Assembly (NCBI GenBank): GCA_030532305.1
Contig: JAUNLJ010000001.1
Coordinates: forward strand, 42,946 to 106,945
Source: Tissierellia bacterium
Lineage (GTDB): Bacteria > Bacillota > Clostridia > Tissierellales > Peptoniphilaceae
Direction: 5' to 3'
DNA: 64,000 nt
In this document: piece after piece, positions 1 through 64,000 of the stretch
Position numbering within the stretch: the stretch's first letter is position 1
How the letters are laid out: the number at the start of each line of letters is the position of its first letter
Position numbers and translations under genes: made by a program
Notes under the pieces: model-generated
The model's input: the letters and a program-made list of their open reading frames with translations, nothing else
What the model was told of the DNA's origin: nothing
Database searches by the model: none

Positions 1-718
1 CCATGTTCCAGGCATGGTCCACCCCACCGGCCTGGCCCACAACAAAGTCTGCCTCCAGGCCGGCCTCCCGGGCCATCATCAAAAAAAGACTGGCATAGGC
101 CTGGCAGACACCCCCCTGACCATAAAGGAGGGACTCCGGCAGGTAGATGGAGTAGGTGGAGGAGGGGTCTAGGCCGGACTGGCTGGAATAGTAGTCGTTT
201 TTAAAGACAATGGCGTCATGGATGGCCTTGACCCGGGCCTCCTGGTCCAGGTCTAGGATCCCCTCTTCTTGGATCCACTCCCGGATGGTGGCCAGGGTCC
301 TTTCCTGGTCTCCCCCTGGATAGTAGTCTATCTGAAAGCGGTAGTCCAGCTTGTCCTTTTCCCACTGGAAGCCCTTGTAGTAGATAAAGCCATAGGTCTC
401 TCTGGAGGAAAAGGCCTGGTGGAAGCGGTCATTGACCTGGTCCACAGGAAGGAAGAGGTCCTGGCCTAGAAGCTTAAAGGAAAAGTGCTCTTGCCCCTGG
501 TCCACCTGGCTTCTGGCAAAGACCAGGGCCTCATCCAGGCTCCCAAAGGCCCCTGCCTTTTGGGCCTCCTCAGCTAAGACCTGGCTTACTTCTTCCCGGA
601 CGGGCCCCCCTTGTCGGAAGCTAAAGAAAAGGGCTCCTCCCAGGACTAAAGCGCTTAAAACCACCAGCAAACAGCCTCCAAGGGCTATTTTAAGGCAGCA
701 ACCCCTATCCCTATCCAT
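1..718 (-). CDS. Transglutaminase-like membrane protein, 3' end cut by the window
   Basis: An open frame runs from an ATG at 718 to the window edge without a stop (239 codons seen). Residues about 8-32 are a hydrophobic N-terminal anchor containing three cysteines. The rest is extracellular in a simple model. Near the cut end a Gly-Gly-Val-Cys-Gln-Ala-Tyr block (Cys205) and an Asp-His-Ala-Trp block (His235) match the Cys and His of the transglutaminase-like (papain-fold) superfamily; the third residue (Asp) would lie beyond the edge. It starts 3 bp after the pyrE stop, so it is the last visible gene of the add-pyrF-pyrE run. Members act as cell-surface cysteine proteases or peptide-modifying enzymes; the substrate cannot be told. 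Confidence 0.75.
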   Translation of the reverse strand, partial: MDRDRGCCLKIALGGCLLVVLSALVLGGALFFSFRQGGPVREEVSQVLAEEAQKAGAFGSLDEALVFARSQVDQGQEHFSFKLLGQDLFLPVDQVNDRFHQAFSSRETYGFIYYKGFQWEKDKLDYRFQIDYYPGGDQERTLATIREWIQEEGILDLDQEARVKAIHDAIVFKNDYYSSQSGLDPSSTYSIYLPESLLYGQGGVCQAYASLFLMMAREAGLEADFVVGQAGGVDHAWNM

Positions 719-721
719 GAC

Positions 722-1351
722 CTATTGGTCCATCCAAGAGGGGTCCTTTGGGTCCTTTCGCCAGGCCCTTAATTTGTCCAGGTCCTCCTGGCCAATAAGG
801 TCTCTTTCCAGGGCCAGGTCCATGAGTTCTTCATAATGGGTTAGGCTGGAAGCGGCCAGGCCGGCCTCCCTAAAGTTGTCTTCACAGGCGGGCAGGCCAT
901 AGGAGAAGATGGCCACCACCCCTAGGACCTCTAGGCCAGCCTTTTGGGCCGCCTGGGCCGCAGCAATGGAGGACCCCCCTGTGGACAGGAGGTCCTCAAC
1001 CACCACCACCTTCGTCCCGGGCTTAAAGTCTCCTTCAATTTGCTTGCCCCGGCCATGGTCCTTGGCCTTGGACCGGATAAAGCCTGTGGGTAGACCCATC
1101 TCCCAGGCCATAATGGAGGCGTGGGGGATGCCTGCTGTGGCTGTCCCTAAAATGGCCTGGGCCTGGGGATAGGTTCCCTTCACATGACGGACTAGGGCCT
1201 CTTCCACCTGCCTTCTCTCTAAGGGATAGGATAGGACCAGTCGGTTGTCACAATAAATGGGGCTCTTAATACCAGAGGCCCAGGTAAAGGGGGCCTTGGG
1301 GGACAGGGAAACTGCCCCTATATCTAAAAGTAGACCTGCTATTTCTTTCAT
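722..1351 (-). CDS. pyrE: Orotate phosphoribosyltransferase
   Basis: Joins orotate to PRPP to give OMP, the fifth step of UMP synthesis, in the cytosol. The 209-residue protein has the type I phosphoribosyltransferase PRPP motif at residues 115-127 (four Val, Glu-Asp, then Ser-Thr-Gly-Gly-Ser) and the flexible catalytic loop with Lys and His around 93-104. Length is normal for the family. It overlaps the pyrF stop by 4 bp and is followed 3 bp later by the transglutaminase-like gene, so it is translated as part of the add-pyrF-pyrE unit. The carbamoyl-phosphate-to-orotate genes are elsewhere in the window (pyrC at 22.4 kb, pyrB-K-D-carAB at 28.7-35.5 kb). Confidence 0.95.
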   Translation of the reverse strand: MKEIAGLLLDIGAVSLSPKAPFTWASGIKSPIYCDNRLVLSYPLERRQVEEALVRHVKGTYPQAQAILGTATAGIPHASIMAWEMGLPTGFIRSKAKDHGRGKQIEGDFKPGTKVVVVEDLLSTGGSSIAAAQAAQKAGLEVLGVVAIFSYGLPACEDNFREAGLAASSLTHYEELMDLALERDLIGQEDLDKLRAWRKDPKDPSWMDQ

Positions 1352-2079
1352 GCTTGTCCTCCTAAAAATGCCTTCCTCATCTCTTCATAGGCCTGCTTGG
1401 GGTCCTTAGCCTGGCGGATGGGCCGACCCACCACAATATAGTCTGCCCCTAGCCGGCCGGCCTCTTCTGGGGTAACCACCCGGGTCTGGTCTCCTAGGCT
1501 GGCCCCCTTGGGCCGGATGCCTGGGCAGATGGTGACCAGGTCTTCTCCCAGCTTTTCCCTTAAAAAGGCCAGTTCCTTAGCCGAACAGATGACCCCATCT
1601 AGGCCAGCCTCCCGGCCTATCCGGGCATAGTGGCCCACCACTTCTTCCAGGTCTCCCTGGATTAGGAGGTCCTCCTTAAGGTCTTCCTGGGACAGGGAGG
1701 TTAAGACACTGACCCCCATTAAAAGGCTGGTCTTGCCAGCGGCCTCCAGGGCCCCTCTAGCTGCAGCAATCATCTTCCGCCCTCCCAGGCAGTGGATGGT
1801 TAAAATATCCACATCCCAATCCAGAAGGGAGCCTAGGCCCCCAGCCACCGTGTTGGGAATGTCGTGGAGCTTAAGGTCCAAAAAGATCCTGTGGCCCCGG
1901 TCCTTAATGGCCTTAAGAATAGCTGGCCCCTCCTTATAGAAGAGCTCCATGCCCACCTTAACAAAAATCCCCTGGTCAAAGAGGTCCAAAAAGGCTAGGG
2001 CCTCCTTACCGCTGGCATAGTCCAGGGCCACAATAAGGTCCCTATCTTTTGCCAAAGGACGCCTCTCTTGCATAGTCAT
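1348..2079 (-). CDS. pyrF: Orotidine 5'-phosphate decarboxylase
   Basis: Decarboxylates OMP to UMP, the last step of the pathway. The 243-residue protein shows the signature Phe-Leu-Asp-Leu-Lys-Leu-His-Asp at 66-73 (Asp68, Lys70, Asp73 catalytic) and the C-terminal phosphate-binding Cys-Pro-Gly-Ile-Arg and Val-Gly-Arg-Pro-Ile blocks. It overlaps the 3' end of add by 38 bp and the start of pyrE by 4 bp, which implies translational coupling. A second in-frame ATG at 2073 lies 9 nt from an AAAGGA ribosome site and is an equally good or better start; the choice changes only two residues. Confidence 0.93.
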   Translation of the reverse strand: MTMQERRPLAKDRDLIVALDYASGKEALAFLDLFDQGIFVKVGMELFYKEGPAILKAIKDRGHRIFLDLKLHDIPNTVAGGLGSLLDWDVDILTIHCLGGRKMIAAARGALEAAGKTSLLMGVSVLTSLSQEDLKEDLLIQGDLEEVVGHYARIGREAGLDGVICSAKELAFLREKLGEDLVTICPGIRPKGASLGDQTRVVTPEEAGRLGADYIVVGRPIRQAKDPKQAYEEMRKAFLGGQA

Positions 2080-2983
2080 CCATCCTTTCTAAGTCCTCAT
2101 CTGTAAAGGCTAGGGCCTCCTTGGCCAGCTGTCTTTCCCTTACTAGATTTGTGTTTGATACGGTCATATTGTCTGAATTTAAACAGACCCGGACCCCGGC
2201 ATCATAGAGAGTCCTAATGGGGTGGTCGGCCAGGTCGTCCACCACCCGGGTTTGGAGGTTGGAGCTTAGGCAGACCTCCAGGAGGATGCCCTTCTCCTTG
2301 AGTTTTTCCATAAGGGCAGGGTCCTGGGCTGCCGCCACCCCGTGGCCTATTCGTTCAGGCCCATACTTGAGGGCCTCCCAAATACTTTCTGGCCCGGCCG
2401 CCTCCCCGGCATGGAGGGTCATCCTCAGGCCCTTCTTCTTAGCTAGGGCCAGAAGGTCTGCAAAGTCCTTCGTGGGATAGAGGCCTTCTGCCCCGGCCAG
2501 GTCCAGGGCTCCCACCCCCTGGCCCCCATAGGCCTCTGCCAGCCTAAGGGTTTCCAGGTTGGCCGTCTCGTTTCCTTCCCCCCTCATCATGCAGAGGATA
2601 AGGACCACAGAAAAGTCCAGGTCCTCCTGGGCCCTTTTTACCCCGGCTAGGGCATCTTTTAGGGCCTCTTCTTGGCTAAGCCCCTTCTGGGTATGGAGGC
2701 TAGGGGCAAAGCGGACCTCCCCATAATCCATCCCCAGGTCCTTTAGGTCCTGGGCTAATTCATAGACCCCTCTTTCCAGGCTCCCCTTTTCCTGGAGGAC
2801 CAAGAGGGGGAGGGCAAACTTTTCTAAATACTGGGTTAAGTCCTGGCAGTCCCCAGGGACCACCATCTTCTTTTCCAGCTCATCTAAATTATCTATTCCC
2901 AGGTCAATGCCCTGGGCCTTGGCCATTTCCCATAGGCTCCTTGGCCTAAGGGATCCATCTAAGTGTAGGTGTAATTCTCGCAT
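2042..2983 (-). CDS. add: Adenosine deaminase
   Basis: Hydrolyses adenosine (or deoxyadenosine) to inosine and ammonia for purine salvage. The 313-residue protein begins with the zinc-binding His-Leu-His-Leu-Asp-Gly-Ser (His5, His7), then has His-Ala-Gly-Glu at 191-194, Arg-Ile-Gly-His-Gly-Val at 211-216 and Asn-Ser-Asp-Asn at 269-272, in the family order. In the last block Asn replaces the more usual second Asp (Asp-Asp), a small deviation. It is the first gene of a run with pyrF and pyrE, pairing a purine salvage enzyme with the end of pyrimidine synthesis. A related 6-aminodeoxyfutalosine or adenine deaminase specificity cannot be excluded from motifs alone. Confidence 0.85.
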   Translation of the reverse strand: MRELHLHLDGSLRPRSLWEMAKAQGIDLGIDNLDELEKKMVVPGDCQDLTQYLEKFALPLLVLQEKGSLERGVYELAQDLKDLGMDYGEVRFAPSLHTQKGLSQEEALKDALAGVKRAQEDLDFSVVLILCMMRGEGNETANLETLRLAEAYGGQGVGALDLAGAEGLYPTKDFADLLALAKKKGLRMTLHAGEAAGPESIWEALKYGPERIGHGVAAAQDPALMEKLKEKGILLEVCLSSNLQTRVVDDLADHPIRTLYDAGVRVCLNSDNMTVSNTNLVRERQLAKEALAFTDEDLERMDDYAREASFGKR

Positions 2984-3088
2984 GACCCATCCTCCTTTTC
3001 TTTCTATCCTATATTTTATACTAAAAGGGCCCCCCTGCCTAGGTCTTCCAGGGGATTTATAAGGACTTGGCCCCTGGCCCTGGGTCCT

Positions 3089-3120
3089 AAAAAACCCTGC
3101 CAGAAGGCCTACTGGCAGGG
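3089..3120 (-). terminator. Rho-independent terminator after cvfB
   Basis: On the minus strand an 11-bp GC-rich hairpin (CCCTGCCAGTAGG with its complement) is followed by six T, just past the stop of the cvfB-like gene. Confidence 0.85.
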
Positions 3121-3127
3121 CTCTCTT

Positions 3128-3949
3128 TTACTTCTTTTTTATTTCCTTGGCCCCAGGGACCACCCTTCTCTCCTTGTAGAGCCGGCCCACTGCCCGTTTA
3201 AAGGCGGATTTAGATAGGCCTGTTAGGTCTAAAATCTCTTCCGGGTCTGACTTGTCCCCCAGGGGCAAGACCCCTCCATATTCTTCTAACAGGTCCCAGA
3301 CCACATCGGCATCCTGGGCCATTTGAATATGGGCATAGCTCCTAAGGGTTAGGGTCAGCTGGCCCCCCCTTAGGACCCGGGCCACCCGGGCCTCTACCTT
3401 GTCCCCGGCCTTGTAGATGCCCTTAAGCTCCCGGATGGGGATCATCCCATCATAACGGTTGTCCACCGCCACCAGGGCGCCCAGGTGCTTGGCTATATGG
3501 TAGATGGTCCCCTCCACCCGGTCATTCATCTTGTAGGGGCTCTTGGTGGACAGGTGGTCCTTGATCTTCATGGTCATGGCCAAGCGCTGGGCCTTGTCCA
3601 CATACATGAGGAGGAGGTAGGCCTGGCCTAGCTGGATTTTTTCAGATACCTCTGAAAAGGGCAGGAGGATGTCCTTGTCCAGGCCAATATTTACAAAGTA
3701 GCCAATGGGAGTCCGGTCCACCACCTGGAGCTTGGCCACCTGGCCCACTTGAACCTGGACTGGCTCCATGGTGGCAACCAGGTCATTTTGATTGTTCTTG
3801 TAGATAAAGACCTCCAGGTCCTCCCCCTTTTTGGGCTGGCCCTGGGCCTTGGCCCCCTCTAGGAGGATTTCCTCCTGGCCATCAGACAGGATCCACCCGT
3901 CCCTTACCTTTTCAACCACCTTTAATTTTTGTATCTTTCCTAATTCCAT
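3128..3949 (-). CDS. cvfB: CvfB-like S1-domain RNA-binding protein
   Basis: The 273-residue protein has the architecture of CvfB/YitL: OB/S1-type barrels over about residues 1-60, 66-130 and 140-205, then a winged-helix-like C-terminus (about 220-265) ending in a lysine-rich tail. CvfB in staphylococci and streptococci is an RNA-binding regulator of virulence and general expression; the exact target here is unknown. It begins 2 bp downstream of the preceding 191-residue orphan's stop, so the two are co-transcribed, and it is followed by a strong terminator. The length and domain order fit the family; no catalytic site is expected. Confidence 0.85.
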   Translation of the reverse strand: MELGKIQKLKVVEKVRDGWILSDGQEEILLEGAKAQGQPKKGEDLEVFIYKNNQNDLVATMEPVQVQVGQVAKLQVVDRTPIGYFVNIGLDKDILLPFSEVSEKIQLGQAYLLLMYVDKAQRLAMTMKIKDHLSTKSPYKMNDRVEGTIYHIAKHLGALVAVDNRYDGMIPIRELKGIYKAGDKVEARVARVLRGGQLTLTLRSYAHIQMAQDADVVWDLLEEYGGVLPLGDKSDPEEILDLTGLSKSAFKRAVGRLYKERRVVPGAKEIKKK

Positions 3950-3951
3950 GT

Positions 3952-4527
3952 CTACTCCTTCTCTTCAAACAGCTGCCGGGCCCGATATTCATAGATGTCC
4001 TTGGCCAGGCCCTCTAATTTTTGGCCCAGGTCATAAAAAAGCACCGTCCCCTGGGAGGACCTTAAAAAGGCCTCCAGGGCATAGTAGGAAAAGTGGGGGT
4101 CCTTTCCCAGGATCTGGACGATTTTTAGGGCCCCTGGGGCCTGGTGGAGGTCATAGTAGATGGACAGGTAGATGCCAAACTTAACGGCCTCCACCACCTG
4201 ACTATCCCGCATAAGGAGGATGGACAGGCCTAGCATGGGCCTATCCATCCGGTCTCCCCCATAAAGCCAGTGTTCAAAATTGGGAATGGCCTCCAGGGCC
4301 AAGTGCTTTTTAAAAAAATTCTGGATTTTTTCAAGACTAGCCCATTCTCCAGCAAAATAAGCCAGGATGGCTGCATCCAGGGCCTCTGTATTACAGGGAA
4401 AAACCTCTCTTTCTCCCCTTAGGACCTGGTATTCTAAAAGGCCCCCCTGGCCTGGCTCGCCTATATCATAACCCCTCTTGACGGCCTCATAAACCGTTTG
4501 GGGTTTTTTTTGAAACCAACCTAACAT
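3952..4527 (-). CDS. Hypothetical protein co-transcribed with cvfB
   Basis: I do not recognise this 191-residue protein. It is predicted soluble and mostly helical, with no signal peptide or membrane segment, and no obvious metal or nucleotide motif. Aromatic and charged residues are frequent, and a short stretch at about 80-110 (Asn-Phe-Glu-His-Trp-Leu-Tyr-Gly-Gly-Asp) is the most motif-like part. The ATG at 4527 follows an AAGGAGGG-type ribosome site, and codon use matches the neighbours. It sits 2 bp before cvfB in one transcription unit, so a role linked to RNA binding is possible but is only inferred from position. Confidence 0.7.
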   Translation of the reverse strand: MLGWFQKKPQTVYEAVKRGYDIGEPGQGGLLEYQVLRGEREVFPCNTEALDAAILAYFAGEWASLEKIQNFFKKHLALEAIPNFEHWLYGGDRMDRPMLGLSILLMRDSQVVEAVKFGIYLSIYYDLHQAPGALKIVQILGKDPHFSYYALEAFLRSSQGTVLFYDLGQKLEGLAKDIYEYRARQLFEEKE

Positions 4528-4579
4528 GCCATCCCTCCTTCTTCTCCTTATTTTGCCATAAAGGGACTACTTATGCAAT

Positions 4580-4617
4580 AAAAAAGCCTGGATCTTGCCA
4601 ACAAACAAGATCCAGGC
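4580..4617 (-). terminator. Terminator after the HAD phosphatase gene
   Basis: A 12-bp perfect stem (GCCTGGATCTTG and its complement) with an 8-nt loop is followed by six T on the minus strand, directly after the stop at 4625. Confidence 0.9.
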
Positions 4618-4624
4618 CAGACCC

Positions 4625-5326
4625 TTACTGGTCTAGATACTTAAAAAGGTCCAGGGGATGGGCTATAACCAGGTCCGCCCCGGCTTCTTCTAGTTCTTCT
4701 TGGTCCCTAAAGCCCCAAAGGACCCCCACCGTGTAGGCCCCATAGGCCTTGGCGGTCATCATGTCTGTATTGGTGTCTCCCAGATAGAGGCAGGTCCCCG
4801 GGCTAAAACCCATGGCCTGGGCCAGGACCTCTAGGCCGGCTGGGTGGGGCTTTCTGGGCAGGCCCTCCTCTTGGCCCTGGATGGCCTTAAAGATGCCGGG
4901 AAAGACCTGGCCTAGGAGCTTAAGGCTAATACCGTGGGGTTTGTTGGTTAGGACCCCCAGGGGGATGCCCCTCTCCTTAAGACCCTCTATAAGCTCATAG
5001 ATGCCTGGATAGACGGCCTCCCTCCCAATTTCAGACTGGGCATACCGGTCCATATAGACCCGGCTAAAGACCTCCCTGGCCTTGGGGTCCCTGATCCCCC
5101 GCCGGTCAAAAAGGGACTCTAAAAGGGCCTTGGACCCGTTGCCCAAAAGCATCTTATAGTCCTCTTGGGGAAGGGGGGCGTAGGCCAGGTCCTCTAGGAC
5201 AGAATTGGCTACCCCGGCAATTTGGTCTAGGGTGTTCATCAGGGTCCCATCCAAGTCAAAGACCACCCCTTCCACAAGACAAGGGAACCCGTGGGTCCCC
5301 TTGTTTTTTTCTTCTTTAATTTTCAT
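4625..5326 (-). CDS. HAD-family phosphatase (phosphoglycolate phosphatase-like)
   Basis: A 233-residue haloacid dehalogenase hydrolase. Motif I is Val-Phe-Asp-Leu-Asp-Gly-Thr (Asp24 nucleophile, Asp26 acid), a Thr-Asn-Lys block gives motifs II/III, and Leu-Gly-Asp-Thr-Asn-Thr-Asp is motif IV. A helical cap lies between motifs I and II, as in Gph and pyrophosphatase PpaX. I chose the ATG at 5326 because GAGG stands 6 nt before it and it overlaps the EF-G stop by only 11 bp; an upstream start at 5344 lacks such a site. It is co-transcribed behind the EF-G-like gene. Substrate (2-phosphoglycolate, pyrophosphate or another small phosphate) cannot be set from sequence. Confidence 0.85.
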   Translation of the reverse strand: MKIKEEKNKGTHGFPCLVEGVVFDLDGTLMNTLDQIAGVANSVLEDLAYAPLPQEDYKMLLGNGSKALLESLFDRRGIRDPKAREVFSRVYMDRYAQSEIGREAVYPGIYELIEGLKERGIPLGVLTNKPHGISLKLLGQVFPGIFKAIQGQEEGLPRKPHPAGLEVLAQAMGFSPGTCLYLGDTNTDMMTAKAYGAYTVGVLWGFRDQEELEEAGADLVIAHPLDLFKYLDQ

Positions 5327-7376
5327 TGTTAGCCTCAGCAACAATTTTTTCAGTTAAGTCCTTGGGCACGTCTTCGTAGCGGGTAAATTCCATGGTGAAA
5401 ATTCCCCGGCCCTGGGTCATGGCCCTTAGGTCAATGGCATATTCAAACATTTCAGCCTGGGGTGCCTCGGCAATAATCAATTGGTTGCCGTCAGCTTGTT
5501 GGTCCATGCCTAGGATCCGGCCCCGGCGCTTGTTCATGTCTCCCATGACATCGCCCATGTAGACGTCAGGTACAGTAACTTCTACCTTCATAATAGGTTC
5601 AAGAAGGACAGGTTTAGCTTCAGGGATCCCCTTTCTGTAGGCTAGGCCTGCAGCCAGCTTAAAGCTCATTTCATTGGAGTCTACATCATGGTAGGACCCA
5701 TCATGGAGGACTGCCTTAACCCCAGTCATGGGGTAACCTGCTAGGACCCCCTTCTTCATGGATTCTTCTAGACCCTTTTCTACAGCAGGGAAGTAGTTTT
5801 TAGGCACGGAGCCCCCGAAAACTTCTTCTTCAAAGACAAAGTCTTGGTCGGTGGGTTCAAAGCGGATCCAAACATCCCCATATTGGCCGGCGCCTCCAGA
5901 TTGTTTCTTGTGGCGGCCTTGAACGTCAGAGGTTCCCCGGATGGTTTCCCGGTAGGGCACAATAAAGGGCACCTTCTTGACGTCTACCTTGTAGCTATTC
6001 TTCAACTTTTCAAGGATAACATCTAGGTGGGTGTTGCCTTGGCCTCCAATGGTCAATTGGTTGGTTTCGGCATTTCTTTCTATGGTAAAGGAAGGATCTT
6101 CCTCTTGGAGCTTTCTTAGGGAGGTGGATAGTTTTTCCTCGTCTTCCTTGGAGGCTGCCTCAATGGCATAGTAGAAGATGGGCTTGGGCAGCTTGGCAGA
6201 CTTGTAAAGGACAGGGTGGGCCTTGTCAGTAAGGGTGTCCCCAGTTAGGGTCACACTAAGCCTAGAGGTGGCCCCAATATCTCCTGCATGGACTTCTTCC
6301 ACTTCCAGTTGGTCCTTGCCCCGGATAACAAAGAGGGCAGAGGTTCTTTCCTCTGTTTCTCTAGACTGGTTGTAGACAGACATCCCCTTTTTCATGACCC
6401 CAGATAGGACCTTAAAGATGGAAATCTTGCCAATATAGGGGTCACTAATGGTCTTAAAGACCATGGCAGAGAAGGGTTCCTTGGAGCTAATCTTTCTTTC
6501 TTCCCCTTCCACTAGCCTAAAGCCTGTATGGGCCCTTTCATCATCGGGACCGGGCATATAGTTGACAATGGTATTTAAAAGGATGTCAATCCCGATGCCC
6601 TTTTCAGCAGACCCTACCAGTAGGGGGACGGCTTCCCCTTGAAGGAGGGCGGAAGTTAGCCCCTCTAGGAGTTCATCCCGGGTAAATTTTTCTCCGGAGA
6701 AGTATTTTTCCATGAGGTTGTCGTCAGAGACGGCCACCACTTCAGCAATTTCTTCGTACATTCTTTCTGTGGCCTTGACCTGGTCGTGGGTTAGTTCCAC
6801 TTCGGCAGGGGCTCCCTTTTCGTATTTAAAGCCCTTTTGGAAGATAACGTCTGTGACCCCTTCAAAGGATTCGCCCTCCCCAATGGGGACGGAGAAGGGG
6901 ATAACCTTTTTGCCTAGTTTTTCTTCAATGTCTTCCATAAGCCGGCGGAAGTTGACATTTTCCCCGTCAATCTTGTTGATAAAGATGATCCGGGGCAGGC
7001 CGATCCGTTCGGTGTACTTCCACATTCTTTCGGTACCCACTTGGATGCCAGCTGTGGCATCAATAATCATAAGGGCCGCTTCTGCCGCCCTAAGGGCTCC
7101 CACAGCCTCACCTACAAAGTCCATGTAGCCTGGGGTATCTATAATATTTAATTTCATTTTACGCCATTCAATGGGGATAATACTGGTTCCGATAGAGGTT
7201 CCTCTTTCTCTTTCCTCCTTGGTAAAGTCGGAAATAGTATTCTTTTCTTCAACCAGCCCTATCTCCTTGGTAACACCTGATTGAAAGAGCATAGCTTCTG
7301 TCAAATTGGTCTTGCCTGACCCACTATGGCCAACCAGGGCTAGATTTCTTACCTGCTCTGTTTGATATACTTTCAT
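5316..7376 (-). CDS. EF-G-2-type translation factor GTPase
   Basis: A 686-residue translational GTPase with the EF-G domain order (G domain, domains II-V). The G motifs are atypical: the P-loop is Gly-His-Ser-Gly-Ser-Gly-Lys-Thr (16-23), switch I reads Arg-Glu-Arg-Gly-Thr-Ser (canonical Arg-Gly-Ile-Thr), and G3 is Asp-Thr-Pro-Gly-Tyr (80-84), so the catalytic His of normal EF-G is a Tyr. NKID is at 134-137. These are marks of the EF-G-2 paralogue class (also in Thermus), not of the str-operon fusA. The ATG at 7376 has AGGAGG 9 nt upstream; longer frames would run into the promoter. It heads a unit with the HAD gene. Confidence 0.88.
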   Translation of the reverse strand: MKVYQTEQVRNLALVGHSGSGKTNLTEAMLFQSGVTKEIGLVEEKNTISDFTKEERERGTSIGTSIIPIEWRKMKLNIIDTPGYMDFVGEAVGALRAAEAALMIIDATAGIQVGTERMWKYTERIGLPRIIFINKIDGENVNFRRLMEDIEEKLGKKVIPFSVPIGEGESFEGVTDVIFQKGFKYEKGAPAEVELTHDQVKATERMYEEIAEVVAVSDDNLMEKYFSGEKFTRDELLEGLTSALLQGEAVPLLVGSAEKGIGIDILLNTIVNYMPGPDDERAHTGFRLVEGEERKISSKEPFSAMVFKTISDPYIGKISIFKVLSGVMKKGMSVYNQSRETEERTSALFVIRGKDQLEVEEVHAGDIGATSRLSVTLTGDTLTDKAHPVLYKSAKLPKPIFYYAIEAASKEDEEKLSTSLRKLQEEDPSFTIERNAETNQLTIGGQGNTHLDVILEKLKNSYKVDVKKVPFIVPYRETIRGTSDVQGRHKKQSGGAGQYGDVWIRFEPTDQDFVFEEEVFGGSVPKNYFPAVEKGLEESMKKGVLAGYPMTGVKAVLHDGSYHDVDSNEMSFKLAAGLAYRKGIPEAKPVLLEPIMKVEVTVPDVYMGDVMGDMNKRRGRILGMDQQADGNQLIIAEAPQAEMFEYAIDLRAMTQGRGIFTMEFTRYEDVPKDLTEKIVAEANNEN

Positions 7377-7433
7377 GAATTTATTCCTCCTATCGGTAAT
7401 ATTTCCTCTTTTAGGAAACGTTTTTATAAGGAG

Positions 7434-7463
7434 ATTATAACACATACTTAAGCTTCTTGCCAA
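7434..7463 (-). promoter_or_regulatory. Sigma-70-type promoter of the EF-G-2 gene
   Basis: On the minus strand TTGGCA (7463-7458) and TATAAT (7439-7434) are 18 bp apart. The leader of about 50 nt contains a small TTTCC/GGAAA hairpin before the ribosome site. Confidence 0.7.
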
Positions 7464-7504
7464 GAAGATTAGCCTCTTCTTTGTCGGAGCTAAAGAAGCC
7501 CATG

Positions 7505-7532
7505 AAAAAAGCCAGGTCTAAGACCTGACTTC
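7505..7532 (-). terminator. Terminator after the D-cysteine desulfhydrase-like gene
   Basis: Minus-strand hairpin AAGTCAGGTC/GACCTGGCTT with a short loop, followed by six T, 6 bp past the stop codon. Confidence 0.85.
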
Positions 7533-7538
7533 TTTTCC

Positions 7539-8522
7539 TTAAAGTAAAAGCATATTTCTTTGGGCCTGGGTCCAGCCAAAGGCGCCTCCTGTGTGGATAA
7601 AGAGGACGTCCTGGTGGGGTTGGTCTGGGTTTTTTAGAAGGTCTGTCACCAAACCATACATGGCCTTGCCTGTGTAGACCGGGTCTAGGATAATGCCGGT
7701 TTGACTGGCAAAGTCCCTAATAAATTCCAGCTCCTCGATCCGGCTCTTGGCATAGCCTAGGCCCTGGTAGCCGTCCCGTATCTTAATGGACTGGGGGTCC
7801 ACTAGGACCTGGGCCTCATCTAGCTGGCCCATGCCCTCTAAAATGGGGAGGAGCCTATTGTCCAGCTTGTCCTGGGCCTGGCCTGAAATATTGTAGGCCA
7901 ATAGGTCTCGGCCAGCATTAAACTTGGCGTTCCCGTAGACCAGGCCGGCATAGGTGCCAAAGGACCCGGCGGCCAGGGCAATCTTTTGGAAATGGAGGCC
8001 CATTTCCTCTTCCTGGGCCAAAATTTCTTCAAAGGCCCGGACATAGCCAAAGGACCCTAGGGGGTTGGACCCCCCTTCAGGAATAACTAGGACCTTTTTA
8101 TCTCCACTGGCCTCTATGTCCCTGGCCCAGTCTGCCATCATGGTCTCCCGGGCCTGGTCGTAGTCCTGGCCGGATACCATCCTCACTTCAGCTCCTGCCA
8201 GGACCTCAAAGAAGAGGTTGCCCTCTTTTTCTGGGGCCTCCTGGCCGGCTAAGAAGAGGTGGCAGTCCAGGCCCAGACGGGCACAGGCCATGGCCGTGGC
8301 CCGGGCGTGGTTGGACTGGATGGCCCCACAGGTAATGACGTCGGTGACCTGGTCCTTGAGGGCCTGCCAGAGGATATACTCTAGTTTTCTGACCTTGTTG
8401 CCAGAAAGGCCCAGGCCGGTCATGTCGTCCCGTTTAATATATAGGTTGACGGGGAGGTCTGCCTCAATAAACTGAATGGGTTCGATGGGTGTCGGTGTAT
8501 TTGCTAAAGATAGTCTTTTCAT
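7539..8522 (-). CDS. PLP-dependent D-cysteine desulfhydrase / ACC deaminase family protein
   Basis: A 327-residue fold-type II PLP enzyme. The Schiff-base lysine is Lys43 in Leu-Ser-Gly-Asn-Lys-Val-Arg-Lys, and a Gln-Ser-Asn-His block at 69-72 and a C-terminal Thr-Gly-Gly near 312 match the D-cysteine desulfhydrase/1-aminocyclopropane-1-carboxylate deaminase family. Such enzymes degrade D-cysteine to pyruvate, sulfide and ammonia, or act on other D-amino acids; the gut and oral relatives are usually labelled D-cysteine desulfhydrase. It lies 9 bp after the histidine phosphatase gene in the same direction, and a terminator follows. Which substrate applies is inferred, not shown. Confidence 0.85.
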   Translation of the reverse strand: MKRLSLANTPTPIEPIQFIEADLPVNLYIKRDDMTGLGLSGNKVRKLEYILWQALKDQVTDVITCGAIQSNHARATAMACARLGLDCHLFLAGQEAPEKEGNLFFEVLAGAEVRMVSGQDYDQARETMMADWARDIEASGDKKVLVIPEGGSNPLGSFGYVRAFEEILAQEEEMGLHFQKIALAAGSFGTYAGLVYGNAKFNAGRDLLAYNISGQAQDKLDNRLLPILEGMGQLDEAQVLVDPQSIKIRDGYQGLGYAKSRIEELEFIRDFASQTGIILDPVYTGKAMYGLVTDLLKNPDQPHQDVLFIHTGGAFGWTQAQRNMLLL

Positions 8523-8531
8523 GTGTTCACC

Positions 8532-9140
8532 TCAGTATGACTGTCCTTCTATAGCTTGGGCATGTTTCTTAATAAAGAAGTCTTTTCCCCGCCTCTGGAT
8601 ATGGGTGATGCCCAGCCCCCTAGACAGGGGCCGGTCCCAAAAAGCCTTAAGGGGCTTATTTTCTATCAGGTTGCAGATGGCTGCCACGCTGACCCCGTGG
8701 GCCACCACCAGGATCCTCTGTGCCTCCAGCTGCCGGACCTCCTCCATAAAGGACCCGATCCGGTCCATAAGGTCATGGTAGTCCTCTACCCCCTCCATAT
8801 GGTGGCGGTCTGGATGGTTAAAGTAGGTCGCTAGGGCCTGGGGGGCCTCCCTTTTCACCTCTTCAAAAAGTTTCCCCTCCCAGGGGCCCAGGGCCAGCTC
8901 CCTAAGCTCTGGCCGGACCTTAAGCTCTAGGTCCCGGCCCCTTAAAAAATATTTAGCTGTTTCTAAAGCCCGGCCCAGGTCTGAGGAAAAGATCTGGTCC
9001 AGGGGCAGGCTAGAAAAGTCCCGGGCCAGGGCCTGGGCCTCTTTTTTGCCCTGGTCCGTTAGGGGACTGTCCTTCCAGCCCTGGAGCCTTTCTTCCCGGT
9101 TCCAGGTGGTCTGGCCGTGGCGGATCAAATAAATATCCAA
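8532..9140 (-). CDS. Histidine phosphatase family protein
   Basis: A 202-residue member of the phosphoglycerate-mutase/acid-phosphatase superfamily. The phosphorylated histidine is His8 in Leu-Ile-Arg-His-Gly; a second His sits in Val-Ala-His-Gly-Val near residue 149, and a Glu in Leu-Arg-Glu-Leu serves as the likely acid. Length fits cobalamin alpha-ribazole phosphatase (CobC) or broad-specificity PhoE rather than glycolytic mutase. The window has a cobalamin importer, but it lies 27 kb away, so CobC function is only a possibility. It precedes the D-cysteine desulfhydrase-like gene by 9 bp. Confidence 0.85.
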   Translation of the reverse strand: MDIYLIRHGQTTWNREERLQGWKDSPLTDQGKKEAQALARDFSSLPLDQIFSSDLGRALETAKYFLRGRDLELKVRPELRELALGPWEGKLFEEVKREAPQALATYFNHPDRHHMEGVEDYHDLMDRIGSFMEEVRQLEAQRILVVAHGVSVAAICNLIENKPLKAFWDRPLSRGLGITHIQRRGKDFFIKKHAQAIEGQSY

Positions 9141-9193
9141 AGGCTAACTCCCTTCTTCATCCTATTTTATCAGAAGTCCCCTGGTTTTCCAAA

Positions 9194-12100
9194 CTAGGCC
9201 AAACGGACCAGGTCAATCTTGGTGTCATAGCCATTTAAGGAGAGGGTCTCTGTATCTAGGCTCTTGGCCTCCATGGTCCGGGCCAGGGTTTCACCCATAA
9301 TGGCCTCCTGGTACCTGGCTAGGGCCTTTTCTACCCGGGGGTCTGTCTCGTAGTAGATTTCAATATGGTCCATGACCTCAAAGTCCTTGGCCCGGCGCAT
9401 TTGTTGGACCTTGGAGATAAATTCCCTAGCAAAGCCTTCGTCAAGAAGGTCCTCGTCTAGCTTGGTTTCTAGGATCACAAAGATATTGTTTTCTGTGGCC
9501 ACATCAAAGCCTTCCTTGGCGGTGATGTTGACCAGGACATAGTCCCGCTTAATGGGGGTGGCTTCGCCCTTAAGGTCTAGGACCACTTCCCCATCTCTTT
9601 CCAGGGCCTCCATAAAGTCCTTGGCAGAGGTTTCTTTAAGGTACTTGCCAAAGTCTTGGACCTTGGGTCCTAAAATAGACCCGGCCTCCTTAAAGTTGGG
9701 TTTTAAGCTATAGTCCATAAAGCCACTTAGGTCCTCTTCAAAGGCCACATCCTTGACATTAAGCTCTTCCTTAATAAGGGAGGTCAAGTCCCCAATGGTG
9801 TCTTTAAACTTCCCGTCCACAATGACATAGGCCAGGGGTTGACGAACCTTAATTTGGGCATTTTCCCGGCTAGACCGGCCTAGGGATACAATGGTCCGAA
9901 CCAGGTCCATCTTGTCCTCTAGGTCCTGGTTAATCCGGCTAGGATCGGCCTTGGGATAGTCTGTTAGGTGGATACTTTCTCCCCCATCTAGGCTAAGGTA
10001 GAATTCCTCGGCAATAAAGGGGGCAAAGGGGGCCACCAGCTTGGAAACCCCTAGAAGGACCTGGTGGGTTACCTTAAAGACGGCCTTTTGGTTTTCGTCT
10101 CCTTCTGTAGACCAGAACCGCCGGCGGTTTCTCCGGATATACCAGTTGGAGAAGTCTTCTATCACAAAGTCTTCAATCTCCCTAACCACATGGGTTAGTT
10201 CGTGGACTTCCATCTTTTCAGTGACACTCTTTACCAGGGAGTGGTAGCGGCTAAGTAGCCAGTGGTCAATTTCTTCTAGGTCTCCATCTGCCACGTCATA
10301 TTCCCTGGGGTCCAGCCCAGAGATGTTGGCATACATGGTAAAGAAGTTGTGGATGTTTCTAAAGGACCGGAAGAACCGGCTGATGGTTTCCTTAAGGCCC
10401 TCTTCATCAAAACGGGTGGGGATCCATGGGGGGCTTACGCCCATGAGGTACCAACGGACCGCGTCAGCCCCATACTTGTCAAAAAGCTCCATGGGGGCCA
10501 CGGTGTTGCCCCGGCTCTTGGACATCTTCTTGCCGTCCTTGTCTAGGATGAGGTCATTAACCAAAACAGACTTGTAGGGGCTCTTGCCGGTGATCATGGT
10601 GGAGATGGCGATCAAGGAGTAGAACCAGCCCCGGGTTTGGTCTATCCCTTCGTTGATAAAGTCTGCTGGGAATCTTTCCTCAAAAAGATCCTTGTTTTCA
10701 AAGGGATAGTGCCACTGGGCAAAGGGCATGGACCCAGAGTCAAACCAGACGTCTATTACATCAGGCACCCGGCTCATGTGGCCACCACATTCACATTCTA
10801 GGTGGACATGGTCCACATAGGGCCTGTGGAGTTCGATACTCTCATCTATATCTTCTAGGGCCTCTTTAGCTAGTTGGGCCCTAGACCCAATGGACCGGGT
10901 CTTGCCACAGTCTTCACACCGCCAAATATTAAGGGGCGTTCCCCAATACCTGGACCGAGATAGGGACCAGTCCTTGAGGTTTTCTAACCAGTTGCCAAAG
11001 CGTTTTTCTCCCACATAGTCCGGATACCACTTGACCTCTTGGTTGTTTTTAACCATTTGGTCCCGGTGCTTGGTCACCTCAATATACCAGGAGGGGTGGG
11101 CATAGTAGATAAGGGGGGTGTCACACCGCCAGCAGTGGGGGTAGTTGTGGACGATGGTCTCCTTGGAAAAGACCAGGTCATGGGCCTTCATGTAGTCAAT
11201 GATGTCTTCATTGGTATCATGGACCAGCCTTCCCTTCCAGGGGGTCTCTGTAAACTTCCCTTCTGAATCCACAGGACGGACAAAGTCCAAACCGTACCTT
11301 TGGCCGGTGTTGTAGTCCTCTTCCCCAAAGGCGGGAGCCGTATGGACAATGCCAGTCCCGTCTTCTGTGGTAACATAGTCGGCTAAGACCAGCTTAAAGG
11401 ACTTGTCCGGGTCTAGGTCTATAAAGGGGAGGATCTGCTCATAGGACCAGCCCTCCATGTCCCTACCCTTGATGGTGGAGACCACTTCATAGGCCCCCTT
11501 GTCTCCCAGGACCTTCTTTTCTAGGGCCTGGGCCAGGTAGTAAAACCGGCCGTCTTCGTGCTTGACCTTGATATAGTCCACCTCAGGATGGACAGCTAGA
11601 CCCACATTAGAGGGCACGGTCCAGGGGGTGGTGGTCCAGGCCAAGAAGTAGGTGTTTTCTTCTTCCTTGGACTTAAACCGCATGGTGATGGTGGGGGTCT
11701 TGTCCTCTTGGTAACCCTGGGCTACCTCATGGGAGGCAAGACCAGTCCCACACCGGGGGCAGTAGGGCAGGATCTTGTGGCCTTCATAGATGAGGCCCTT
11801 TTGGTTAAGCTGGTCTAGGATCCACCAGACACTTTCTATATAGTCGTTGTCTAGGGTAATATAGGGATCGTCCATATCGATCATATAGGCCATCCGCTCG
11901 GTCATCTTCCGCCATTCCTTTTCAAAGATAAAGACGGACTCCCGGCACTTCTTGTTAAAGGCTTCTACCCCATAGGCCTCAATGTCCTGCTTGTTCTTTA
12001 GGCCCAGTTCCTTTTCCACCTGGATCTCTACAGGCAGACCGTGGGTATCCCAACCGGCCTTTCTGGGCACCCGGTAGCCCTGCATGGTCTTGTAGCGGCA

Positions 12101-12307
12101 GGTTAAATCCTTAAGGGTCCTAGCCATAACATGGTGGATGCCTGGCCGGCCATTGGCTGTGGGGGGGCCTTCATAAAAGTTAAAGTTGGGCCGGCCCTCC
12201 CTAACTTCCACAGACCTTTTTAAGAGGTCCATCTCCTTCCATTTTTTGGCAATTTCCTCTTCCCTCTGGCTTACAGGCGCCTTAGAAAGAGTTTTAAACT
12301 TGTCCAT
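9194..12307 (-). CDS. ileS: Isoleucyl-tRNA synthetase, long (type 2) form
   Basis: Charges tRNA-Ile. The 1037-residue protein is a class I synthetase: the HIGH-type motif is present as Gly-Ile-His-His (56-59) after Pro-Pro-Thr-Ala-Asn-Gly, the editing (CP1) domain lies in the middle, and Lys-Met-Ser-Lys-Ser is at 594-598. A Gly-Trp-Asp-Thr-His-Gly-Leu-Pro-Val-Glu block, the length over 1000 residues and the tRNA-anticodon C-terminus fit the eukaryote-like type 2 enzymes, which are often mupirocin tolerant. I used the ATG at 12307 (AAGGAG 9 nt upstream) rather than a TTG at 12328. It is preceded by an isoleucine T-box. Confidence 0.95.
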   Translation of the reverse strand: MDKFKTLSKAPVSQREEEIAKKWKEMDLLKRSVEVREGRPNFNFYEGPPTANGRPGIHHVMARTLKDLTCRYKTMQGYRVPRKAGWDTHGLPVEIQVEKELGLKNKQDIEAYGVEAFNKKCRESVFIFEKEWRKMTERMAYMIDMDDPYITLDNDYIESVWWILDQLNQKGLIYEGHKILPYCPRCGTGLASHEVAQGYQEDKTPTITMRFKSKEEENTYFLAWTTTPWTVPSNVGLAVHPEVDYIKVKHEDGRFYYLAQALEKKVLGDKGAYEVVSTIKGRDMEGWSYEQILPFIDLDPDKSFKLVLADYVTTEDGTGIVHTAPAFGEEDYNTGQRYGLDFVRPVDSEGKFTETPWKGRLVHDTNEDIIDYMKAHDLVFSKETIVHNYPHCWRCDTPLIYYAHPSWYIEVTKHRDQMVKNNQEVKWYPDYVGEKRFGNWLENLKDWSLSRSRYWGTPLNIWRCEDCGKTRSIGSRAQLAKEALEDIDESIELHRPYVDHVHLECECGGHMSRVPDVIDVWFDSGSMPFAQWHYPFENKDLFEERFPADFINEGIDQTRGWFYSLIAISTMITGKSPYKSVLVNDLILDKDGKKMSKSRGNTVAPMELFDKYGADAVRWYLMGVSPPWIPTRFDEEGLKETISRFFRSFRNIHNFFTMYANISGLDPREYDVADGDLEEIDHWLLSRYHSLVKSVTEKMEVHELTHVVREIEDFVIEDFSNWYIRRNRRRFWSTEGDENQKAVFKVTHQVLLGVSKLVAPFAPFIAEEFYLSLDGGESIHLTDYPKADPSRINQDLEDKMDLVRTIVSLGRSSRENAQIKVRQPLAYVIVDGKFKDTIGDLTSLIKEELNVKDVAFEEDLSGFMDYSLKPNFKEAGSILGPKVQDFGKYLKETSAKDFMEALERDGEVVLDLKGEATPIKRDYVLVNITAKEGFDVATENNIFVILETKLDEDLLDEGFAREFISKVQQMRRAKDFEVMDHIEIYYETDPRVEKALARYQEAIMGETLARTMEAKSLDTETLSLNGYDTKIDLVRLA

Positions 12308-12338
12308 CTTCATCTTCTCCTTTCTCAATTTTGCCTAT

Positions 12339-12535
12339 AAAAAATCCCTTCGTTTAAAACGAAGGGACGAAATTTTCCGCGGTACCACCCTAATTATAGT
12401 TACCTATCACTTAAAAGCTTCCTTATCGCAGAAAACACGCTAAATATTTTTTTAGAAGTGATCCGAGTTAATCCTTGTCATGGCTTCCACCACCGCCATG
12501 TCTCTGGAACAGGGGGCCTAACTCCGTCTTCTTAC
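12339..12535 (-). promoter_or_regulatory. T-box leader of ileS (specifier ATC, isoleucine)
   Basis: The minus strand carries AGGGTGGTACCGCG (12391-12378), the T-box antiterminator core, followed by a GAAGGG/CCCTTC terminator hairpin and six T (12367-12339). Stem I has lower helix AGAAG/CTTCT, upper helix GAGTTA/TAACTC, and between them on the 3' side GGATCA; ATC at 12462-12460 is in the specifier position, followed by A. That is an isoleucine codon, matching the gene. Uncharged tRNA-Ile would stabilise the antiterminator and allow ileS transcription. The element starts right at the stop of the Rrf2 gene. Confidence 0.93.
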
Positions 12536-12946
12536 TTAGAATAAATCTGTTATTTTTGAATCCTCAAATAGCTTAATAATCTCATATTGAATGTCTGCTA
12601 GCTTGCGGTGAACATTACACCGGCCATAGTTCCCATCCTGGTTACGACTGCAATAGCTGTCATCGGCGTAAAGACACCGATTAATTTCAATAGGGCCATC
12701 TACAGCCAAGATAATATCATAGAGGGAAATCTCTTCCTTAGGCCGCTTTAAATAATAGCCCCCACGAGCTCCTCTTTTGGCATCCGTCAACCCAGCCTGG
12801 TTTAGCTTCCTTAAAATCCGAAGGGTAAAGCGATCGGGAATGTGCATTTCTTCGGCAATAGTAGGCGCGCCAACCACATCTTTGTCACTAGTAGATAAGT
12901 AGCCTATAATTCGAAAGGCATAATCTATTTCCTGAGTTAGTCTCAT
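12536..12946 (-). CDS. Rrf2-family regulator with a likely Fe-S site
   Basis: A 136-residue winged-helix regulator: residues 1-80 form the Rrf2 DNA-binding domain (Arg-Gly-Gly-Tyr wing near 61-64). Cys91, Cys99, Cys110 and His113 follow, with the last pair spaced Cys-x2-His as in IscR's Cys104/His107, which suggests a [2Fe-2S] cluster sensor. Spacing between the cysteines (7 and 10 residues) is wider than in IscR. The ATG at 12946 has GGAGG 9 nt before it; a longer frame would start inside the promoter. No isc/suf genes are nearby. Its target is unknown; the ribosome site nearly touches the -10 box, so the 5' leader is extremely short. Confidence 0.85.
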   Translation of the reverse strand: MRLTQEIDYAFRIIGYLSTSDKDVVGAPTIAEEMHIPDRFTLRILRKLNQAGLTDAKRGARGGYYLKRPKEEISLYDIILAVDGPIEINRCLYADDSYCSRNQDGNYGRCNVHRKLADIQYEIIKLFEDSKITDLF

Positions 12947-12962
12947 ATTTATCACCCTCCAT

Positions 12963-12991
12963 ATTATAGCAAGTAAATTCACTTTTGTAAA
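12963..12991 (-). promoter_or_regulatory. Promoter of the Rrf2 gene
   Basis: Minus-strand TTTACA (12991-12986) and TATAAT (12968-12963) with a 17-bp spacer. The start codon is only 16 nt beyond the -10 box. Confidence 0.7.
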
Positions 12992-13170
12992 TCATCTTCA
13001 ATAAAGACAAGGTCTTTAAAGACCCTAAATAAGGCCTTTTTAGGCTTCTTTGCTCGCTTGCTTAGAAAGTTTCTAAAAACCAGCTATAAAGTATATCTTT
13101 CTCAGGATTATCGTTTATTTTACCATAAGCCCCCTAAAAATAACAAGCCCCCTGTCTCATTTTATAGACC

Positions 13171-13200
13171 AAAAAAGAGGCCAGTTTCCTGGCCTCTTTC
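13171..13200 (-). terminator. Terminator after the XRE-membrane gene
   Basis: Minus-strand hairpin GAGGCCAG/CTGGCCTC followed by six T, beginning 19 bp past the stop at 13219. Confidence 0.85.
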
Positions 13201-13218
13201 CTAGGCTGATTTTTAGGC

Positions 13219-14184
13219 TTAGTGCCTTCTTCCATAAACCATTTCTAGAACCAGATAGAGGACCCCATTTAGGACCCCGGCCACAGGCCATATAATCCAG
13301 CTTATCTCCCAGTTCATGGCGGTGAAGCTGTAGGCCAGGTAGACGGCGGTCACCAGGAGCCAGTAGATCCCAATCAGGGGGCCTACCTTCTTATTAAAGC
13401 GTTTTTTGTGGGGCTGGTAGTCATCTTCTTGAAGGAGCTTGGTATAGGTCCCGTTAACAAGACCGGCACTGACAAAGAAATAAACCCCACAGCCAGCCAG
13501 GGCAAAGGCCAGGCCAAGGAGGATATTTTCTCTTATCCCCAGGACCATAGACAGGGGCTCTACCATCATAAAACTAATCAGGGTCAAGATGGACAGGACC
13601 ACCCCTATAATAATAGAGCTCACATATTTTCCCTTAAAGGCCTGTCTTTTCTCCTTAACCATCCCATCCACCCCATAGGCGGTTTCAAAGGGCTCTTCGC
13701 TAAGCCATTCAAATTCCTTTAGCCGGTAGTGGGTTAGAAGGAAGAGAACCACGCCACCAACCACCATAAGGCCACTTATAAGATAGGATAGGCCTTCTCC
13801 TAGGGGGTGGCCCAGGTCGTCCCCTAAGATAAGAGGAATCACGGCCAAAACACATAGCCAGACCCCAAAGGCCAAGGGTTTGGCACTGGCAGACCGGGCC
13901 TCTATAAAGCGGTTGGCCTCCTCCATAGATAGCTTGATCAGGGGGCTAACCGGGTCCCCTTCCCCTTCTGGGGCCTCTTCTATTTCCAGCTCATCCTTTA
14001 TAAGATAGTCTGTACTCACCTCAAAGAGCTCACTCATGGCCAAAATCTTTTTTAAGTCCGGGGTGCTTTGGGCACTTTCCCATTTTGAAATGGCCTGGCG
14101 GCTGACCCCTAATTTTTCTGCCAGCTCTTCTTGGGACCAGTGGTTCTTTTTTCTTAGTTCCATAATTTTATCTGCTAAGATCAT
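13219..14184 (-). CDS. XRE-family HTH protein with six membrane segments
   Basis: A 321-residue protein. Residues 1-62 are a Cro/C1-type helix-turn-helix (Gln-Glu-Glu-Leu-Ala-Glu-Lys-Leu, then Ser-Arg-Gln-Ala-Ile-Ser-Lys-Trp-Glu). From about residue 104 there are six hydrophobic segments, in three pairs, so a DNA-binding head is tethered to the membrane. Similar HTH plus DUF/membrane proteins in Bacillota often respond to membrane or antibiotic stress. I took the second of two adjacent ATGs (14184) because GGAGG is then 5 nt away instead of 2. It is a single-gene unit with its own terminator. Its regulon cannot be read from the sequence. Confidence 0.85.
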   Translation of the reverse strand: MILADKIMELRKKNHWSQEELAEKLGVSRQAISKWESAQSTPDLKKILAMSELFEVSTDYLIKDELEIEEAPEGEGDPVSPLIKLSMEEANRFIEARSASAKPLAFGVWLCVLAVIPLILGDDLGHPLGEGLSYLISGLMVVGGVVLFLLTHYRLKEFEWLSEEPFETAYGVDGMVKEKRQAFKGKYVSSIIIGVVLSILTLISFMMVEPLSMVLGIRENILLGLAFALAGCGVYFFVSAGLVNGTYTKLLQEDDYQPHKKRFNKKVGPLIGIYWLLVTAVYLAYSFTAMNWEISWIIWPVAGVLNGVLYLVLEMVYGRRH

Positions 14185-14187
14185 CAT

Positions 14188-14550
14188 ATCCTCCTTTATG
14201 ATTTACTCTTTTGGCTTAAGCTTTCTATCACTTTCTATGGCCTTATTCTAGGTGAAAATTGGGTGGCATACTAGCAATCCTGGCTTGAACTTTGACAACC
14301 CCCAGTTGCAATGGCTTAAAATAGCCAAAGTTTGCCCCAGGCCCAGGGGAATAAAAAAGGGGCCAAAGGCTTTTTTAGGTCTGTTTTTAAGAGGAGAGGG
14401 GTTTTTTATTCTTTTTTAAGCCTCTGGTAAGAGCTTTTTTCCATAAAAAGCAGGGGGGATTTTTCCCTGTAAGGCTCTCCTTCCAGCTGGATCCCTTCCC
14501 ATTTTCTTTTTTTCCACCCAGCTGGGGGCTCCTAGTCTTTTTAGGTGCAT
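14188..14550. other. Gene-free stretch between the XRE and COG4091-like genes
   Basis: No convincing coding frame, promoter pair or RNA family is seen. It contains several runs of T/A and two imperfect GC-rich hairpins around 14325-14370 (GCCCCAGGCCCAGGGG region) without a clear T tract at the right distance. Only the upstream ribosome site of the XRE gene (GGAGG at 14190-14194) is assigned. Confidence 0.5.
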
Positions 14551-14583
14551 AAAAAATCGGTATGGATCTTCATACCGATTTTA
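14551..14583 (-). terminator. Terminator after the COG4091-like gene
   Basis: Perfect 11-bp stem AAAATCGGTAT and complement around GAAGATCC, followed by T residues on the minus strand, 21 bp past the stop. Confidence 0.85.
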
Positions 14584-14604
14584 CAACTTGAATATGGTCT
14601 TAAC

Positions 14605-15864
14605 CTACTTCTTAAAGTAAAGTTCTTGTAAAAAAGTGTTTTCTCCCAGGTCCACCTGGTCCATGTGGATGGCCTGGCCCTTTTTTATGGGGACCCTGGC
14701 CCGGGTGCTGGCTTGGATAAGACTAATGGGTAGGAGGTCTTCTTCCTGGGCCACAGAGGCCTTTTCCAGCTGGCCATAGACAGTTTTTGACCCAATCCCC
14801 TCTAGGGCCTCCCCGGCCCCAATATCCCGCTTGGCTATGGCCACGGTCTGGGCCACTATCTGGCCAGAATGGCTAATGGTCTCTTCCTGCCTTAGGACGG
14901 CCTTGGCAATGGAGATGGGGGCCTCCAAACTAGTCAGGTGGTAGGGCCTGTAGAGGATATAGTTGGGCCCCGGCCCCATACTTAGGTAGGCCATTTCCTC
15001 CTGGACCTTCTTAGAATCAGAGTGGACCAGGGCAAAGACTCCAGGGGCAATGCCATGGACATATTCCAAGACCCCATAGGTCTTTAGGGGGCCTCCCTCC
15101 TCCTCTAGGGTCAGGCTATCTTTTAGGCTGTCCACTTTGGCATGGATCCCATGACAGCCCCTGACATCGGGGACAAAACCTGTGGCATTGGCCACCACAT
15201 TGAGCTCCAGCATGGTGTTGGTGGCATCTACAAAGGAGGTCAGCATCCGGGGGCTAACCCCCTTCTTTTGGGCCTCTTCCTTAAGACTTTCTGGGGTGGC
15301 CTCCACATGGAGGGGGTTATTTTTCCCCTTACCCAGGGCCAAGACCTCCAGGCCTATAAAGTCAGCAAAGTCGTAAAGCTCCATAATGGCAGAGGGCTCG
15401 TCTCCTGCAGCCAGGGTATAGCAAAGCCCCCGGTCCCGGGCCAGGGCCTGGAGCTTGTGGCCCACTAAAACGTCACACTCCACATTAAAGCTCACCACAT
15501 GCTTCTTATTTTCTAGCCCTCTAAAGGCAATCTCTGCCCCGGCTTGGGGGTTGCCGGTGCAATCCACCAGGCAGTGGATTCCTTCTAGGCTCCAGGCCAG
15601 GCTGGTATTTTCTGTAATGGCCAGCTGGCCCTGGTCAAAGGCCCTTCTGGCCCCCCTCTGGTCATGGACCACTTGGTAGTCCTTTATGTCCTGGGTCTGG
15701 CAAAGTGATTTTATTTTATCTATATGTCTACTGGCCACCAGGGCGACTTTTATATGGTCTAGTTTTTCTAGGCCGGCTAAAAGGTAGGACCCCATAAGGC
15801 CCGCCCCAATAATAGCAATATAAATAGGACCCTGGTCCCGTAGTTCTTCTTTGAGTCTAGTCAT
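14605..15864 (-). CDS. NAD(P)-dependent oxidoreductase with C-terminal SAF domain (COG4091-like)
   Basis: A 419-residue protein. The N-terminus is a Rossmann fold with Ile-Gly-Ala-Gly-Leu-Met-Gly (about 21-27), resembling homoserine dehydrogenase, and the C-terminus (about 335-400) looks like the SAF fold found in antifreeze proteins and sugar-acid enzymes. This layout is that of the 'predicted homoserine dehydrogenase' group COG4091, whose members act on sugar acids or related intermediates; the substrate here is unknown. The ATG at 15864 has GGAGG 4 nt upstream and lies just downstream of a good promoter, which rules out the longer frame. It is divergent from the M16 peptidase gene. Confidence 0.8.
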   Translation of the reverse strand: MTRLKEELRDQGPIYIAIIGAGLMGSYLLAGLEKLDHIKVALVASRHIDKIKSLCQTQDIKDYQVVHDQRGARRAFDQGQLAITENTSLAWSLEGIHCLVDCTGNPQAGAEIAFRGLENKKHVVSFNVECDVLVGHKLQALARDRGLCYTLAAGDEPSAIMELYDFADFIGLEVLALGKGKNNPLHVEATPESLKEEAQKKGVSPRMLTSFVDATNTMLELNVVANATGFVPDVRGCHGIHAKVDSLKDSLTLEEEGGPLKTYGVLEYVHGIAPGVFALVHSDSKKVQEEMAYLSMGPGPNYILYRPYHLTSLEAPISIAKAVLRQEETISHSGQIVAQTVAIAKRDIGAGEALEGIGSKTVYGQLEKASVAQEEDLLPISLIQASTRARVPIKKGQAIHMDQVDLGENTFLQELYFKK

Positions 15865-15888
15865 AAGACCTCCATTTCTATTCTTCAA

Positions 15889-15917
15889 ATTATAGCACAG
15901 CAAATTCTTACTGACAA
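15889..15917 (-). promoter_or_regulatory. Promoter of the COG4091-like gene
   Basis: Minus-strand TTGTCA (15917-15912) and TATAAT (15894-15889) separated by 17 bp; start codon about 25 nt beyond the -10 box. Confidence 0.75.
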
Positions 15918-16033
15918 TTCTTTCAAGCCTATTTACTTGGGTATAATATGTTATAATAAGGCAACATATTAAGAAAAAACAAAATCTTTTTACGCGACCA
16001 TACCAGGCGTTTTTTTGATAAGGAGGATTTTTT

Positions 16034-18916
16034 TTGAAGGAAAACTATCTTTTAGTAAAGGAAAAATGGATAGAAGAACTAAAGGCCCGGGGGCTTTTTT
16101 TAAAGCATAAAAAAACCGGGGCCCAGGTCCTTCTTCTGGACAATAAGAACGAAAACAAGACCTTTGCCATTGGCTTTAGGACCCCGCCTGAGGACTCCAC
16201 TGGGGTGGCCCATATTGTGGAGCACTCGGTCCTGTCTGGGTCCAGGAAGTACCGGACCAAGGAACCCTTTATGGACATGATCCAGTCTTCCATGCAGACC
16301 TTTTTAAATGCCATGACCTACCCGGACAAGACCCTCTACCCCATCTCCTCTCGAAACACCAAGGACTTTCTCCAGCTCATGGACGTCTACCTAGACGCCG
16401 TCTTCTATCCCAGGATGTATGAGCTAAAGGAGGTCTTCCTCCAGGAAGGCCACCACCAGGAAATCCATGAGGGGGTTCTTAGCTACAATGGGGTGGTCTA
16501 TAACGAAATGAAGGGGGTCTACGGGGACCCCATAAACCAGGTCTCTGCTGCCCTGGGCAATTTTCTCCACCCCAAGGGAACCTATAGCCACGACTCGGGA
16601 GGAGACCCCAGGGTCATCCCTTCCTTGACCTATGAGGCCTTTTTAGACTTCCACCGCCGCTACTACCACCCCTCTAACGCCTATATCTTTTTGGCCGGAG
16701 ACCTGGACTTTGACCAGGTCCTAGACCAGATTGACCGGGACTACCTGTCCCACTTTGACTACCAGGCTCCTAAATCTGACATTGTGGGCCACCCTCCCTT
16801 TAAAGAGCCCCAATCCCGGGAGGCCACCTATTCTATCTCCCAGGAAGAATACCGGGAAGACAAGGCCTTTTTTGCCCTGGCCTGGGACTTTGGCCCCCTA
16901 GAAAGTCTCAAGGACCAAATGCTTAGGGCCTTCCTAGCTGACCTCCTGGTCCAAAGTGAAGGGGCCCCCCTAAAGACCCGGCTCTTGGAGGCCGGCATCG
17001 GGGAGGACGTCTATGTGGAACTATCCACCAGCAACCGGCTGGACTTTACCCTCTATGTCCACCATGCCCACCCAAAGACCTACCCAGACTTTTTACGGAT
17101 TGTAAAAGAGACCCTAGAAGACCTGGTTAAAGAGGGCATCGACAAGGAAGAATTGGCAGCGGTCTTGAACAAATTTGAATTTAGTATCCGCCAAGGCGGA
17201 GACGCCCACAAGGACCTCCTTGCCTATATCCAGTCCCTGGGCCTCTGGCTCTATGGCCAGGACCCCCTAGAGGGCCTAGAAATGGCCCCCATCCTAGAGG
17301 ATATGCGGTCTGCCGCCCAGGGCCGGGCCTATGAGGACCTGATCCAGGGCTGGTTCTTGGACACGCCCCACCGGGTCCAGGCCCTTATCACCCCCCAGGT
17401 GGGCAAGGGGGCCAAAGAAGACCAGGCCCTGGCAAAGAAGCTAGCCGGGGACCTAGAGGCCATGAAGGAAGAAGAGGTCCAGGCCATAAGGGACCAGCAA
17501 GAGGCCCTCTTTGGCTTCCAGCTTAGGGAGGACACCCCAGAGGCCAAGGCCACCATCCCCCGCTTAGACCTGACGGATGTGGAAAAAGCCATTGCCCCCA
17601 CCCCCCGGGAAGAGGGGGATATTGAAGGGATCCCCACTGTCTTTTCGGACCAGCCCACCAACGGGATCCACTATCTAAGACTGGCCTTTGATATTAGCCA
17701 CCTAGACAAGGAAGAGCTCTTCTACGCCTCCCTCCTGTCTGCCCTCCTAGGCCGCCTGGCCACAGGAGACAAGTCCTATGCCCAGGTCAACAAGGACATC
17801 TTCCTAAATACAGGGGGCATCCAATTTTCCACCCCCGTCTATAGCCACCGGATTGTCCCCAACTACACCCCCTATATGCTGGTCTCCATGGCTACCCTGG
17901 AAAATAAGATGGAAGACGGCCTAAGGGTCCTAGAGGAAATTATGACCCAGACCCGGTTTGACCAGGCCAAGAGAAACCAGGAGGCCCTCCTGTCTACCAA
18001 GACCGACTTTGAAGCCTCCATCCTGTCCTCTGGCCACAGCCTCATGGCCGACCGGCTAGTCTCCTACTTCCATGAGGCGGCTGCCCTAGACCAGTGGATG
18101 AATAATCTCGACTTCTACTTTAACCTGGCCCAGGTCTTAGGAACCTTTAACAATGACCTCCTAGAAGAAAAACTAAGGGCCGTCTATGACAAGGTCTTCC
18201 TAAGAAACAAGCTGACCATCCACCTGGTCTCTAGTTCCCAGGACTTTGATGGCCTGGCCCATAGCCTGGTCCCCTTCCTAAGGGGCCTCAAGGAGGCCGA
18301 CCTGGCCCCAGTCCCCTTCCCCTTTAGCCTCCAGGCTAAAAACGAGGGCTTTAGCTCCTCTTCCTCTGTCCAATATGTGTCCCAGGGCTTTGATCTAGGG
18401 GCCTTTGGCCAAGAGTTTACAGGAGACCTTCGGGTCCTAGCCAGTATCCTGTCTTCCTCCTACCTCCACAACCAGATCCGGGCCAAGGGAGGGGCCTATG
18501 GGGCCGGTGTTCGAATCAGCCGGACAGGGGCCCTGGCCACCTATTCCTACCGGGACCCCAAGCTCAAAGAGACCCTAGGGGTTTACCGGGGCATGGGCGA
18601 CTTTATCCGCCAGCTGGACCTAGATCAACGGGCCCTTAGCGACTTTATCATTGGAACCATGAATTCCTTTGACCCCCACCTGTCCCCCCTAGGCAAGGCC
18701 AAGCTAGACTTTAGCAACTATCTAAATGGCATTGACCTGGCCTATAGGGAAGAGCTAAAAGACCAGGCCCTTTCTACTAGCCTGGCCCAGCTCAAGGACC
18801 GGGCCGACCTCCTAGACCAACTCATGGAAAAAGACTTCCATGTGGTCATGGGAAATGAAGACCTCATTAAAAAGAATAAGGACCTCTTTAAGACCATCCG
18901 GCCTATCTTTAGATAG
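16034..18916 (+). CDS. M16C-type zinc peptidase (presequence-protease-like)
   Basis: A 960-residue, two-lobed inverzincin. The inverted zinc motif is His-Ile-Val-Glu-His at residues 60-64 (His60, Glu63, His64), and the third ligand Glu is in the downstream Asn-Glu-Met-Lys-Gly-Val-Tyr block near residue 155. Length and an Arg/Tyr-containing C-terminal block (Gly-Gly-Ala-Tyr-Gly-Ala near residue 820) fit the M16C peptidases such as PreP and bacterial HypA-like proteins, which degrade peptides inside a closed chamber. No signal peptide is seen, so it is cytosolic. It starts with TTG, backed by AGGAGG 7 nt upstream. Tandem TATAAT boxes lie at 15942-15975 upstream. Confidence 0.92.
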   Translation: MKENYLLVKEKWIEELKARGLFLKHKKTGAQVLLLDNKNENKTFAIGFRTPPEDSTGVAHIVEHSVLSGSRKYRTKEPFMDMIQSSMQTFLNAMTYPDKTLYPISSRNTKDFLQLMDVYLDAVFYPRMYELKEVFLQEGHHQEIHEGVLSYNGVVYNEMKGVYGDPINQVSAALGNFLHPKGTYSHDSGGDPRVIPSLTYEAFLDFHRRYYHPSNAYIFLAGDLDFDQVLDQIDRDYLSHFDYQAPKSDIVGHPPFKEPQSREATYSISQEEYREDKAFFALAWDFGPLESLKDQMLRAFLADLLVQSEGAPLKTRLLEAGIGEDVYVELSTSNRLDFTLYVHHAHPKTYPDFLRIVKETLEDLVKEGIDKEELAAVLNKFEFSIRQGGDAHKDLLAYIQSLGLWLYGQDPLEGLEMAPILEDMRSAAQGRAYEDLIQGWFLDTPHRVQALITPQVGKGAKEDQALAKKLAGDLEAMKEEEVQAIRDQQEALFGFQLREDTPEAKATIPRLDLTDVEKAIAPTPREEGDIEGIPTVFSDQPTNGIHYLRLAFDISHLDKEELFYASLLSALLGRLATGDKSYAQVNKDIFLNTGGIQFSTPVYSHRIVPNYTPYMLVSMATLENKMEDGLRVLEEIMTQTRFDQAKRNQEALLSTKTDFEASILSSGHSLMADRLVSYFHEAAALDQWMNNLDFYFNLAQVLGTFNNDLLEEKLRAVYDKVFLRNKLTIHLVSSSQDFDGLAHSLVPFLRGLKEADLAPVPFPFSLQAKNEGFSSSSSVQYVSQGFDLGAFGQEFTGDLRVLASILSSSYLHNQIRAKGGAYGAGVRISRTGALATYSYRDPKLKETLGVYRGMGDFIRQLDLDQRALSDFIIGTMNSFDPHLSPLGKAKLDFSNYLNGIDLAYREELKDQALSTSLAQLKDRADLLDQLMEKDFHVVMGNEDLIKKNKDLFKTIRPIFR

Positions 18917-18933
18917 GGCCTGGTCAGGTCCTC

Positions 18934-18983
18934 AAAAAAAGAACCTAGCCCTGTGGCGTGCACAGGCTAGGTTCTTTTTCTTT
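18934..18983. terminator. Bidirectional terminator between convergent genes
   Basis: GAACCTAGCC and its complement form a long stem flanked by A runs on the left and T runs on the right, so it can end both the M16 peptidase (+) and the DUF4342-like (-) transcripts. Confidence 0.88.
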
Positions 18984-18985
18984 AC

Positions 18986-19471
18986 TTAAGCTTGGGGATC
19001 TTGGTCTTGGTCAGAATCTTTCTTGGCCCGGTGTTTTAGGTAGTCTTTGACATCAATTCTTTGTCCGTCCTTAAGATAGACATAGAAATTACATTTAGCA
19101 ATAAGGCCCACCCCTAGACCGATTAAAACCAAGTGGGGGGCAAAAACGGTTCCTAGGGTCCCTAGGGTCAGGGACATATTGACAATTTCCTTGCCCTTGT
19201 CATCTTGGACTTCTAGACGGGTGGCATTGCCTGTGGCCACAATTTCCTTGATTCCTTCAGAAATTTCTTGGGCTAGCTTGTTGAGCTTGTCCCCCAGGTC
19301 CTTGTCTTCCTTGCCAGTGGCTGAAGCCTGGGCTTGGGTTCCGTGCTCTTCCATGATCTTTTCAATGGCCTTGTCCACATCCCCATCACAGGATAGGAGG
19401 GCTTCTCTAACAAGTTCATAGCTGGCTCCAGTTACTGAAATGACATAGTCAATTTTTTCCATAGTTATCAT
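18986..19471 (-). CDS. UBA-like / DUF4342 domain protein
   Basis: A 161-residue protein. Residues 4-45 look like a UBA/TS-N helical bundle (Gly-Ala-Ser-Tyr-Glu-Leu-Val-Arg-Glu-Ala-Leu-Leu, then Asp-Gly-Asp-Val-Asp-Lys-Ala-Ile), and residues about 60-145 match the DUF4342 pattern with a glycine-rich, hydrophobic stretch (about 105-127) that may insert in or lie on a membrane. The tail is highly charged. The function of the family is not known. AAGGAG is 9 nt before the ATG at 19471. It stands alone between the sda-lrg operon and the M16 gene. Confidence 0.75.
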   Translation of the reverse strand: MITMEKIDYVISVTGASYELVREALLSCDGDVDKAIEKIMEEHGTQAQASATGKEDKDLGDKLNKLAQEISEGIKEIVATGNATRLEVQDDKGKEIVNMSLTLGTLGTVFAPHLVLIGLGVGLIAKCNFYVYLKDGQRIDVKDYLKHRAKKDSDQDQDPQA

Positions 19472-19622
19472 AATTTTTATCTCCTTTTCCTATAAACCAT
19501 AGTTTATTATCCTTAACTTAAGTCTATTTTACCCTAGGCCAGGCCCCTTGAAAAGGCAGCTTGACCTTTCTTAACCATTCTTTACTAATTGTTAGAATTT
19601 GGCCTGTTTTGTTAGACTTTTC

Positions 19623-20303
19623 TTAAAGGAATCTTACGAAAAAGGGTAGGACAAGGACCACAACAAGGCCTGCCAAGGCCAGGGCCAGGCCGGAAACAGC
19701 CCCAGAAATTTCTGAGGTCTCCCCGGCCTTGGAGGTCCCAAAGGCATGGGCACTGGTCCCGTAGGCGGCCCCCATGGCAGAGAGGTCCTTCATCTGGCCC
19801 AGCCTAATCAGGTAGGGGCCCAGTAAAACCCCCGCCAGCCCCCTTATGCTCACCATCATGGCGGCCAGGGTGGGATCCCCGCCAAACTCTGCCACCGCTG
19901 GCATGGCTATGGCCATGGTGGCAGACTGGGGAAGGATAGAAAGGATGATATTTTTGTCCAGGCCAAGGAGCCGGCCAAAGACAAGTATAGAAACCATGGA
20001 GACAATAATCCCCACCACAATCCCACCCCCTATGGGGATCAGCTGGTCCCTTAAATCCTCTAGGTTCTTATAAAAGGGGACCACCAGGGCCACGGTGGCT
20101 GGGGCCACCAAAAAGGAGATATACTGACCTCCCAGGGCATAGTGGTCATAGGGGATCTTAAAAAAGTATAGGGAGAGGATAATAAGAATCCCACTAATAA
20201 TAAGGGGGTTGGCCAAGGGCGAAGAGACCCGTTTTTTTACCTGGCTGCCCAAAAGGAAGGTAAAAAGGGTTAAGACTAAACCAAAATAGGGGTTATTGGT
20301 CAT
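19623..20303 (-). CDS. lrgB: LrgB/CidB-type membrane protein (pyruvate-transporter family)
   Basis: A 226-residue integral membrane protein with about six to seven hydrophobic segments and the LrgB blocks Pro-Gln-Ser-Ala-Thr-Met-Ala-Ile-Ala-Met-Pro and Gly-Thr-Ser-Ala-His-Ala-Phe-Gly-Thr. LrgB works with the small LrgA. The pair was first described as murein-hydrolase modulators, and homologues (PftAB of Bacillus subtilis, LrgAB of Streptococcus mutans) move pyruvate. It overlaps lrgA by 11 bp and is the last gene of the sdaAB-sdaAA-lrgA-lrgB unit, where pyruvate is the enzyme product. Pyruvate transport is therefore the more likely role here (inference). Confidence 0.9.
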   Translation of the reverse strand: MTNNPYFGLVLTLFTFLLGSQVKKRVSSPLANPLIISGILIILSLYFFKIPYDHYALGGQYISFLVAPATVALVVPFYKNLEDLRDQLIPIGGGIVVGIIVSMVSILVFGRLLGLDKNIILSILPQSATMAIAMPAVAEFGGDPTLAAMMVSIRGLAGVLLGPYLIRLGQMKDLSAMGAAYGTSAHAFGTSKAGETSEISGAVSGLALALAGLVVVLVLPFFVRFL

Positions 20304-20649
20304 GGCTGAACCTCCCTTGCAAAAAGGCCACGGTCTTGCCTGTGGCTATAAAGGTCAGGACCAGGGAAATAAGAGAGCTGGCTAAAATCTTCCCAAAGTC
20401 ACCAGCCACCTGGGGGTAGACATTGACCAGGTTGACCAGGGCAGGGATAAAAAACAGGGCCAAAAAGCCCACCAAGGTCTCTGCCACATGGTCTACCTGG
20501 TGGACCTTAAGCCAGCCCAGTTTAAGGACTAGAAAAAAGATGACCATCCCATAAACGGTCTCTGGAATGGGAAGTCCCAAAAGATTTTTAAGCCCAGTGC
20601 CAGCCAGTAGGCAGGCTAAAAGAACAAAGATCTGAAATATCGCCTTCAT
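20293..20649 (-). CDS. lrgA: LrgA/CidA-type holin-like membrane protein
   Basis: A 118-residue protein with four hydrophobic segments and the CidA/LrgA blocks Leu-Gly-Leu-Pro-Ile-Pro-Glu (about 25-31) and Phe-Ile-Pro-Ala-Leu-Val-Asn (about 70-76). It is the small partner of LrgB. It starts 9 bp after the sdaAA stop with a GGAGG-type ribosome site and overlaps lrgB by 11 bp, so both are likely made together with the serine dehydratase subunits. Classic lrgAB operons are controlled by LytSR; no such two-component genes are visible here. Confidence 0.9.
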   Translation of the reverse strand: MKAIFQIFVLLACLLAGTGLKNLLGLPIPETVYGMVIFFLVLKLGWLKVHQVDHVAETLVGFLALFFIPALVNLVNVYPQVAGDFGKILASSLISLVLTFIATGKTVAFLQGRFSHDQ

Positions 20650-20658
20650 ACTTCCTCC

Positions 20659-21531
20659 TTAAGAAAAAAACTTCCGGGTTAAGGCCTGGCCGGTCCGGGT
20701 GCCAGCCAGACCCCCTTCCCCAGTTTCCCGAAGACAGGTGGGCATGGCCTGGCCCACCTCTCCCATGGCCTGGCAGACTTCTTCAAAGGGAATGGGAGAG
20801 GTAACCCCGGCCAGGGCCAGGTCTGCTGAAATCATGGCATTGGTTACCCCAGAGGCGTTCCTTACACTACAGGGAAATTGGACCAGGCCCCCTAGGGGGT
20901 CACAGACTAGGCCTAAAACATTGACCAGGGCCAGGGAGGCCCCCTGGAAGACCTGGTCTACCCTGCCTCCAAATAGCTGGACCAGGGCGCCAGCAGCCAT
21001 GGCAGCTGCGGACCCACACTCGGCCTGGCAGCCCCCTTGGGCCCCAGAAAAACAGGCATAGCCCCCTATAAACTGGGCCACACCCACCCCAGCTAGGATC
21101 CCGTGAATAAGGTCCTCCCGCTCTAGGTCTAGCCTTTCCTTGGCCAGGGCCAGGGCTGCTGGCAGGATGCCGGCCGCCCCGGCTGTGGGCGCCGCCACAA
21201 TCTGCCCCATCTCCGCATTGGTTTCCGAAGTGGATAGGGCCCGGGCCATGGCCCGTAAAAGAGCTGGACTTGTAATGGGATTTTTAGCCTCCTGGGCATA
21301 GGTCCAGGTCTTCTTGGCAAAATCGTTGACCAGGTCCTGGGCAATGGCCGACCCCTTTTCTAGGGTGGCCTGGCTGGAGGCCTCCATAACGTCTAGCATC
21401 CGGTCTAGTTCTTTTAGGACCTCCTCCCGGCTGGCCTGGTCTCTGGCCAGCTCCCTTTCTAGGATATAGTCTGACAGGCGGATTTTATTTTTTTCACAAT
21501 AGTCTATGACTTCCTGGGCCTTATGAAACAT
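20659..21531 (-). CDS. sdaAA: L-serine dehydratase, iron-sulfur-dependent, alpha subunit
   Basis: Together with SdaAB converts L-serine to pyruvate and ammonia without PLP. The 290-residue protein has the four cysteines used for the [4Fe-4S] cluster region: the Cys-Phe-Ser-Gly-Ala-Gln-Gly-Gly-Cys-Gln-Ala-Glu-Cys-Gly block near 160-172 and the Cys-Asp-Pro-Leu-Gly-Gly-Leu-Val-Gln-x-Pro-Cys block near 208-219. It overlaps sdaAB by 11 bp. The two-subunit layout is that of Bacillota and anaerobes. The enzyme is oxygen sensitive, in line with an anaerobic host. Confidence 0.95.
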   Translation of the reverse strand: MFHKAQEVIDYCEKNKIRLSDYILERELARDQASREEVLKELDRMLDVMEASSQATLEKGSAIAQDLVNDFAKKTWTYAQEAKNPITSPALLRAMARALSTSETNAEMGQIVAAPTAGAAGILPAALALAKERLDLEREDLIHGILAGVGVAQFIGGYACFSGAQGGCQAECGSAAAMAAGALVQLFGGRVDQVFQGASLALVNVLGLVCDPLGGLVQFPCSVRNASGVTNAMISADLALAGVTSPIPFEEVCQAMGEVGQAMPTCLRETGEGGLAGTRTGQALTRKFFS

Positions 21532-22213
21532 GGTCTTCCTCCTTTACCAGGTCAATATATTTTGTAAAGATAAATTCGTCATTGGAAAAGATCCGGTCCA
21601 GGGCCTCCTGGTCCACCCTCTCGGTGGTCTCCACCAAAAGGGTCACCAAATTTTCTTCCTTGTGGGTAATAATGGACTCAATATTATAGGACCGGGTCAT
21701 AAGCTGGGAGGACACAAAGGCAATAATCCCAGGCTGGTCATAATACTGGACAATAAGGGCAGGAAATTCATTTTTAAATTCCACCTGGATATTGTTAATG
21801 GCAATAATCACAATATTCCCCCCACCAATGGAGGACCCCATAACCGAAAGCCTTTCCCCATCCTTAAAATAAAAGACAATCTCCACAGAATTAGGGTGGA
21901 CCTCCCCCAGGTCGGCCTTCTCAAAGGACCAGCTGATCCCCCTCTTTTTGGAAATCTCAAAGGCATGGAGGAGGTCCGGGTCAGAGGGGCCCAGGCCGTT
22001 GATCCCCCCCACCAGGGCCATGTCCGTCCCGTGACCCCGGTAGGTGGAGGCAAAGGACCCATGGAGGCGGAAGAGGACCCGGTCAAAGGCCTTGCCCTCG
22101 GTAATATTTAAGGCGGCCCCGGCAATTCGACAGGCCCCAGCCGTATGGGAGGAGGAGGGCCCCACCATAATGGGACCCACAATATCAAACACATTATATT
22201 TATTCAAAGTCAT
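21521..22213 (-). CDS. sdaAB: L-serine dehydratase, iron-sulfur-dependent, beta subunit
   Basis: The 230-residue beta subunit carries the Gly-Pro-Ser-Ser-Ser-His-Thr-Ala-Gly-Ala active-site block (18-27) and, from about residue 145, an ACT domain that in this family helps bind substrate or a regulator. It is the first gene of the operon: a TTGGCA/TATAAT promoter stands about 45 bp upstream, and GGAG precedes the ATG. Serine breakdown yields pyruvate and free ammonia, both important in amino-acid-fermenting anaerobes. It is divergent from pyrC, sharing a 140-bp spacer. Confidence 0.95.
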   Translation of the reverse strand: MTLNKYNVFDIVGPIMVGPSSSHTAGACRIAGAALNITEGKAFDRVLFRLHGSFASTYRGHGTDMALVGGINGLGPSDPDLLHAFEISKKRGISWSFEKADLGEVHPNSVEIVFYFKDGERLSVMGSSIGGGNIVIIAINNIQVEFKNEFPALIVQYYDQPGIIAFVSSQLMTRSYNIESIITHKEENLVTLLVETTERVDQEALDRIFSNDEFIFTKYIDLVKEEDHVS

Positions 22214-22257
22214 GCTCCTTCTTATCTATCTTATCTCTAAGACCAACTATCTCTTAA

Positions 22258-22286
22258 ATTATAATCTAATCTCCCCCAATTGCCAA
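22258..22286 (-). promoter_or_regulatory. Promoter of the sdaAB-sdaAA-lrgA-lrgB operon
   Basis: Minus-strand TTGGCA (22286-22281) and TATAAT (22263-22258) with a 17-bp spacer. The start of sdaAB is 45 bp downstream of the -10 box. Confidence 0.78.
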
Positions 22287-22353
22287 AGGCTCTTTATAAA
22301 AAAAGTCAGGTATGGGATAATAAAATAAGATATAAAAAAAAGGAGGAAGTCCT

Positions 22354-23631
22354 ATGGATTTACTAATACAGGGCGTGGATATTTTTGATCCTGTCGCCGA
22401 CCGTCTCTTAAAAAAGCAAGATATTAAGATCCTAGATGGGATCATTAGGGAAGTGGGAGAAGACCTCCAGGAGGAGGGCCTCCCCACCTGCCAGGCCCCT
22501 GGCTCTTACGTCTTTCCAGGCCTGGTGGATGTCCATGTCCACTTTAGGGACCCGGGCCAAACCCACAAGGAAGACCTAATGTCTGGGTCCCAGGCGGCCC
22601 TGGCCGGGGGCTTTAGCCAAGTCATCTGCATGGCCAACACGGCCCCTGCCATAGATAGCCCCCAAAGGGTGGAGGCCTTCTACAAAAAGGCCCAGGCCTC
22701 CCCCATCGACCTCCACACCGTGGCGGGCCTCACCAAAAACCTCAAGGGCCAAGAACTCACCGACCTGGAAGGCTTGGCCCAAGCCGGTGCCGTGGGCTTT
22801 TCCGATGATGGCTTTCCCCTGGCAGACCCCAGCCTTCTCTATGAGGCCATGGTCCGGGCCCGGGCCCTGGACCTCCCCATCAGCCTCCACGAGGAAGACC
22901 CGGCCTTTATTGGCAAGCCCGGCGTCAATGCTGGCCCCGTGGCCCAAGACCTAAACCACCCGGGGGCCTCCTCCCTGGCTGAAGAAGTCCTTATTGCCCG
23001 GGACGGGGCCATGGCCCTAGATACAGGCTGTAAGCTGGATATCCAGCACCTATCCACCCGTCTGGGGGCCCAGCTGGTTAAATTCTACCGGGACCAGGGG
23101 GCCCAAATAGTGGCTGAGGTGACCCCCCACCACTTTAGCCTGACCGAAGAAAGCCTTTTAGAATGGGGAAGCCTGGCCAAGGTCAACCCCCCCATCCGGA
23201 GGGAAGAAGACCGCCAGGCCCTGGTCCAGGGGCTAAAAGATGGGTCCCTGTCCCTTATTGCCTCTGACCACGCCCCCCACACCCTGGATGAAAAGGCCTA
23301 CCCCCTTACCCATGCCCCCTCTGGCATGGTGGGGCTAGAAACGGCCCTGGCTCTAGGCCACACCCTCCTGGTCCTGGGCGGCCACCTGTCCATGATGGAC
23401 CTGGTGAAAAAGATGTCCCTAAACCCAGCCCGCTTTTATAAGCTGGACCTACCCAGCCTAGAGCCTGGCCAAAGGGCCAACCTCTGCCTCTTTGACCCTA
23501 AAAAAACCTGGACCATTGGGCCCGAGACCTTTAAGGGCAAGAGTCAAAACTCCCCCTTTATGGGTTATAAGGTCACCGGCCAGGTCCAGGGGGTCTTTAC
23601 AAAGAACCACTGGCATGAAATCAACCTATAA
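22354..23631 (+). CDS. pyrC: Dihydroorotase
   Basis: Closes carbamoyl-aspartate to dihydroorotate, step three of UMP synthesis. The 425-residue protein is a type I (class I) amidohydrolase: the zinc motif is Val-His-Val-His-Phe-Arg-Asp-Pro-Gly (His61, His63), followed by Met-Ala-Asn-Thr-Ala-Pro and, near the C-terminus, Ser-Asp-His-Ala-Pro-His with the catalytic Asp. AGGAGG lies 7 nt before the ATG. It is monocistronic and divergent from sdaAB, apart from the other pyr genes. A shared bidirectional terminator follows. Confidence 0.95.
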   Translation: MDLLIQGVDIFDPVADRLLKKQDIKILDGIIREVGEDLQEEGLPTCQAPGSYVFPGLVDVHVHFRDPGQTHKEDLMSGSQAALAGGFSQVICMANTAPAIDSPQRVEAFYKKAQASPIDLHTVAGLTKNLKGQELTDLEGLAQAGAVGFSDDGFPLADPSLLYEAMVRARALDLPISLHEEDPAFIGKPGVNAGPVAQDLNHPGASSLAEEVLIARDGAMALDTGCKLDIQHLSTRLGAQLVKFYRDQGAQIVAEVTPHHFSLTEESLLEWGSLAKVNPPIRREEDRQALVQGLKDGSLSLIASDHAPHTLDEKAYPLTHAPSGMVGLETALALGHTLLVLGGHLSMMDLVKKMSLNPARFYKLDLPSLEPGQRANLCLFDPKKTWTIGPETFKGKSQNSPFMGYKVTGQVQGVFTKNHWHEINL

Positions 23632-23637
23632 GCCTAA

Positions 23638-23670
23638 AAAAAAGGTCCCGGAAGTTTCCGGGGCCCTTTT
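23638..23670. terminator. Bidirectional terminator between pyrC and the threonine aldolase gene
   Basis: GGTCCCGGAA/TTCCGGGGCC stem, with eight A on the left and a T-rich run on the right; works for pyrC (+) and the convergent minus gene. Confidence 0.85.
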
Positions 23671-23681
23671 CTTGCTCTTTC

Positions 23682-24707
23682 TTAAAAGGAAGCTAATCCT
23701 TTTAGGTCCTCTAGGAGGCCTTGGACCTCCTGGTCCTGGGTCCTGTAGGTGGTTACAAAACGGATGGCTGTGTCCTCTCCCACCTCTTCAATAATTTCAA
23801 ACCAGTTCTTTTTAGCCAGGTCTTCCAGGTCTTTTGTGGGGACCTTAATAAAAATCTGGTTGGACTGGGGGGTGGCGTAGAAGTCCACCCCTAAATCTTT
23901 TAGGCCATCAGATAGTTTTTTGGCCTGACGGTTGGCCTGGGTGGCAATCTCGTCATAAAGCCCATCCCTAAAGAGGACTTCAAACTGGGCCCCCAAGAGG
24001 AAGGACTTGGCCATAAGGGCCCCCTGCTGCTTGAGATAGTAGTTAAACTTGTCCCCTAGCTTGGGATCATTAAAGACCAGGGCATCCCCAAACATGGCCC
24101 CGTTTTTGGTCCCCCCTATGGAGAAAATGTCGCAGACCCGGGCCAGGTCCTTCCAGGTCATATCAGAATCCCAGCTGTAAAGGGCAGAGCCCAGCCGGGC
24201 CCCATCTATATAGAGGTAGACCCCGTGGTCCTGGCAAACGTCATAAATAGCCCTTAGCTCATCTAGCTGGTAGATGGTCCCCTTTTCTGTAGACTGGGAC
24301 ACATAGACCATGCCCGGGAGGACATTGTGGAAGTCCCCAAAGGAGGCCAGGCTCTTGTCCAGGTCCCCGGCCTTGATCTTGCCATCTACTTCCTCCAGGT
24401 TAATGACCCGGTGGCCCTTGGCCTGGATGGCCCCCACTTCATCGTTGACAATATGGCCACTGGCTGGAGAGAGAATGGCCTCGTGGGGTCTTAGGGGGAA
24501 GGTTAGGCCCAGCATATTGCAGGCAGTAGCTCCCGGCAAAAGATAGATAAGGCTATGGGAATCTAGGACCTCCTGGATCCTCTTTCTAGCCCCCTCTACC
24601 CAAGCATCATAGCCATAGCCTGGGGTCTTGTCTTCCTCTAGGGCCCTTAGGGCCTCCAGGACCCTGGGGTGGCAAAGGTCGTTATAGTCGTTTACAAAGG
24701 TATTCAT
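23682..24707 (-). CDS. ltaE: Low-specificity L-threonine aldolase-type PLP enzyme
   Basis: A 341-residue fold-type I PLP enzyme of the beta-eliminating lyase/threonine aldolase family. The Schiff-base lysine is Lys201 in Ile-Gly-Gly-Thr-Lys-Asn-Gly, preceded by Tyr-Ile-Asp-Gly-Ala-Arg (Asp168 holds the pyridine ring). It splits threonine or allo-threonine to glycine and acetaldehyde, and may also act on beta-hydroxy amino acids. It ends at the bidirectional terminator shared with pyrC and faces away from the next PLP gene. A separate promoter upstream is weak by eye. Confidence 0.88.
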   Translation of the reverse strand: MNTFVNDYNDLCHPRVLEALRALEEDKTPGYGYDAWVEGARKRIQEVLDSHSLIYLLPGATACNMLGLTFPLRPHEAILSPASGHIVNDEVGAIQAKGHRVINLEEVDGKIKAGDLDKSLASFGDFHNVLPGMVYVSQSTEKGTIYQLDELRAIYDVCQDHGVYLYIDGARLGSALYSWDSDMTWKDLARVCDIFSIGGTKNGAMFGDALVFNDPKLGDKFNYYLKQQGALMAKSFLLGAQFEVLFRDGLYDEIATQANRQAKKLSDGLKDLGVDFYATPQSNQIFIKVPTKDLEDLAKKNWFEIIEEVGEDTAIRFVTTYRTQDQEVQGLLEDLKGLASF

Positions 24708-24820
24708 TGACGCCTCCTCTTCTTAATAGAGATTGTTTTTCTTTTCCACTTATTATATCATAAGTTTAAAGAGACATTCACCTGTTTAGCCAAGTAGGAT
24801 AAAATAGAAAGGATGATTTT

Positions 24821-25915
24821 ATGCCCAAGCACGCCCATGGTGCTAATCTTTTTGAACTTGAGAGGCTCTACCACTTCTCCCTAGATGAGATTATGGACTT
24901 TTCCTCCAATGTCAACCCCCTGGGACCCAGCCAAAAGGCCCTGGACCAGGTGGCCCAAAATGCAGACAAGGCCTCTGTCTACCCAGACCCAGCCTATGTG
25001 GACCTAAAGGCAGAAATTTCTGCCTACTGCCACGCTAGGCCCGACCATATCCTCCTAGGGTCTGGAACCACCCAGCTCATCAAGGACTATATCCAGTTTA
25101 TCCATCCCAAGAAGGCCCTGATCAATAGCCCCTGCTATAGTGAATACGAAAACGAGCTCAAGCTTGTTGGGGCCCAGGTCCAGGAGTATAAACTGGACTA
25201 CCGGCAAAACTTCCGGGTGGATATGGACTATCTAGTGGACTATATCAATAAGGAAGAAATCGACCTCTATGTGATTACCAACCCCAACAACCCCACTGGG
25301 ACCATCCTAGACCGGGTGGACCTGGAGAGGATCCTTAAGGAGACCCAGGCCCATATCCTCATTGATGAAACCTACATTGAATTTACCGACAAGGCCGTCT
25401 ATTCGGCCATCCCCCTGGCCAGCAAGTACCCCCAATTCTTGGTGGTCCGGTCCACCTCTAAGTTTTTCTCCTCCCCCGGTATCCGCCTGGGCTATGGGGT
25501 CACTTCAGACGGGGCCTGCCTAGACCAACTTCAAGAAAAATCCACCCTCTGGGGAATCAATATCTTTGCCGAGATGATGGGCCGGACCATGTTTTCTGAC
25601 GAGGACTACAAGGCCAAGACCTTCAACCTCATTGCCCGGGAAAAGGAGGACATGATCTCTGCCCTAGAGGCCCTAGATGAAATCAAAGTCTTCCCCTCCT
25701 ATGCCAACTTTGTCCTCTGCAAGATTAAAAAAGAAGGGGTCCAGGCTGCCCAGCTAAGACAGGCCCTCCTGCCTCAAAAAATGGTCATCCGGGACTGCGC
25801 CTCCTTTAAAAACCTAGACGGCCGCTTCTTTAGGTTCTGTATCCTGGCCCCTGAGGCCAACCGGCTTCTCATAAGGGCCATCTATGACTTTTTTGGCAAG
25901 GACTATGACCGCTAG
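24821..25915 (+). CDS. Class I PLP aminotransferase, HisC/CobD-like
   Basis: A 364-residue fold-type I enzyme. The N-terminal His-Gly-Ala-Asn-Leu-Phe-Glu and Asp-Phe-Ser-Ser-Asn-Val-Asn-Pro-Leu-Gly blocks are typical of threonine-phosphate decarboxylase CobD and histidinol-phosphate aminotransferases. Asn-Pro-Asn-Asn-Pro-Thr-Gly is at 154-160, Asp182 binds the ring and Lys214 (Ser-Thr-Ser-Lys-Phe-Phe) the PLP. There are no his genes or other cob genes next to it, so the substrate is open: histidinol phosphate, threonine phosphate or another amino acid. A possible promoter TTCACC-17-TAAAAT lies just upstream. Confidence 0.8.
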   Translation: MPKHAHGANLFELERLYHFSLDEIMDFSSNVNPLGPSQKALDQVAQNADKASVYPDPAYVDLKAEISAYCHARPDHILLGSGTTQLIKDYIQFIHPKKALINSPCYSEYENELKLVGAQVQEYKLDYRQNFRVDMDYLVDYINKEEIDLYVITNPNNPTGTILDRVDLERILKETQAHILIDETYIEFTDKAVYSAIPLASKYPQFLVVRSTSKFFSSPGIRLGYGVTSDGACLDQLQEKSTLWGINIFAEMMGRTMFSDEDYKAKTFNLIAREKEDMISALEALDEIKVFPSYANFVLCKIKKEGVQAAQLRQALLPQKMVIRDCASFKNLDGRFFRFCILAPEANRLLIRAIYDFFGKDYDR

Positions 25916-25966
25916 GCCCTTGTTTTTAGTCCCTATCCCTTTTAAGTTCAGTTAGGATGTGTTTTT

Positions 25967-26161
25967 TTGAAAAAGTTAAGTTTATCCCAAAAGATAACTT
26001 GGATCGCCATAGGCCTCTTAGTCCTATCCTTTCTTATCTCTGTTCTCTTGGACCGTATTTATTTAAAGGAATGGATTTTTAGGCCCTATCTCTGGATGGT
26101 AGGAGTGGCCAGCTGCCTGGCCATCCTCTCCCCCCTAGGCCAGAAAAGCCCGGACCAGTGA
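25967..26161 (+). CDS. Small two-helix membrane protein
   Basis: A 64-residue frame starting with TTG 52 bp after the preceding aminotransferase gene. It has two hydrophobic segments (about 10-27 and 37-57) separated by a short charged loop, and lysines at the N-terminus give an inside orientation. AGGATG precedes the start at a fair distance. A strong terminator follows at 26216. I do not recognise a family. Small size and the weak start make this a moderate call. Confidence 0.5.
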   Translation: MKKLSLSQKITWIAIGLLVLSFLISVLLDRIYLKEWIFRPYLWMVGVASCLAILSPLGQKSPDQ

Positions 26162-26215
26162 TTTAAAAGCGCTTTTTGTGGATTCCTCCCGATGGACCTT
26201 AAAAAACAAGCCCAG

Positions 26216-26240
26216 AAAAACCACCTAAGGTGGTTTTTTT
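26216..26240 (+). terminator. Terminator after the small membrane protein gene
   Basis: AAAAACCACC/GGTGGTTTTTTT hairpin with a two-base loop, typical plus-strand terminator. Confidence 0.85.
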
Positions 26241-26348
26241 AGCTGGACCCTTTTTTATAGAAAGGGGCCCTTTCTTTCCTTTATAAGAATTATCTTGTAT
26301 TTAGGGGCTTTTTCATCTTATAATAGATCTATAGAAAGGATAGGCTCT

Positions 26349-27590
26349 ATGCGTTTTGAAACCTTTTCCACAAAAACATCTCTTTCACCCAAGCAGAAGG
26401 TCCAGGTGGTCAATGCCAGCCTAACCAAGTTAGACCGTGATTTTGGCCTAGTTGTGGACCTTTTAAATGTGTCAAATAAGGGGATTGACTCCATTGTCTT
26501 CCAGGTGAAATTTATTAATGAGATGTCAAAGTACTTATTTGATGGGACGGTCTTTGAATTCTCGGCTAGCCAGCTGGCTATCCCCCCCAATGGAATTTAT
26601 TACCTGGAGCCCTTTATTTTGGACGACAGATTTCAGCCGGCCCGGGGCATCCATATCCGGATTAAGGACATTGTCTTTGAAGACGGCCAATTTTGGAACA
26701 TTACCCCCGACCAAGAGGTGGACATGGGTCTGCCCATTGTCCCCCTGGAAAAGATTGACCAGCTCCAGGCCCTTTTTGGGGAAGATGTCATCACCTATGC
26801 CCAGGACTTTGGGACCTACTGGCGGTGTGTCTGTGGCCTGACCCTAGAGGAGGAGACCTGCCCCTATTGTGGCCGGTCCAAGGATTTTGTCCTGGCCAGC
26901 CTAAACGAGGACCAGATCAACCAAAAACTGGTCTCCCTCTATGTCCAGGAGGAGGAGACGGACCTGTCTATGACCCAAAAGCTCTACAAGCAGCAGCTCC
27001 AAGACGCCCTGGACCTTAAGCCCTACCGGCTTAATGAAATAGACCCCAAAAGGGACCGGGCCGCCTCTATCCTGTCCCGCCGCCACCTGGTCTATGGGGT
27101 GATCCTCCTGGTCTTTTTTATCCTCATTACCATCTTTTTGCCCCGGTCCTTCCAGAGGGTGCAAATTGCCAAAAAACTCCAGGAGGCCGATAGGCTGGTC
27201 CTAGAGGGCCGTTATTCCCAGGCCCTCCTTATCTACGAGAGCCTGCCCCGAGACCTTAAGAGTATCGACCTGACCCCCAAGATTGAGGATATTAAAAACC
27301 TAGAGAAATCCCAGAAGGCCTACCAGAAGGGCCTGGCCTTTTATGAAGACCAGAACTACCTGGCTGCCTTTAAGGAGCTAAGCCAGGTCTCCAGTGAAGA
27401 CATGCCCCACTATGACCAGGCCCAAGACCTCCTTATTGGCCTGGAAAAGGACCTCCTTACCCAGGCTAAAACGGCCCTAGATGAGGGAGACGAGGCCCAG
27501 GCCCTAGACCTGGTGAACTTTATCCTAAATCAAAAGCCCAAGTCCGCCCCCGCCCTCCAGCTAAAAGACCAGATCCTGGCCAATCCATAA
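26349..27590 (+). CDS. Zinc-ribbon, single-pass membrane protein with TPR-like tail
   Basis: A 413-residue protein of unknown function. Residues 1-150 are beta-rich and soluble. Cys160, Cys162, Cys171 and Cys174 form a Cys-x-Cys-x8-Cys-x2-Cys zinc ribbon. One membrane helix spans about 247-264. The C-terminal half (about 270-413) is helical with repeated Ala/Leu/Tyr patterns like tetratricopeptide repeats, presumably outside the cell. I used the ATG at 26349, since an AAAGGA site precedes it; a longer frame from 26295 has no such site. It stands alone between two terminators. A scaffold or envelope role is possible; nothing more can be said. Confidence 0.78.
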   Translation: MRFETFSTKTSLSPKQKVQVVNASLTKLDRDFGLVVDLLNVSNKGIDSIVFQVKFINEMSKYLFDGTVFEFSASQLAIPPNGIYYLEPFILDDRFQPARGIHIRIKDIVFEDGQFWNITPDQEVDMGLPIVPLEKIDQLQALFGEDVITYAQDFGTYWRCVCGLTLEEETCPYCGRSKDFVLASLNEDQINQKLVSLYVQEEETDLSMTQKLYKQQLQDALDLKPYRLNEIDPKRDRAASILSRRHLVYGVILLVFFILITIFLPRSFQRVQIAKKLQEADRLVLEGRYSQALLIYESLPRDLKSIDLTPKIEDIKNLEKSQKAYQKGLAFYEDQNYLAAFKELSQVSSEDMPHYDQAQDLLIGLEKDLLTQAKTALDEGDEAQALDLVNFILNQKPKSAPALQLKDQILANP

Positions 27591-27596
27591 AAGTAA

Positions 27597-27641
27597 GCCT
27601 AAAAAAATGGACCTAGAAAGAATCTAGGTCCATTTTTAGGC
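27597..27641. terminator. Bidirectional terminator between the zinc-ribbon gene and the SDR gene
   Basis: ATGGACCTAG/CTAGGTCCAT stem flanked by A7 and T5, embedded in GCCT/AGGC outer pairs; serves both convergent genes. Confidence 0.88.
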
Positions 27642-27681
27642 TAAGGCCATAAATAAGATACTTCCCCCTATTTCTAAGGCC

Positions 27682-28482
27682 CTAGGGTCTTAGACCTAGG
27701 CCCCCTTCTAGGGTGAGGGTTTCCCCTGTCAGATATTTAAAGTCTTCTGAGGCCAACTGAACACAGACCCGGCCTATGTCGGGTTCAGACCGGCCTAGGT
27801 AGCCCACAGGTGGAATCTTTACATTTTTTTCATAGGCCTGGGGGTAGTGGTCCTTAAAGTCCTCAAGGGCCTTGGTAAAGGCCAAGGGGCAAATCACGTT
27901 GACATTAATCCCATCAGGAGCCCACTCGGTGGCGGCTACCCGGCTAAGGCCCCGGATCCCTTCCTTGGCCGCAGCATAGGAGCCTTGGCCATAGTTGCCA
28001 AAGAGGCCTGCCCCTGAGGCAAAGTTAATGACTGTCCCCTTACTTTCCTTTAGGTGGGGATAGGCATATTTCATAAAGTAAAAAGTCCCATAAAGGCCTG
28101 AATAGATGGCTAGGTCAAAATTTTCGGTGGTATGGTCCCCTAGGGGAACCCCTGAGGCAGAGGCCTGGGCAATGTTAATCAAGACATCAATCCTAGAAAA
28201 TTTTTCTATGGTCTTGTCGATAACATTCTTGACCACCCCTTCGTTATCATTGCCGGCAGAAACATCAGCAGGAAGGGCTAAAACCTCAATGCCATAGTTT
28301 TCTTCTAGGTCTTTTTTGGCATTTTCTAGTTTTTCTACATTCCTACCTGTAATGACCAGGTTGGCCCCCTCTTTGGCATAGGCCAGGGCCACCCCATAGC
28401 CTATGGAGCCTGGCGACCCGTCTTTTAAGAGGGCCTTGCCACCACCTGTAATGATTGCCGTCTTTCCTTTTAAAAATCCCAT
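27682..28482 (-). CDS. Short-chain dehydrogenase/reductase
   Basis: A 266-residue classical SDR. The cofactor-binding Thr-Gly-Gly-Gly motif is near residues 12-15 with an inserted loop before Gly-Ser-Ile-Gly-Tyr-Gly, as in some enoyl-ACP-reductase-like and beta-ketoacyl reductase-like members. The catalytic Tyr-x3-Lys is present as Ser-Tyr-Ala-Ala-Ala-Lys near 168-173, preceded by the Ser of Asn-Phe-Ala-Ser-Gly-Ala. It stands alone, minus strand, with a good GGAGG before the ATG. The substrate is not indicated by its neighbours, which are carB on the right and the zinc-ribbon gene on the left. Confidence 0.85.
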   Translation of the reverse strand: MGFLKGKTAIITGGGKALLKDGSPGSIGYGVALAYAKEGANLVITGRNVEKLENAKKDLEENYGIEVLALPADVSAGNDNEGVVKNVIDKTIEKFSRIDVLINIAQASASGVPLGDHTTENFDLAIYSGLYGTFYFMKYAYPHLKESKGTVINFASGAGLFGNYGQGSYAAAKEGIRGLSRVAATEWAPDGINVNVICPLAFTKALEDFKDHYPQAYEKNVKIPPVGYLGRSEPDIGRVCVQLASEDFKYLTGETLTLEGGLGLRP

Positions 28483-28630
28483 CGTGTCCTCCTTATAGAT
28501 ATTTTAGACAAGGGGCTTAAAAAGCCTATCCTAGACTTTGGATAAATTTGTCTATTTTATCTTATACCCCCATTTTATATTTGTAATTACCCTAAGTCAT
28601 TTTTTTCACAAAATCCTAGTTTTCCGCCAT

Positions 28631-28661
28631 AAAAAATGAGACCCCCTAGCTGGGGTCTCAC
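28631..28661 (-). terminator. Terminator of the pyrB-pyrK-pyrD-carA-carB operon
   Basis: Minus-strand GTGAGACCCC/GGGGTCTCAT hairpin followed by six T, a few bases past the carB stop. Confidence 0.9.
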
Positions 28662-28666
28662 TTTTT

Positions 28667-31600
28667 TTAGGCCTGGTGGAGGTCAGATAATTTATAGAGC
28701 TGGATGGCTTCTTGGGTCCATCCTTCTTTTAGGACTTCCACAAAAACCTTGGCCTTGTCCAGGTTGGTAAAGAGTTCGATGCCAGATTCAATGGAGGCCC
28801 GGCGGATAAGGAAACCGTCCCTCTTGGCATCGCCCCCCTTGGTAGGGGTGTTAAAGACTAGGTCAATGCCTCCAGTCCGAATAAGGTGGATAATGTCTTG
28901 GTCGGCCTTGCCTACCCGGGAGACGATCTGGGCCTGGATGCCTAGGCCTTTTAGGAAGGCGGCGGTGCCTTCTGTGGCAAAGAAGTCACAGCCCAGGTCG
29001 GCTAGGTCCTTGGCAATGGGGGCAAATTCCTTCTTGTCTAGGTCCCTTAGGGTGACTAAAACCCGGCGCTTCTTTTGGGACAGGTCCATGCCTGCGGCTA
29101 AGAACCCCTTGTAGAGGGCTTCTTTTTTGGTCTTGCCTAGGCCTAGGACTTCTCCTGTAGACCTCATTTCAGGTCCCAGGCTGGCCTCTACCCGGTGGAG
29201 TTTTTCTGTGGAGAAGATGGGAACCTTAACGCTGGTAAAGTCGCCCTTGGGTCCAATGGCTGTGCCGTAGCCCAGCTCGGCCAGGCTTTGGCCCAGCATA
29301 ACCTGGGTGGCTAGGCCGGCAATGTTGATGCCGGTGACCTTGGACAGGAAGGGAACGGTCCTGGAGGACCGGGGGTTGACTTCTATAATATAGAGCTGGT
29401 CGTCCTTGACGATATATTGGATATTTAGCATGCCTATAATCCCCAGGTCCAGGGCCAGTTTCTTGGTCTCATCTAGGATGGCCTCTTCCATGGCCTGGGA
29501 CAATTTCCCGGCAGGATAGATACTAATGGAGTCCCCACTGTGGACCCCAGCCCTTTCCAAGTGTTCCATAATTCCAGGGATAAAGACATCTTTCCCGTCA
29601 GAGATGGCGTCTACTTCCACTTCCATGCCCTGGATATATTGGTCAATTAAAACGGGGTTGTCCTTGTCTCTCTTAAAGGCCTCCTTGAGATAGTAGGTCA
29701 GGTCCTCCTGGCCATAGCAAATTTCCATGCCCTGGCCCCCTAGGACATAGGAGGGACGGACTAGGACCGGGTAAAGGCCTTGGGCAAAGTCTAGACCTTC
29801 TTCCAGGCTGTAGACCCCCTTGCCCTGGGGCCGGAGGATGTTGAGTTTTTCTAGGAGGGCATCAAATTTTTCCCGGTCTTCTGCCCGGTCGATACTCTCA
29901 GGGGAGGTCCCTAGGATGGTGAGCTCTCGCCTGTCTAGCTCCTTGGCCAGCTTGATGGCTGTTTGGCCCCCAAATTGGAGGATGATCCCTTGGGGGTCTT
30001 CCTTTTCTATCACATTGATGACATCTTCCACAGTCAGGGGCTCAAAATAGAGCTTGTCGGCAATGCCGATGTCTGTGGACACGGTTTCAGGATTGTTGTT
30101 AATGAGGATGGACTCATAGCCCAATTTTTTTAGGGTCTTAATGCAGTGGATGGAGGAGTAGTCAAACTCAATCCCCTGGCCAATCCGGATGGGGCCAGAG
30201 CCCAGGACAAGAACCTTATCCTTCTTAGAGGGCCGGTCCTCTTCTTCCCCCTCATAGGAGGAATAGTAGTAGGGGCTCTTGACATCTAGGCTGCCCCGGC
30301 CCCCGTCTACCTGCCGGTAGCGGGCCTGGATCTTGTAGAGTTTCCGGTATTCTTCCACAAAGAGGGGGTCGGCTCCCAAGAGCTCAGCCATGCCCTGGTC
30401 GCTATAGCCCCGGATCTTTAAATCTCGGATCAGGTCGCCGGTTAGGTCTTCTTCGCCCATGCCCAAAAGGCGGTTTTCATTTTCGGCGATATCCTTAAAG
30501 ACTTGGAGGAAGTACATGTCCATGCCCGTATGCCGGGAGAGGAAGTTCAGGTCGTAGCCGGCCCGGATCAGGGCACCTAGGTAGAAGAGCCTTTCATCAT
30601 TGGGGACAGAAATATGGGCCTTAATATCTTCCAGGCTCATGTCTTCGATCTCCTGCTTGTAGAGGCCAAAGGCATTGATTTCCAAGGACCTAAGCCCCTT
30701 TAAAAGGGCCATTTCCAGGCTGGTCCCTATGGCCATAACTTCCCCTGTGGCCATCATCTTGGTCCCCAGGTGCCGGTCTGCATTATAGAACTTGTCAAAG
30801 GGCCACTTGGGGAATTTAACCACCACATAGTCTAGGGCCGGTTCAAAGGCGCAGGATCTGTCCCCTGTAAGGGGGTGGCTAATCTCATCTAAGGACATGC
30901 CCAGGGCGATCTTGGCGGAGATTCTGGCAATGGGGTAGCCGGTGGCCTTGGAGGCCAGGGCAGAGGACCGGGACACCCGGGGGTTAATTTCAATGACCGC
31001 ATAGTCTAGGCTCATGGGGTCTAGGGCAAACTGGACGTTACAGCCCCCCTGGATGCCTACGGCCTCGGCAATCCTAAAGGCAGACTGGCGGAGCATTTGG
31101 TGCTCGGCGTCCCTTAGGGTTTGGGAGGGGGCCACCACCATGGAGTCCCCGGTGTGGACCCCTACCGGGTCGATGTTTTCCATATTACATACGGTGATAC
31201 AGGTCCCCTTGCTGTCCCTGATAATTTCGTATTCTATTTCCTTCCAGCCGGCAATGGATTTTTCTATAAGGACCTGGTGGACGGGGGACAGCTGGAGGCC
31301 ATAGCCTGCAATCTCTGCCAACTCTTGGGGGCCCTTGGCCATGCCACCCCCGGCTCCCCCCAGGGTAAAGGCGGGCCGGACCACCACTGGGTAACCCAGA
31401 CCCTTGGCATAGTCTAGGGCCTCTTGGACCTTGGACACGGTCCTGGACTCAATAATGGGCTCGCCAATTTCTAGCATAAGTTCCCGGAACTGCTCCCGGT
31501 TTTCTCCCTTTTCTATGGAGGCCATGGAGGTGCCCAGGACCTGGACCTTATATTTTTCAAAAATCCCAGCCCGCTCTAGGTCCATGGCCATGTTGATGCC

Positions 31601-31882
31601 TGTTTGGCCCCCCATGCCCACAAGAACCCCCTGGGGTCTTTCCTTGGCGATGATTTTTTCCACCACAGGCAGGGTGATGGGCTCGATATAAATATGGTCG
31701 GCTATTTCTGGGTCCGTCATAATGGTGGCCGGGTTGGAATTGATGAGGACCACCTCTATGCCTTCTTCCCTTAGGGATTCACAGGCCTGGGTTCCAGAAT
31801 AGTCAAATTCTGCCGCTTGCCCAATGACAATGGGGCCAGACCCAATAACCAGGACTTTTTTTTTCTTATCTTTTATTGTCAT
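28667..31882 (-). CDS. carB: Carbamoyl-phosphate synthase large subunit
   Basis: Makes carbamoyl phosphate from ammonia, bicarbonate and two ATP. The 1071-residue protein has the two homologous ATP-grasp halves (about 1-400 and 550-935), each starting with Val-Leu-Val-(Ile/Leu)-Gly-Ser-Gly-Pro-Ile, an oligomerisation domain between, and a C-terminal MGS-like allosteric domain (about 936-1071). Length is normal and no key loss is apparent. It overlaps carA by 17 bp and ends the operon. Its usual source of ammonia is the CarA glutaminase, but that domain has lost its catalytic residues here, so the large subunit probably takes free ammonia. Confidence 0.95.
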   Translation of the reverse strand: MTIKDKKKKVLVIGSGPIVIGQAAEFDYSGTQACESLREEGIEVVLINSNPATIMTDPEIADHIYIEPITLPVVEKIIAKERPQGVLVGMGGQTGINMAMDLERAGIFEKYKVQVLGTSMASIEKGENREQFRELMLEIGEPIIESRTVSKVQEALDYAKGLGYPVVVRPAFTLGGAGGGMAKGPQELAEIAGYGLQLSPVHQVLIEKSIAGWKEIEYEIIRDSKGTCITVCNMENIDPVGVHTGDSMVVAPSQTLRDAEHQMLRQSAFRIAEAVGIQGGCNVQFALDPMSLDYAVIEINPRVSRSSALASKATGYPIARISAKIALGMSLDEISHPLTGDRSCAFEPALDYVVVKFPKWPFDKFYNADRHLGTKMMATGEVMAIGTSLEMALLKGLRSLEINAFGLYKQEIEDMSLEDIKAHISVPNDERLFYLGALIRAGYDLNFLSRHTGMDMYFLQVFKDIAENENRLLGMGEEDLTGDLIRDLKIRGYSDQGMAELLGADPLFVEEYRKLYKIQARYRQVDGGRGSLDVKSPYYYSSYEGEEEDRPSKKDKVLVLGSGPIRIGQGIEFDYSSIHCIKTLKKLGYESILINNNPETVSTDIGIADKLYFEPLTVEDVINVIEKEDPQGIILQFGGQTAIKLAKELDRRELTILGTSPESIDRAEDREKFDALLEKLNILRPQGKGVYSLEEGLDFAQGLYPVLVRPSYVLGGQGMEICYGQEDLTYYLKEAFKRDKDNPVLIDQYIQGMEVEVDAISDGKDVFIPGIMEHLERAGVHSGDSISIYPAGKLSQAMEEAILDETKKLALDLGIIGMLNIQYIVKDDQLYIIEVNPRSSRTVPFLSKVTGINIAGLATQVMLGQSLAELGYGTAIGPKGDFTSVKVPIFSTEKLHRVEASLGPEMRSTGEVLGLGKTKKEALYKGFLAAGMDLSQKKRRVLVTLRDLDKKEFAPIAKDLADLGCDFFATEGTAAFLKGLGIQAQIVSRVGKADQDIIHLIRTGGIDLVFNTPTKGGDAKRDGFLIRRASIESGIELFTNLDKAKVFVEVLKEGWTQEAIQLYKLSDLHQA

Positions 31883-32918
31883 GTCTTGCTTCCACCCTTT
31901 CTAACCATGTATCCAGTAGACTCCCTAGGGCTCCGCTACCCGGTTGGCCCAGGGGATCAAAGACCAATCCTAAAAGGTCCCCATGGTCCTTAGAAAAACC
32001 TTGGACCCAGCCCCCTTCTACGGATTCAAAGAGGGCCTCTAGGCCTGGCCCCAGGTCCCTAATGGCCCACTGGGCATTTAAGTTGACCTGGTGGATTTGG
32101 CCAGAAGCTAGGTCTCTTATGGGATAGGAGGGGGAATAGACCCCGGCTCCCATTTTTTCCAGCCTGCTCTCTAGGCTTAGGGCCAGTTCCTGGGCCCCCA
32201 GGCCCACCCCACAAAGGGGGAGCCGGCCTAGGAGTTTTTTTATCTCCTGGCTCCGGTCTTTTTTAGGACTGTAGGGGCCAGAGGACATAAAGAGCCCGTC
32301 TAGGTCCAGGTCCAAAACCTCCTCTGCCGTGTAGGTGGGGGGAATAAGGAAAAGTTCATAGCCCTTCTCTTTAAAGTAGGCCAGGCTGGACTTTTTAAGG
32401 CCCAGGTCCCAGATCCCCAGTCTTAGACCCTCTCCTCCTATTTTTTCTAGGGTCTGTCTTTCCTCTAGGGGACCCTTTTTTTCCAAAAGCCTTGCCAGCT
32501 TGCTGGAGGTTAAAAGCCTGGAGGTGATAACCCCCCTAAGGGGGCCCTCCTCCCTAAGGAGCTTGACCAGGCTCCGGGTGTCTACCCCTGCCACAGCTGG
32601 GGTCTTGTAATAGGTCAAGAAGTGGTGGAGGTTCATTTCACACATAAAGTGGCTGGGGTGGTCTGACACCTGGCGCATAATCAGCCCCTGGACCTGGGGC
32701 CGGCTGCTTTCCTTGTCTTCCATATTTAGACCATAGGCCCCTACCTGGGGATAGGCCATAACCAGGATCTTCCCCTGGTTGGCTGGGTCTGTCATGGCCT
32801 TGTCGTAGCCGGTCATGCCCTGGTAGACCACCAGGTCCCCTACCACTGCCTTGTCAAAATAGCCCAGGGCCTGGCCCTGGAAGATGGCTCCATTTTCTAA
32901 CTGTATATATAAAGTCAT
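31866..32918 (-). CDS. carA: Carbamoyl-phosphate synthase small subunit with a dead glutaminase site
   Basis: A 350-residue CarA of full length and normal start. The N-terminal half (1-135) is well kept, including Gly-Met-Thr-Gly-Tyr (34-38) and Ala-Gly-Val-Asp-Thr-Arg (110-115). The class I glutaminase half aligns throughout, but the nucleophile motif Gly-Ile-Cys-Leu-Gly-His-Gln is Gly-Val-Gly-Leu-Gly-Ala-Gln (237-243; Cys becomes Gly239) and the His-Pro-Glu motif is Asp-Pro-Leu (His becomes Asp321, Glu becomes Leu323). The Gln-Asn-His-Gly-Tyr block is Leu-Asn-Ala-Gln-Trp. No frameshift or stop is present. It most likely keeps a structural role for CarB while glutamine hydrolysis is lost (inference). 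Confidence 0.9.
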   Translation of the reverse strand: MTLYIQLENGAIFQGQALGYFDKAVVGDLVVYQGMTGYDKAMTDPANQGKILVMAYPQVGAYGLNMEDKESSRPQVQGLIMRQVSDHPSHFMCEMNLHHFLTYYKTPAVAGVDTRSLVKLLREEGPLRGVITSRLLTSSKLARLLEKKGPLEERQTLEKIGGEGLRLGIWDLGLKKSSLAYFKEKGYELFLIPPTYTAEEVLDLDLDGLFMSSGPYSPKKDRSQEIKKLLGRLPLCGVGLGAQELALSLESRLEKMGAGVYSPSYPIRDLASGQIHQVNLNAQWAIRDLGPGLEALFESVEGGWVQGFSKDHGDLLGLVFDPLGQPGSGALGSLLDTWLERVEARHDNKR

Positions 32919-32927
32919 GCCTGCCTC

Positions 32928-33830
32928 CTAAAGGATTCCTCTAATTTCATCAAGCGATGTCAAGCCTTCCCGGTCCATATAGGCCTCCAGGTCCCTTAAA
33001 ATTTCAGGAACCAGCCCAGGCCTCACCAGGTTGCCTGTCCCTATTTGAACAGCCTGGGCCCCAGCCATAATCATCCCTAAAACGTCTCTGGCTGAAGACA
33101 CACCCCCTATGCCCACCACGGGAATGTCCACGGCCTGGACCACCTGGTGGACCATCCTAAGGGCAATGGGGTAGATGGCTGGCCCAGACAACCCGGCGTA
33201 GATATTGTCAAAAACCGCCTGCCTCTTATCCACATCAATGGCCATGGCCTGGAAGGTGTTTACCAGGCTAAGGGCGGCAGCCCCTGCCTCCTGGCAGGCC
33301 TGGGCCAGGTCGGCCACCGAGTCTCCGTTGGGACTAAGCTTGACCATGACCGGGTGCCTGGAAATCTGGACCACCTCCTGGGTAATGGCCCTGGCAGACT
33401 CGGCCTTAAGACCAAAGGCCAGGCCCCCCTCCTTGACGTTGGGACAGGAGATATTAAGCTCTAGGATGTCGATATCCAGGTCATTTAAGAGCGCTACCCC
33501 TTCCAGGTAGTCTTCCATGCAGTTGCCCCCTAGGTTTAAGATCAGGGCTGTATCTAGCTTTCGCATCTGGGGATAGATCTCCTGGATAAAGGTCTTTAGA
33601 CCAGGGTTTTCCAGGCCAATACTGTTCATAATCCCTGAGGGGGTCTCCCAAATCCGGATACCTTCATTGCCCTCCTTGGGAGGGTAGGTCAAGCCCTTGG
33701 AGGAGATCCCTCCCACCAGGCTGGGGTCATAAAATTTACTATAGATCTCTCCAAAACCGTAGGTCCCTGAGGCCATAATCAGGGGGTTTTTTAGGGAAAG
33801 GTCCCCTATCTGGCAGCTTAGTTTTCCCAT
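32928..33830 (-). CDS. pyrD: Dihydroorotate dehydrogenase class 1B, catalytic subunit
   Basis: Oxidises dihydroorotate to orotate with FMN, passing electrons through PyrK to NAD+. The 300-residue protein has the class 1 catalytic cysteine Cys129 in Leu-Asn-Ile-Ser-Cys-Pro-Asn-Val-Lys, an Asn-Ser-Ile-Gly-Leu block near 69-73, and C-terminal Val-Gly-Ile-Gly-Gly-Val. The partner pyrK overlaps its start by 13 bp, which fits the 1B heterotetramer. It lies between pyrK and carA (9-bp gap). Confidence 0.95.
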   Translation of the reverse strand: MGKLSCQIGDLSLKNPLIMASGTYGFGEIYSKFYDPSLVGGISSKGLTYPPKEGNEGIRIWETPSGIMNSIGLENPGLKTFIQEIYPQMRKLDTALILNLGGNCMEDYLEGVALLNDLDIDILELNISCPNVKEGGLAFGLKAESARAITQEVVQISRHPVMVKLSPNGDSVADLAQACQEAGAAALSLVNTFQAMAIDVDKRQAVFDNIYAGLSGPAIYPIALRMVHQVVQAVDIPVVGIGGVSSARDVLGMIMAGAQAVQIGTGNLVRPGLVPEILRDLEAYMDREGLTSLDEIRGIL

Positions 33831-34525
33831 ATTAGCAAGTCTCCTGAAAATACCGGTCCATCTAAACAGACCTTCTTGCGGCCCTGCTTGGTCCTAATGG
33901 AGCAGGATAGGCAGGCCCCAAAACCACAACCCATCCGGGTTTCTAGGCTCAAATACACATGCTTGTCTCGTTTTTTGCCCTCCCTTTGGACCGCCTCCAT
34001 CATGGGCCGGGGGCCACAGGTAAAGAACATATCTAGGCCGTCAAAGTCTACACTATCGGTGATTAGGCCCCCATACTTAAAGTGGACAGGGGAGGCCAGG
34101 CCAGAAAAGAGGTCCTCTAGGCCCTGGTCCTCATTAAAGCCCAGGTAGAGGGTAAAATCCATGTCCTCCCGGTCCCCATACCGCCGGGCCAGGAAGTGGA
34201 AGGGGGCCACCCCGGTCCCCCCACCTACCAGGCCTATCTTCCGGTTAAGAATCTGGGGAAAGCCGTTGCCATAGGGGCCAGACCCTTGGATCTGGTCTCC
34301 CACCTCTAGCTGGGCCAGGTTTTTAGTCCCCTCCCCCACCTGGGCCACCAGAAAGCTAGTGGTCTTTTTATCGTAGTCAAAGACAGAAATGGGCCGGCCT
34401 AAAAGCTTGCTCTTATCGTCAGATCCCAGCATGTAAAATTGGCCTGGCAGGCTGGGCTGGGCAATGTCCGTCTTTAAAAGAAAGTAGCTGGGGGAAAGTT
34501 GTTTCTTGTCTAAAATCTCAATCAT
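33818..34525 (-). CDS. pyrK: Dihydroorotate dehydrogenase electron transfer subunit
   Basis: The 235-residue FAD- and [2Fe-2S]-containing partner of PyrD. The flavin domain has Gly-Arg-Pro-Ile-Ser-Val (43-48) and a nucleotide-binding Gly-Gly-Gly-Thr-Gly-Val-Ala-Pro (101-108). The cluster cysteines are Cys200, Cys205, Cys208 and Cys220 (Cys-x4-Cys-x2-Cys-x11-Cys), the standard PyrK pattern. It overlaps pyrB by 4 bp and pyrD by 13 bp, so the three are translated in close linkage. Confidence 0.95.
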   Translation of the reverse strand: MIEILDKKQLSPSYFLLKTDIAQPSLPGQFYMLGSDDKSKLLGRPISVFDYDKKTTSFLVAQVGEGTKNLAQLEVGDQIQGSGPYGNGFPQILNRKIGLVGGGTGVAPFHFLARRYGDREDMDFTLYLGFNEDQGLEDLFSGLASPVHFKYGGLITDSVDFDGLDMFFTCGPRPMMEAVQREGKKRDKHVYLSLETRMGCGFGACLSCSIRTKQGRKKVCLDGPVFSGDLLIWEN

Positions 34526-35451
34526 CTTTTACCTCCGTCCTTGGCCTCCAAGAGATAGGTTATAAGGGCCATCCGGCCCACCATCCCCAGTTTAGCCTGC
34601 CTAAAATACAGGGCCCGGGGGTCATCATCCACCTCCTGGCTAATCTCATCCACCCGGGGAAGGGGGTGGAGGACAGCCAGGTCCTTCTTGGCCAGCTTCA
34701 TTTTTTCTGTGTCTAAGAGATAGGACCCCCTTAGGGCCTCGGCCTCCCTGGGGTCTTCAAAACGCTCCTTCTGGATCCGGGTCATATAGAGGACATCCAG
34801 GTCCCCAATACACTCAGCCAGTTCGCCTACGACTTGAACCCGGCCGGGGTCCACATAGTCATAAAAGGAGGGGGCCAGGGCCAGGGCCTCTGGAGAGATA
34901 AGATAAAAGCTGTTGCCCTCCATTTGCTCCATAAATTTAAAGAGGGAATGGACCGTCCGGCCATACTTAAGGTCCCCACAAAAACCAATTTTTAAGCCCT
35001 CTAGGCCTCCCTTGGCCTCCCGAATGGTCAGGATGTCGGCCAGGGTTTGGGTGGGGTGGGCGTTGGACCCGTCCCCTGCATTGATGAGGTTCATCTGGCT
35101 AAGATAGGGGGCCACCTGGTGGGGGGTAAAGTTTTCAGGGTGGCGCATGGCACAAATATCAGCATAGCCCTCCAGGATCCTCAGGGTATCTGCCAGAGAT
35201 TCCCCCTTGGCTACTGAAGAGACCTTGGGGTCAGTCACAGAGATAACCTGGCCTCCCAGCCGTAACATGGCCGTCTCAAAGGAGATCCGGGTCCGGGTTG
35301 ACGGTTCAAAAAAAAGACTAGCTAATATCTTTCCTTGACACCGGCTTAAATAGGCTTCCGGCTGGATAAGAATATTATCTGCTAGTCTAAAAATTTCTTC
35401 ATATTCATTTAAAGCCAAGTCGTTCGGCTCGATAAAATGTTTAACCTTCAT
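34522..35451 (-). CDS. pyrB: Aspartate carbamoyltransferase catalytic subunit
   Basis: Transfers the carbamoyl group to aspartate, the committed step of pyrimidine synthesis. The 309-residue protein has the carbamoyl-phosphate motif Ser-Thr-Arg-Thr-Arg (51-55), then His-Pro-x-Gln and a C-terminal His-Pro-Leu-Pro-Arg block. No regulatory subunit gene (pyrI) is present, as in Bacillus. It is the first gene of the operon, behind a strong promoter and a short leader whose hairpin includes the ribosome site. Confidence 0.95.
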   Translation of the reverse strand: MKVKHFIEPNDLALNEYEEIFRLADNILIQPEAYLSRCQGKILASLFFEPSTRTRISFETAMLRLGGQVISVTDPKVSSVAKGESLADTLRILEGYADICAMRHPENFTPHQVAPYLSQMNLINAGDGSNAHPTQTLADILTIREAKGGLEGLKIGFCGDLKYGRTVHSLFKFMEQMEGNSFYLISPEALALAPSFYDYVDPGRVQVVGELAECIGDLDVLYMTRIQKERFEDPREAEALRGSYLLDTEKMKLAKKDLAVLHPLPRVDEISQEVDDDPRALYFRQAKLGMVGRMALITYLLEAKDGGKR

Positions 35452-35560
35452 CTTTTACCCTCCATAGGCCTCGATTAATGGAGTTATATCTCACTCTTGC
35501 ATTTTGTAGGCAAAGCCCACTGCTAGAAAGCATTTTAGACCTTTTATCCCCTTTAGTCAA
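35452..35560 (-). promoter_or_regulatory. Promoter and leader of the pyrB operon, with a hairpin over the ribosome site
   Basis: Minus-strand TTGACT (35560-35555) and TAAAAT (35537-35532), 17 bp apart, form the promoter. In the 75-nt leader, CTCCAT (35483-35478) pairs with ATGGAG (35465-35460), and the latter is part of the GGAGGG ribosome site 6 nt before the pyrB ATG. The loop reads TAATCGAGGCCT. Opening or closing this stem could set translation of pyrB. The loop resembles only part of the PyrR consensus, so the sensor is unknown. Confidence 0.65.
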
Positions 35561-35597
35561 GGGGCTTTTTTCTGAAAGAATCTTTATTTTGGGGCCT

Positions 35598-35628
35598 GTC
35601 CAGGACCCGGCCTAGCCAGACCCTGGAC
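35598..35628. repeat. Imperfect inverted repeat after btuD
   Basis: GTCCAGGACCCGGC and GCCAGACCCTGGAC pair across three bases (with wobbles in the minus-strand RNA). It lies 30 bp past the ABC ATPase stop, but no clean T tract follows on the minus strand, so a terminator role is uncertain. Confidence 0.5.
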
Positions 35629-35657
35629 CTGGCAGGGATTTTTTAAAAAAGGTCTAG

Positions 35658-36812
35658 CTACAAAAGGTCCTCTAGCTGGTAAGAGGAGGAGGCCCCATAG
35701 CCCGGTCTCTCTTTTAAGAAGATCAGCTTCTTGGCTTTTTTTAGGCTATAGTCTAAGAGGGCCTGGTTGCCCCTATTGGCCCCGACAAAATCGGCCCCTA
35801 CATCTAGGACATAGTCCACCTGGTCTATTAGGTCCTTGGCCCTTTGGATGGTGTCCTGGGAAATGTCCCTAAAGGCCTTTTCAACCAGGGTCTTTTTAGC
35901 CAGGGGTCTAGCTACAGCCAGGTCCAGGTCATTTTCAAAGAGGATGCCGGCATAAAAGGCCACCCCCTCCTTGTTTAACCGCCTATAGGTCTTGATCCCC
36001 CTGCCACAGCCCCCCACAACAAAGACCTTGGCCTCCCCCTTGGGAGCCTCAAGCTCAATATTGCCTAAGAGGCTGGAATAGGACCCCTCCTTAATACTAA
36101 AGGCCGCCTTAATGGCCTGGTCCTTTAGGACCTGGTCTGGAGAACCGTAGCTATAGGTCTGGTCCCCATTAATCTGTAGGACCTGGTCGGCAATTTTAGA
36201 AATCAGGTCAATTTCATGCAGGGAGAGGATAAGGGTCTTGTTCATCTGCCTAGACAGGTTCTTTAAAATACCCAGGATTTCAATCTTATAGCGGACGTCC
36301 AAAAAGGAGGTGGGCTCGTCTAAGATCATGATATCCGCCCCTTGGCAGATGGCCCGGGCCAGCATGATCCGCTGCTTTTGCCCGTCTGATAGCTGGGAAA
36401 AGGGCCGGTCCTTAATGGCCTGGGCCTTGACCATGTCTAGGGCCTGGTCTATGGCCTGGAAGTCCTCTTCTTCTAGCTTGCCTAGAAAGTTGGTGTAGGG
36501 AAAGCGGCCTGTGGCGACAATTTCTTCTGCCGTCATCAAGTCTAGGCTCAGTCTTTCCGTAAGGACTGCACTCATCTTGCTGGCCCTTTCTATATTCTTA
36601 AGGCTCTCCATCTCTTTTTCTTCCAGGTAGATCTTGCCCCCCAGCTTTTTTTGCTGGTGGATAAGGGTCTTAATAAGGGTAGACTTGCCAGACCCGTTGG
36701 GCCCCATGAGGCAGAGGATTTGCCCCCTTTCTAGCTGGAAATTAATATCTTCTAGGACCACATGGTCCCCATAACCTATTTTTAAATCTTGGCTTCCTAT
36801 TTGCTGGGTCAT
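35658..36812 (-). CDS. btuD: Cobalamin/corrinoid-type ABC ATPase with an extra C-terminal domain
   Basis: A 384-residue ATPase of the BtuD/FecE group. Walker A is Gly-Pro-Asn-Gly-Ser-Gly-Lys-Ser (38-45), the signature is Leu-Ser-Asp-Gly-Gln, and Walker B is Ile-Leu-Asp-Glu-Pro. These occupy the first 250 residues. About 120 further residues start with Val-Phe-Val-Val-Gly-Gly-Cys-Gly-Arg-Gly and look like a small Rossmann-type domain, seen in some Clostridia and archaeal FecE-like ATPases; its role is not known. It overlaps the permease by 4 bp. The B12 riboswitch upstream points to corrinoid as the substrate. Confidence 0.88.
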   Translation of the reverse strand: MTQQIGSQDLKIGYGDHVVLEDINFQLERGQILCLMGPNGSGKSTLIKTLIHQQKKLGGKIYLEEKEMESLKNIERASKMSAVLTERLSLDLMTAEEIVATGRFPYTNFLGKLEEEDFQAIDQALDMVKAQAIKDRPFSQLSDGQKQRIMLARAICQGADIMILDEPTSFLDVRYKIEILGILKNLSRQMNKTLILSLHEIDLISKIADQVLQINGDQTYSYGSPDQVLKDQAIKAAFSIKEGSYSSLLGNIELEAPKGEAKVFVVGGCGRGIKTYRRLNKEGVAFYAGILFENDLDLAVARPLAKKTLVEKAFRDISQDTIQRAKDLIDQVDYVLDVGADFVGANRGNQALLDYSLKKAKKLIFLKERPGYGASSSYQLEDLL

Positions 36813-37843
36813 CTTGTCCTCCTTGTCATAAGGTAGATCACAATGGGGGCCCCAATCAGGGAGGTAATCACACTAATGTTAAGTTCTATAGGGGCAAAGA
36901 GGGTCCTGGCCAGGTAGTCTGATAGGAGGCAAAAGTTGGCCCCGGTTAAGCAGATGGCTGGCACCAGGATCTTGGGGTTGGCACTTTTAAAGAGGATCCG
37001 GCTTATATGGGGCACGGCAATGCCCACAAAGGAAATGGGACCGGCAAAGGCCGTCACACAGGCTGTCAAACAGGAGGAGAGGATAATCAGCCGGAACCTG
37101 AACTTTTTAATGTCCAGGCCCATGGTCATGGCATAGGATTCTCCCAGTAAAAAGGCCTGGAGGGACTTGGCGCTTAAAAAGGTCATAATAATAGAAGGAA
37201 TAATAATGATAAGTGAGACCCTAATCATGTCCCAGTTGACCCCAGAAAAGGACCCCAACCCCCACATGGTGAGGCCTGCTATCTTGTGTTCATCAGAAAA
37301 GGTCATCATAAAATTAGTTATGGCCGTGGCGATATAGCCGATCATAATCCCTATGACCACCAGGGTAGACAGGGACTTGGACCGCTTGGCAAAGATCAAA
37401 ACCAGGACCATGGCCAAGAGGCTGCCCACCATGGAAAAGACAAAGAAAAGGCCCAGGGACTGGACCTGGAGGCCCAGGCCAAAGTTGCCCAGAATAATCA
37501 GGCCCACAAAGAGCCTGGCCCCAGAGGTAATTCCCAGGACCGAGGGGCCTACAATGGGGTTCCTAAAAAAGGTCTGGAGCAAAAAACCTGACACCGATAG
37601 GGCCATGCCAAAGAGGATGGCGCTAATGATCCTAGGCAGCCTAATCTTATAGAGGACATTATATTCTAGCCTACTTAGGGCCCTACCCTGAAACAGGACC
37701 TCATAGAGGTCCCCCAAGCCCAGGTCCACAGACCCAGAAACCAGGTTTAAGAGGACCAGGCCCCCTAAAAGGCTAAGTAGGAAAAGAAAGGCTAGGGTGT
37801 AGCCTTTCTTGGGGTTTCTTTTTATATGGCTTGTCTTGGTCAT
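36809..37843 (-). CDS. btuC: BtuC/FecCD-type ABC permease
   Basis: A 344-residue permease with about nine to ten membrane segments and the family's Gly-Pro-Ile-Ser-Phe-Val-Gly (about 270-276) coupling region, followed by Pro-His-Ile-Ser-Arg. It forms the channel for the corrinoid importer. I use the ATG at 37843, 4 bp after the preceding gene's stop; a GTG at 37879 with an AGGGAGAGG site inside that gene is an alternative. The lysine-rich N-terminus is cytosolic. It is tightly coupled to btuD. Confidence 0.88.
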   Translation of the reverse strand: MTKTSHIKRNPKKGYTLAFLFLLSLLGGLVLLNLVSGSVDLGLGDLYEVLFQGRALSRLEYNVLYKIRLPRIISAILFGMALSVSGFLLQTFFRNPIVGPSVLGITSGARLFVGLIILGNFGLGLQVQSLGLFFVFSMVGSLLAMVLVLIFAKRSKSLSTLVVIGIMIGYIATAITNFMMTFSDEHKIAGLTMWGLGSFSGVNWDMIRVSLIIIIPSIIMTFLSAKSLQAFLLGESYAMTMGLDIKKFRFRLIILSSCLTACVTAFAGPISFVGIAVPHISRILFKSANPKILVPAICLTGANFCLLSDYLARTLFAPIELNISVITSLIGAPIVIYLMTRRTR

Positions 37844-37847
37844 GGCA

Positions 37848-39032
37848 TCACTTGACTTCTTGGTAGAAGTAGAGGTCACCTGTGGCCTCTCCCTTTATGA
37901 TGGCGTGTAGGTCTTCGATCATTTCAGCGGTCTTGTCCATTTCTTGCCAGTAATTTTCCTTGGTGGCATAGACCCTTCCCTCCTTAAGGGCCTTCAGGTC
38001 CCCTAAATAGTCCCCGTATTGGAGGAGCTGGTCTTTTGTTTCAATAAAGGTCCCCATATTTTCATGGATGAGAATATCCATGTCCTGGGCCTGGGCGTAA
38101 AATTCTTCTGGAGTAATCTTATAGGCCCCGGTCCCTTCTTCTACAAGGCCGGCTAGGCCATAGGTCCCTCCAGCCAGTTCAAACATCTTAATGGAATAGT
38201 CCCCGCTTCGCTTGACGCTGGTCCCATCTTCCCCTACCCTAAAGCTGGCAATGGTGGGGCTTTTTTCTAGGGCCTTGCTTTCTTCTACCACCTTATCAAT
38301 CCGGGCATACTGGTCCTCTAAATAGGCCTGGGCCTCTTCTTGGGCCCCCACGAGGATGCCTATGAGTTTGACCCACTCAATCCGGCCCCGGGGGTCCTCT
38401 TCCACATATTGGGAAATCCCCATGTTAGGAATACCCAGGTCATCTAATTTAAGGTTGAGTTTTTCTTCTTCTTCCCCTACAAAACTACTCCTTAAAACCA
38501 GGTCAGGGTTGTCTTCTTGGATCCTTTCATAGTCTAGGTCATAGTAGTTACCTACAAAATCAATCTCGCCAGATTCCATCCGGTCTACCACCCCGTCAAT
38601 ATACCAGGTCTCAGGCTCATAGTTGACAAAGGCAATCTTATCTAGCTGGCCAATGGCCCGAAAAAGGGCCACATGGGTGGTGGATAGGACCCCTATGTTT
38701 TCCACAGGATAATGGATCTGCCTTAAATCCTCCTCCTCCAGGTCTAAAAAGTCCTTGTCCTTGGGCACTAAAAGGACCCTTTCGGCCCCATCTACCATAT
38801 CTACATAGATATAGTCTTCTGCTAGTCTCTTTATTTTTAAGGACTTTGAATACTGAAAGTCCTCTTCTGCAAGGACCTCTAAACCCGTCATCTCTTCCAC
38901 CGGGTCTTGGTCTTGGAGGGCTAGGCTATTTTCTGTATTTTTCCCCTCTGCCTCATCAGAATTTATAGGTTCACAGGCCGTAGCAAAGGCCAAGAGCAGG
39001 ACAAGGGCCAATAAACTAAAGTTTTTTCTCAT
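37848..39032 (-). CDS. btuF: Corrinoid-type ABC substrate-binding lipoprotein
   Basis: A 394-residue binding protein of the BtuF/FhuD (helical backbone) class. The signal peptide ends in Phe-Ala-Thr-Ala-Cys, so Cys20 is the lipidated residue; an acidic, low-complexity linker (about 24-60) tethers the ligand-binding part. Two lobes follow (about 80-215 and 230-390). The ATG at 39032 fits the signal peptide and has a GTGGAG site; a longer frame exists but has no such site. It is the first gene behind the cobalamin riboswitch. Binding of cobalamin rather than siderophore is inferred from the riboswitch. Confidence 0.88.
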   Translation of the reverse strand: MRKNFSLLALVLLLAFATACEPINSDEAEGKNTENSLALQDQDPVEEMTGLEVLAEEDFQYSKSLKIKRLAEDYIYVDMVDGAERVLLVPKDKDFLDLEEEDLRQIHYPVENIGVLSTTHVALFRAIGQLDKIAFVNYEPETWYIDGVVDRMESGEIDFVGNYYDLDYERIQEDNPDLVLRSSFVGEEEEKLNLKLDDLGIPNMGISQYVEEDPRGRIEWVKLIGILVGAQEEAQAYLEDQYARIDKVVEESKALEKSPTIASFRVGEDGTSVKRSGDYSIKMFELAGGTYGLAGLVEEGTGAYKITPEEFYAQAQDMDILIHENMGTFIETKDQLLQYGDYLGDLKALKEGRVYATKENYWQEMDKTAEMIEDLHAIIKGEATGDLYFYQEVK

Positions 39033-39172
39033 TTTTTTCTCCACTTCTATTTTCCTTCCTAGGCCTCCCTTAGCGGAGGCCCTTAACTCTTTCATACCCC
39101 TTCCCTTAAGGGGTCTAAACCCTGGAGGTCTTCTAGGCCACCAGGGGAATCTCGCCTAAAGGGTCTTCCAAT

Positions 39173-39378
39173 AAAAAAGCCCGTGCAGGCTGCACAGGCT
39201 AAAGGCTTTAACATAAACTTAGTCTATACATCGTAGAACTAAAATTTCTAAAGATATCCTGACTTAAGCGTCCTCATCTGATCCTGCCTCCCTAGTTTTA
39301 CTGGCATCTTGGACAGACTCGGCTATTACAGTGGCGAGACCGTGTGGGACTTGCACCCAGCTTCCCTTATTTATAGAC
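39173..39378 (-). promoter_or_regulatory. Cobalamin riboswitch with terminator
   Basis: The minus strand carries the conserved parts of a cobalamin (B12) element: GTGCAAGTCCC, then CGGTCTCGCCACTGTAA (B12-box, GCCACTGTAA at 39335-39326), and at the 3' side AAGTCAGGATATC. It is followed by a hairpin AGCCTGTGCA/TGCACGGGCT and six T (39201-39173), a terminator. Bound B12 would shut off btuFCD. A strong promoter lies at 39383-39411. Confidence 0.93.
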
Positions 39379-39382
39379 TTAA

Positions 39383-39411
39383 ATTATAGCAAAGTCTTCT
39401 AAATATGTCAA
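39383..39411 (-). promoter_or_regulatory. Promoter of the btuFCD operon
   Basis: Minus-strand consensus TTGACA (39411-39406) and TATAAT (39388-39383), spacer 17 bp. Confidence 0.88.
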
Positions 39412-39518
39412 TTTTAGGCCTTCTTTTAGGGGCCCTGGCCTAATTTTCAAGATTTATTTCCTCCCTTTAGAATAGGCCCCCCCTGGCAGGGTATATAAAA
39501 AATAAGAGGAGGGATTGT

Positions 39519-39968
39519 ATGCTAAAGAAAATTTTAGTGGCAACAGATGGGTCTAAGCTGGCCAGTAAGGCCATAGAGACCGCTGTAGACCTTGCCAAAC
39601 AAAACCAAGCCAAGCTCTATATTTTAACCGTTGTCCCTGAGGCTGCCTATTATGAACACTACCCCATGGTCTTTCCCTATGGGCCCGAGGTCCTAAAGGC
39701 CAACGAAGAAAGGGCCAAGGTCCTTTTAGACGAGGCTAAAAAACAAGTGGCCTATGATGGGAATGTGGAAACCTACTATGCCCTTGGGTCTGCTGGCAAA
39801 GAAATTATCGACTTTTCCAACGACCATGATGTGGACCTGATTGTCCTAGGGAACCGGGGCCTTGGGGCCTTCTCCAGAACCCTCTTAGGATCTGTGTCCA
39901 ACAAGGTCATCAACCACAGCCAGCGGTCCGTTTTAGTGGTTAAGGACCTAGAAGAAGAAGCCCAGTAA
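39519..39968 (+). CDS. Universal stress protein (UspA family)
   Basis: A 149-residue cytosolic protein with the nucleotide-binding UspA fold: Val-Ala-Thr-Asp-Gly-Ser near the N-terminus and the Gly-x2-Gly-x9-Gly-Ser ATP motif (Gly-Asn-Arg-Gly-Leu-Gly-Ala-Phe-Ser-Arg-Thr-Leu-Leu-Gly-Ser) near 112-126. It is followed 52 bp later by a second copy that shares this motif almost exactly, so the two are a tandem duplication. GAGGAGG precedes the ATG. Confidence 0.9.
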   Translation: MLKKILVATDGSKLASKAIETAVDLAKQNQAKLYILTVVPEAAYYEHYPMVFPYGPEVLKANEERAKVLLDEAKKQVAYDGNVETYYALGSAGKEIIDFSNDHDVDLIVLGNRGLGAFSRTLLGSVSNKVINHSQRSVLVVKDLEEEAQ

Positions 39969-40020
39969 GTCCCTAAGCTTTCTGTCCAAAGTTATCTTAA
40001 TATCTAGGAGGTGTCTTAAG

Positions 40021-40449
40021 ATGAAAAATATTTTAGTCGCCATTGATGGTTCCAAGGAGTCCAAGTACATTCTAGAAGTAGCCAAGACCTTCCAAGAGGC
40101 CTTTTCTTGCCAAATCACTGTCCTAACCGTCTCTCCTGGCCTGGGCCACTTCACCAGCAACTACAGCTTTGCCCGTGAAATTAACCAGGTCACCGAAGAT
40201 TTCTTTAAGGAGGCCCTAGATAAGGCCAAGACACTCTTTAAGGACACAGACTCCGTCTCCTTCCTATTTAAGGAGGGAAAACCTGCCCAGGTCATTGTAG
40301 AGACGGCCCAAGAATTAGAGGCAGACCTGATTATCCTAGGTAACCGGGGTTTGGGTGCCTTCTCCCGGACTCAACTGGGCTCTGTCTCTGACAAGGTGGC
40401 CCAAATGACCTCTGCCCACGTCTTTGTGGTCAAGGAAGGCCGGGGCTAG
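40021..40449 (+). CDS. Universal stress protein (UspA family), second copy
   Basis: A 142-residue UspA-fold protein; the C-terminal ATP motif is like that of the preceding gene (Gly-Asn-Arg-Gly-Leu-Gly-Ala-Phe-Ser-Arg-Thr-Gln-Leu-Gly-Ser), while the middle has diverged. An AGGAGG site sits before the ATG. The pair probably works in survival under starvation or redox stress, as known for the family, but the ligand and condition are not shown. Confidence 0.9.
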   Translation: MKNILVAIDGSKESKYILEVAKTFQEAFSCQITVLTVSPGLGHFTSNYSFAREINQVTEDFFKEALDKAKTLFKDTDSVSFLFKEGKPAQVIVETAQELEADLIILGNRGLGAFSRTQLGSVSDKVAQMTSAHVFVVKEGRG

Positions 40450-40466
40450 GTCTTAAATTAGGCCAT

Positions 40467-40500
40467 AAAAAAGAAGCTAGTGACCTAGCTTCTTTTTTTT
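40467..40500. terminator. Bidirectional terminator between usp genes and the 6S-like RNA
   Basis: AAGAAGCTAG/CTAGCTTCTT hairpin with A6 on the left and T8 on the right. It ends the usp transcript (+) and, on the minus strand, the small RNA. Confidence 0.9.
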
Positions 40501-40502
40501 AA

Positions 40503-40702
40503 TATATGGTTACTCCACCTAGCCGGTCTTCTACTAATTTTTACCCTCGTATATGAAGGTGGGTATCCTACCAGCAACATCTAACTTCCGCTCAAGGACG
40601 GCCTGTTATCCGAGGCTGAATTTCCAGACAACCCATATCTAATGTGTAGGTTAAATTATTCGAAGATAATCGAACTAAGTAGAGAAAAACCCTTAGTGCT
40701 TA
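40503..40702 (-). ncRNA. Putative 6S-like regulatory RNA
   Basis: About 200 nt of transcript without a coding frame. A minus-strand promoter (TTGAAA-17-TATAAT at 40737-40709) starts it, and the shared terminator at 40500-40467 ends it. The RNA can fold as a rod: a closing stem (40673-40682 with 40531-40539, and 40649-40655 with 40540-40546), a symmetric 13-nt/13-nt internal bubble (40636-40648 and 40547-40559), then ACCCA/TGGGT (40631-40635 with 40560-40564) and further nested pairs to a terminal hairpin. This is the shape of 6S RNA, which mimics an open promoter and binds RNA polymerase. I could not match a conserved 6S sequence from memory. Confidence 0.62.
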
Positions 40703-40708
40703 TTTATT

Positions 40709-40737
40709 ATTATAGGCTATTTGGTCTCTTTTTTCAA
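40709..40737 (-). promoter_or_regulatory. Promoter of the 6S-like RNA
   Basis: Minus-strand TTGAAA (40737-40732) and TATAAT (40714-40709), 17-bp spacer, located inside the last codons of the RluA-type gene. Confidence 0.78.
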
Positions 40738-41589
40738 GACCCCAACCAGACCATCCATATCCTGGGGCAGGGGGGCAAAAAAGCTGAGGTCCCTTCCTAA
40801 CCTAGGCTGGTAGAGGGATAGAGAGGCCACATGGAGGGCCACCCGGCTTATTTTTTCCTTAGACCCCCCATAGAGGTCGTCCCCTAAAAGGGGGTGGCCC
40901 AGGTGGGTCAAGTGGGCCCGGATTTGGTGGGTCCGGCCCGTTTCTAAATAAATTTTAACCAGGGAAAAGGCCTCCCCCACCAAAAGAGGTCGGATGTGGG
41001 TGATGGCCTCCTGGCCCCCTGGGACCACCCGGCGAACCAGACTATCCTCTCCTGGACCTATGGGCAAATCCAGGTCATAATCCCTGTCTAGGGCCCCCTG
41101 GACCAGGGCCAGGTAGGTCTTCTTCCGGGTGTGGGACCGGTCCAAAAGATTGTGGATATAGGGGTTTTTTGCCACTGCCACAAGGCCTGTGGTCTCCTTG
41201 TCCAGCCGGCCCACCAGGCGGACCTTCCGTTTAAGGCCCCTCTCTTTGAAGTAGCCCGCCACCTGACCTGCCAGGGTCCCCCTAGGATACATGGCGCAGG
41301 GCATACTCGCCAGGCCTGCCGCCTTATTTAAAACTAAAAGGTCCTGGTCCTCGTAGATGATCTTTTGGTCAAAGGGATCCACAGCCACAGGCAGGTCCTC
41401 CTCCTCAAAAATCAGCTGGACCTGGTCTCCCGGCCCAAGGACCTCTCCCTTTTTTAGGGGGCGGCCCCCTTTTTTTAGCCGGCCCTGGGCCAGGGCCCGC
41501 CGAATCTGGGTCCCCGATAGGCCCTCTTTTTTTAAGAGGGCCCGGACCTCTCCCTTGGCCCCTATCCTAAAGATAAAGTCGTCATCCAT
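40717..41589 (-). CDS. RluA-family pseudouridine synthase
   Basis: A 290-residue RNA pseudouridine synthase. The N-terminal 60 residues are S4-like, and the catalytic Asp130 sits in Gly-Arg-Leu-Asp-Lys-Glu-Thr-Thr-Gly-Leu. A Gly-Arg-Thr-His-Gln-Ile-Arg block near 230 is the second family motif. Target uridines (23S rRNA or tRNA) cannot be assigned. The ATG at 41589 has AGGGGG 7 nt before it; a longer frame from 41637 has none. Its end contains the promoter of the 6S-like RNA. Confidence 0.9.
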   Translation of the reverse strand: MDDDFIFRIGAKGEVRALLKKEGLSGTQIRRALAQGRLKKGGRPLKKGEVLGPGDQVQLIFEEEDLPVAVDPFDQKIIYEDQDLLVLNKAAGLASMPCAMYPRGTLAGQVAGYFKERGLKRKVRLVGRLDKETTGLVAVAKNPYIHNLLDRSHTRKKTYLALVQGALDRDYDLDLPIGPGEDSLVRRVVPGGQEAITHIRPLLVGEAFSLVKIYLETGRTHQIRAHLTHLGHPLLGDDLYGGSKEKISRVALHVASLSLYQPRLGRDLSFFAPLPQDMDGLVGVLKKETK

Positions 41590-41706
41590 CTTTTTACCCC
41601 CTCCCTTCTTTAAAATTTCCAGTTTTACATTGGTCATCCTTGTGATATACTTAACTTAATTAGGCTAGGCTGGCCTGTATAGGCCCATAGGATGCAAGGA
41701 GGACCC

Positions 41707-42513
41707 ATGTCAGAAAGAATTATAAATATTATATCAAATTCCAATTTTGAAAGTCGGAAAACCACCAAAGACTTAATTAAAAAACTCCGCCAGGCCGGCT
41801 TTAGCCCTACCACAAAACTCTCCAACCAAGCAGAACTCACCATTACCGTTGGCGGGGACGGGGCCTTTATTAAGGCAGTCAACCGGTCCAAGTTTTCAGA
41901 AATTCCTATTGTGGGGGTCAACACAGGGACCCTGGGTTTTTTTCAAGAGATCTCCCCCCAAGCCCTAGATGAATTTATCGAGGCCTATAAAAAGGGAGAC
42001 TACACCCTTGACCCCCTAAGCCTCATTGGGGCAGAGATCTTTACCAAAAAACGCCGGTATTTTGTCCACGCTGTCAATGAAGTGGTGGTCAAGGCCAAAA
42101 ATTCTAAGGTCATCCACCTCAATGTCTTTATAGACCACTCCCATGTGGAAAAGTTTTCTGGCGATGGGATGATGGTCTCTACCGCCGCTGGATCTACGGG
42201 CTACAGCCTGTCCCTGGGTGGGGCCCTTATCTACCCCAAGCTAGAGGTCCTCTGTCTAACCCCCATGGCCCCCATCCTAAACCAGGCCTACCGGTCCCTT
42301 AATAACTCCATTATTGTCCCGGGCCAGCTGATTATTTCCCTAGTCCCTGAAAAAAGATACACCAACTCCACCCTCCTGGTGGTAGACGGCAACGAGTATG
42401 CCTACAGCCAGCTCCAACGGATTAACCTCCGCCTGGCCAGTAAGAAAATCAACAAGCTGGTGGTCTCCGACCAAAGCTACTGGGAAAATTTAAAAAGTAA
42501 ATTCCTTATCTAA
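41707..42513 (+). CDS. nadK: NAD kinase
   Basis: Phosphorylates NAD to NADP. The 268-residue protein has the Gly-Gly-Asp-Gly motif at 49-52 (followed by Ala where Thr is more usual), Asn-Thr-Gly-Thr-Leu-Gly-Phe and a Ser-Thr-Ala-Ala-Gly-Ser-Thr-Gly-Tyr block near 158-166. The ATG at 41707 follows AGGAGG by 4 nt; an ATG at 41692 would place the ribosome site within the gene. It is a single-gene plus-strand unit ending in a terminator. Confidence 0.92.
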   Translation: MSERIINIISNSNFESRKTTKDLIKKLRQAGFSPTTKLSNQAELTITVGGDGAFIKAVNRSKFSEIPIVGVNTGTLGFFQEISPQALDEFIEAYKKGDYTLDPLSLIGAEIFTKKRRYFVHAVNEVVVKAKNSKVIHLNVFIDHSHVEKFSGDGMMVSTAAGSTGYSLSLGGALIYPKLEVLCLTPMAPILNQAYRSLNNSIIVPGQLIISLVPEKRYTNSTLLVVDGNEYAYSQLQRINLRLASKKINKLVVSDQSYWENLKSKFLI

Positions 42514-42546
42514 AAAGTCCTCTGGCCAGCCAGGGGCTCTTTTTTT
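42513..42546 (+). terminator. Terminator after nadK
   Basis: AGTCCTCTGGC/GCCAGGGGCT stem followed by a T run, plus strand. Confidence 0.8.
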
Positions 42547-42561
42547 ACCTAAAGACCCCAC

Positions 42562-42597
42562 AAAAAAGGTCCCCCAACTAGGGGGACCTGTCTTTTT
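42562..42597 (-). terminator. Terminator after ppk1
   Basis: Minus-strand GGTCCCCC/GGGGGACC hairpin followed by six T, 24 bp past the ppk1 stop. Confidence 0.88.
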
Positions 42598-42620
42598 TAG
42601 CCTAAACTAGGGAAAATCCC

Positions 42621-44789
42621 TTAGGCCCGGCCAAAAAAGGCCATGATTCTTTGCCAAAGGCCCTTAGGCTCTGGTTTTTTCTCCTGGAGATTTTTTTCGG
42701 CCTTGGCCTCTTTTTTCTTGTCTTCTTTTGGTTTTTTCTGGGCCTGGGCCTTTTTAATGGCATCCTTCATGAGCTCTTCTTGGCCTATAAGGTTGTTTTT
42801 ATTTTCTAACTTGGTGTATTCCTTGTTGGGCTGGAGCTGGCGGATCTTGACATCGTCAGCAAACATGGTGTCCAAATAGTGGAGGATCTTGTCCCTGACC
42901 TCTTGGGCATAGATGGGGCAGGCCACCTCTACCCGCTTACGGATATTCCGGGTCATAAAGTCTGCAGAGGAAATATAGATCTTGGCCTCCTCCCCCCGGC
43001 CAAACTGGTAGATCCGGTGGTGTTCCAAGAACCGGCCCACCACAGAGAAGACCCGGAGGTTTTCTGTCCTCTCCTTGATGCCCGGAATAATACAGCAGAT
43101 CCCCCGGACCATCATGTCAATCTTAACACCGGCATTGGAGGCCTCAGATAGCCGGTCTATAAGGATCCTGTCGGAGATGGAATTCATCTTTAGGCGGATG
43201 TAGCCCTCCTTCCCCTTGGCAATCTCTTGGTCTATTAACTTGTCTAGGCCCTCCTGCATGGACTGGGGAGAGACCATGAGTTCCTTGTAGGACCCGTTGA
43301 TCTTGCCCTTTAAAAAGTCATCAAAGAGCTTGACGGCGTCTTGGCCAATGGCCATATCGGCGGTGATAAAGGAAAAGTCTGTGTAGAGTTTGGCGGTCTT
43401 TTCGTTGTAGTTTCCGGTAGCCACCTGGGTAATATAGTTGACCTCTTGCTGGTCGGTCATCCGGGTAATCAAAAGGACCTTGGAGTGGCACTTAAAGTTC
43501 TTGTGGCCATAGATGACCCGGCAGCCGGCTTCTTCTAGCCGGGAGGACCAAATAATGTTATTTTCCTCGTCAAACCGGGCCCTAAGTTCCATGAGGACCA
43601 CCACTTCTTTGCCATTTTCAGCTGCCCGGATAAGTTCCCTGGCAATCTGGCTGTCCTTGGCAATCCGGTAGAGGGTGATCTTGACAGAAACCACTTCTGG
43701 GGCTTCGGCTGCCTCCCTTAACAGACGGATAATGGGGTCCATGGACTCATAGGGGTAGGACAGGAGGAGGTCCTTTTTTAGGGCCTGGCCCATGACGGGT
43801 TTTTGGGGGTCCACCATGGCTGGCACTTGGGGGGAGAAGGGTTTGTCTGTATGGGCCTTTTGAAAGTCTTCCGGGAAGCTTTCTATAAGACTAAAGATAT
43901 AGCCCAGCCTAAAGGGGGACCGGACCACAAAAATTCGGTTTTCCTTTAGGCCTAGGTGGCCTAAAAGAAAGCTCTTAACTTCCTTAGAGGGCTCCCTATC
44001 TATTTCTAGACGGACGGGTTGGAGACGCTTTCTCTTCTTAAGGAGCTTTTTCATATGGGACCGGTAGTCTTCAGCCAGCTCCACCAGCTCTTCATCATCA
44101 AAGTCTATATCGGCATTTCGGGTCACGGAGATGGTGTAGGTTTCTTCCACCTCATAGTTGTCAAAAATTTGGGGGCTCATGGCCTTGATGACTTCCTCTA
44201 GGAGGATAATCTTCCGGCCAGCCACCTCTAGGTAACGGTTTAATCTTTCCGGTACCTGGACATAGCCCTTTTTAATCTCCCCCTTCTTACTCCTTAGGGT
44301 GCACAGGACCCCTACGGCTAGGTTGGGAATGTGGGGGAAGGGGTGGACCAGGTCCACAATTTGAAAGCTTAAGATGGGCATGACAATGGACTCAAAATAC
44401 CTCTTAACCAGATGCCTTTCAGACTCGCTTAGCTCCTCATAGCTGGCAAAGCTATAGCCATGGGTCTTAAATTCGTCCTTTAACTCCTCATAAATATGGT
44501 CTTTCTTTTGAAAAAGCCGCCTGGACTCTTCCATAACGGCATCTAATTGCTGGTCTGGATCCATTAGGGACTTGTTGTCTACAGCTTTTCCCTTTAGCAT
44601 GGCTAGGTCTGTTAGAGACCCCACCCGGACCATGAAAAACTCATCATAGTTGGAATCAAAGATTGAAAAAAACTTCATTCTTTCTAACAGGGGGACATTG
44701 GTGTCTTGGGCCTCTTCCAGGACCCTCTCATTAAATTTTAGCCAGCTTAGCTCACGGTTCTGCGTAAAGGAAATGTCTAGGTCTTCCAT
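42621..44789 (-). CDS. ppk1: Polyphosphate kinase 1 with a lysine-rich tail
   Basis: Reversibly makes polyphosphate from ATP. The 722-residue protein has the PPK1 layout: N, H and two C-terminal phospholipase-D-like domains. The autophosphorylated histidine is in the His-Ser-Lys of Phe-Lys-Cys-His-Ser-Lys-Val-Leu-Leu-Ile, about residue 430. The last 45 residues (about 678-722) are not usual for the family: a stretch dominated by Lys, Glu and Ala, then Leu-Trp-Gln-Arg-Ile-Met-Ala-Phe-Phe-Gly, which reads as an amphipathic helix. The ATG overlaps the ppx stop by one base (TAATG). Confidence 0.93.
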   Translation of the reverse strand: MEDLDISFTQNRELSWLKFNERVLEEAQDTNVPLLERMKFFSIFDSNYDEFFMVRVGSLTDLAMLKGKAVDNKSLMDPDQQLDAVMEESRRLFQKKDHIYEELKDEFKTHGYSFASYEELSESERHLVKRYFESIVMPILSFQIVDLVHPFPHIPNLAVGVLCTLRSKKGEIKKGYVQVPERLNRYLEVAGRKIILLEEVIKAMSPQIFDNYEVEETYTISVTRNADIDFDDEELVELAEDYRSHMKKLLKKRKRLQPVRLEIDREPSKEVKSFLLGHLGLKENRIFVVRSPFRLGYIFSLIESFPEDFQKAHTDKPFSPQVPAMVDPQKPVMGQALKKDLLLSYPYESMDPIIRLLREAAEAPEVVSVKITLYRIAKDSQIARELIRAAENGKEVVVLMELRARFDEENNIIWSSRLEEAGCRVIYGHKNFKCHSKVLLITRMTDQQEVNYITQVATGNYNEKTAKLYTDFSFITADMAIGQDAVKLFDDFLKGKINGSYKELMVSPQSMQEGLDKLIDQEIAKGKEGYIRLKMNSISDRILIDRLSEASNAGVKIDMMVRGICCIIPGIKERTENLRVFSVVGRFLEHHRIYQFGRGEEAKIYISSADFMTRNIRKRVEVACPIYAQEVRDKILHYLDTMFADDVKIRQLQPNKEYTKLENKNNLIGQEELMKDAIKKAQAQKKPKEDKKKEAKAEKNLQEKKPEPKGLWQRIMAFFGRA

Positions 44790-45700
44790 TATTTTCCCCT
44801 CCCCAATACTCTACTATAGATATAACCTTCTCGAACACCGGTCATAGACACGGAGATTTGCTCTGTGTGGAAATATTTAGCGATGCGATAAAGGATCACC
44901 ATCCCAGGAATTAGGGTGTGGATCCGGTCGGGTTTGGTCTTTAGGATCAGGTCCATCTTGTCCTGGTGGGGCATGTCTAACACCGTTTGCCTCAGGATTT
45001 TTAAATCGTCAATATCCATAAGCTGGTTAGAGGGATGCTCCCCATAGAAGTCGTTATAAAGGGCCAGGGTGGCCCGGGCAGACCCCCCTACGGCACAGGT
45101 AAGGTCATAGTAGCCCCGGTCCAGGTCCTGCTTGTAGAGGAGGTCCTCTAACCGGCAGTCCATGACCTTTCTTTCCTCATTAGTCAAAAAGAGGTCCCGG
45201 GCATACTGGCGGTAGCTGGATAGGGACCCCAGGTCCAGGGAGGCAGACTCCTTAATCTGACCCCCATCAAAAAGGACCACTTCTGTGGACCCCCCACCAA
45301 TATCTGTTAAGACCCCAGAAGAGACCGCCTCTATATTGGCCGCCGCCCCAATAAAGGACAGCCGGGCCTCTTCCTGGGCCGATAGGACCTCGATCTCCAT
45401 GCCCAGTTCCTCTTTGACCCGGCCTAGGACCTCCTCTGTATTGGATATGTTTCTTAAACTGGCCGTGGCAAAGGGGTAGACCACTTCAATATCATCAAAG
45501 TTGTCTACCAGGGCCTGGAGCTTAGACAGGACATAGACCAGCCGGCTGATCCCTTGTTCTGTTAAAACTTTCTTCTTTCTAAAGTCTGCCAGGCTGGCGG
45601 TGGTCTTTTCGCTAAAAAGATTCTTAACGCTATCCCCCACCACCTTATAGACTGACAGGCGTATGGTATTTGAACCAATATCAATTACTCCACAAATCAC
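44789..45700 (-). CDS. ppx: Ppx/GppA-family exopolyphosphatase
   Basis: Removes terminal phosphates from polyphosphate (or from pppGpp). The 303-residue protein has Gly-Val-Ile-Asp-Ile-Gly-Ser-Asn near the start and Thr-Asp-Ile-Gly-Gly-Gly-Ser-Thr-Glu in the middle, the actin-like ATPase-fold phosphate motifs. It lacks the C-terminal HD extension of the long E. coli forms. The start is a GTG at 45700 with GAGGTGG 5 nt before it; a GTG at 45709 is possible. It is co-transcribed with ppk1. Confidence 0.9.
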   Translation of the reverse strand: MICGVIDIGSNTIRLSVYKVVGDSVKNLFSEKTTASLADFRKKKVLTEQGISRLVYVLSKLQALVDNFDDIEVVYPFATASLRNISNTEEVLGRVKEELGMEIEVLSAQEEARLSFIGAAANIEAVSSGVLTDIGGGSTEVVLFDGGQIKESASLDLGSLSSYRQYARDLFLTNEERKVMDCRLEDLLYKQDLDRGYYDLTCAVGGSARATLALYNDFYGEHPSNQLMDIDDLKILRQTVLDMPHQDKMDLILKTKPDRIHTLIPGMVILYRIAKYFHTEQISVSMTGVREGYIYSRVLGRGK

Positions 45701-45745
45701 TAAATCCACCTCTTCATCTAGTTTAACAAAGACAGCCTTGGCTTA

Positions 45746-45773
45746 TGTTTTTTCTATGTAAACTTTGTGTAAG
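45746..45773 (-). promoter_or_regulatory. Pho-box-like direct repeats upstream of ppx-ppk1
   Basis: On the minus strand CTTACA (45773-45768), TTTACA (45762-45757) and AAAACA (45751-45746) repeat at exact 11-bp steps, with a weaker CTTATT one step upstream. This is the spacing and sequence of PhoP/PhoB binding sites (TTnACA repeats). It would place polyphosphate genes under phosphate-starvation control. The regulator genes are not in the window. Confidence 0.6.
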
Positions 45774-45826
45774 CTTTTAATAAGCCCTTCCTTCTTTTAT
45801 TCTATGTCAAAACTTGGCCCTAATCA

Positions 45827-45855
45827 AGAAAAGAACCGGCCCTCTTGCCGGTTCT
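45827..45855 (-). terminator. Terminator after the amino-acid ABC ATPase gene
   Basis: Minus-strand GAACCGGC/GCCGGTTC hairpin followed by a T-rich tract, just past the stop. Confidence 0.85.
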
Positions 45856-45858
45856 TCC

Positions 45859-46584
45859 CTAAATTAAGACCTTATTAAAAAATTCCTTGGCCCGGGGGTT
45901 GGCCTGGTCACTAAAAATATAGTCTGGAGATCCCTGGTCGGCCACCAGGCCCTGGTCCATAAAGAGGATCTGGTCAGAGACCTCCCGGGCAAAGCCCATT
46001 TCATGGGTGACCACCACCATGGTCATCCCCTCCTGGGCCAGGTCCATCATAACCCTTAGGACGTCTCCTACCATCTCTGGGTCCAGGGCTGAGGTGGCCT
46101 CGTCAAAGAGCATGACCTCGGGCTCCATGGCCAGGGCCCGGGCAATGGCCACCCTTTGCTGTTGGCCCCCAGACAGGGAGGGGGGATAGGCCCCGGCCTT
46201 TTCTTCTAGGCCCATCTTCTTTAAAAGCTGGTGGGCCTTGGCCTCGGCCTGGGCCTTGGGCATCTTTAACCTAAGTCTGGGGCTTAGGGTAATGTTATCT
46301 AGGACGGTCATATGGGGAAAGAGGTTAAAGGACTGGAAGACCATGCCCATCTTGGTCCGGACCTTGTCCTTGTCTATACCAGGTCCCACAATGGGGTGGC
46401 CATCTAGGTAGATCTGGCCCTCATCCGCTGTTTCTAAAAGGTTAAGACAGCGCAGGAAGGTGGACTTGCCGGACCCAGAGGGGCCCACTACCGTTAAAAC
46501 CTCCCCCTTGGCCACATCCACATCAATCCCCTTAAGGACCTTTTTGTCCCCAAAAGACTTCTTCAAACCACGGACCTTAATCAT
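45859..46584 (-). CDS. Polar amino-acid ABC transporter ATPase
   Basis: A 241-residue GlnQ/ArtP-type ATPase. Walker A is Gly-Pro-Ser-Gly-Ser-Gly-Lys-Ser (34-41), the Q-loop Phe-Gln-Ser-Phe-Asn-Leu-Phe-Pro is family specific, the signature is Leu-Ser-Gly-Gly-Gln-Gln, and Walker B ends in Phe-Asp-Glu. It overlaps the permease gene by 8 bp and is the last gene of the operon. Arginine is the likely substrate because both T-boxes in this operon read as arginine. Confidence 0.93.
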
Positions 46585-47410
46585 GGGTCTTTAATCTCCT
46601 TTCCAACAGGTTTACCAGCTTGGACAAGCCAAAGGTAAGCACAAAATACATAACAGCAGCAATCATCAGGGGTTCCATGGGTTTAAAGGAGGACCCCCTG
46701 ACCACATTGACATTATACATAATATCCATAACCCCTATAGAAGAGACAATGGCCGTTTCCTTGGTTAGGGCAATAAATTCATTGCCCAGGGCAGGCAGGA
46801 TATTCCGGATGGCCTGGGGAAGGATAATCTCCCTCATGGTCATCCTGTGGCTAAGGCCCAGGGACCGGCCGGCTTCCATCTGCCCCTTGGGGACCGACTG
46901 GATCCCAGACCGGATAATCTCAGAAATATAGGCGCCCGAGTTAATGGACACGGCAATAATCCCACAGACAAAGGCAGTCATGGCTAGGTCCAGGCCCAGG
47001 CTCTTAAAGTCCAGGATAAGGGCAGACCCAAAAAAGACAATGGACAGCTGGGTAATAAGGGGGGTCCCCCGGATCAGTTCAATAAAAATTAGGGAAAACT
47101 TCTTTAAGACCACCACCTTAGAACTCCTTAAGAAATAGAGAAGGGTCCCTAGGATAGACCCAAAAAAGACCGAAATAATAGACAGGCCCAGGGTGTATTT
47201 TAACCCCTTAATAAAATACTCTGAATACTTACTTAGGATCCTTAGGCTGGACCCTAGAAAACCCACTAGGGGGTCCTTTACTAGATAGATAAGGCCTATA
47301 AAGACTAGAAGTAAAAGGCCGGACCAAAAACGGTGGGAGGGCCCCTTTTTAGGGTCCTTTGAAAAAATATTTTCTTCTAGCCCACTGTAGCTGCTAGACT
47401 CATCCTTCAT
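46577..47410 (-). CDS. Polar amino-acid ABC transporter permease
   Basis: A 277-residue HisM/GlnP-type permease. It has one extra N-terminal membrane segment after a charged cytosolic tail of about 30 residues, then the five-segment core with the EAA-type loop Glu-Ala-Gly-Arg-Ser-Leu-Gly-Leu-Ser (about 186-194). I used the second of two adjacent ATGs, 6 nt from AAGGAG. It lies behind an arginine-type T-box that separates it from the binding-protein gene. Confidence 0.92.
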
Positions 47411-47449
47411 CATATTCTCCTTCCTTTTTAAGGCCCTTGGTCTATCTTA

Positions 47450-47665
47450 AAATAAAAGCCCACCTCCTTAAGAGGTGGGCAGGGCCACGTTACCACTCTA
47501 ACTAACTCATCCTAGCTTTAACGGGCCGACCCGTCAGCAGATACTTGGGCCCAGGCCCTTTGTCTGCTGCTTCTCCAAGACTCTTTTTGTCCCCGGGTCC
47601 CTACAAGTTCCCAGCCCCACTTGCTCTCTTTAAGTCTTCCAGGGGACCTATTTTCTCTTCTGAAT
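47450..47665 (-). promoter_or_regulatory. Second T-box, between the binding protein and permease genes (specifier AGA)
   Basis: Minus strand: AGAGTGGTAACGTGG (47499-47485) is a variant T-box core, followed by the GCCCACCTC/GAGGTGGGC terminator and a T-rich run. In stem I, GTCCCC/GGGGAC is the upper helix; the 3' loop reads AAAAAGAG before the lower AAGA/TCTT helix, placing AGA (47584-47582) at the specifier with a G after it. AGA is arginine. The core differs from the usual ACCGCG, so confidence is somewhat lower than for the first T-box. Confidence 0.78.
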
Positions 47666-47689
47666 TTATAACTCATTTTCCTCTTAAAT

Positions 47690-48568
47690 TTATTCTGCTT
47701 GAATTTCTTCTTCAGACAGGGCTACGGCATCGGCATAGAAGGCCTCAATCTTGCCCTCCTCTTGAAGACGTTTAATGGTCTTGTTAACTTCTTCTAGGAT
47801 TTCTTTTTCTCCCTCATTGGCAATAACCACACTGCCCCCTTCTGGAGAGGCATCGGCAAAGTCTACTTCAGCCAGGGCCAGACCTTCATTTTGGCTCATG
47901 TAGGACTGGGCCACAGGGACTTCTAGGATAATCCCATCAATCATGCCTGTTTGTAGCTGCATCACTAGCTCAGTCACCTTGGCTAGGGCCACCACATTGG
48001 CATCTTTTACTGCCTCATTGGCCAGCTCTTCTTGGACAGATCCCATTTGAACCCCAATGGCTAGGCCAGTTAAATCTTCTAGGCTCTTAAAGTTTTCTAC
48101 ATTTTCCTTAGTGGTTAAGAAGGTGTATTCAGACTGGAAGTAAATATCAGAGAAGTCTACACTTTCATCCCGGGTGGGGTCTGGGTTAATCCCGGCAATG
48201 CCCAGGTCTACAACCCCTGTAGACGCCGCAGATAGGATGGCATCAAAGTCCATATCTACAATTTCTAGCTCTACCCCTAGGTCCTTGGCAATTTCTCCAG
48301 CTATATCCATATCAAAGCCAACAATCTTGTCTTCCCCATCAATCATAGCGTGAAATTCATAGGGAGGATAGTCGGCGCTGGTTCCTACCACAAGCTTGCC
48401 AGAGGCCTTGACCTTTTCTAGGACATTTTCTCCTGCCACTTCCTGGGCCACTTCTTCCTCAGCAGCTTGGCCATCTGCCTCTTCTGCTGGAGCATTATTT
48501 TCTCCACCACAAGCTACCAGGCCTAGGGCCATCAGCATGATTAAACATAGGGCAAGAATCTTCTTCAT
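47690..48568 (-). CDS. Amino-acid ABC transporter substrate-binding lipoprotein (arginine type by regulation)
   Basis: A 292-residue SBP_bac_3 protein. The signal peptide ends with Leu-Val-Ala-Cys, Cys20 being lipidated, followed by an acidic linker. The Thr-Ser-Ala-Asp-Tyr-Pro-Pro-Tyr-Glu-Phe block (about 64-73) and Gly-Phe-Asp-Met-Asp-Ile-Ala opening of the family are present, and a Gly-Ile-Asn-x-Asp-Pro-Thr block binds the ligand backbone. The ATG at 48568 has GGAGG 5 nt upstream. Arginine as ligand is inferred from the T-box specifier, not from the pocket. Confidence 0.9.
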   Translation of the reverse strand: MKKILALCLIMLMALGLVACGGENNAPAEEADGQAAEEEVAQEVAGENVLEKVKASGKLVVGTSADYPPYEFHAMIDGEDKIVGFDMDIAGEIAKDLGVELEIVDMDFDAILSAASTGVVDLGIAGINPDPTRDESVDFSDIYFQSEYTFLTTKENVENFKSLEDLTGLAIGVQMGSVQEELANEAVKDANVVALAKVTELVMQLQTGMIDGIILEVPVAQSYMSQNEGLALAEVDFADASPEGGSVVIANEGEKEILEEVNKTIKRLQEEGKIEAFYADAVALSEEEIQAE

Positions 48569-48600
48569 TTTTTCCTCCATTACTTGTAAATCGTCTTCAT

Positions 48601-48835
48601 AAAAAAAGCCGCCTCTATATAGAGGCGACTATTTGTCACGGTACCACTCCAATTAAGCAGGCTAGGCTGCTTATCTCTTATCCTATAACGGGGATCTTAA
48701 CCGTAGGCTGATACTCGGCTGGGCCTTTGTCAACCTAATCTCCACGGTCCTCTTCGTTTCTTCCGTCCCCTTGGCCCTCTCAGCAAACAAGGCCTTCTCT
48801 GTAAAAGTTCTTGAAAAACTACTCTCCGTGTCATC
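48601..48835 (-). promoter_or_regulatory. First T-box, upstream of the binding-protein gene (specifier AGG)
   Basis: Minus strand: GGAGTGGTACCGTG (48650-48637) is the T-box core, followed by a GTCGCCTCTA/TAGAGGCGGC terminator and seven T. Stem I: lower helix CACGG (48830-48826)/CCGTG (48748-48744), 3' specifier loop GAAGAGGA with AGG at 48751-48749 followed by A. AGG is arginine; shifting by one base gives GAG (Glu) or AGA/GGA, so the register is likely but not certain. Confidence 0.85.
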
Positions 48836-48857
48836 GAAAATTAAATAATTTAGACAT

Positions 48858-48886
48858 ATGATAGCAGCAAAAAGATCCCTTGTCAA
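48858..48886 (-). promoter_or_regulatory. Promoter of the amino-acid transporter operon
   Basis: Minus-strand TTGACA (48886-48881) and TATCAT (48863-48858), 17-bp spacer, starting the T-box leader. Confidence 0.85.
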
Positions 48887-48963
48887 GAACATTTCTAGAA
48901 AAAACTTATTTTATTTTAGTCTTTTATCCCTTTAAAGTAGCTACAAGCTCCTTGAGGCCTGGC

Positions 48964-50121
48964 TTAAAGGGCATCAAAATTTTCTTGGGCCTGGACTAGC
49001 CGGTCCCGGACCTGGTCCAGTCTGGGTAGGTCTATGTCCCCCTCTAGGGCGGCCTTAACAGGGATGACCTGGTAGTGGAGGCCCTCCTGGTCTTGGAACT
49101 TGTCCACCCAAAGGACCTGGGGTTCAAATTTGGTGATCTCCACCTGGCCCTCTGGGTCCTTTTTAATGGTCATATCCATCATCAGGCCAGACTCCACCCG
49201 GGGGTTGCCCCCTATATATTCCCTCCGCTGGTTGGAGACAAAGTTCCCCATGGAATAGGCCACATAGTGGGTCTTGTCCCCTAGGACATGTTTTTCCACC
49301 CTTTGGGCCACATGGGGATGGGAGCCCAAGATCCCGTCAACCCCCATATCAAAAAGCTCTAGGGCCAAGGCCTCTTGGTCCTCACTGGCCTGGGACTGGT
49401 ATTCCACCCCCCAATGGAGGTAGAGGAGGACAAGGTCTGCCCCCTGGTCCTTTAGCTGGTCCACATCGGCCTGGATTTTTTCCCGGTCAATAAGGTTGAC
49501 GGCCTGGGGCCTTTCTGAGGCTGCCAGGCTGGCGTCAAACCCGTTAAGTCCATAGGTGTAGGAAGCCAGGCCCAGCTTAATGCCCTCTATCTCGTAGATC
49601 ACAGGGAGGTTTTCTTCCCCCTGGCTAGTCCCAAAGGCCACCAGCCCCTCTTCTTCCAGCTGGTCCAGGGTGTAGTCTAGGCCCTTTAGGCCCTTGTCAT
49701 AGCAGTGGTTATTGGCTGTAGCCACCAGGTCAATGCCCTGGCGCTTAAATTCCCCAGCCACCTCCTTGGGGGAAGAAAAGACAGGAAAAGAGGTATAGCC
49801 CTGGCTCCCGTCGGTGAGGGTGGTCTCCAGGTTAATGGCAGCCAGGTCGGCCTCCCCTATATAGGGGCCCAGGTGGGTAAAAATATCTGAAAAATCATAG
49901 CCCTCCGGGGTCTTGGCTGCATCTAGCTGGGGCTGGTGGAGCATAAAGTCCCCCATGGCCACCATGTGGATCTCCTTGGGTTCCTCTTTAGGCTCTGGAA
50001 GCTGGGCCTCCTCTGCCTGAACCTGGGCTTCTCCTGAAGCCACATAGGTGTTTAGGGTAAAAAGACCCCCCAGGCCCAGGACCATAATCAAGGCTAATAA
50101 GAGAAATAACCTCTTGTTCAT
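48964..50121 (-). CDS. CapA-like poly-gamma-glutamate synthesis family protein
   Basis: A 385-residue metallophosphatase-fold protein of the CapA/PGA_cap family. An N-terminal hydrophobic anchor covers about 5-24, then Met-Gly-Asp-Phe-Met-Leu-His (about 56-62), Ala-Asn-Asn-His (about 137-140) and Gly-Ser-His-Pro-His (about 268-272) are the metal-binding blocks. It is secreted and tethered. CapA takes part in poly-gamma-glutamate capsule export, but related proteins have other envelope roles and no capB/capC genes are present here. It lies 4 bp after the PspC gene's stop. Confidence 0.85.
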   Translation of the reverse strand: MNKRLFLLLALIMVLGLGGLFTLNTYVASGEAQVQAEEAQLPEPKEEPKEIHMVAMGDFMLHQPQLDAAKTPEGYDFSDIFTHLGPYIGEADLAAINLETTLTDGSQGYTSFPVFSSPKEVAGEFKRQGIDLVATANNHCYDKGLKGLDYTLDQLEEEGLVAFGTSQGEENLPVIYEIEGIKLGLASYTYGLNGFDASLAASERPQAVNLIDREKIQADVDQLKDQGADLVLLYLHWGVEYQSQASEDQEALALELFDMGVDGILGSHPHVAQRVEKHVLGDKTHYVAYSMGNFVSNQRREYIGGNPRVESGLMMDMTIKKDPEGQVEITKFEPQVLWVDKFQDQEGLHYQVIPVKAALEGDIDLPRLDQVRDRLVQAQENFDAL

Positions 50122-50125
50122 GGGA

Positions 50126-50311
50126 CTAATCCTCTGCAGGAATCACAAGGGCAGCTAGGATATAAAGAGCCACGCCTAGGCCACCTGCTGGCCCAAAAAT
50201 AATCCAAATCAGCCGAACAATGGTAGAGTCTATCCCCAAATATTCAGCCACTCCTCCACAAACCCCTGCAATATACCGGTCACTTGATGAACGTGTCAAT
50301 CTCTTTTTCAT
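50126..50311 (-). CDS. Small PspC-domain protein
   Basis: A 61-residue protein made of a single PspC domain: the Ala-Gly-Val-Cys-Gly-Gly-Val-Ala-Glu-Tyr block (14-23) and a hydrophobic helix (about 33-56). PspC-domain proteins act in envelope-stress sensing. It is co-transcribed with the following CapA-like gene (4 bp gap). The full domain is present, so it is not truncated; many Bacillota have such stand-alone copies. Confidence 0.9.
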   Translation of the reverse strand: MKKRLTRSSSDRYIAGVCGGVAEYLGIDSTIVRLIWIIFGPAGGLGVALYILAALVIPAED

Positions 50312-50459
50312 GATGGATCCTTTCTTTGCCCTTTGACTTTAATCATTTCTTATCGTCTTTTTATTGTACACCATTTTCCCCTGAAAGGGCGGGGAATTTC
50401 TAGAAAATAAGCTTCTTTAAAGAAGACTTTGCCCTTTCTTAGTCTTTGCCTTAAAAAGT

Positions 50460-51221
50460 TTATTTTTGCCCTGGCAGTTTCCTACAAAAATCTTCTAGGC
50501 CCTTGACCTGGATGGCCTCCACCTGGCCCTTGTCTACCCGCTGCCTAAAGTCTGGGTCTAGGGGGACCTTTAACAGGTTGTCGATGGCAAACTTTTCTCC
50601 CTCTTCCCTAAGTTTAGAGGGGCCAAAAAGCTCTATGGCATCCAGGCAAGAGGGGCAGGTTAAATAGCTCATATTTTCCACCAGGCCCACAAGGGGAACC
50701 TGGACTTTTTTGGCCATGTTAATGGACTTTTCCACAATCATCCCCACCAGGTCCTGGGGACTAGAGACCATAATAATCCCGTCTAAAGGAATCCTTTGGT
50801 AGGTGGTTAGGGCCACATCCCCTGTTCCTGGGGGCATGTCAATAATCAGGTAGTCCAAGTCCCCCCAGGCCACCTCCTCATAAAACTGTTCTAGGGCCTG
50901 GTTAATGAGGGAAGACCGCCAAACTAGGGGCTGGGTAGGGTCCTCTAGGATCAAGTTGACACTCATGATCCTAATTCCCAGCCGGCTTTCTTCTGGGAGC
51001 ATATAGGTCCCGTCAGAATAGGCCTGGCTTCCCAGGCCAAAGGCCTTGGGAATAGAAGGGCCCGTAATATCGGCATCTAGGATCCCCACCTGGTGGCCCA
51101 TCCTTTGTAGCTGGCTGGCAATAAGAGAGGACAAGAAACTCTTGCCCACCCCTCCCTTGCCACTGGTGACAGCTAAAATATGCTTGATCTTGGACCGGTC
51201 ATTTTGCTTTAATTTTTCCAT
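50460..51221 (-). CDS. mrp: Mrp/NBP35-type Fe-S cluster carrier ATPase
   Basis: A 253-residue P-loop ATPase of the Mrp/ApbC group. The deviant Walker A is Gly-Lys-Gly-Gly-Val-Gly-Lys-Ser (21-28), and a Cys-Pro-Ser-Cys pair in Leu-Thr-Cys-Pro-Ser-Cys (near 192-195) would hold a bridging [4Fe-4S] cluster for delivery to apoproteins. The N-terminal MIP18-like domain of longer Mrp proteins is missing. It follows the DnaA-box cluster. A ParA-like role is less likely because of the CxxC pair. Confidence 0.9.
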   Translation of the reverse strand: MEKLKQNDRSKIKHILAVTSGKGGVGKSFLSSLIASQLQRMGHQVGILDADITGPSIPKAFGLGSQAYSDGTYMLPEESRLGIRIMSVNLILEDPTQPLVWRSSLINQALEQFYEEVAWGDLDYLIIDMPPGTGDVALTTYQRIPLDGIIMVSSPQDLVGMIVEKSINMAKKVQVPLVGLVENMSYLTCPSCLDAIELFGPSKLREEGEKFAIDNLLKVPLDPDFRQRVDKGQVEAIQVKGLEDFCRKLPGQK

Positions 51222-51353
51222 AATCTCCTCCCGGATTTTCTTAGCACACTAAAGGACGGACCCCTAGGGCCCTAGGGGAAAAGACCTGGTTTTGGCCAGG
51301 TCTTGGTCTTTCCCTTTTTGTGCACTTTCTTTATTTTTTAGTCTTTCTATTTT

Positions 51354-51487
51354 TTCTCCACAGGTCCACCTGTGGCTATCTTTCCACATTATCCACAGAC
51401 TTATCCCCGAACCTTTGGCATTATTTAGGGGTTTTCTTAAAATATCCACATTGTCCACAGGTTTCAGATTGGGTTTCTGTGGATAAG
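51354..51487. other. Cluster of DnaA-box-like 9-mers and an inverted repeat
   Basis: In about 135 bp: exact TTATCCACA at 51389-51397 (+) and 51479-51487 (-); one-mismatch copies at 51354-51362 (TTCTCCACA), 51442-51450 (ATATCCACA) and 51451-51459 (TTGTCCACA); TTATCCCC at 51401. CCACAGGT and ACCTGTGG form an inverted repeat at 51358-51375. AT-rich sequence lies just to the left (51310-51355). The stretch 51222-51488 holds no gene. It could be an origin-like or DnaA-titration/regulatory site; gene orientation does not switch here. Confidence 0.7.
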
Positions 51488-51488
51488 C

Positions 51489-52490
51489 CTATCCTTGTAA
51501 AGTCAAGTTGGGATTTGCGTAAAGGCCCGATTTGTTGCCATTCTGTAAATAGTGAAAGTATCCTGCACTAGCTATCATGGCCGCATTGTCTGTGCACAGG
51601 ATGGGGTCCGGGTAGAAAACCTGGACCCCCTTTTGTCCGGCGCGCTCTTCCATGGCCTTTCTCAGGGCAGAATTGGCAGAGACCCCCCCGGCTAAAACAA
51701 TCTTATCGTAAGCTAAATGGTCGTTTAGCCGGCAGGTTTTCTCCACAAGGACATCTACCACGGCATCTTGAAAGGACCGGGCCATATGGGCTGGATGGAC
51801 CTCTTGGCCCTTTTGTTCCAAATTGTGGGCCAGGTTGATCACGGCCGTCTTAAGACCAGAAAAACTAAAGTCATAGGCCTCCTCATCCAGCCAAATCCTG
51901 GGAAGGTCGTAGAGGGGCTGGCCCTTTTTGGCCAGCTCATCTATCACAGGCCCCCCGGGGTAGCCCAGGCCCAAATGCCTGGCCACCTTGTCAAAGGCCT
52001 CTCCGGCTGCATCGTCTATGGTCTTTCCAAAAAGTGTAAAGTCCACATAGTCCTTTACCTGGATTAAATAGGTGTGGCCTCCTGATACAATTAGGCCGGT
52101 AAAGGGGGGCTCTAGGTCAGGATGGCTAATATAGTTGGCGCAGATATGGCCCTTAATGTGGTTGACCCCCACAAAGGGCTTATTTAGGGCCAGAGCCAGG
52201 CTCCGTCCGGCTGTCAGCCCCACTAAAAGGGCCCCAATCAGGCCGGGACCCCGGGTAGCTGCCACCAAATCAATGTCTGAAAAACTGATGCCGGCCTTTT
52301 CCATGGCCATGTCCAAAACCGGGCTCACACTTTCCACATGCTTACGAGAGGCAATCTCTGGGACCACCCCTCCAAAACGTTTATGAATATCAATCTGGGA
52401 GCTTATCTCGTTGGCCAAGACCTCCCTTCCATCCCTTAGGATGGCTACAGCAGTTTCATCACAGGATGATTCAAAGGCTAGGGTGATCAT
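51489..52490 (-). CDS. tsaD: tRNA N6-adenosine threonylcarbamoyltransferase
   Basis: Catalytic subunit for t6A37 modification of ANN-decoding tRNAs, working with TsaB, TsaE and TsaC. The 333-residue ASKHA-fold protein has the metal-binding His111 and His115 in Val-Asn-His-Ile-Lys-Gly-His, and the N-terminal Phe-Glu-Ser-Ser-Cys-Asp-Glu-Thr. It overlaps rimI by 20 bp. The full t6A set except tsaC (sua5) lies in one run: tsaE, tsaB, rimI, tsaD. Confidence 0.95.
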   Translation of the reverse strand: MITLAFESSCDETAVAILRDGREVLANEISSQIDIHKRFGGVVPEIASRKHVESVSPVLDMAMEKAGISFSDIDLVAATRGPGLIGALLVGLTAGRSLALALNKPFVGVNHIKGHICANYISHPDLEPPFTGLIVSGGHTYLIQVKDYVDFTLFGKTIDDAAGEAFDKVARHLGLGYPGGPVIDELAKKGQPLYDLPRIWLDEEAYDFSFSGLKTAVINLAHNLEQKGQEVHPAHMARSFQDAVVDVLVEKTCRLNDHLAYDKIVLAGGVSANSALRKAMEERAGQKGVQVFYPDPILCTDNAAMIASAGYFHYLQNGNKSGLYANPNLTLQG

Positions 52491-52950
52491 CTCTTTCCTC
52501 CTCCCATGTCTTCCATAAAATAAGGGCGTCCTTTTTTAGGTCCTGGTAGTAGTTTTTCCTAAGGCCTTTTTGGACAAAGCCTAGGGACTCATAAAGGGCC
52601 AGGGCAGGCAGGTTGTCCTCCCGGACCTCTAGGGTGGCCTCTTGGACCCCCTTCTTGTGGCAGGCCTCTAAAAAGGCCTCCATAAGCCGGCGGCCATAGC
52701 CATTGTTCCGGTAGTCTATATCCACGGCCACATTGCTAATGTGGACCTGGTCATCTAGGATATAGCCTCCTGCATAGGCAATAACCAGGTCATAGAGGCT
52801 TAGGACATGGTAGTGGGCCAGGACCCTATTTTTAAGTTCAAGTTCCATATTCCGTCTGGGCCAGGGAGACCTAAAGGAGGTCTCTTCTATCTCCATAATC
52901 CGGTCCAGGTCCTCTAGGCTGGCCTGACGGGTCTTAATCATCTCATCCAT
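52471..52950 (-). CDS. rimI: Ribosomal protein alanine N-acetyltransferase
   Basis: A 159-residue GNAT-fold enzyme. The acetyl-CoA loop is Asp-Tyr-Arg-Asn-Asn-Gly-Tyr-Gly-Arg-Arg (79-88), with Asn-Val-Ala-Val before it and Ala-Leu-Tyr-Glu-Ser-Leu-Gly-Phe after it. RimI acetylates the N-terminal alanine of protein S18; in tsa operons it is a constant companion. It overlaps tsaB by 8 bp. Confidence 0.92.
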   Translation of the reverse strand: MDEMIKTRQASLEDLDRIMEIEETSFRSPWPRRNMELELKNRVLAHYHVLSLYDLVIAYAGGYILDDQVHISNVAVDIDYRNNGYGRRLMEAFLEACHKKGVQEATLEVREDNLPALALYESLGFVQKGLRKNYYQDLKKDALILWKTWEEERDDHPSL

Positions 52951-53644
52951 CTTGGCCCATCCTTTTTTTGTACTCCCTCATGGCCTGGCTTTCCCTGACA
53001 TAGTTGGGGGCCAGGTCATAGAGGTTGGTCCGGTGGCCCTCTTTATAGAGCCGGGCCCCTAAAAAGGCCAAGGAGGAGGGCCGGATCCCCCGGTTGGCTC
53101 CTTCAATAAAAAGAGCCTGGGGGAAGGCCTCTTTAAGTGGGTCTTTATAGGTCCCTAAACCATCCCCAGTAAAGATCAGCTGGGGTCCATCCTCCAGGGA
53201 GGCAACCAGGTCCTCTAGGGGGAGGGCATCGTCTTTTTCTAGCCGGATAAGGCCCTCCTTCCCCCTCTTAAAGACCCCCCGGTAGACCCGGTTTCTTCTG
53301 GCATCTAAAAGGGGGACCAGGGTCCCTTCTAGGGGGAGGTTTTCTGCCAAGGCTGCCAAGGAGGACAGGCCAATAAGGGGCCGGGATAGGGCCTGGGCCA
53401 GGATCTTGGCTGCCGTAACGGCAATCCTTAGGCCGGTAAAGGACCCGGGGCCAGTCCCCACACTAATTAGGTCCACCTCTTTAAGGTCCAGGTCTAGTTT
53501 TTTAAAAATATCTTCGGTCATCTCTATAAGGGCCTCTGAATGGCCCAGCTGCCCCTGGAGGATAAATTCTGCCAGGAGCCTATCATCCTCCACCAGGGCC
53601 ACCCCTGTGGCCAGGGTAGAGGTATCAAAAGCCAGTGTCTTCAA
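52943..53644 (-). CDS. tsaB: t6A synthesis complex dimerisation subunit
   Basis: A 233-residue TsaD paralogue without the metal-binding histidines. Phe-Asp-Thr-Ser-Thr at the N-terminus and Gly-Thr-Gly-Pro-Gly-Ser-Phe-Thr-Gly-Leu-Arg (62-72) are family marks. It forms the TsaB-TsaD heterodimer. It overlaps tsaE by 20 bp and rimI by 8 bp. Confidence 0.94.
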   Translation of the reverse strand: MKTLAFDTSTLATGVALVEDDRLLAEFILQGQLGHSEALIEMTEDIFKKLDLDLKEVDLISVGTGPGSFTGLRIAVTAAKILAQALSRPLIGLSSLAALAENLPLEGTLVPLLDARRNRVYRGVFKRGKEGLIRLEKDDALPLEDLVASLEDGPQLIFTGDGLGTYKDPLKEAFPQALFIEGANRGIRPSSLAFLGARLYKEGHRTNLYDLAPNYVRESQAMREYKKRMGQDG

Positions 53645-54092
53645 GGTCTTCTAAGGCCTCCTTTATCTCTTTAGACCGGCTGCCAGAGGCCCCTAGCTTA
53701 AGGTCCCTAGACAGGTCCTCCTGCCGGCTTAGCTCTAGTCTTAAATAGTCTTGTGGGAGAAATTCCTCAATCATGTCTGCCCATTCAATTAGGCAGACCC
53801 CAGACCCATAGAGGTAGTCCTCCCCTCCTATATCTAAAAATTCTAGGGGACTTTCCATCCGGTAGCAATCAAAATGATAAACCGGCAGGTCCCGGGCCTG
53901 GTACTCATGGATAAGGGTAAAGGTGGGACTGGTCATCTCCTCCTTAACCCCTAGGGCCTGGCCCAGGGCCTGGATCAGGGTGGTCTTGCCCACACCCAGG
54001 TCCCCAATAAAGGCCAAGACGTCCCCAGGCTTTAAAAGCTGGCCCAGCTGGTGGCCCAGCCTTCTACTTGCCGCTACATTTTCTAGTCTCAT
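53625..54092 (-). CDS. tsaE: t6A synthesis ATPase
   Basis: A 155-residue P-loop protein that drives the t6A cycle. Walker A is Gly-Asp-Leu-Gly-Val-Gly-Lys-Thr (30-37), then Thr-Ser-Pro-Thr-Phe and Ile-Glu-Trp. The ATG at 54092 has an AAGGA site; a longer frame from 54119 lacks one. It is the first gene of the tsaE-tsaB-rimI-tsaD unit. Confidence 0.93.
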   Translation of the reverse strand: MRLENVAASRRLGHQLGQLLKPGDVLAFIGDLGVGKTTLIQALGQALGVKEEMTSPTFTLIHEYQARDLPVYHFDCYRMESPLEFLDIGGEDYLYGSGVCLIEWADMIEEFLPQDYLRLELSRQEDLSRDLKLGASGSRSKEIKEALEDLEDTGF

Positions 54093-54176
54093 GCACGTTT
54101 CCTTCCTTTCATAGGACAAAAATCCTAGCTATCTATCTATTATACTCTACTTTGGCCCTAATCGGTAGCCCTGGCT

Positions 54177-54214
54177 AAAAGGGAGCCAGTCGCTTTTGCA
54201 ACTGGCTCCCTTTT
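54177..54214. terminator. Bidirectional-looking terminator after htrA
   Basis: AAAAGGGAGCCAGT/ACTGGCTCCCTTTT forms a nearly perfect 14-bp stem. It ends the htrA transcript on the minus strand. Confidence 0.85.
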
Positions 54215-54266
54215 AGGCTCTTGTCCTTTTAACGGCTTCCCTAGCTTGGACTTTTTTAGCCTAAGC

Positions 54267-55526
54267 CTAGTCTATAAAATTTTCCTGGCTCAGCTCATAG
54301 TCACTAAAGGTGACTGTAAGCTCTAGGGTCTCTCCCTGCCTTTGGACCTTTAGTCTTTCCTGGTCGCCAGCCTGGTAGTCGTAAAGGGCCCGGCGAAGTT
54401 CTGACATGGAAGAAAGGTCCCTTTCTCCAAGTTTTAGGATAATGTCGCTGCGTTTAAGGCCGGCTGCTTCTGCTGGGGACCCACCTGCCACAGAGGCCAC
54501 CATGACCCCCTGGTGGTCGGTGGCAAAGTCCACCCCAAACCGTCTTTCTATTTCTTCTACAGACACGGCAGAAACTCCCAGGCTAACGGCCTTGTAGTCT
54601 CCTGTCTTAATGACCTCTTCTATAATAGGCCGGACCGTGTTAATGGGGATGGCAAAGCCCAGACCCTCGCCGCCTTGGATCTTGGCCGTATTAATCCCAA
54701 TGACCTGGCCGCCCCCATTTAAAAGGGGACCTCCAGAGTTCCCACTATTGATGGAGGCGTCCGTTTGGATCAGGCCGTCCATGTAGTTGCCTTCCACCTC
54801 ACCAATATTCCGGTTTAAGCCTGAGATAACCCCGGCCGTAACCGACCTTTGAAAGTCTAGGCCCAAGGGGTTGCCTATGGCCACAGCCAGCTGGCCAATC
54901 CGGACAGACTCGCTATTACCCATATCTAAATAAGGCAGGCCCTCCCGGTCAATCTTCACTAGGCCCAGGTCCAACTGGTCGTCAGACCACACCACCTGGC
55001 CCTGGATTTCTGACCCGTCACTTAAAAGGACATTGACCGTCCCGGTGTTTCCCACCCCCACCACATGGGCGTTAGAGAGAATATACCCGTTCTCAGAAAT
55101 AATAAAGCCGGACCCGGTTCCCTGGGCCTTGGCAGGACCAAAGGGGGTCATCTGGGTGGTTTCTACGGTAATCCCCACCACGGCTGGCATGGCTGCAGTG
55201 GCCACGGCCTCCACCTGGGTCATTTGCTGGCCCCCTTCAATGACCACCTGCTGGCCTCCTCCAGAATTCTTAATCAGCCTGTCCCCCTGGGACAGCTTGT
55301 AGGAAGTAATGGCTGAGCCCACCAGGCCCCCTATCAGGGAAAAAATAAGGGCCAGGGCAATAATCCGTCCCCCGCCTTTTTTCTTACCTTTTTTTTCTGG
55401 TTCTGGTGGCCGGTTTTTTCTTTCTTCGTCCTTATCATAAATGGCAGAGTCCTTCCCCACTTGGGAGTCTCCAAAACCGTAGGATTGCCCCTCAAAGGGA
55501 TCCCGGTCCCTGGTATCTTTATCCAT
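54267..55526 (-). CDS. htrA: HtrA/DegP-like membrane serine protease
   Basis: A 419-residue S1C protease. After a charged 53-residue cytosolic head there is a membrane helix (54-76). The protease domain has His154 (Ser-Asn-Ala-His-Val-Val), Asp186 (Leu-Asp-Leu-Gly) and Ser264 (Gly-Asn-Ser-Gly-Gly-Pro). One PDZ domain occupies about 320-405. It handles misfolded exported proteins outside the membrane. It stands alone, divergent from the MBL-fold gene. Confidence 0.95.
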   Translation of the reverse strand: MDKDTRDRDPFEGQSYGFGDSQVGKDSAIYDKDEERKNRPPEPEKKGKKKGGGRIIALALIFSLIGGLVGSAITSYKLSQGDRLIKNSGGGQQVVIEGGQQMTQVEAVATAAMPAVVGITVETTQMTPFGPAKAQGTGSGFIISENGYILSNAHVVGVGNTGTVNVLLSDGSEIQGQVVWSDDQLDLGLVKIDREGLPYLDMGNSESVRIGQLAVAIGNPLGLDFQRSVTAGVISGLNRNIGEVEGNYMDGLIQTDASINSGNSGGPLLNGGGQVIGINTAKIQGGEGLGFAIPINTVRPIIEEVIKTGDYKAVSLGVSAVSVEEIERRFGVDFATDHQGVMVASVAGGSPAEAAGLKRSDIILKLGERDLSSMSELRRALYDYQAGDQERLKVQRQGETLELTVTFSDYELSQENFID

Positions 55527-55685
55527 AAAAAAACCCCTTTCATAAGTTACTAATATAAAGATACCCCTAAAATTAGATAATTATATGAAAGGATTGTGAA
55601 CTTTTTTTAACAATCCTCCAGTTTTCCCTGTTAAATTTCTCCCATTCTATGTATAATGTTATTGTATCAAGCAAAGGAGAGATCT

Positions 55686-56375
55686 ATGAGAATACGTTTT
55701 ATTCACCACAGTGCTTATGTCATTGAATTAGATAGGCATCTTCTTGTTTTTGATTATTTTAACCAGGGTAACCTGGACCTGGCCCCCGGGGACAAGGACT
55801 TGATCTTCTTTGTTTCCCACGGCCACGAAGACCACTTCCACCCAGCGATCTTTGCCTATAGGCAGAGGGCCTCCTATGTCCTTAGCCAGGACGTTACGGA
55901 CCTAGACCCCCAGGCCTCTATCACAAGGATCCGCCCAGGGGAGGTCAAAAAAGTAAAGGACTTAAGCGTCCATGCCTTTGAGTCTACAGATATTGGGGTA
56001 TCCTTTCTTATAGAAGTGGAAGGAAAGCGCATCTATTATGCGGGAGACCATAATTTTTGGCTTTGGCCCCATTATAGGACCCAGGACATTGGCGAGATCT
56101 ACCAGCAGTTTACTAGAGAAGTCTTAAAGGCCAGTGAAAGGGGCCCCGTTGATGTGGCCCTATCCTTAGTAGACCCCCGGATGGGAGACTACTACCACTT
56201 AACTGGCCAGTACTGCCTGGACATCTTAGAGCCCAAGCACTTCTTTCCCCTCCACCTATGGGGAGATTTCGGCCTGTCAAAAACATTTGCTAAGCGTTTT
56301 CAGCCGGCTTATCCGGACACGGTCATCCACTCTCTTGAAAGAGATGGACAGACCTTTATCATTGAGGAGGAATAA
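55686..56375 (+). CDS. Metallo-beta-lactamase-fold hydrolase
   Basis: A 229-residue MBL-fold protein with His-Gly-His-Glu-Asp-His at 45-50 (metal site), Tyr-Ala-Gly-Asp-His near 118-122 and a C-terminal His in Pro-Leu-His-Leu. It resembles UlaG-like or UPF0173 cytosolic hydrolases; the substrate is not known. A TATAAT at 55652-55657 lies just upstream, and AAAGGAG is 7 nt before the ATG at 55686, so a longer frame from 55656, which would include the -10 box, is excluded. The nitroreductase gene follows directly. Confidence 0.85.
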   Translation: MRIRFIHHSAYVIELDRHLLVFDYFNQGNLDLAPGDKDLIFFVSHGHEDHFHPAIFAYRQRASYVLSQDVTDLDPQASITRIRPGEVKKVKDLSVHAFESTDIGVSFLIEVEGKRIYYAGDHNFWLWPHYRTQDIGEIYQQFTREVLKASERGPVDVALSLVDPRMGDYYHLTGQYCLDILEPKHFFPLHLWGDFGLSKTFAKRFQPAYPDTVIHSLERDGQTFIIEEE

Positions 56376-56377
56376 TT

Positions 56378-56917
56378 TTGGATCTAAAAGAACTTGTCTT
56401 ATCAAGAAGAACCGTTAGAAAGTTTACTGACGAAGAAATGGCCCCCGAAACCCTCGTGGACCTAATCATGTATGCCTCTATGGGGCCCTCTAAGTCCAAT
56501 TCCCATCCTGTGGAATTTATTCTTGTTAAGGATCGGGAGGTCTTAGACGCCTTCTCTAAGCTAACCCGTTTTTCTACCTCTTATCTAGCCCAAGTCCCCC
56601 AAGCCCTCGTGGTCATTGGAGACAAGTATGTGGGAGACCACTGGATAGAAGAGGCCTCTATTACTGCTTCTTATCTAGGTCTACTCTTAGAAGCTGAAGG
56701 CTGGACTTCTGCCTGGGTCAATGTCAGGGACTTAGATGAAAAAGATGGGGAAAAACCTGAAGATAAGGTCAAGGACCTGCTTAATATCCCAGACCACTAC
56801 GGGGTCTTATCCATTATGCCCTTTGGGAAACAGGATGAAAGGGTTAGAAAGCGTAAACCCTTTGATGCATCTGAAAAACTCCACCTAGCCAACTACTCCA
56901 AAAAATCAGATAAATAG
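56378..56917 (+). CDS. Nitroreductase-family protein
   Basis: A 179-residue FMN-binding nitroreductase-fold protein. Ser-Arg-Arg-Thr-Val-Arg-Lys-Phe (9-16) binds FMN phosphate, and Gly-Pro-Ser-Lys-Ser-Asn-Ser-His-Pro follows at 36-44. It uses a TTG start with GAGGAGG inside the end of the preceding gene. The electron acceptor is unknown; members reduce nitro compounds, quinones or flavins. A terminator follows at 56928. Confidence 0.88.
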   Translation: MDLKELVLSRRTVRKFTDEEMAPETLVDLIMYASMGPSKSNSHPVEFILVKDREVLDAFSKLTRFSTSYLAQVPQALVVIGDKYVGDHWIEEASITASYLGLLLEAEGWTSAWVNVRDLDEKDGEKPEDKVKDLLNIPDHYGVLSIMPFGKQDERVRKRKPFDASEKLHLANYSKKSDK

Positions 56918-56927
56918 AGTTTAAAGC

Positions 56928-56968
56928 ATAAATCCTTAAAGCAGGTTGCTTTAAGGATTTATTTTTTC
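56928..56968 (+). terminator. Terminator after the nitroreductase gene
   Basis: AAATCCTTAAAGC/GCTTTAAGGATTT stem followed by a T-rich run. Confidence 0.85.
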
Positions 56969-57036
56969 CTCAAACAAATATCTTTCCTAACTTGATCTTA
57001 GCTTATTTCCTTAGGAACACCTGCTAGGAGGTTCAA

Positions 57037-58419
57037 ATGTTTAAACGTATTACTAATGGGAGCGTGGCTCTTGTCCAACGGCTCTTGCCCGATGCTTTTA
57101 TCTTTGCTATCATCCTATCGATCTTAACCCTTATCCTAAGTATGGTCACCACAGGTCAAAGTCTACCTGCCTTAATTGGCCACTGGGGAACTGGTTTTTG
57201 GTCGCTCTTAGCCTTTAGTATGCAAATGGCCCTGGTCTTAGTTTTAGGCAATGCTTTTGCTTCATCTAAGCCGGTAAAAAGATTCTTGGTAAAAATTGCC
57301 GGCCTTGCCAGAAACCCAGGTCAAGCAATTATGCTGGTATCTCTTGTTTCTGCCATTGCCTGCTGGCTTAACTGGGGTTTTGGTCTTGTGGTTGGCGCCC
57401 TCTTGGCCCAAGAGCTAGCAAAAAGAGTCAAAGGGGTGGACTACCGTCTACTTATTGCCGCAGCCTATTCTGGCTTTGTGGTTTGGCATGCTGGTGCCTC
57501 TGGATCTGTCCCCTTAACCCTGGCTTCCAGTGCAGAAGAAATCTCTGCCGTTACAATGGGGGCCTTAACGGAAACCATCCCTGTATCCCGTACCCTCTTC
57601 TCTCCCTTTAACTTAATTCTGGTTTGGTTAACCATCCTAACCCTACCCCTAATTAACCGGGCCATGCATCCAGAAGCTGACCAGGTTGTAGCTGTAGACC
57701 CTAAGATTATTGCCGACCAAGAGGCTGCAGAACTTGAAATTGAAGAAAGCCTAAGCCTAACTCGCCAAAGCATGACCCCTGCTGACCGTTTGGAAAGCAG
57801 CCGTTTTTTAAGTCTTTTTGTGGTCGTTATGGGGGTCGTCTTACTCTTCCAACACTTTAGGACCAACGGCTTTGACTTAAACCTAAACATCGTTAACTTT
57901 ATCTTCCTAATCCTGGGCGTCTTCTTCCACAAGACTCCCATCCGCTATGTCCGTGCCATAGAAGAAGCCGTTAAGGGGGCCGGAGGCATCCTCCTACAAT
58001 TCCCCTTCTACGCTGGAATTATGGGGATGATGACCGGGGCCAACGCTGAAGGGGTTTCCCTGGCCTCTCAAATTACCAACTTCTTCCTAAGCATCTCCAA
58101 CGAGCACACCTTCCCCATGTTTACCTTCTGGTCTGCCGGGATTGTCAACATGTTTGTTCCCTCCGGTGGGGGCCAATGGGCCATCCAAGGACCCATTGCC
58201 ATGCCTGCCTCTGTCCAACTGGGAGTAGACCCAGCCATTACCTCCATGGCCATTGCCTGGGGGGACGCCTGGACCAATATGCTGCAACCCTTCTGGGCCC
58301 TACCTGCCCTAGGGATTGCCAAACTCTCTGCCAAGGACATTATGGGCTACTGTGTCATGGTCCTTCTTTATGTAGGGATTATTGTCTCTATCGGCTTCCT
58401 TATTTGGGGCCGGCTATAA
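57037..58419 (+). CDS. Short-chain fatty acid transporter (AtoE family)
   Basis: A 460-residue integral membrane protein with about ten to eleven hydrophobic segments. It matches the short-chain fatty-acid transporter family (AtoE/TIGR00366) in length and in blocks such as Cys-Trp-Leu-Asn-Trp-Gly-Phe-Gly (about 109-116), Phe-Val-Pro-Ser-Gly-Gly-Gly-Gln-Trp (about 371-379) and Gly-Asp-Ala-Trp-Thr-Asn. It would move butyrate or acetoacetate. The ATG has GGAGG 8 nt upstream. Downstream is a bidirectional terminator, then the ATP synthase operon on the other strand. Confidence 0.9.
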   Translation: MFKRITNGSVALVQRLLPDAFIFAIILSILTLILSMVTTGQSLPALIGHWGTGFWSLLAFSMQMALVLVLGNAFASSKPVKRFLVKIAGLARNPGQAIMLVSLVSAIACWLNWGFGLVVGALLAQELAKRVKGVDYRLLIAAAYSGFVVWHAGASGSVPLTLASSAEEISAVTMGALTETIPVSRTLFSPFNLILVWLTILTLPLINRAMHPEADQVVAVDPKIIADQEAAELEIEESLSLTRQSMTPADRLESSRFLSLFVVVMGVVLLFQHFRTNGFDLNLNIVNFIFLILGVFFHKTPIRYVRAIEEAVKGAGGILLQFPFYAGIMGMMTGANAEGVSLASQITNFFLSISNEHTFPMFTFWSAGIVNMFVPSGGGQWAIQGPIAMPASVQLGVDPAITSMAIAWGDAWTNMLQPFWALPALGIAKLSAKDIMGYCVMVLLYVGIIVSIGFLIWGRL

Positions 58420-58429
58420 AAGCCAAAAC

Positions 58430-58463
58430 AAAAAAGATGCCTGGTTTTCCAGGCATCTTTTTT
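58430..58463. terminator. Bidirectional terminator between the fatty-acid transporter and atp operon
   Basis: GATGCCTGG/CCAGGCATC hairpin flanked by A and T runs. It serves the transporter gene (+) and the atp operon (-). Confidence 0.85.
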
Positions 58464-58528
58464 ATTTGATGAGGTCTTAAAGATCCTTAGACCCCTTCCC
58501 TTCTTCTAGGAGGGGGCTAGCGCTTTTA

Positions 58529-58554
58529 GGTCCCCTGAAAAGGGGGCTTTTTTT
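58529..58554 (+). terminator. Second hairpin with T run near the atpC stop
   Basis: CCCCTGAAAAGGGGG followed by seven T on the plus strand. It lies beyond the first terminator, so it may be a backup that keeps plus-strand transcription out of the atp operon. Confidence 0.6.
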
Positions 58555-58969
58555 ATAGGTTCGGATTATCTTTTTTTAGTTCCAACCGGCTAATGGCCTT
58601 GGCCAGGGCAATGGAGGCTCTTTCCTTGTCCACCTTCTTCTTACCCTGGGCCTTGCCCCGTAGGTGGGCCTCGGCTCTTTCTTTGGCCTTTTCAGCCCTT
58701 TGCCGGTCTATTTCGTGGTCCCACTCAAAGGTGTCTGTAAGGACCGTGGCCACATTGTCCTTCATGGTCACATAGCCCTGGGAATTGGCCCCGGACATCT
58801 TGTTGCCCTCTAGGTCAAAGGCATGGATATGGCCAATCCTTAGGGGGGTCACCAGGGGGGCGGTGGATTCCATAAAGGCCAGGTCTCCCTCGCTCCCCCT
58901 CACAATAACCCGGTCCACATCCTGGTTACAGACCTCCCTTTCAGGGGTGACAATAATTAGTCGGATCAT
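58553..58969 (-). CDS. atpC: ATP synthase epsilon subunit
   Basis: A 138-residue central-stalk subunit: N-terminal beta barrel (1-88, with Gly-Asp-Leu-Ala-Phe-Met near 28-33) and C-terminal helices (about 90-138). It begins 1 bp after atpD's stop and is the last gene of the operon. It can inhibit ATP hydrolysis by its C-terminal helices, as known for the family. Confidence 0.92.
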   Translation of the reverse strand: MIRLIIVTPEREVCNQDVDRVIVRGSEGDLAFMESTAPLVTPLRIGHIHAFDLEGNKMSGANSQGYVTMKDNVATVLTDTFEWDHEIDRQRAEKAKERAEAHLRGKAQGKKKVDKERASIALAKAISRLELKKDNPNL

Positions 58970-58970
58970 C

Positions 58971-61231
<2,261 letters not shown>

Positions 61232-61242
61232 GCTGATCCCTC

Positions 61243-62742
61243 CTAAAAGGTCTTTTTAAATTCTTCAGCTGACTGAACAATCATCTCTTGGACCGGGTCA
61301 GTAAGGTCCTTTTCCTCTTTTAGGGCCTGGATCATCTCAGGATGATTATTTCTTACAAAGGCCAGGTATTCCTTTTCAAATTCCCCAATCCGGTCCACTG
61401 GGACATCTAAAAGATGGCCCTGGGTCCCTAAATAAAGGATAATGATCTGGTCTTCTAGGGCCACAGGCCTGTTTTCAGGCTGTCTTAGGATCCTCATGAC
61501 CCTTTCCCCTTGGGATAGGACCCTTTGGGTTTCCTTGTCTAGCTCAGAACCAAACTGGGCAAAACTGGCCTTGTCCCGGTATTGGGCCAGGTCCAGCTTA
61601 AGACCCTTAGAGGCCGCCTTAATGGCCTTAGACTGGGCATCTCCCCCTACCCGGGACACAGAAAGCCCCGTATTGATGGCGGGTCTTTGACCTGCAAAAA
61701 AGAGGTCTGTTTCCAGGAAGATCTGTCCGTCTGTAATGGAAATCACGTTGGTGGGAATGTAGGCAGAAATATCTCCAGCCTGGGTTTCAATAATAGGTAG
61801 GGCTGTAATGGACCCTCCCCCAAACTCGGGGCTCATCTTGGCCGCCCTTTCCAGGAGTCTGGAATGGAGGTAGAAGACGTCCCCTGGGAAGGCCTCCCGT
61901 CCAGGTGGTCTCCTTAAAAGAAGGGACATGGTCCGGTAGGCCACCGCGTGCTTGGACAAGTCGTCATAGACAATAAGGGTGTCCTTGCCCTGGGCCATAA
62001 ATTCTTCTGCCATGGTCACCCCGGCATAGGGGGCAATATATTGGATGGCGGCCATATCGGCAGCAGTAGCTGCCACCACGATGGTCTTGTCCATGACCCC
62101 TTCCCTTTCCAGGGTAGAGACAATTTGAGCCACCGTAGAGGTCTTTTGTCCAATGGCCACATAGATACAAAGGACGTCTGTATCCCTTTGGTTAATAATG
62201 GCGTCTACAGCCAGGGTGGTCTTGCCAGTTTGCCGGTCCCCAATAATAAGCTCCCTTTGGCCCCGGCCTATGGGGAAAAGGGCGTCCACGGCCTTGATCC
62301 CCGTTTGGAGGGGTTCGTTTACAGACTCCCGGGTGATAACCCCAGGGGCAATTTTTTCAATGGGAGAGGTCTTGTCATAGTCAATCTTACCCTTGCCGTC
62401 AATGGCCTGGCCAAGGGGGTTGACCACCCGGCCTAAAAGGCCCTCTCCTACAGGAACCTGGACCACCTCTCCTGTGGAATGGACCTGGTCGCCTTCCTTA
62501 ATATCTCCCTTACCTAGAAGAACAATCCCCACATTGTCTTCTTCCAGGTTTTGAACCATTCCAAAGACATTGTTAGGAAAGGCAATGAGCTCGCCAGACT
62601 TAGCATTTTGCAAGCCAAAGACTCGGGCAATGCCATCGCCTACCTCAATCACCGTTCCTACTTCTTCTAAGGTCAGGTCTATATCATAGTTTTTTATCTG
62701 TTCTTTTATAATAGAAGAAATCTCTGATGAATAGAGCTGCAC
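61243..62742 (-). CDS. atpA: ATP synthase alpha subunit
   Basis: The 499-residue non-catalytic nucleotide-binding subunit. Walker A is Gly-Asp-Arg-Gln-Thr-Gly-Lys-Thr (168-175), and the Val-Ser-Arg-Val-Gly-Gly block with the arginine finger is near 366. Order and spacing are standard. Confidence 0.97.
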
Positions 62743-62759
62743 TTTATCACCTCGTCTTT

Positions 62760-63296
62760 TTACACTTGCTTCATTTGCTTTTCTAGGGCCTTAAGCTGGC
62801 CCAGGATAGATAGGTCTAAGACCTGGTTACCCACCTGGATCACCAGGCCCCCTATAAGGTCTGGGTCGACTTGGGTCTTTATGACTAATTGGTCTGGCCG
62901 CTTATGGGGGGCGTAGGCCCTCACTAGGTCGTGAATTTTTTCTTGAGATAGGTCTATGGCCGACCTGATCTCAATTTGTTCTATAGCTTCTTCTTCGTAG
63001 ACCAGGTCCCTATAAACCTCCAGGATGTCCCCCAAGATATTCAGCCGTTTTTTATCAATTAGAACATATAAAAAATTAAGCACTTCCCGGGACAAACTGT
63101 CTTGGAAGATCCTGGCTAGAAGGTCCTTTTTGTCTTTTGGGGAAATATCTGGATGGGTAAAGACCCTTAGCCGGTCTTCTTCCTTAAGGACCTCATGGGC
63201 CTGGCTTACTTCCTGTAAAAAGGCCTCCCCCTTGCCCTCTTCCATGGCCACCCTATACAGGGCATAGCCATATCTTTTTGCGACTTTATTGGACAT
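62760..63296 (-). CDS. atpH: ATP synthase delta subunit
   Basis: The 178-residue peripheral-stalk subunit, helical at the N-terminus (Ala-Lys-Arg-Tyr-Gly-Tyr-Ala-Leu) and with [10 protein letters not shown] near the C-terminus. It overlaps atpF by 11 bp. Confidence 0.95.
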
Positions 63297-63795
63297 GGTT
63301 ATTCTCCAAATCTTTTATGGCCTGGTCAATGACCGCTTCTTGTCCCTTGGCATCTAGGTTTTTATTTAGGATCTTCCCAGCCACTAGAAGGGCCATCTCA
63401 GAGACAGAGGCATAGATTTCATCTTGGGCCTGGGCCCTTTCCTGGTCAATTTGTGACCGGGCCCGGTCAATCATCTTGCCAGCCTCCCTCTTGCCTTCTT
63501 CTGCCATCTGGGCCTGGATCTCCCGGCCCCGGCTCCGGCTGCCTTCTAGGATAGATTGGGCCTCCTCCTTGGCATCTTGAAGTTTCTTTTCATACTGGTC
63601 CTTAAGCTCTTGGGCCTCTATATTGGTGTTTTTAGCCTGGGTCAAGTCCTCCATAACCTGGGCCTTCCGCTTGTTTAGAAAGTCCGTCATGGGCTGGTAG
63701 ATAAAATGGCGCACGACTAAAAACAGGATCAGGGTGGCTAGAAGTTGGGCTATAACATTGGCGAAATCCGGTACAACATGTACAGTTATATCCAT
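63286..63795 (-). CDS. atpF: ATP synthase b subunit
   Basis: The 169-residue stalk subunit: one membrane helix (about 12-32) and a long charged coiled coil (about 36-150). The gap to atpE is 43 bp. Only one b-type gene is present in the visible part. Confidence 0.95.
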   Translation of the reverse strand: MDITVHVVPDFANVIAQLLATLILFLVVRHFIYQPMTDFLNKRKAQVMEDLTQAKNTNIEAQELKDQYEKKLQDAKEEAQSILEGSRSRGREIQAQMAEEGKREAGKMIDRARSQIDQERAQAQDEIYASVSEMALLVAGKILNKNLDAKGQEAVIDQAIKDLENNHVQ

Positions 63796-63838
63796 TTTAT
63801 TAAACCTCCCTTGTTCGTAGGCAACTCCATGTGGCGAC

Positions 63839-64000
<162 letters not shown>

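What the first reader, a model, noticed from the sequence alone, without database searches (positions are those of the whole stretch)
19623..22213. Serine dehydratase genes and an LrgA/LrgB pair in one tight operon
sdaAB, sdaAA, lrgA and lrgB overlap or are 9 bp apart behind one TTGGCA-17-TATAAT promoter. The enzyme makes pyruvate and ammonia; LrgAB-type proteins (PftAB in B. subtilis, LrgAB in S. mutans) move pyruvate. The arrangement suggests a serine-to-pyruvate export or exchange module, and gives an independent clue to the role of LrgAB outside cell lysis.
Basis: partly seen in the sequence, partly recalled or inferred. Interest (0 to 1): 0.7.

Follow-up and report, generated by a model that had tools for sequence, protein, structure and literature searches.

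The report
Serine-breakdown operon with a pyruvate permease
In one lineage of anaerobic bacteria, the genes for the enzyme that turns serine into pyruvate have gained, in the same tight operon, the two genes of a membrane protein pair known elsewhere to move pyruvate, which suggests that the cell controls how pyruvate made from serine crosses its membrane.

Summary
In detail: sdaAB, sdaAA, lrgA and lrgB form a minus-strand run (22213-19623) with 11-bp overlaps and one 9-bp gap, behind TTGGCA-17-TATAAT. All four families are firm. The linkage, however, is private to this lineage. Among 249 genomes of the order (147 with LrgB) no other listed one has LrgB beside SdaAA. Its nearest kin by SdaAA keep the same block (pyrC | sdaAB sdaAA | DUF4342) without lrgAB, and their own lrgB is a different lineage lying elsewhere. 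So lrgAB was probably inserted behind sdaAA. In relatives that slot often holds an SstT-like symporter, while lrgAB often sits with the FAD lactate dehydrogenase/Bcd/EtfBA cluster, also pyruvate-forming. The own genome lacks SDF and SdaC-type serine carriers, FAD-oxidase_C and LytTR regulators, but has an AGCS symporter and pyruvate:ferredoxin oxidoreductase. Best reading: LrgAB is a gradient-driven pyruvate/monocarboxylate permease made together with the pyruvate-producing enzyme. Direction is open; published work shows uptake (S. mutans, S. aureus) or two-way transport (B. subtilis), so 'export' is not established. Pyruvate transport by LrgAB outside lysis is already known. A new gene-order variant with moderate support, not independent proof of function.

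The parts
22258..22286 (-). sigma-70-like promoter TTGGCA-17-TATAAT, about 44 nt before sdaAB
   Evidence: (11 of 12 matches); not conserved in sister genomes; consensus match only
21521..22213 (-). sdaAB, L-serine dehydratase beta subunit
   Evidence: TIGR00719 221.8 bits, PF03315; N-terminal match to solved serine dehydratases 2iqq and 4rqo
20659..21531 (-). sdaAA, L-serine dehydratase alpha subunit, [4Fe-4S] type
   Evidence: TIGR00718 365.4 bits, PF03313; match to 4rqo; three cysteines C168, C210, C221 conserved
20654..20660 (-). Shine-Dalgarno AAGGAGG of lrgA, sharing two bases with the sdaAA stop codon
   Evidence: sequence
20293..20649 (-). lrgA, small membrane partner
   Evidence: PF03788 81.2 bits
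19623..20303 (-). lrgB, main membrane subunit; only LrgB of the genome
   Evidence: PF04172 224.1 bits; one match in the genome; long branch in the family tree
18986..19471 (-). DUF4342/UBA_4 gene, the ancestral downstream neighbour of sdaAA; probably not in the operon (151-bp gap with its own promoter-like site)
   Evidence: PF14242 and PF14555; same neighbour directly after sdaAA in sister genomes
22354..23631 (+). pyrC-like dihydroorotase, divergent upstream neighbour, conserved in sister genomes; not part of the operon
   Evidence: PF01979; gene order

Best explanation
The four genes are one operon. SdaAB/SdaAA, a [4Fe-4S] enzyme, splits L-serine into pyruvate and ammonia; LrgA and LrgB form a membrane complex of the PftAB/LrgAB kind that lets pyruvate (perhaps other small 2-oxo or 2-hydroxy acids) cross along its gradient. 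Making the permease with the enzyme matches permeability to pyruvate supply: overflow leaves when serine is plentiful, and pyruvate is taken back, or taken from neighbours, when serine runs out; inside, pyruvate:ferredoxin oxidoreductase uses it. The arrangement arose in this lineage by insertion of an lrgAB pair between sdaAA and the DUF4342 gene, so lrgAB lost its usual LytST-type control and came under the sda promoter. Shown: gene content, order, spacing, absence in kin, absence of LytTR and FAD-oxidase_C genes. Inferred: co-transcription, insertion, substrate, direction.
For: Overlapping or 9-bp junctions with full ribosome sites. Complete enzyme with conserved cluster cysteines, spacing 42 and 11. 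LrgAB relatives transport pyruvate: PftAB two-way (PMC5626966), S. mutans (PMC6790026), S. aureus (PMC8805020). In family and order genomes 18 of 54 LrgB genes read in context lie within five genes of an FAD lactate/glycolate-type dehydrogenase, usually with Bcd and EtfBA, the lct cluster of F. nucleatum (PMC12630350). SdaAA is sister to genera whose sda block has the same neighbours but no lrgAB; LrgB does not group with theirs, p-AU 0.003. A short stretch after lrgB resembles the stretch after sdaAA in those kin, 4-10 of 500 shuffles as good. No LytTR in the genome; PFOR present.
Against: The linkage is in one genome only, so conservation by selection cannot be tested. No substrate-binding residues of LrgB are known to me to check; window LrgB is on a long branch, so its substrate may differ. 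LrgB also sits beside many unrelated genes in relatives, so neighbours predict its substrate only loosely. Exporting pyruvate wastes ATP that the PFOR route would give.
Confidence: 0.55

Rival explanations
1. Pyruvate supply module: LrgAB works as an importer. The operon feeds pyruvate from two sources, serine inside and pyruvate outside, under one control; export is not its role.
For: S. mutans LrgAB mutants still excrete pyruvate but fail to take it back (PMC6790026); S. aureus lrgAB is needed for microaerobic growth on pyruvate (PMC8805020); PFOR is present to use it.
Against: B. subtilis PftAB is gradient-driven in both directions (PMC5626966), so one-way import is not a family trait; no evidence on direction here.
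Confidence: 0.2
2. Serine entry or serine/pyruvate exchange: LrgAB fills the transporter slot that an SstT-like Na+ symporter holds in relatives' sda operons, and brings serine in, perhaps against pyruvate, as plant PLGG1 moves glycolate and glycerate.
For: In 12 of 51 sda loci read, the gene after sdaAA is an SDF symporter, mostly 1-27 bp away; the own genome has no SDF and no SdaC-family carrier; PLGG1 is an LrgAB homologue with other C2/C3 acids as substrates (PMC8805020, PMC4368765); window LrgB is unusually diverged.
Against: No LrgAB member known to me carries an amino acid; an AGCS alanine/glycine-type symporter is present and could bring serine in; window LrgB keeps 38 of 42 family-conserved positions.
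Confidence: 0.1
3. Neutral insertion: lrgAB landed behind sdaAA by chance and merely uses its promoter; its function (another acid, or a role in lysis and stress) has nothing to do with serine.
For: Single lineage; LrgB neighbours in relatives vary widely: ABC transporters, a CLC channel, ArsA, MBL/SurE genes.
Against: Landing directly behind one of few pyruvate-forming enzymes, in the right direction with a fitted ribosome site, is a small target in a 1.5-Mb genome (an estimate by reasoning, not computed); other lrgAB pairs of the family also stand with a pyruvate-forming enzyme.
Confidence: 0.15

Closest known systems
PftAB (YsbAB) of Bacillus subtilis
   Same: LrgA/LrgB-family pair, presumed pyruvate permease
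   Different: pftAB is a separate operon induced by LytST with pyruvate (PMC5626966); here it lies behind sdaAA and the genome has no LytTR gene
lct cluster of Fusobacterium nucleatum (ldh, bcd, etf, lrgAB)
   Same: lrgAB in a cluster with a pyruvate-forming enzyme; the same cluster occurs in relatives of the window
   Different: Here the enzyme is serine dehydratase, and the genome has no FAD-oxidase_C protein
sdaAB-sdaAA-SDF symporter operon of Peptoniphilaceae (e.g. P. asaccharolyticus, L095)
   Same: Two-subunit serine dehydratase with a transporter gene directly behind sdaAA
   Different: The transporter is an SstT-like Na+ symporter (SDF), absent from this genome
S. aureus lrgAB/cidABC
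   Same: Same two families; lrgAB tied to pyruvate import
   Different: S. aureus genes are under LytSR/CidR and also linked to holin-like lysis; no lysis gene is seen next to the window pair
Plant PLGG1
   Same: LrgAB homologue that carries small monocarboxylates
   Different: A plastid protein for glycolate and glycerate (from literature)

Membership tests
Fe-S L-serine dehydratase, two-subunit type | alpha and beta subunits over curated cut-offs, encoded side by side | tested here: met
   TIGR00718 365.4/243.2 and TIGR00719 221.8/161.2 bits
Fe-S L-serine dehydratase, two-subunit type | three cysteine ligands of the [4Fe-4S] cluster | tested here: met
   C168, C210, C221 align with cysteines of 4rqo, spacing 42 and 11; that these are the ligands is from memory of the Legionella enzyme's structure
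LrgAB/PftAB family | LrgA and LrgB Pfam families, adjacent genes | tested here: met
   PF03788 and PF04172 over cut-off, 11-bp overlap
LrgAB/PftAB family | pyruvate transport activity | not testable with these tools
   needs transport assay; the NCBIfam LrgB/LrgA equivalog cut-offs are not reached, so no curated function name applies
LytST-controlled lrgAB/pftAB operon | LytTR-type response regulator in the genome | tested here: not met
   no PF04397 match in the 97.5% complete genome
lct lactate-utilisation cluster | FAD lactate dehydrogenase with Bcd and EtfBA next to lrgAB | tested here: not met
   absent around the locus; no PF02913 in the genome
sda operon with SstT-like serine symporter | SDF-family symporter gene behind sdaAA | tested here: not met
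   lrgA stands there; no PF00375 in the genome
Holin/lysis module (cid/lrg sense) | holin activity or partner murein hydrolase | not testable with these tools
   no murein hydrolase gene among the direct neighbours; activity needs experiment

The most novel reading that the evidence does not exclude
LrgAB here has taken the place of the serine symporter of relatives' sda operons and exchanges serine for pyruvate (substrate for product), which would extend the LrgAB family to an amino acid.
Probability: 0.08. Interest if true: 0.75.

Novelty: new variant of a known kind. Interest (0 to 1): 0.42.

Why it matters
LrgA/LrgB proteins are still widely annotated as autolysis modulators. An lrgAB pair freed from its usual regulator and wired to the gene for a pyruvate-forming enzyme is a natural test case for the transport role and for substrate range (pyruvate only, or other C3 acids, even serine). 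It also shows that the transporter slot of the sda operon changes between lineages. As a single-lineage arrangement it is a lead, not proof.

Tried and rejected
Linkage in the family, order and a phylum sample: searched and not found outside the window. G041 and G105 have lrgAB 6 and 12 kb from sda, in other operons; not counted as linkage. The match lists were cut at about 155 rows, so for a few genomes the coordinate test is incomplete. A scan of GTDB contigs with LrgB gave only two relatives (46% and 43%) and no sibling with the linkage. Foreign DNA by composition: lrgAB GC3 0.59-0.64 against 0.62-0.70 in most neighbours, no sign of recent import. Exclusion of window LrgB from a broader clade that includes the sister genera was not significant (p-AU 0.065), so only the narrow grouping is rejected. 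Structure prediction of LrgB from three sequences was poor (pLDDT 53), so no fold search was made; no solved relative of LrgB in the PDB by sequence. Promoter conservation in sister genomes not found. Plasmid records hold only LrgB below 60% identity; their neighbourhoods were not read. Papers pairing LrgAB with serine dehydratase show no operon link where read.

Full report
Observation. The families are secure. SdaAA keeps three cysteines with spacing 42 and 11 that align with cysteines of the solved serine dehydratase 4rqo. Every start has a Shine-Dalgarno sequence; that of lrgA (AAGGAGG) begins inside the sdaAA stop codon. The promoter-like TTGGCA-17-TATAAT matches 11 of 12 positions and is the best site in 6 kb. 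No known regulatory RNA lies in the operon. Co-transcription is therefore very likely but not shown.

Where the window lies. The genome is 1.52 Mb, 97.5% complete.

Is the linkage conserved? No. LrgB occurs in 79 of 130 genomes of the family and 147 of 249 of the order; serine dehydratase alpha in 128 of 130, or 228 of 249 with the window SdaAA as query. By coordinates no listed genome other than the window's has the two within 5 kb (G041 6 kb and G105 12 kb are nearest, in separate operons; the lists are cut at about 155 rows). Reading the DNA around 54 LrgB genes of the family and order found SdaAA within three genes only in the window; 49 LrgB loci of a phylum-wide sample gave none.

How it arose. 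In the SdaAA tree the window is sister (100/98) to genera g2 and g19. These have the same block, pyrC divergent (g2), then sdaAB sdaAA, then DUF4342 (in four of the five genomes read: G071, G004, G005, G007; DUF4342 was not found in G003), but no lrgAB in it. Their own lrgAB lies elsewhere, next to amino-acid ABC transporter genes in G003, G007 and G071. In the LrgB tree the window protein has a long branch and does not group with them; forcing it is rejected (p-AU 0.003), although a broader grouping is not (0.065). A short stretch after lrgB resembles the stretch after sdaAA in these kin (4-10 of 500 shuffles as good; suggestive only). The simplest account is an insertion of an lrgAB pair between sdaAA and its ancestral downstream neighbour. 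Base composition gives no sign that it was recent.

What neighbours say. In 12 of 51 sda loci read, the gene directly after sdaAA is an SDF-family symporter whose best named relative is SstT, though below that model's cut-off. These form one clade on the SdaAA tree. In the LrgB set 18 of 54 lie with an FAD lactate/glycolate-type dehydrogenase, usually with acyl-CoA dehydrogenase and EtfBA, which is the lct cluster described in Fusobacterium nucleatum, where LrgAB is suggested to move pyruvate or lactate (PMC12630350). So lrgAB has joined two different pyruvate-forming systems in this family. The own genome has no SDF, no SdaC-family carrier, no FAD-oxidase_C and no LytTR protein, but has an AGCS symporter and a 1178-residue frame with the pyruvate:ferredoxin oxidoreductase domain. 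Its lrgAB is thus cut off from the usual regulator and partners.

Mechanism. Shown: gene content, order, spacing, absence in kin, absence of usual partners. From the literature: PftAB is a pyruvate-specific, gradient-driven, two-way permease (PMC5626966); S. mutans LrgAB takes pyruvate up and is not needed for excretion (PMC6790026); S. aureus lrgAB imports pyruvate, and both subunits are needed (PMC8805020); PLGG1 carries glycolate and glycerate (PMC8805020, PMC4368765). Inferred: the window pair is a pyruvate permease made together with the enzyme, passing overflow out and taking pyruvate back. The word 'export' in the finding is not supported over import. Serine/pyruvate exchange is possible but has no precedent known to me.

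Verdict. A real, tidy, lineage-specific operon; a new variant of a known kind; moderate interest. It does not by itself give an independent proof of LrgAB function, since it occurs once.

Noticed in passing
L107 (G044) and L113 (G043): Two lrgAB pairs in tandem, close to MBL-fold and (in L107) SurE genes and a YycF-like regulator with histidine kinase.
   Followed up: no
L144, L145, L164 (genomes G003, G007, G065): lrgAB is followed within 18-65 bp by a ClC-type chloride channel with TrkA-C domain and a periplasmic-binding-protein gene; a possible operon of unknown role (domains scanned in L144 only).
   Followed up: partly
L146, L156 (G009, G036): lrgAB is followed by two adjacent related genes; the first of L146 is an ArsA-type anion-transporting ATPase.
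   Followed up: partly
window 18986-19471: DUF4342 protein with an N-terminal UBA-like domain, kept beside sdaAA in sister genera; function unknown.
   Followed up: no
window 48618-48843, 40508-40688, 39235-39416: T-box leader, 6S RNA and cobalamin riboswitch, all minus strand.
   Followed up: no
window 23682-24707: Beta-eliminating lyase (threonine-aldolase-like) gene near the sda operon; a homologue also lies near sda in G003, G071 and G005.
   Followed up: no

Follow-up and report, generated by a model that had tools for sequence, protein, structure and literature searches.

A DnaA-box array of fixed geometry behind tsaD in Bacillota: probably an ancient brake on chromosome replication that needs no promoter, and not an origin

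The window is the whole stretch of DNA that was analyzed, 64,000 nucleotides from a Tissierellia bacterium. In it a cluster of DnaA boxes occupies the gap between tsaD, which we take to be the same gene as gcp (paper titles use the names in this way), and a gene for a P-loop ATPase; the latter owes the name mrp to an earlier note on this DNA, and the name fits the sequence, resting on a reading of it and not on a family search. The earlier note had listed two exact TTATCCACA boxes on opposite strands, three boxes with one mismatch and an inverted repeat, all of which were confirmed at their positions (Table 1), as was a second inverted repeat formed by TTATCCACAGA (51389-51399) and TCTGTGGATAA (51476-51486). 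Two weaker boxes absent from that list, CTTTCCACA and TTATCCCCG, complete a conserved array of five boxes in a single orientation (51380-51459), which starts 29 bp past tsaD and has start-to-start steps of 9-12-41-9 bp; the pattern elsewhere is usually 9-12-42-9. The surroundings of the array are AT-rich (GC 0.24 at 51329-51362). Between the array and mrp is a perfect 9-bp inverted repeat, AAGACCTGG/CCAGGTCTT (51281-51304), which on the tsaD strand could be a candidate weak terminator; if transcription ends there, the array would fall within the tsaD transcript. Boxes with at most one mismatch number 32 in the window, compared with 12.7 +/- 3.7 in 100 dinucleotide shuffles, and the densest 135 bp contains five of them, whereas none of 200 order-1 Markov simulations had more than two.

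Table 1. Coordinates of the DnaA-box array and its surroundings in the window.
Feature	Position	Strand	Remarks
Box d', CTTTCCACA	51380..51388	+	Two mismatches to TTATCCACA; first box of the array
Box d, TTATCCACA	51389..51397	+	Exact; 9 bp after d'
Box c, TTATCCCCG	51401..51409	+	Two mismatches; 12 bp after d; aligns to box c of profile R1
Box b, ATATCCACA	51442..51450	+	One mismatch; step from c is 41 bp, against 42 bp in most relatives
Box a, TTGTCCACA	51451..51459	+	One mismatch; abuts box b directly
Whole array by profile R1	51380..51463	+	48.0 bits, E 1.1e-13; one-base deletion relative to the usual spacing
Flanking box, TTCTCCACA	51354..51362	+	One mismatch
Inverted repeat CCACAGG..CCTGTGG	51358..51375	.	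Beside the array
Flanking exact box	51478..51486	-	2 bp from the tsaD stop codon
tsaD (gcp)	51489..52490	-	ORF and TsaD search; array on its 3' side; conserved neighbor
mrp-like P-loop ATPase gene	50460..51221	-	ORF; neighbor in this genome only

The first indication that the boxes belong to tsaD and not to this genome alone came from loci chosen by their tsaD genes. Among 30 loci of the nearest relatives, boxes recur behind tsaD in ten, from genera g1, g7 and g2, and the other 20 are without them. Clusters with the same steps are found among 77 titled loci fetched by TsaD similarity, in Gottfriedia (presumably a member of the Bacillaceae)/Bacillus sp., a Tepidibacillus MAG, a Bacillales MAG, Clostridiaceae/Clostridiales MAGs and a Tissierellia MAG; the Gottfriedia boxes, at 107/116/158/170, are spaced 9-42-12. 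Averaged over the titled loci, of which 71 were usable, the 200 bp that follow tsaD contain 1.42 boxes per locus, a figure inflated by near-identical Gottfriedia loci, against 0.01-0.25 in the other bins. In these tsaD flanks, which were selected without reference to the pattern, steps of 9, 12, 21, 42 and 51 predominate.

A blind pattern of four boxes, 12, 42 and 9 bp apart from start to start, with up to three mismatches and no gene context, was then applied to 398 genomes spread over Bacillota. It matched 58 of them, once in each, whereas the same pattern read backwards matched none of the 398, and neither did a version with the long gap widened by 5 bp. All 58 loci were inspected and tsaD adjoins the array at 46, in every case with the array 3' of tsaD and the boxes on the opposite strand; the distance to the aligned end of tsaD is 3-256 bp at 44 of the 46 loci, 992 bp at L145 and 814 bp at L161. 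The column profile of these 46 loci shows that another box precedes the first by 9 bp (columns -10 to -2, corresponding to box d'), and therefore the full array has five boxes, spaced 9-12-42-9.

A profile built from the same 46 loci (R1), which uses sequence only and includes no member of the window's family, matches the window with the score given in Table 1, and the match begins at box d'. R1 matches 297 of the 398 genomes at E<=1e-4, a number that takes in weak matches resembling oriC and should not be read as a prevalence. The R1 matches listed (39 bits or more) include 80 genomes outside the 58, in 79 of which tsaD was located: 52 of the 79 have the match within 1.5 kb behind tsaD (47 of them within 240 bp, and 51 of the 52 on the opposite strand), and 27 do not, although in four of these it is 1.6-2.4 kb behind. 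From the pattern and the listed R1 matches together, the array is behind tsaD in at least 98 of the 398 sampled genomes, under 40 family labels. R1 reaches 34 bits or more in 15 of the 77 titled loci, ten of which form the closely similar Gottfriedia/Bacillus group, and at E<=1e-3 it matches none of the six genomes behind titled loci from outside Bacillota, compared with 18 of the 26 others. The short steps (9 and 12) are fixed to the base, while the long step is 41, 42 or 44, about four helical turns, 44 being commoner than 42 in the R1-match set.

Within the window's own family, R1 matches 29-322 bp behind tsaD in 15 of 120 genomes, from seven of 39 genera. Most genera of the family are without an array behind tsaD, indicating that the array is dispensable. 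Two family genera have an inverted array behind tsaD, with its boxes on the tsaD strand (G008:C18:51147-51230, locus L287, and G016:C46:30201-30262), and genus g15 has R1 matches of 41-44 bits away from tsaD (G066:C1:308247-308317, G014:C8:11995-12066 and G046:C5:110790-110861).

What lies on the far side of the array is not constant. By crude ORF calling, 92 loci yield 35 sequence clusters for the next ORF beyond it. Where three or more boxes are present (78 loci), this ORF runs in the same direction as tsaD at 48 loci and converges on it at 30. An ABC-F-like (ydiF-like) far neighbor makes up a cluster of 12 members that includes the Gottfriedia locus L079. By tblastn, mrp is present at one of 21 related loci, namely that of the window.

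Arrays elsewhere than directly behind tsaD were collected as 52 loci, comprising 40 R1 loci (including second matches and the four at 1.6-2.4 kb) and 12 pattern loci. Their recurrent neighbors are comFC, an adjacent zinc-ribbon protein, an hpf-like gene and amino-acid-binding proteins, all named by reading the sequences and not by family search. The comFC/zinc-ribbon/hpf address is represented by L135, L142, L143, L144, L229, L232, L234, L236, L242, L252, L254, L257 and L259, among others, and genomes G392 and G480 have R1 matches at both the tsaD and the comFC/hpf addresses. These loci suggest that the array has a second address in the comFC/hpf region. The idea that the arrays away from tsaD mark other t6A genes (tsaC/ywlC) is unsupported, given how their neighbors cluster.

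An origin of replication in an unusual place was one of three functions proposed in the earlier note, and the dense boxes in an AT-rich neighborhood would suit a second or relocated origin, but the location of dnaA, the GC skew and the absence of a DnaA-trio make this very improbable, and the proposal was rejected. In the window's own assembly of 34 contigs, dnaA-dnaN is on a different contig (C15), away from the array; boxes upstream of dnaA and in the dnaA-dnaN gap make this an origin-like region, and a DnaA-trio run, TAATAGTAGTAG, lies near dnaA-dnaN at L003:11002. This oriC shares DnaA boxes with the array, but it has the trio run and sits at dnaA, neither of which is true of the array, and its best R1 match is 22.8 bits. 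Another group of three exact boxes and one with one mismatch, about 11 kb from dnaA (L004 3389-3804, or G000:C15:23389-23804), is not of the array type (R1 12.7 bits). Across the window almost every 2-kb bin has a negative skew, and the sign does not change at 51.4 kb. The nearest complete relative (G001, a single 1,587,771-bp contig with dnaA at position 313) has its array at 1,489 kb, which is 99 kb (6.2%) from dnaA. Its skew, sampled in 20 stretches of 20 kb, changes sign at dnaA and again around 0.77 Mb, but not where the array lies: stretches up to about 740 kb are mostly positive (two of ten, at 80 and 160 kb, are slightly negative) and all are negative from 800 kb. The 20-kb stretch L279 of that genome (G001:C1:1120001-1140000), with a GC content of 0.33 compared with about 0.54 genome-wide and a skew of -0.186, is perhaps an acquired island. 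A DnaA-trio, sought as a run of three TA[AG], is absent from the window and from the 120 bp around each of the 46 arrays (1.8 expected), by a scan that is a partial test in that it finds the oriC of G006 and of the window's own genome and misses that of G001. The dip in GC around the arrays is mild (0.37-0.43).

The earlier note had also proposed a DnaA-regulated promoter of mrp. The array is within the 267 bp upstream of mrp, and promoter-like hexamers (51448-51420 on the minus strand, 9 of 12 matches) overlap box b, so a local effect on mrp is conceivable, but promoter-like matches are weak evidence at four found against 0.8 expected. As a conserved role the promoter was rejected, because mrp does not adjoin the array at the other 20 related loci and the downstream gene varies in kind and direction; even for this genome we consider such regulation improbable. 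Alternatively, the array could be an element of the 3' end of the tsaE-tsaB-rimI-tsaD operon, either with bound DnaA acting as a roadblock or terminator, or with read-through transcription stripping DnaA off the array. The constant address behind tsaD, the placement of the boxes opposite the tsaD strand (46/46 and 51/52), the lack of anything resembling a terminator on the tsaD strand in the gap before mrp, and the regulation of datA by read-through transcription that is reported in the available part of PMC10950094 all speak for it. Nevertheless, not every array is beside tsaD (12 of the 58 pattern loci are elsewhere, and in 27 of 79 genomes the match is beyond 1.5 kb), many of the others being at the comFC/hpf address, and the orientation is reversed in G008 and G016; thus, we give this explanation little credence. 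Chance or composition, which has only the simplicity of a 9-mer motif in its favor, is hardly conceivable: it is refuted by the blind pattern with its controls, by the uniform orientation at 46 tsaD loci and by the strength of the R1 match, as well as by the simulations.

There remains the third proposal of the earlier note, a DnaA-titration site, which was the best supported. The array is probably an old brake on chromosome replication that does not depend on a promoter. By analogy with B. subtilis, we favor, with some confidence, its identification as a DnaA-binding array outside oriC, the counterpart of the gcp/ydiF cluster, that would restrain initiation by cooperative assembly of ATP-DnaA. 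The lack of an array behind tsaD in most genera of the window's own family counts against this identification. In this organism, ATP-DnaA would be expected to fill the array cooperatively, starting from the abutting box pairs. Where an array behind tsaD could be placed on a near-complete chromosome (16 genomes, with 11 of the lengths rounded), its distance from dnaA is 6-29% of the chromosome, a range that comes from array-bearing genomes alone, and tsaD may generally lie close to the origin. If the site is likewise origin-proximal in this organism, the array would be duplicated soon after initiation, and the two copies would then draw DnaA away from oriC, lower the level of free DnaA and delay the next round.

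A mere sink would not need fixed spacing, and the conservation of the geometry suggests a more ordered function than titration. The array could thus play a role like that of datA or DARS in E. coli: its fixed geometry would order a complex of ATP-DnaA that stimulates hydrolysis of ATP, in the manner of datA, or exchange of the nucleotide, in the manner of DARS. The base-exact short steps, the long step of about four helical turns, the loss of all matches when the gap is 5 bp wider, the strong ATP preference of gcp/ydiF in vitro (PMC4447404) and the dependence of datA and DARS on arrangement and position (PMC5295017, in the part available) are points in favor of such a remodeling site. On the other side, DnaA of B. 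subtilis is described in the Introduction of PMC4447404 as controlled mainly through proteins that alter its cooperative binding, not through nucleotide turnover, and we regard remodeling as a rather unlikely alternative. In its broadest and equally tentative form, it would mean that Bacillota keep behind tsaD (and in many lineages, as a second copy near comFC/hpf) a geometric, promoter-free element that orders ATP-DnaA and resets DnaA activity, a datA/DARS equivalent predating the split between Bacilli and Clostridia.

DnaA-box clusters outside oriC have usually been taken, outside E. coli, for a loose sink, and have been studied in one species. An array that is exact to the base and found at one address in 40 families indicates that both geometry and place are under selection. 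Its motif is a means to locate the element in any genome of Bacillota, and the question of sink versus remodeling can be tested by altering the spacing alone. To our knowledge, Bacillota have neither Hda nor SeqA, and the array offers a phylum-wide handle on the timing of initiation in their absence.

The closest known system is the gcp/ydiF downstream region of B. subtilis, which ranked fourth in DnaA binding in vitro and has ten sites; the accessible portions of PMC4447404 report high-affinity, cooperative binding with preference for the ATP form, a Kd of 0.15 uM for ATP-DnaA and 0.33 uM for the ADP form, and, at 55 nM, a 16-fold higher recovery of DNA with ATP-DnaA. According to the available text of PMC5295017 and PMC13220808, B. 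subtilis lacking all six clusters outside oriC initiates early, and one cluster restored at various places partly relieves this. The gcp/ydiF cluster is not among the eight gene sets given as directly regulated by DnaA in the available part of a review (PMC8203912). In the literature searched, of which parts were available, DnaA boxes, gcp and ydiF were found together in PMC4447404 only, and no paper was found that reports conservation of the cluster, although Okumura 2012 and Ishikawa 2007 may already discuss it. The array of the window has the same address as the B. subtilis cluster, directly 3' of tsaD (its R1 match is 29 bp from the aligned end of the gene), and like that cluster it consists of several DnaA boxes between genes, away from oriC and with no constant promoter. 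They differ in the far neighbor, which is ydiF (ABC-F) in B. subtilis and mrp in the window; the box matches of the window are weaker and its long step is 41 bp, and the two are likened by address, not by the B. subtilis sequence. Among the elements of E. coli, DARS1 and DARS2, which promote DnaA reactivation, are like the array short intergenic sets of boxes in a defined arrangement. The datA site is dependent on IHF and differs from the array in genomic address and in the arrangement of its boxes. Nevertheless, datA is likewise a cluster of boxes outside oriC, and it restrains initiation (PMC5295017, in the part available).
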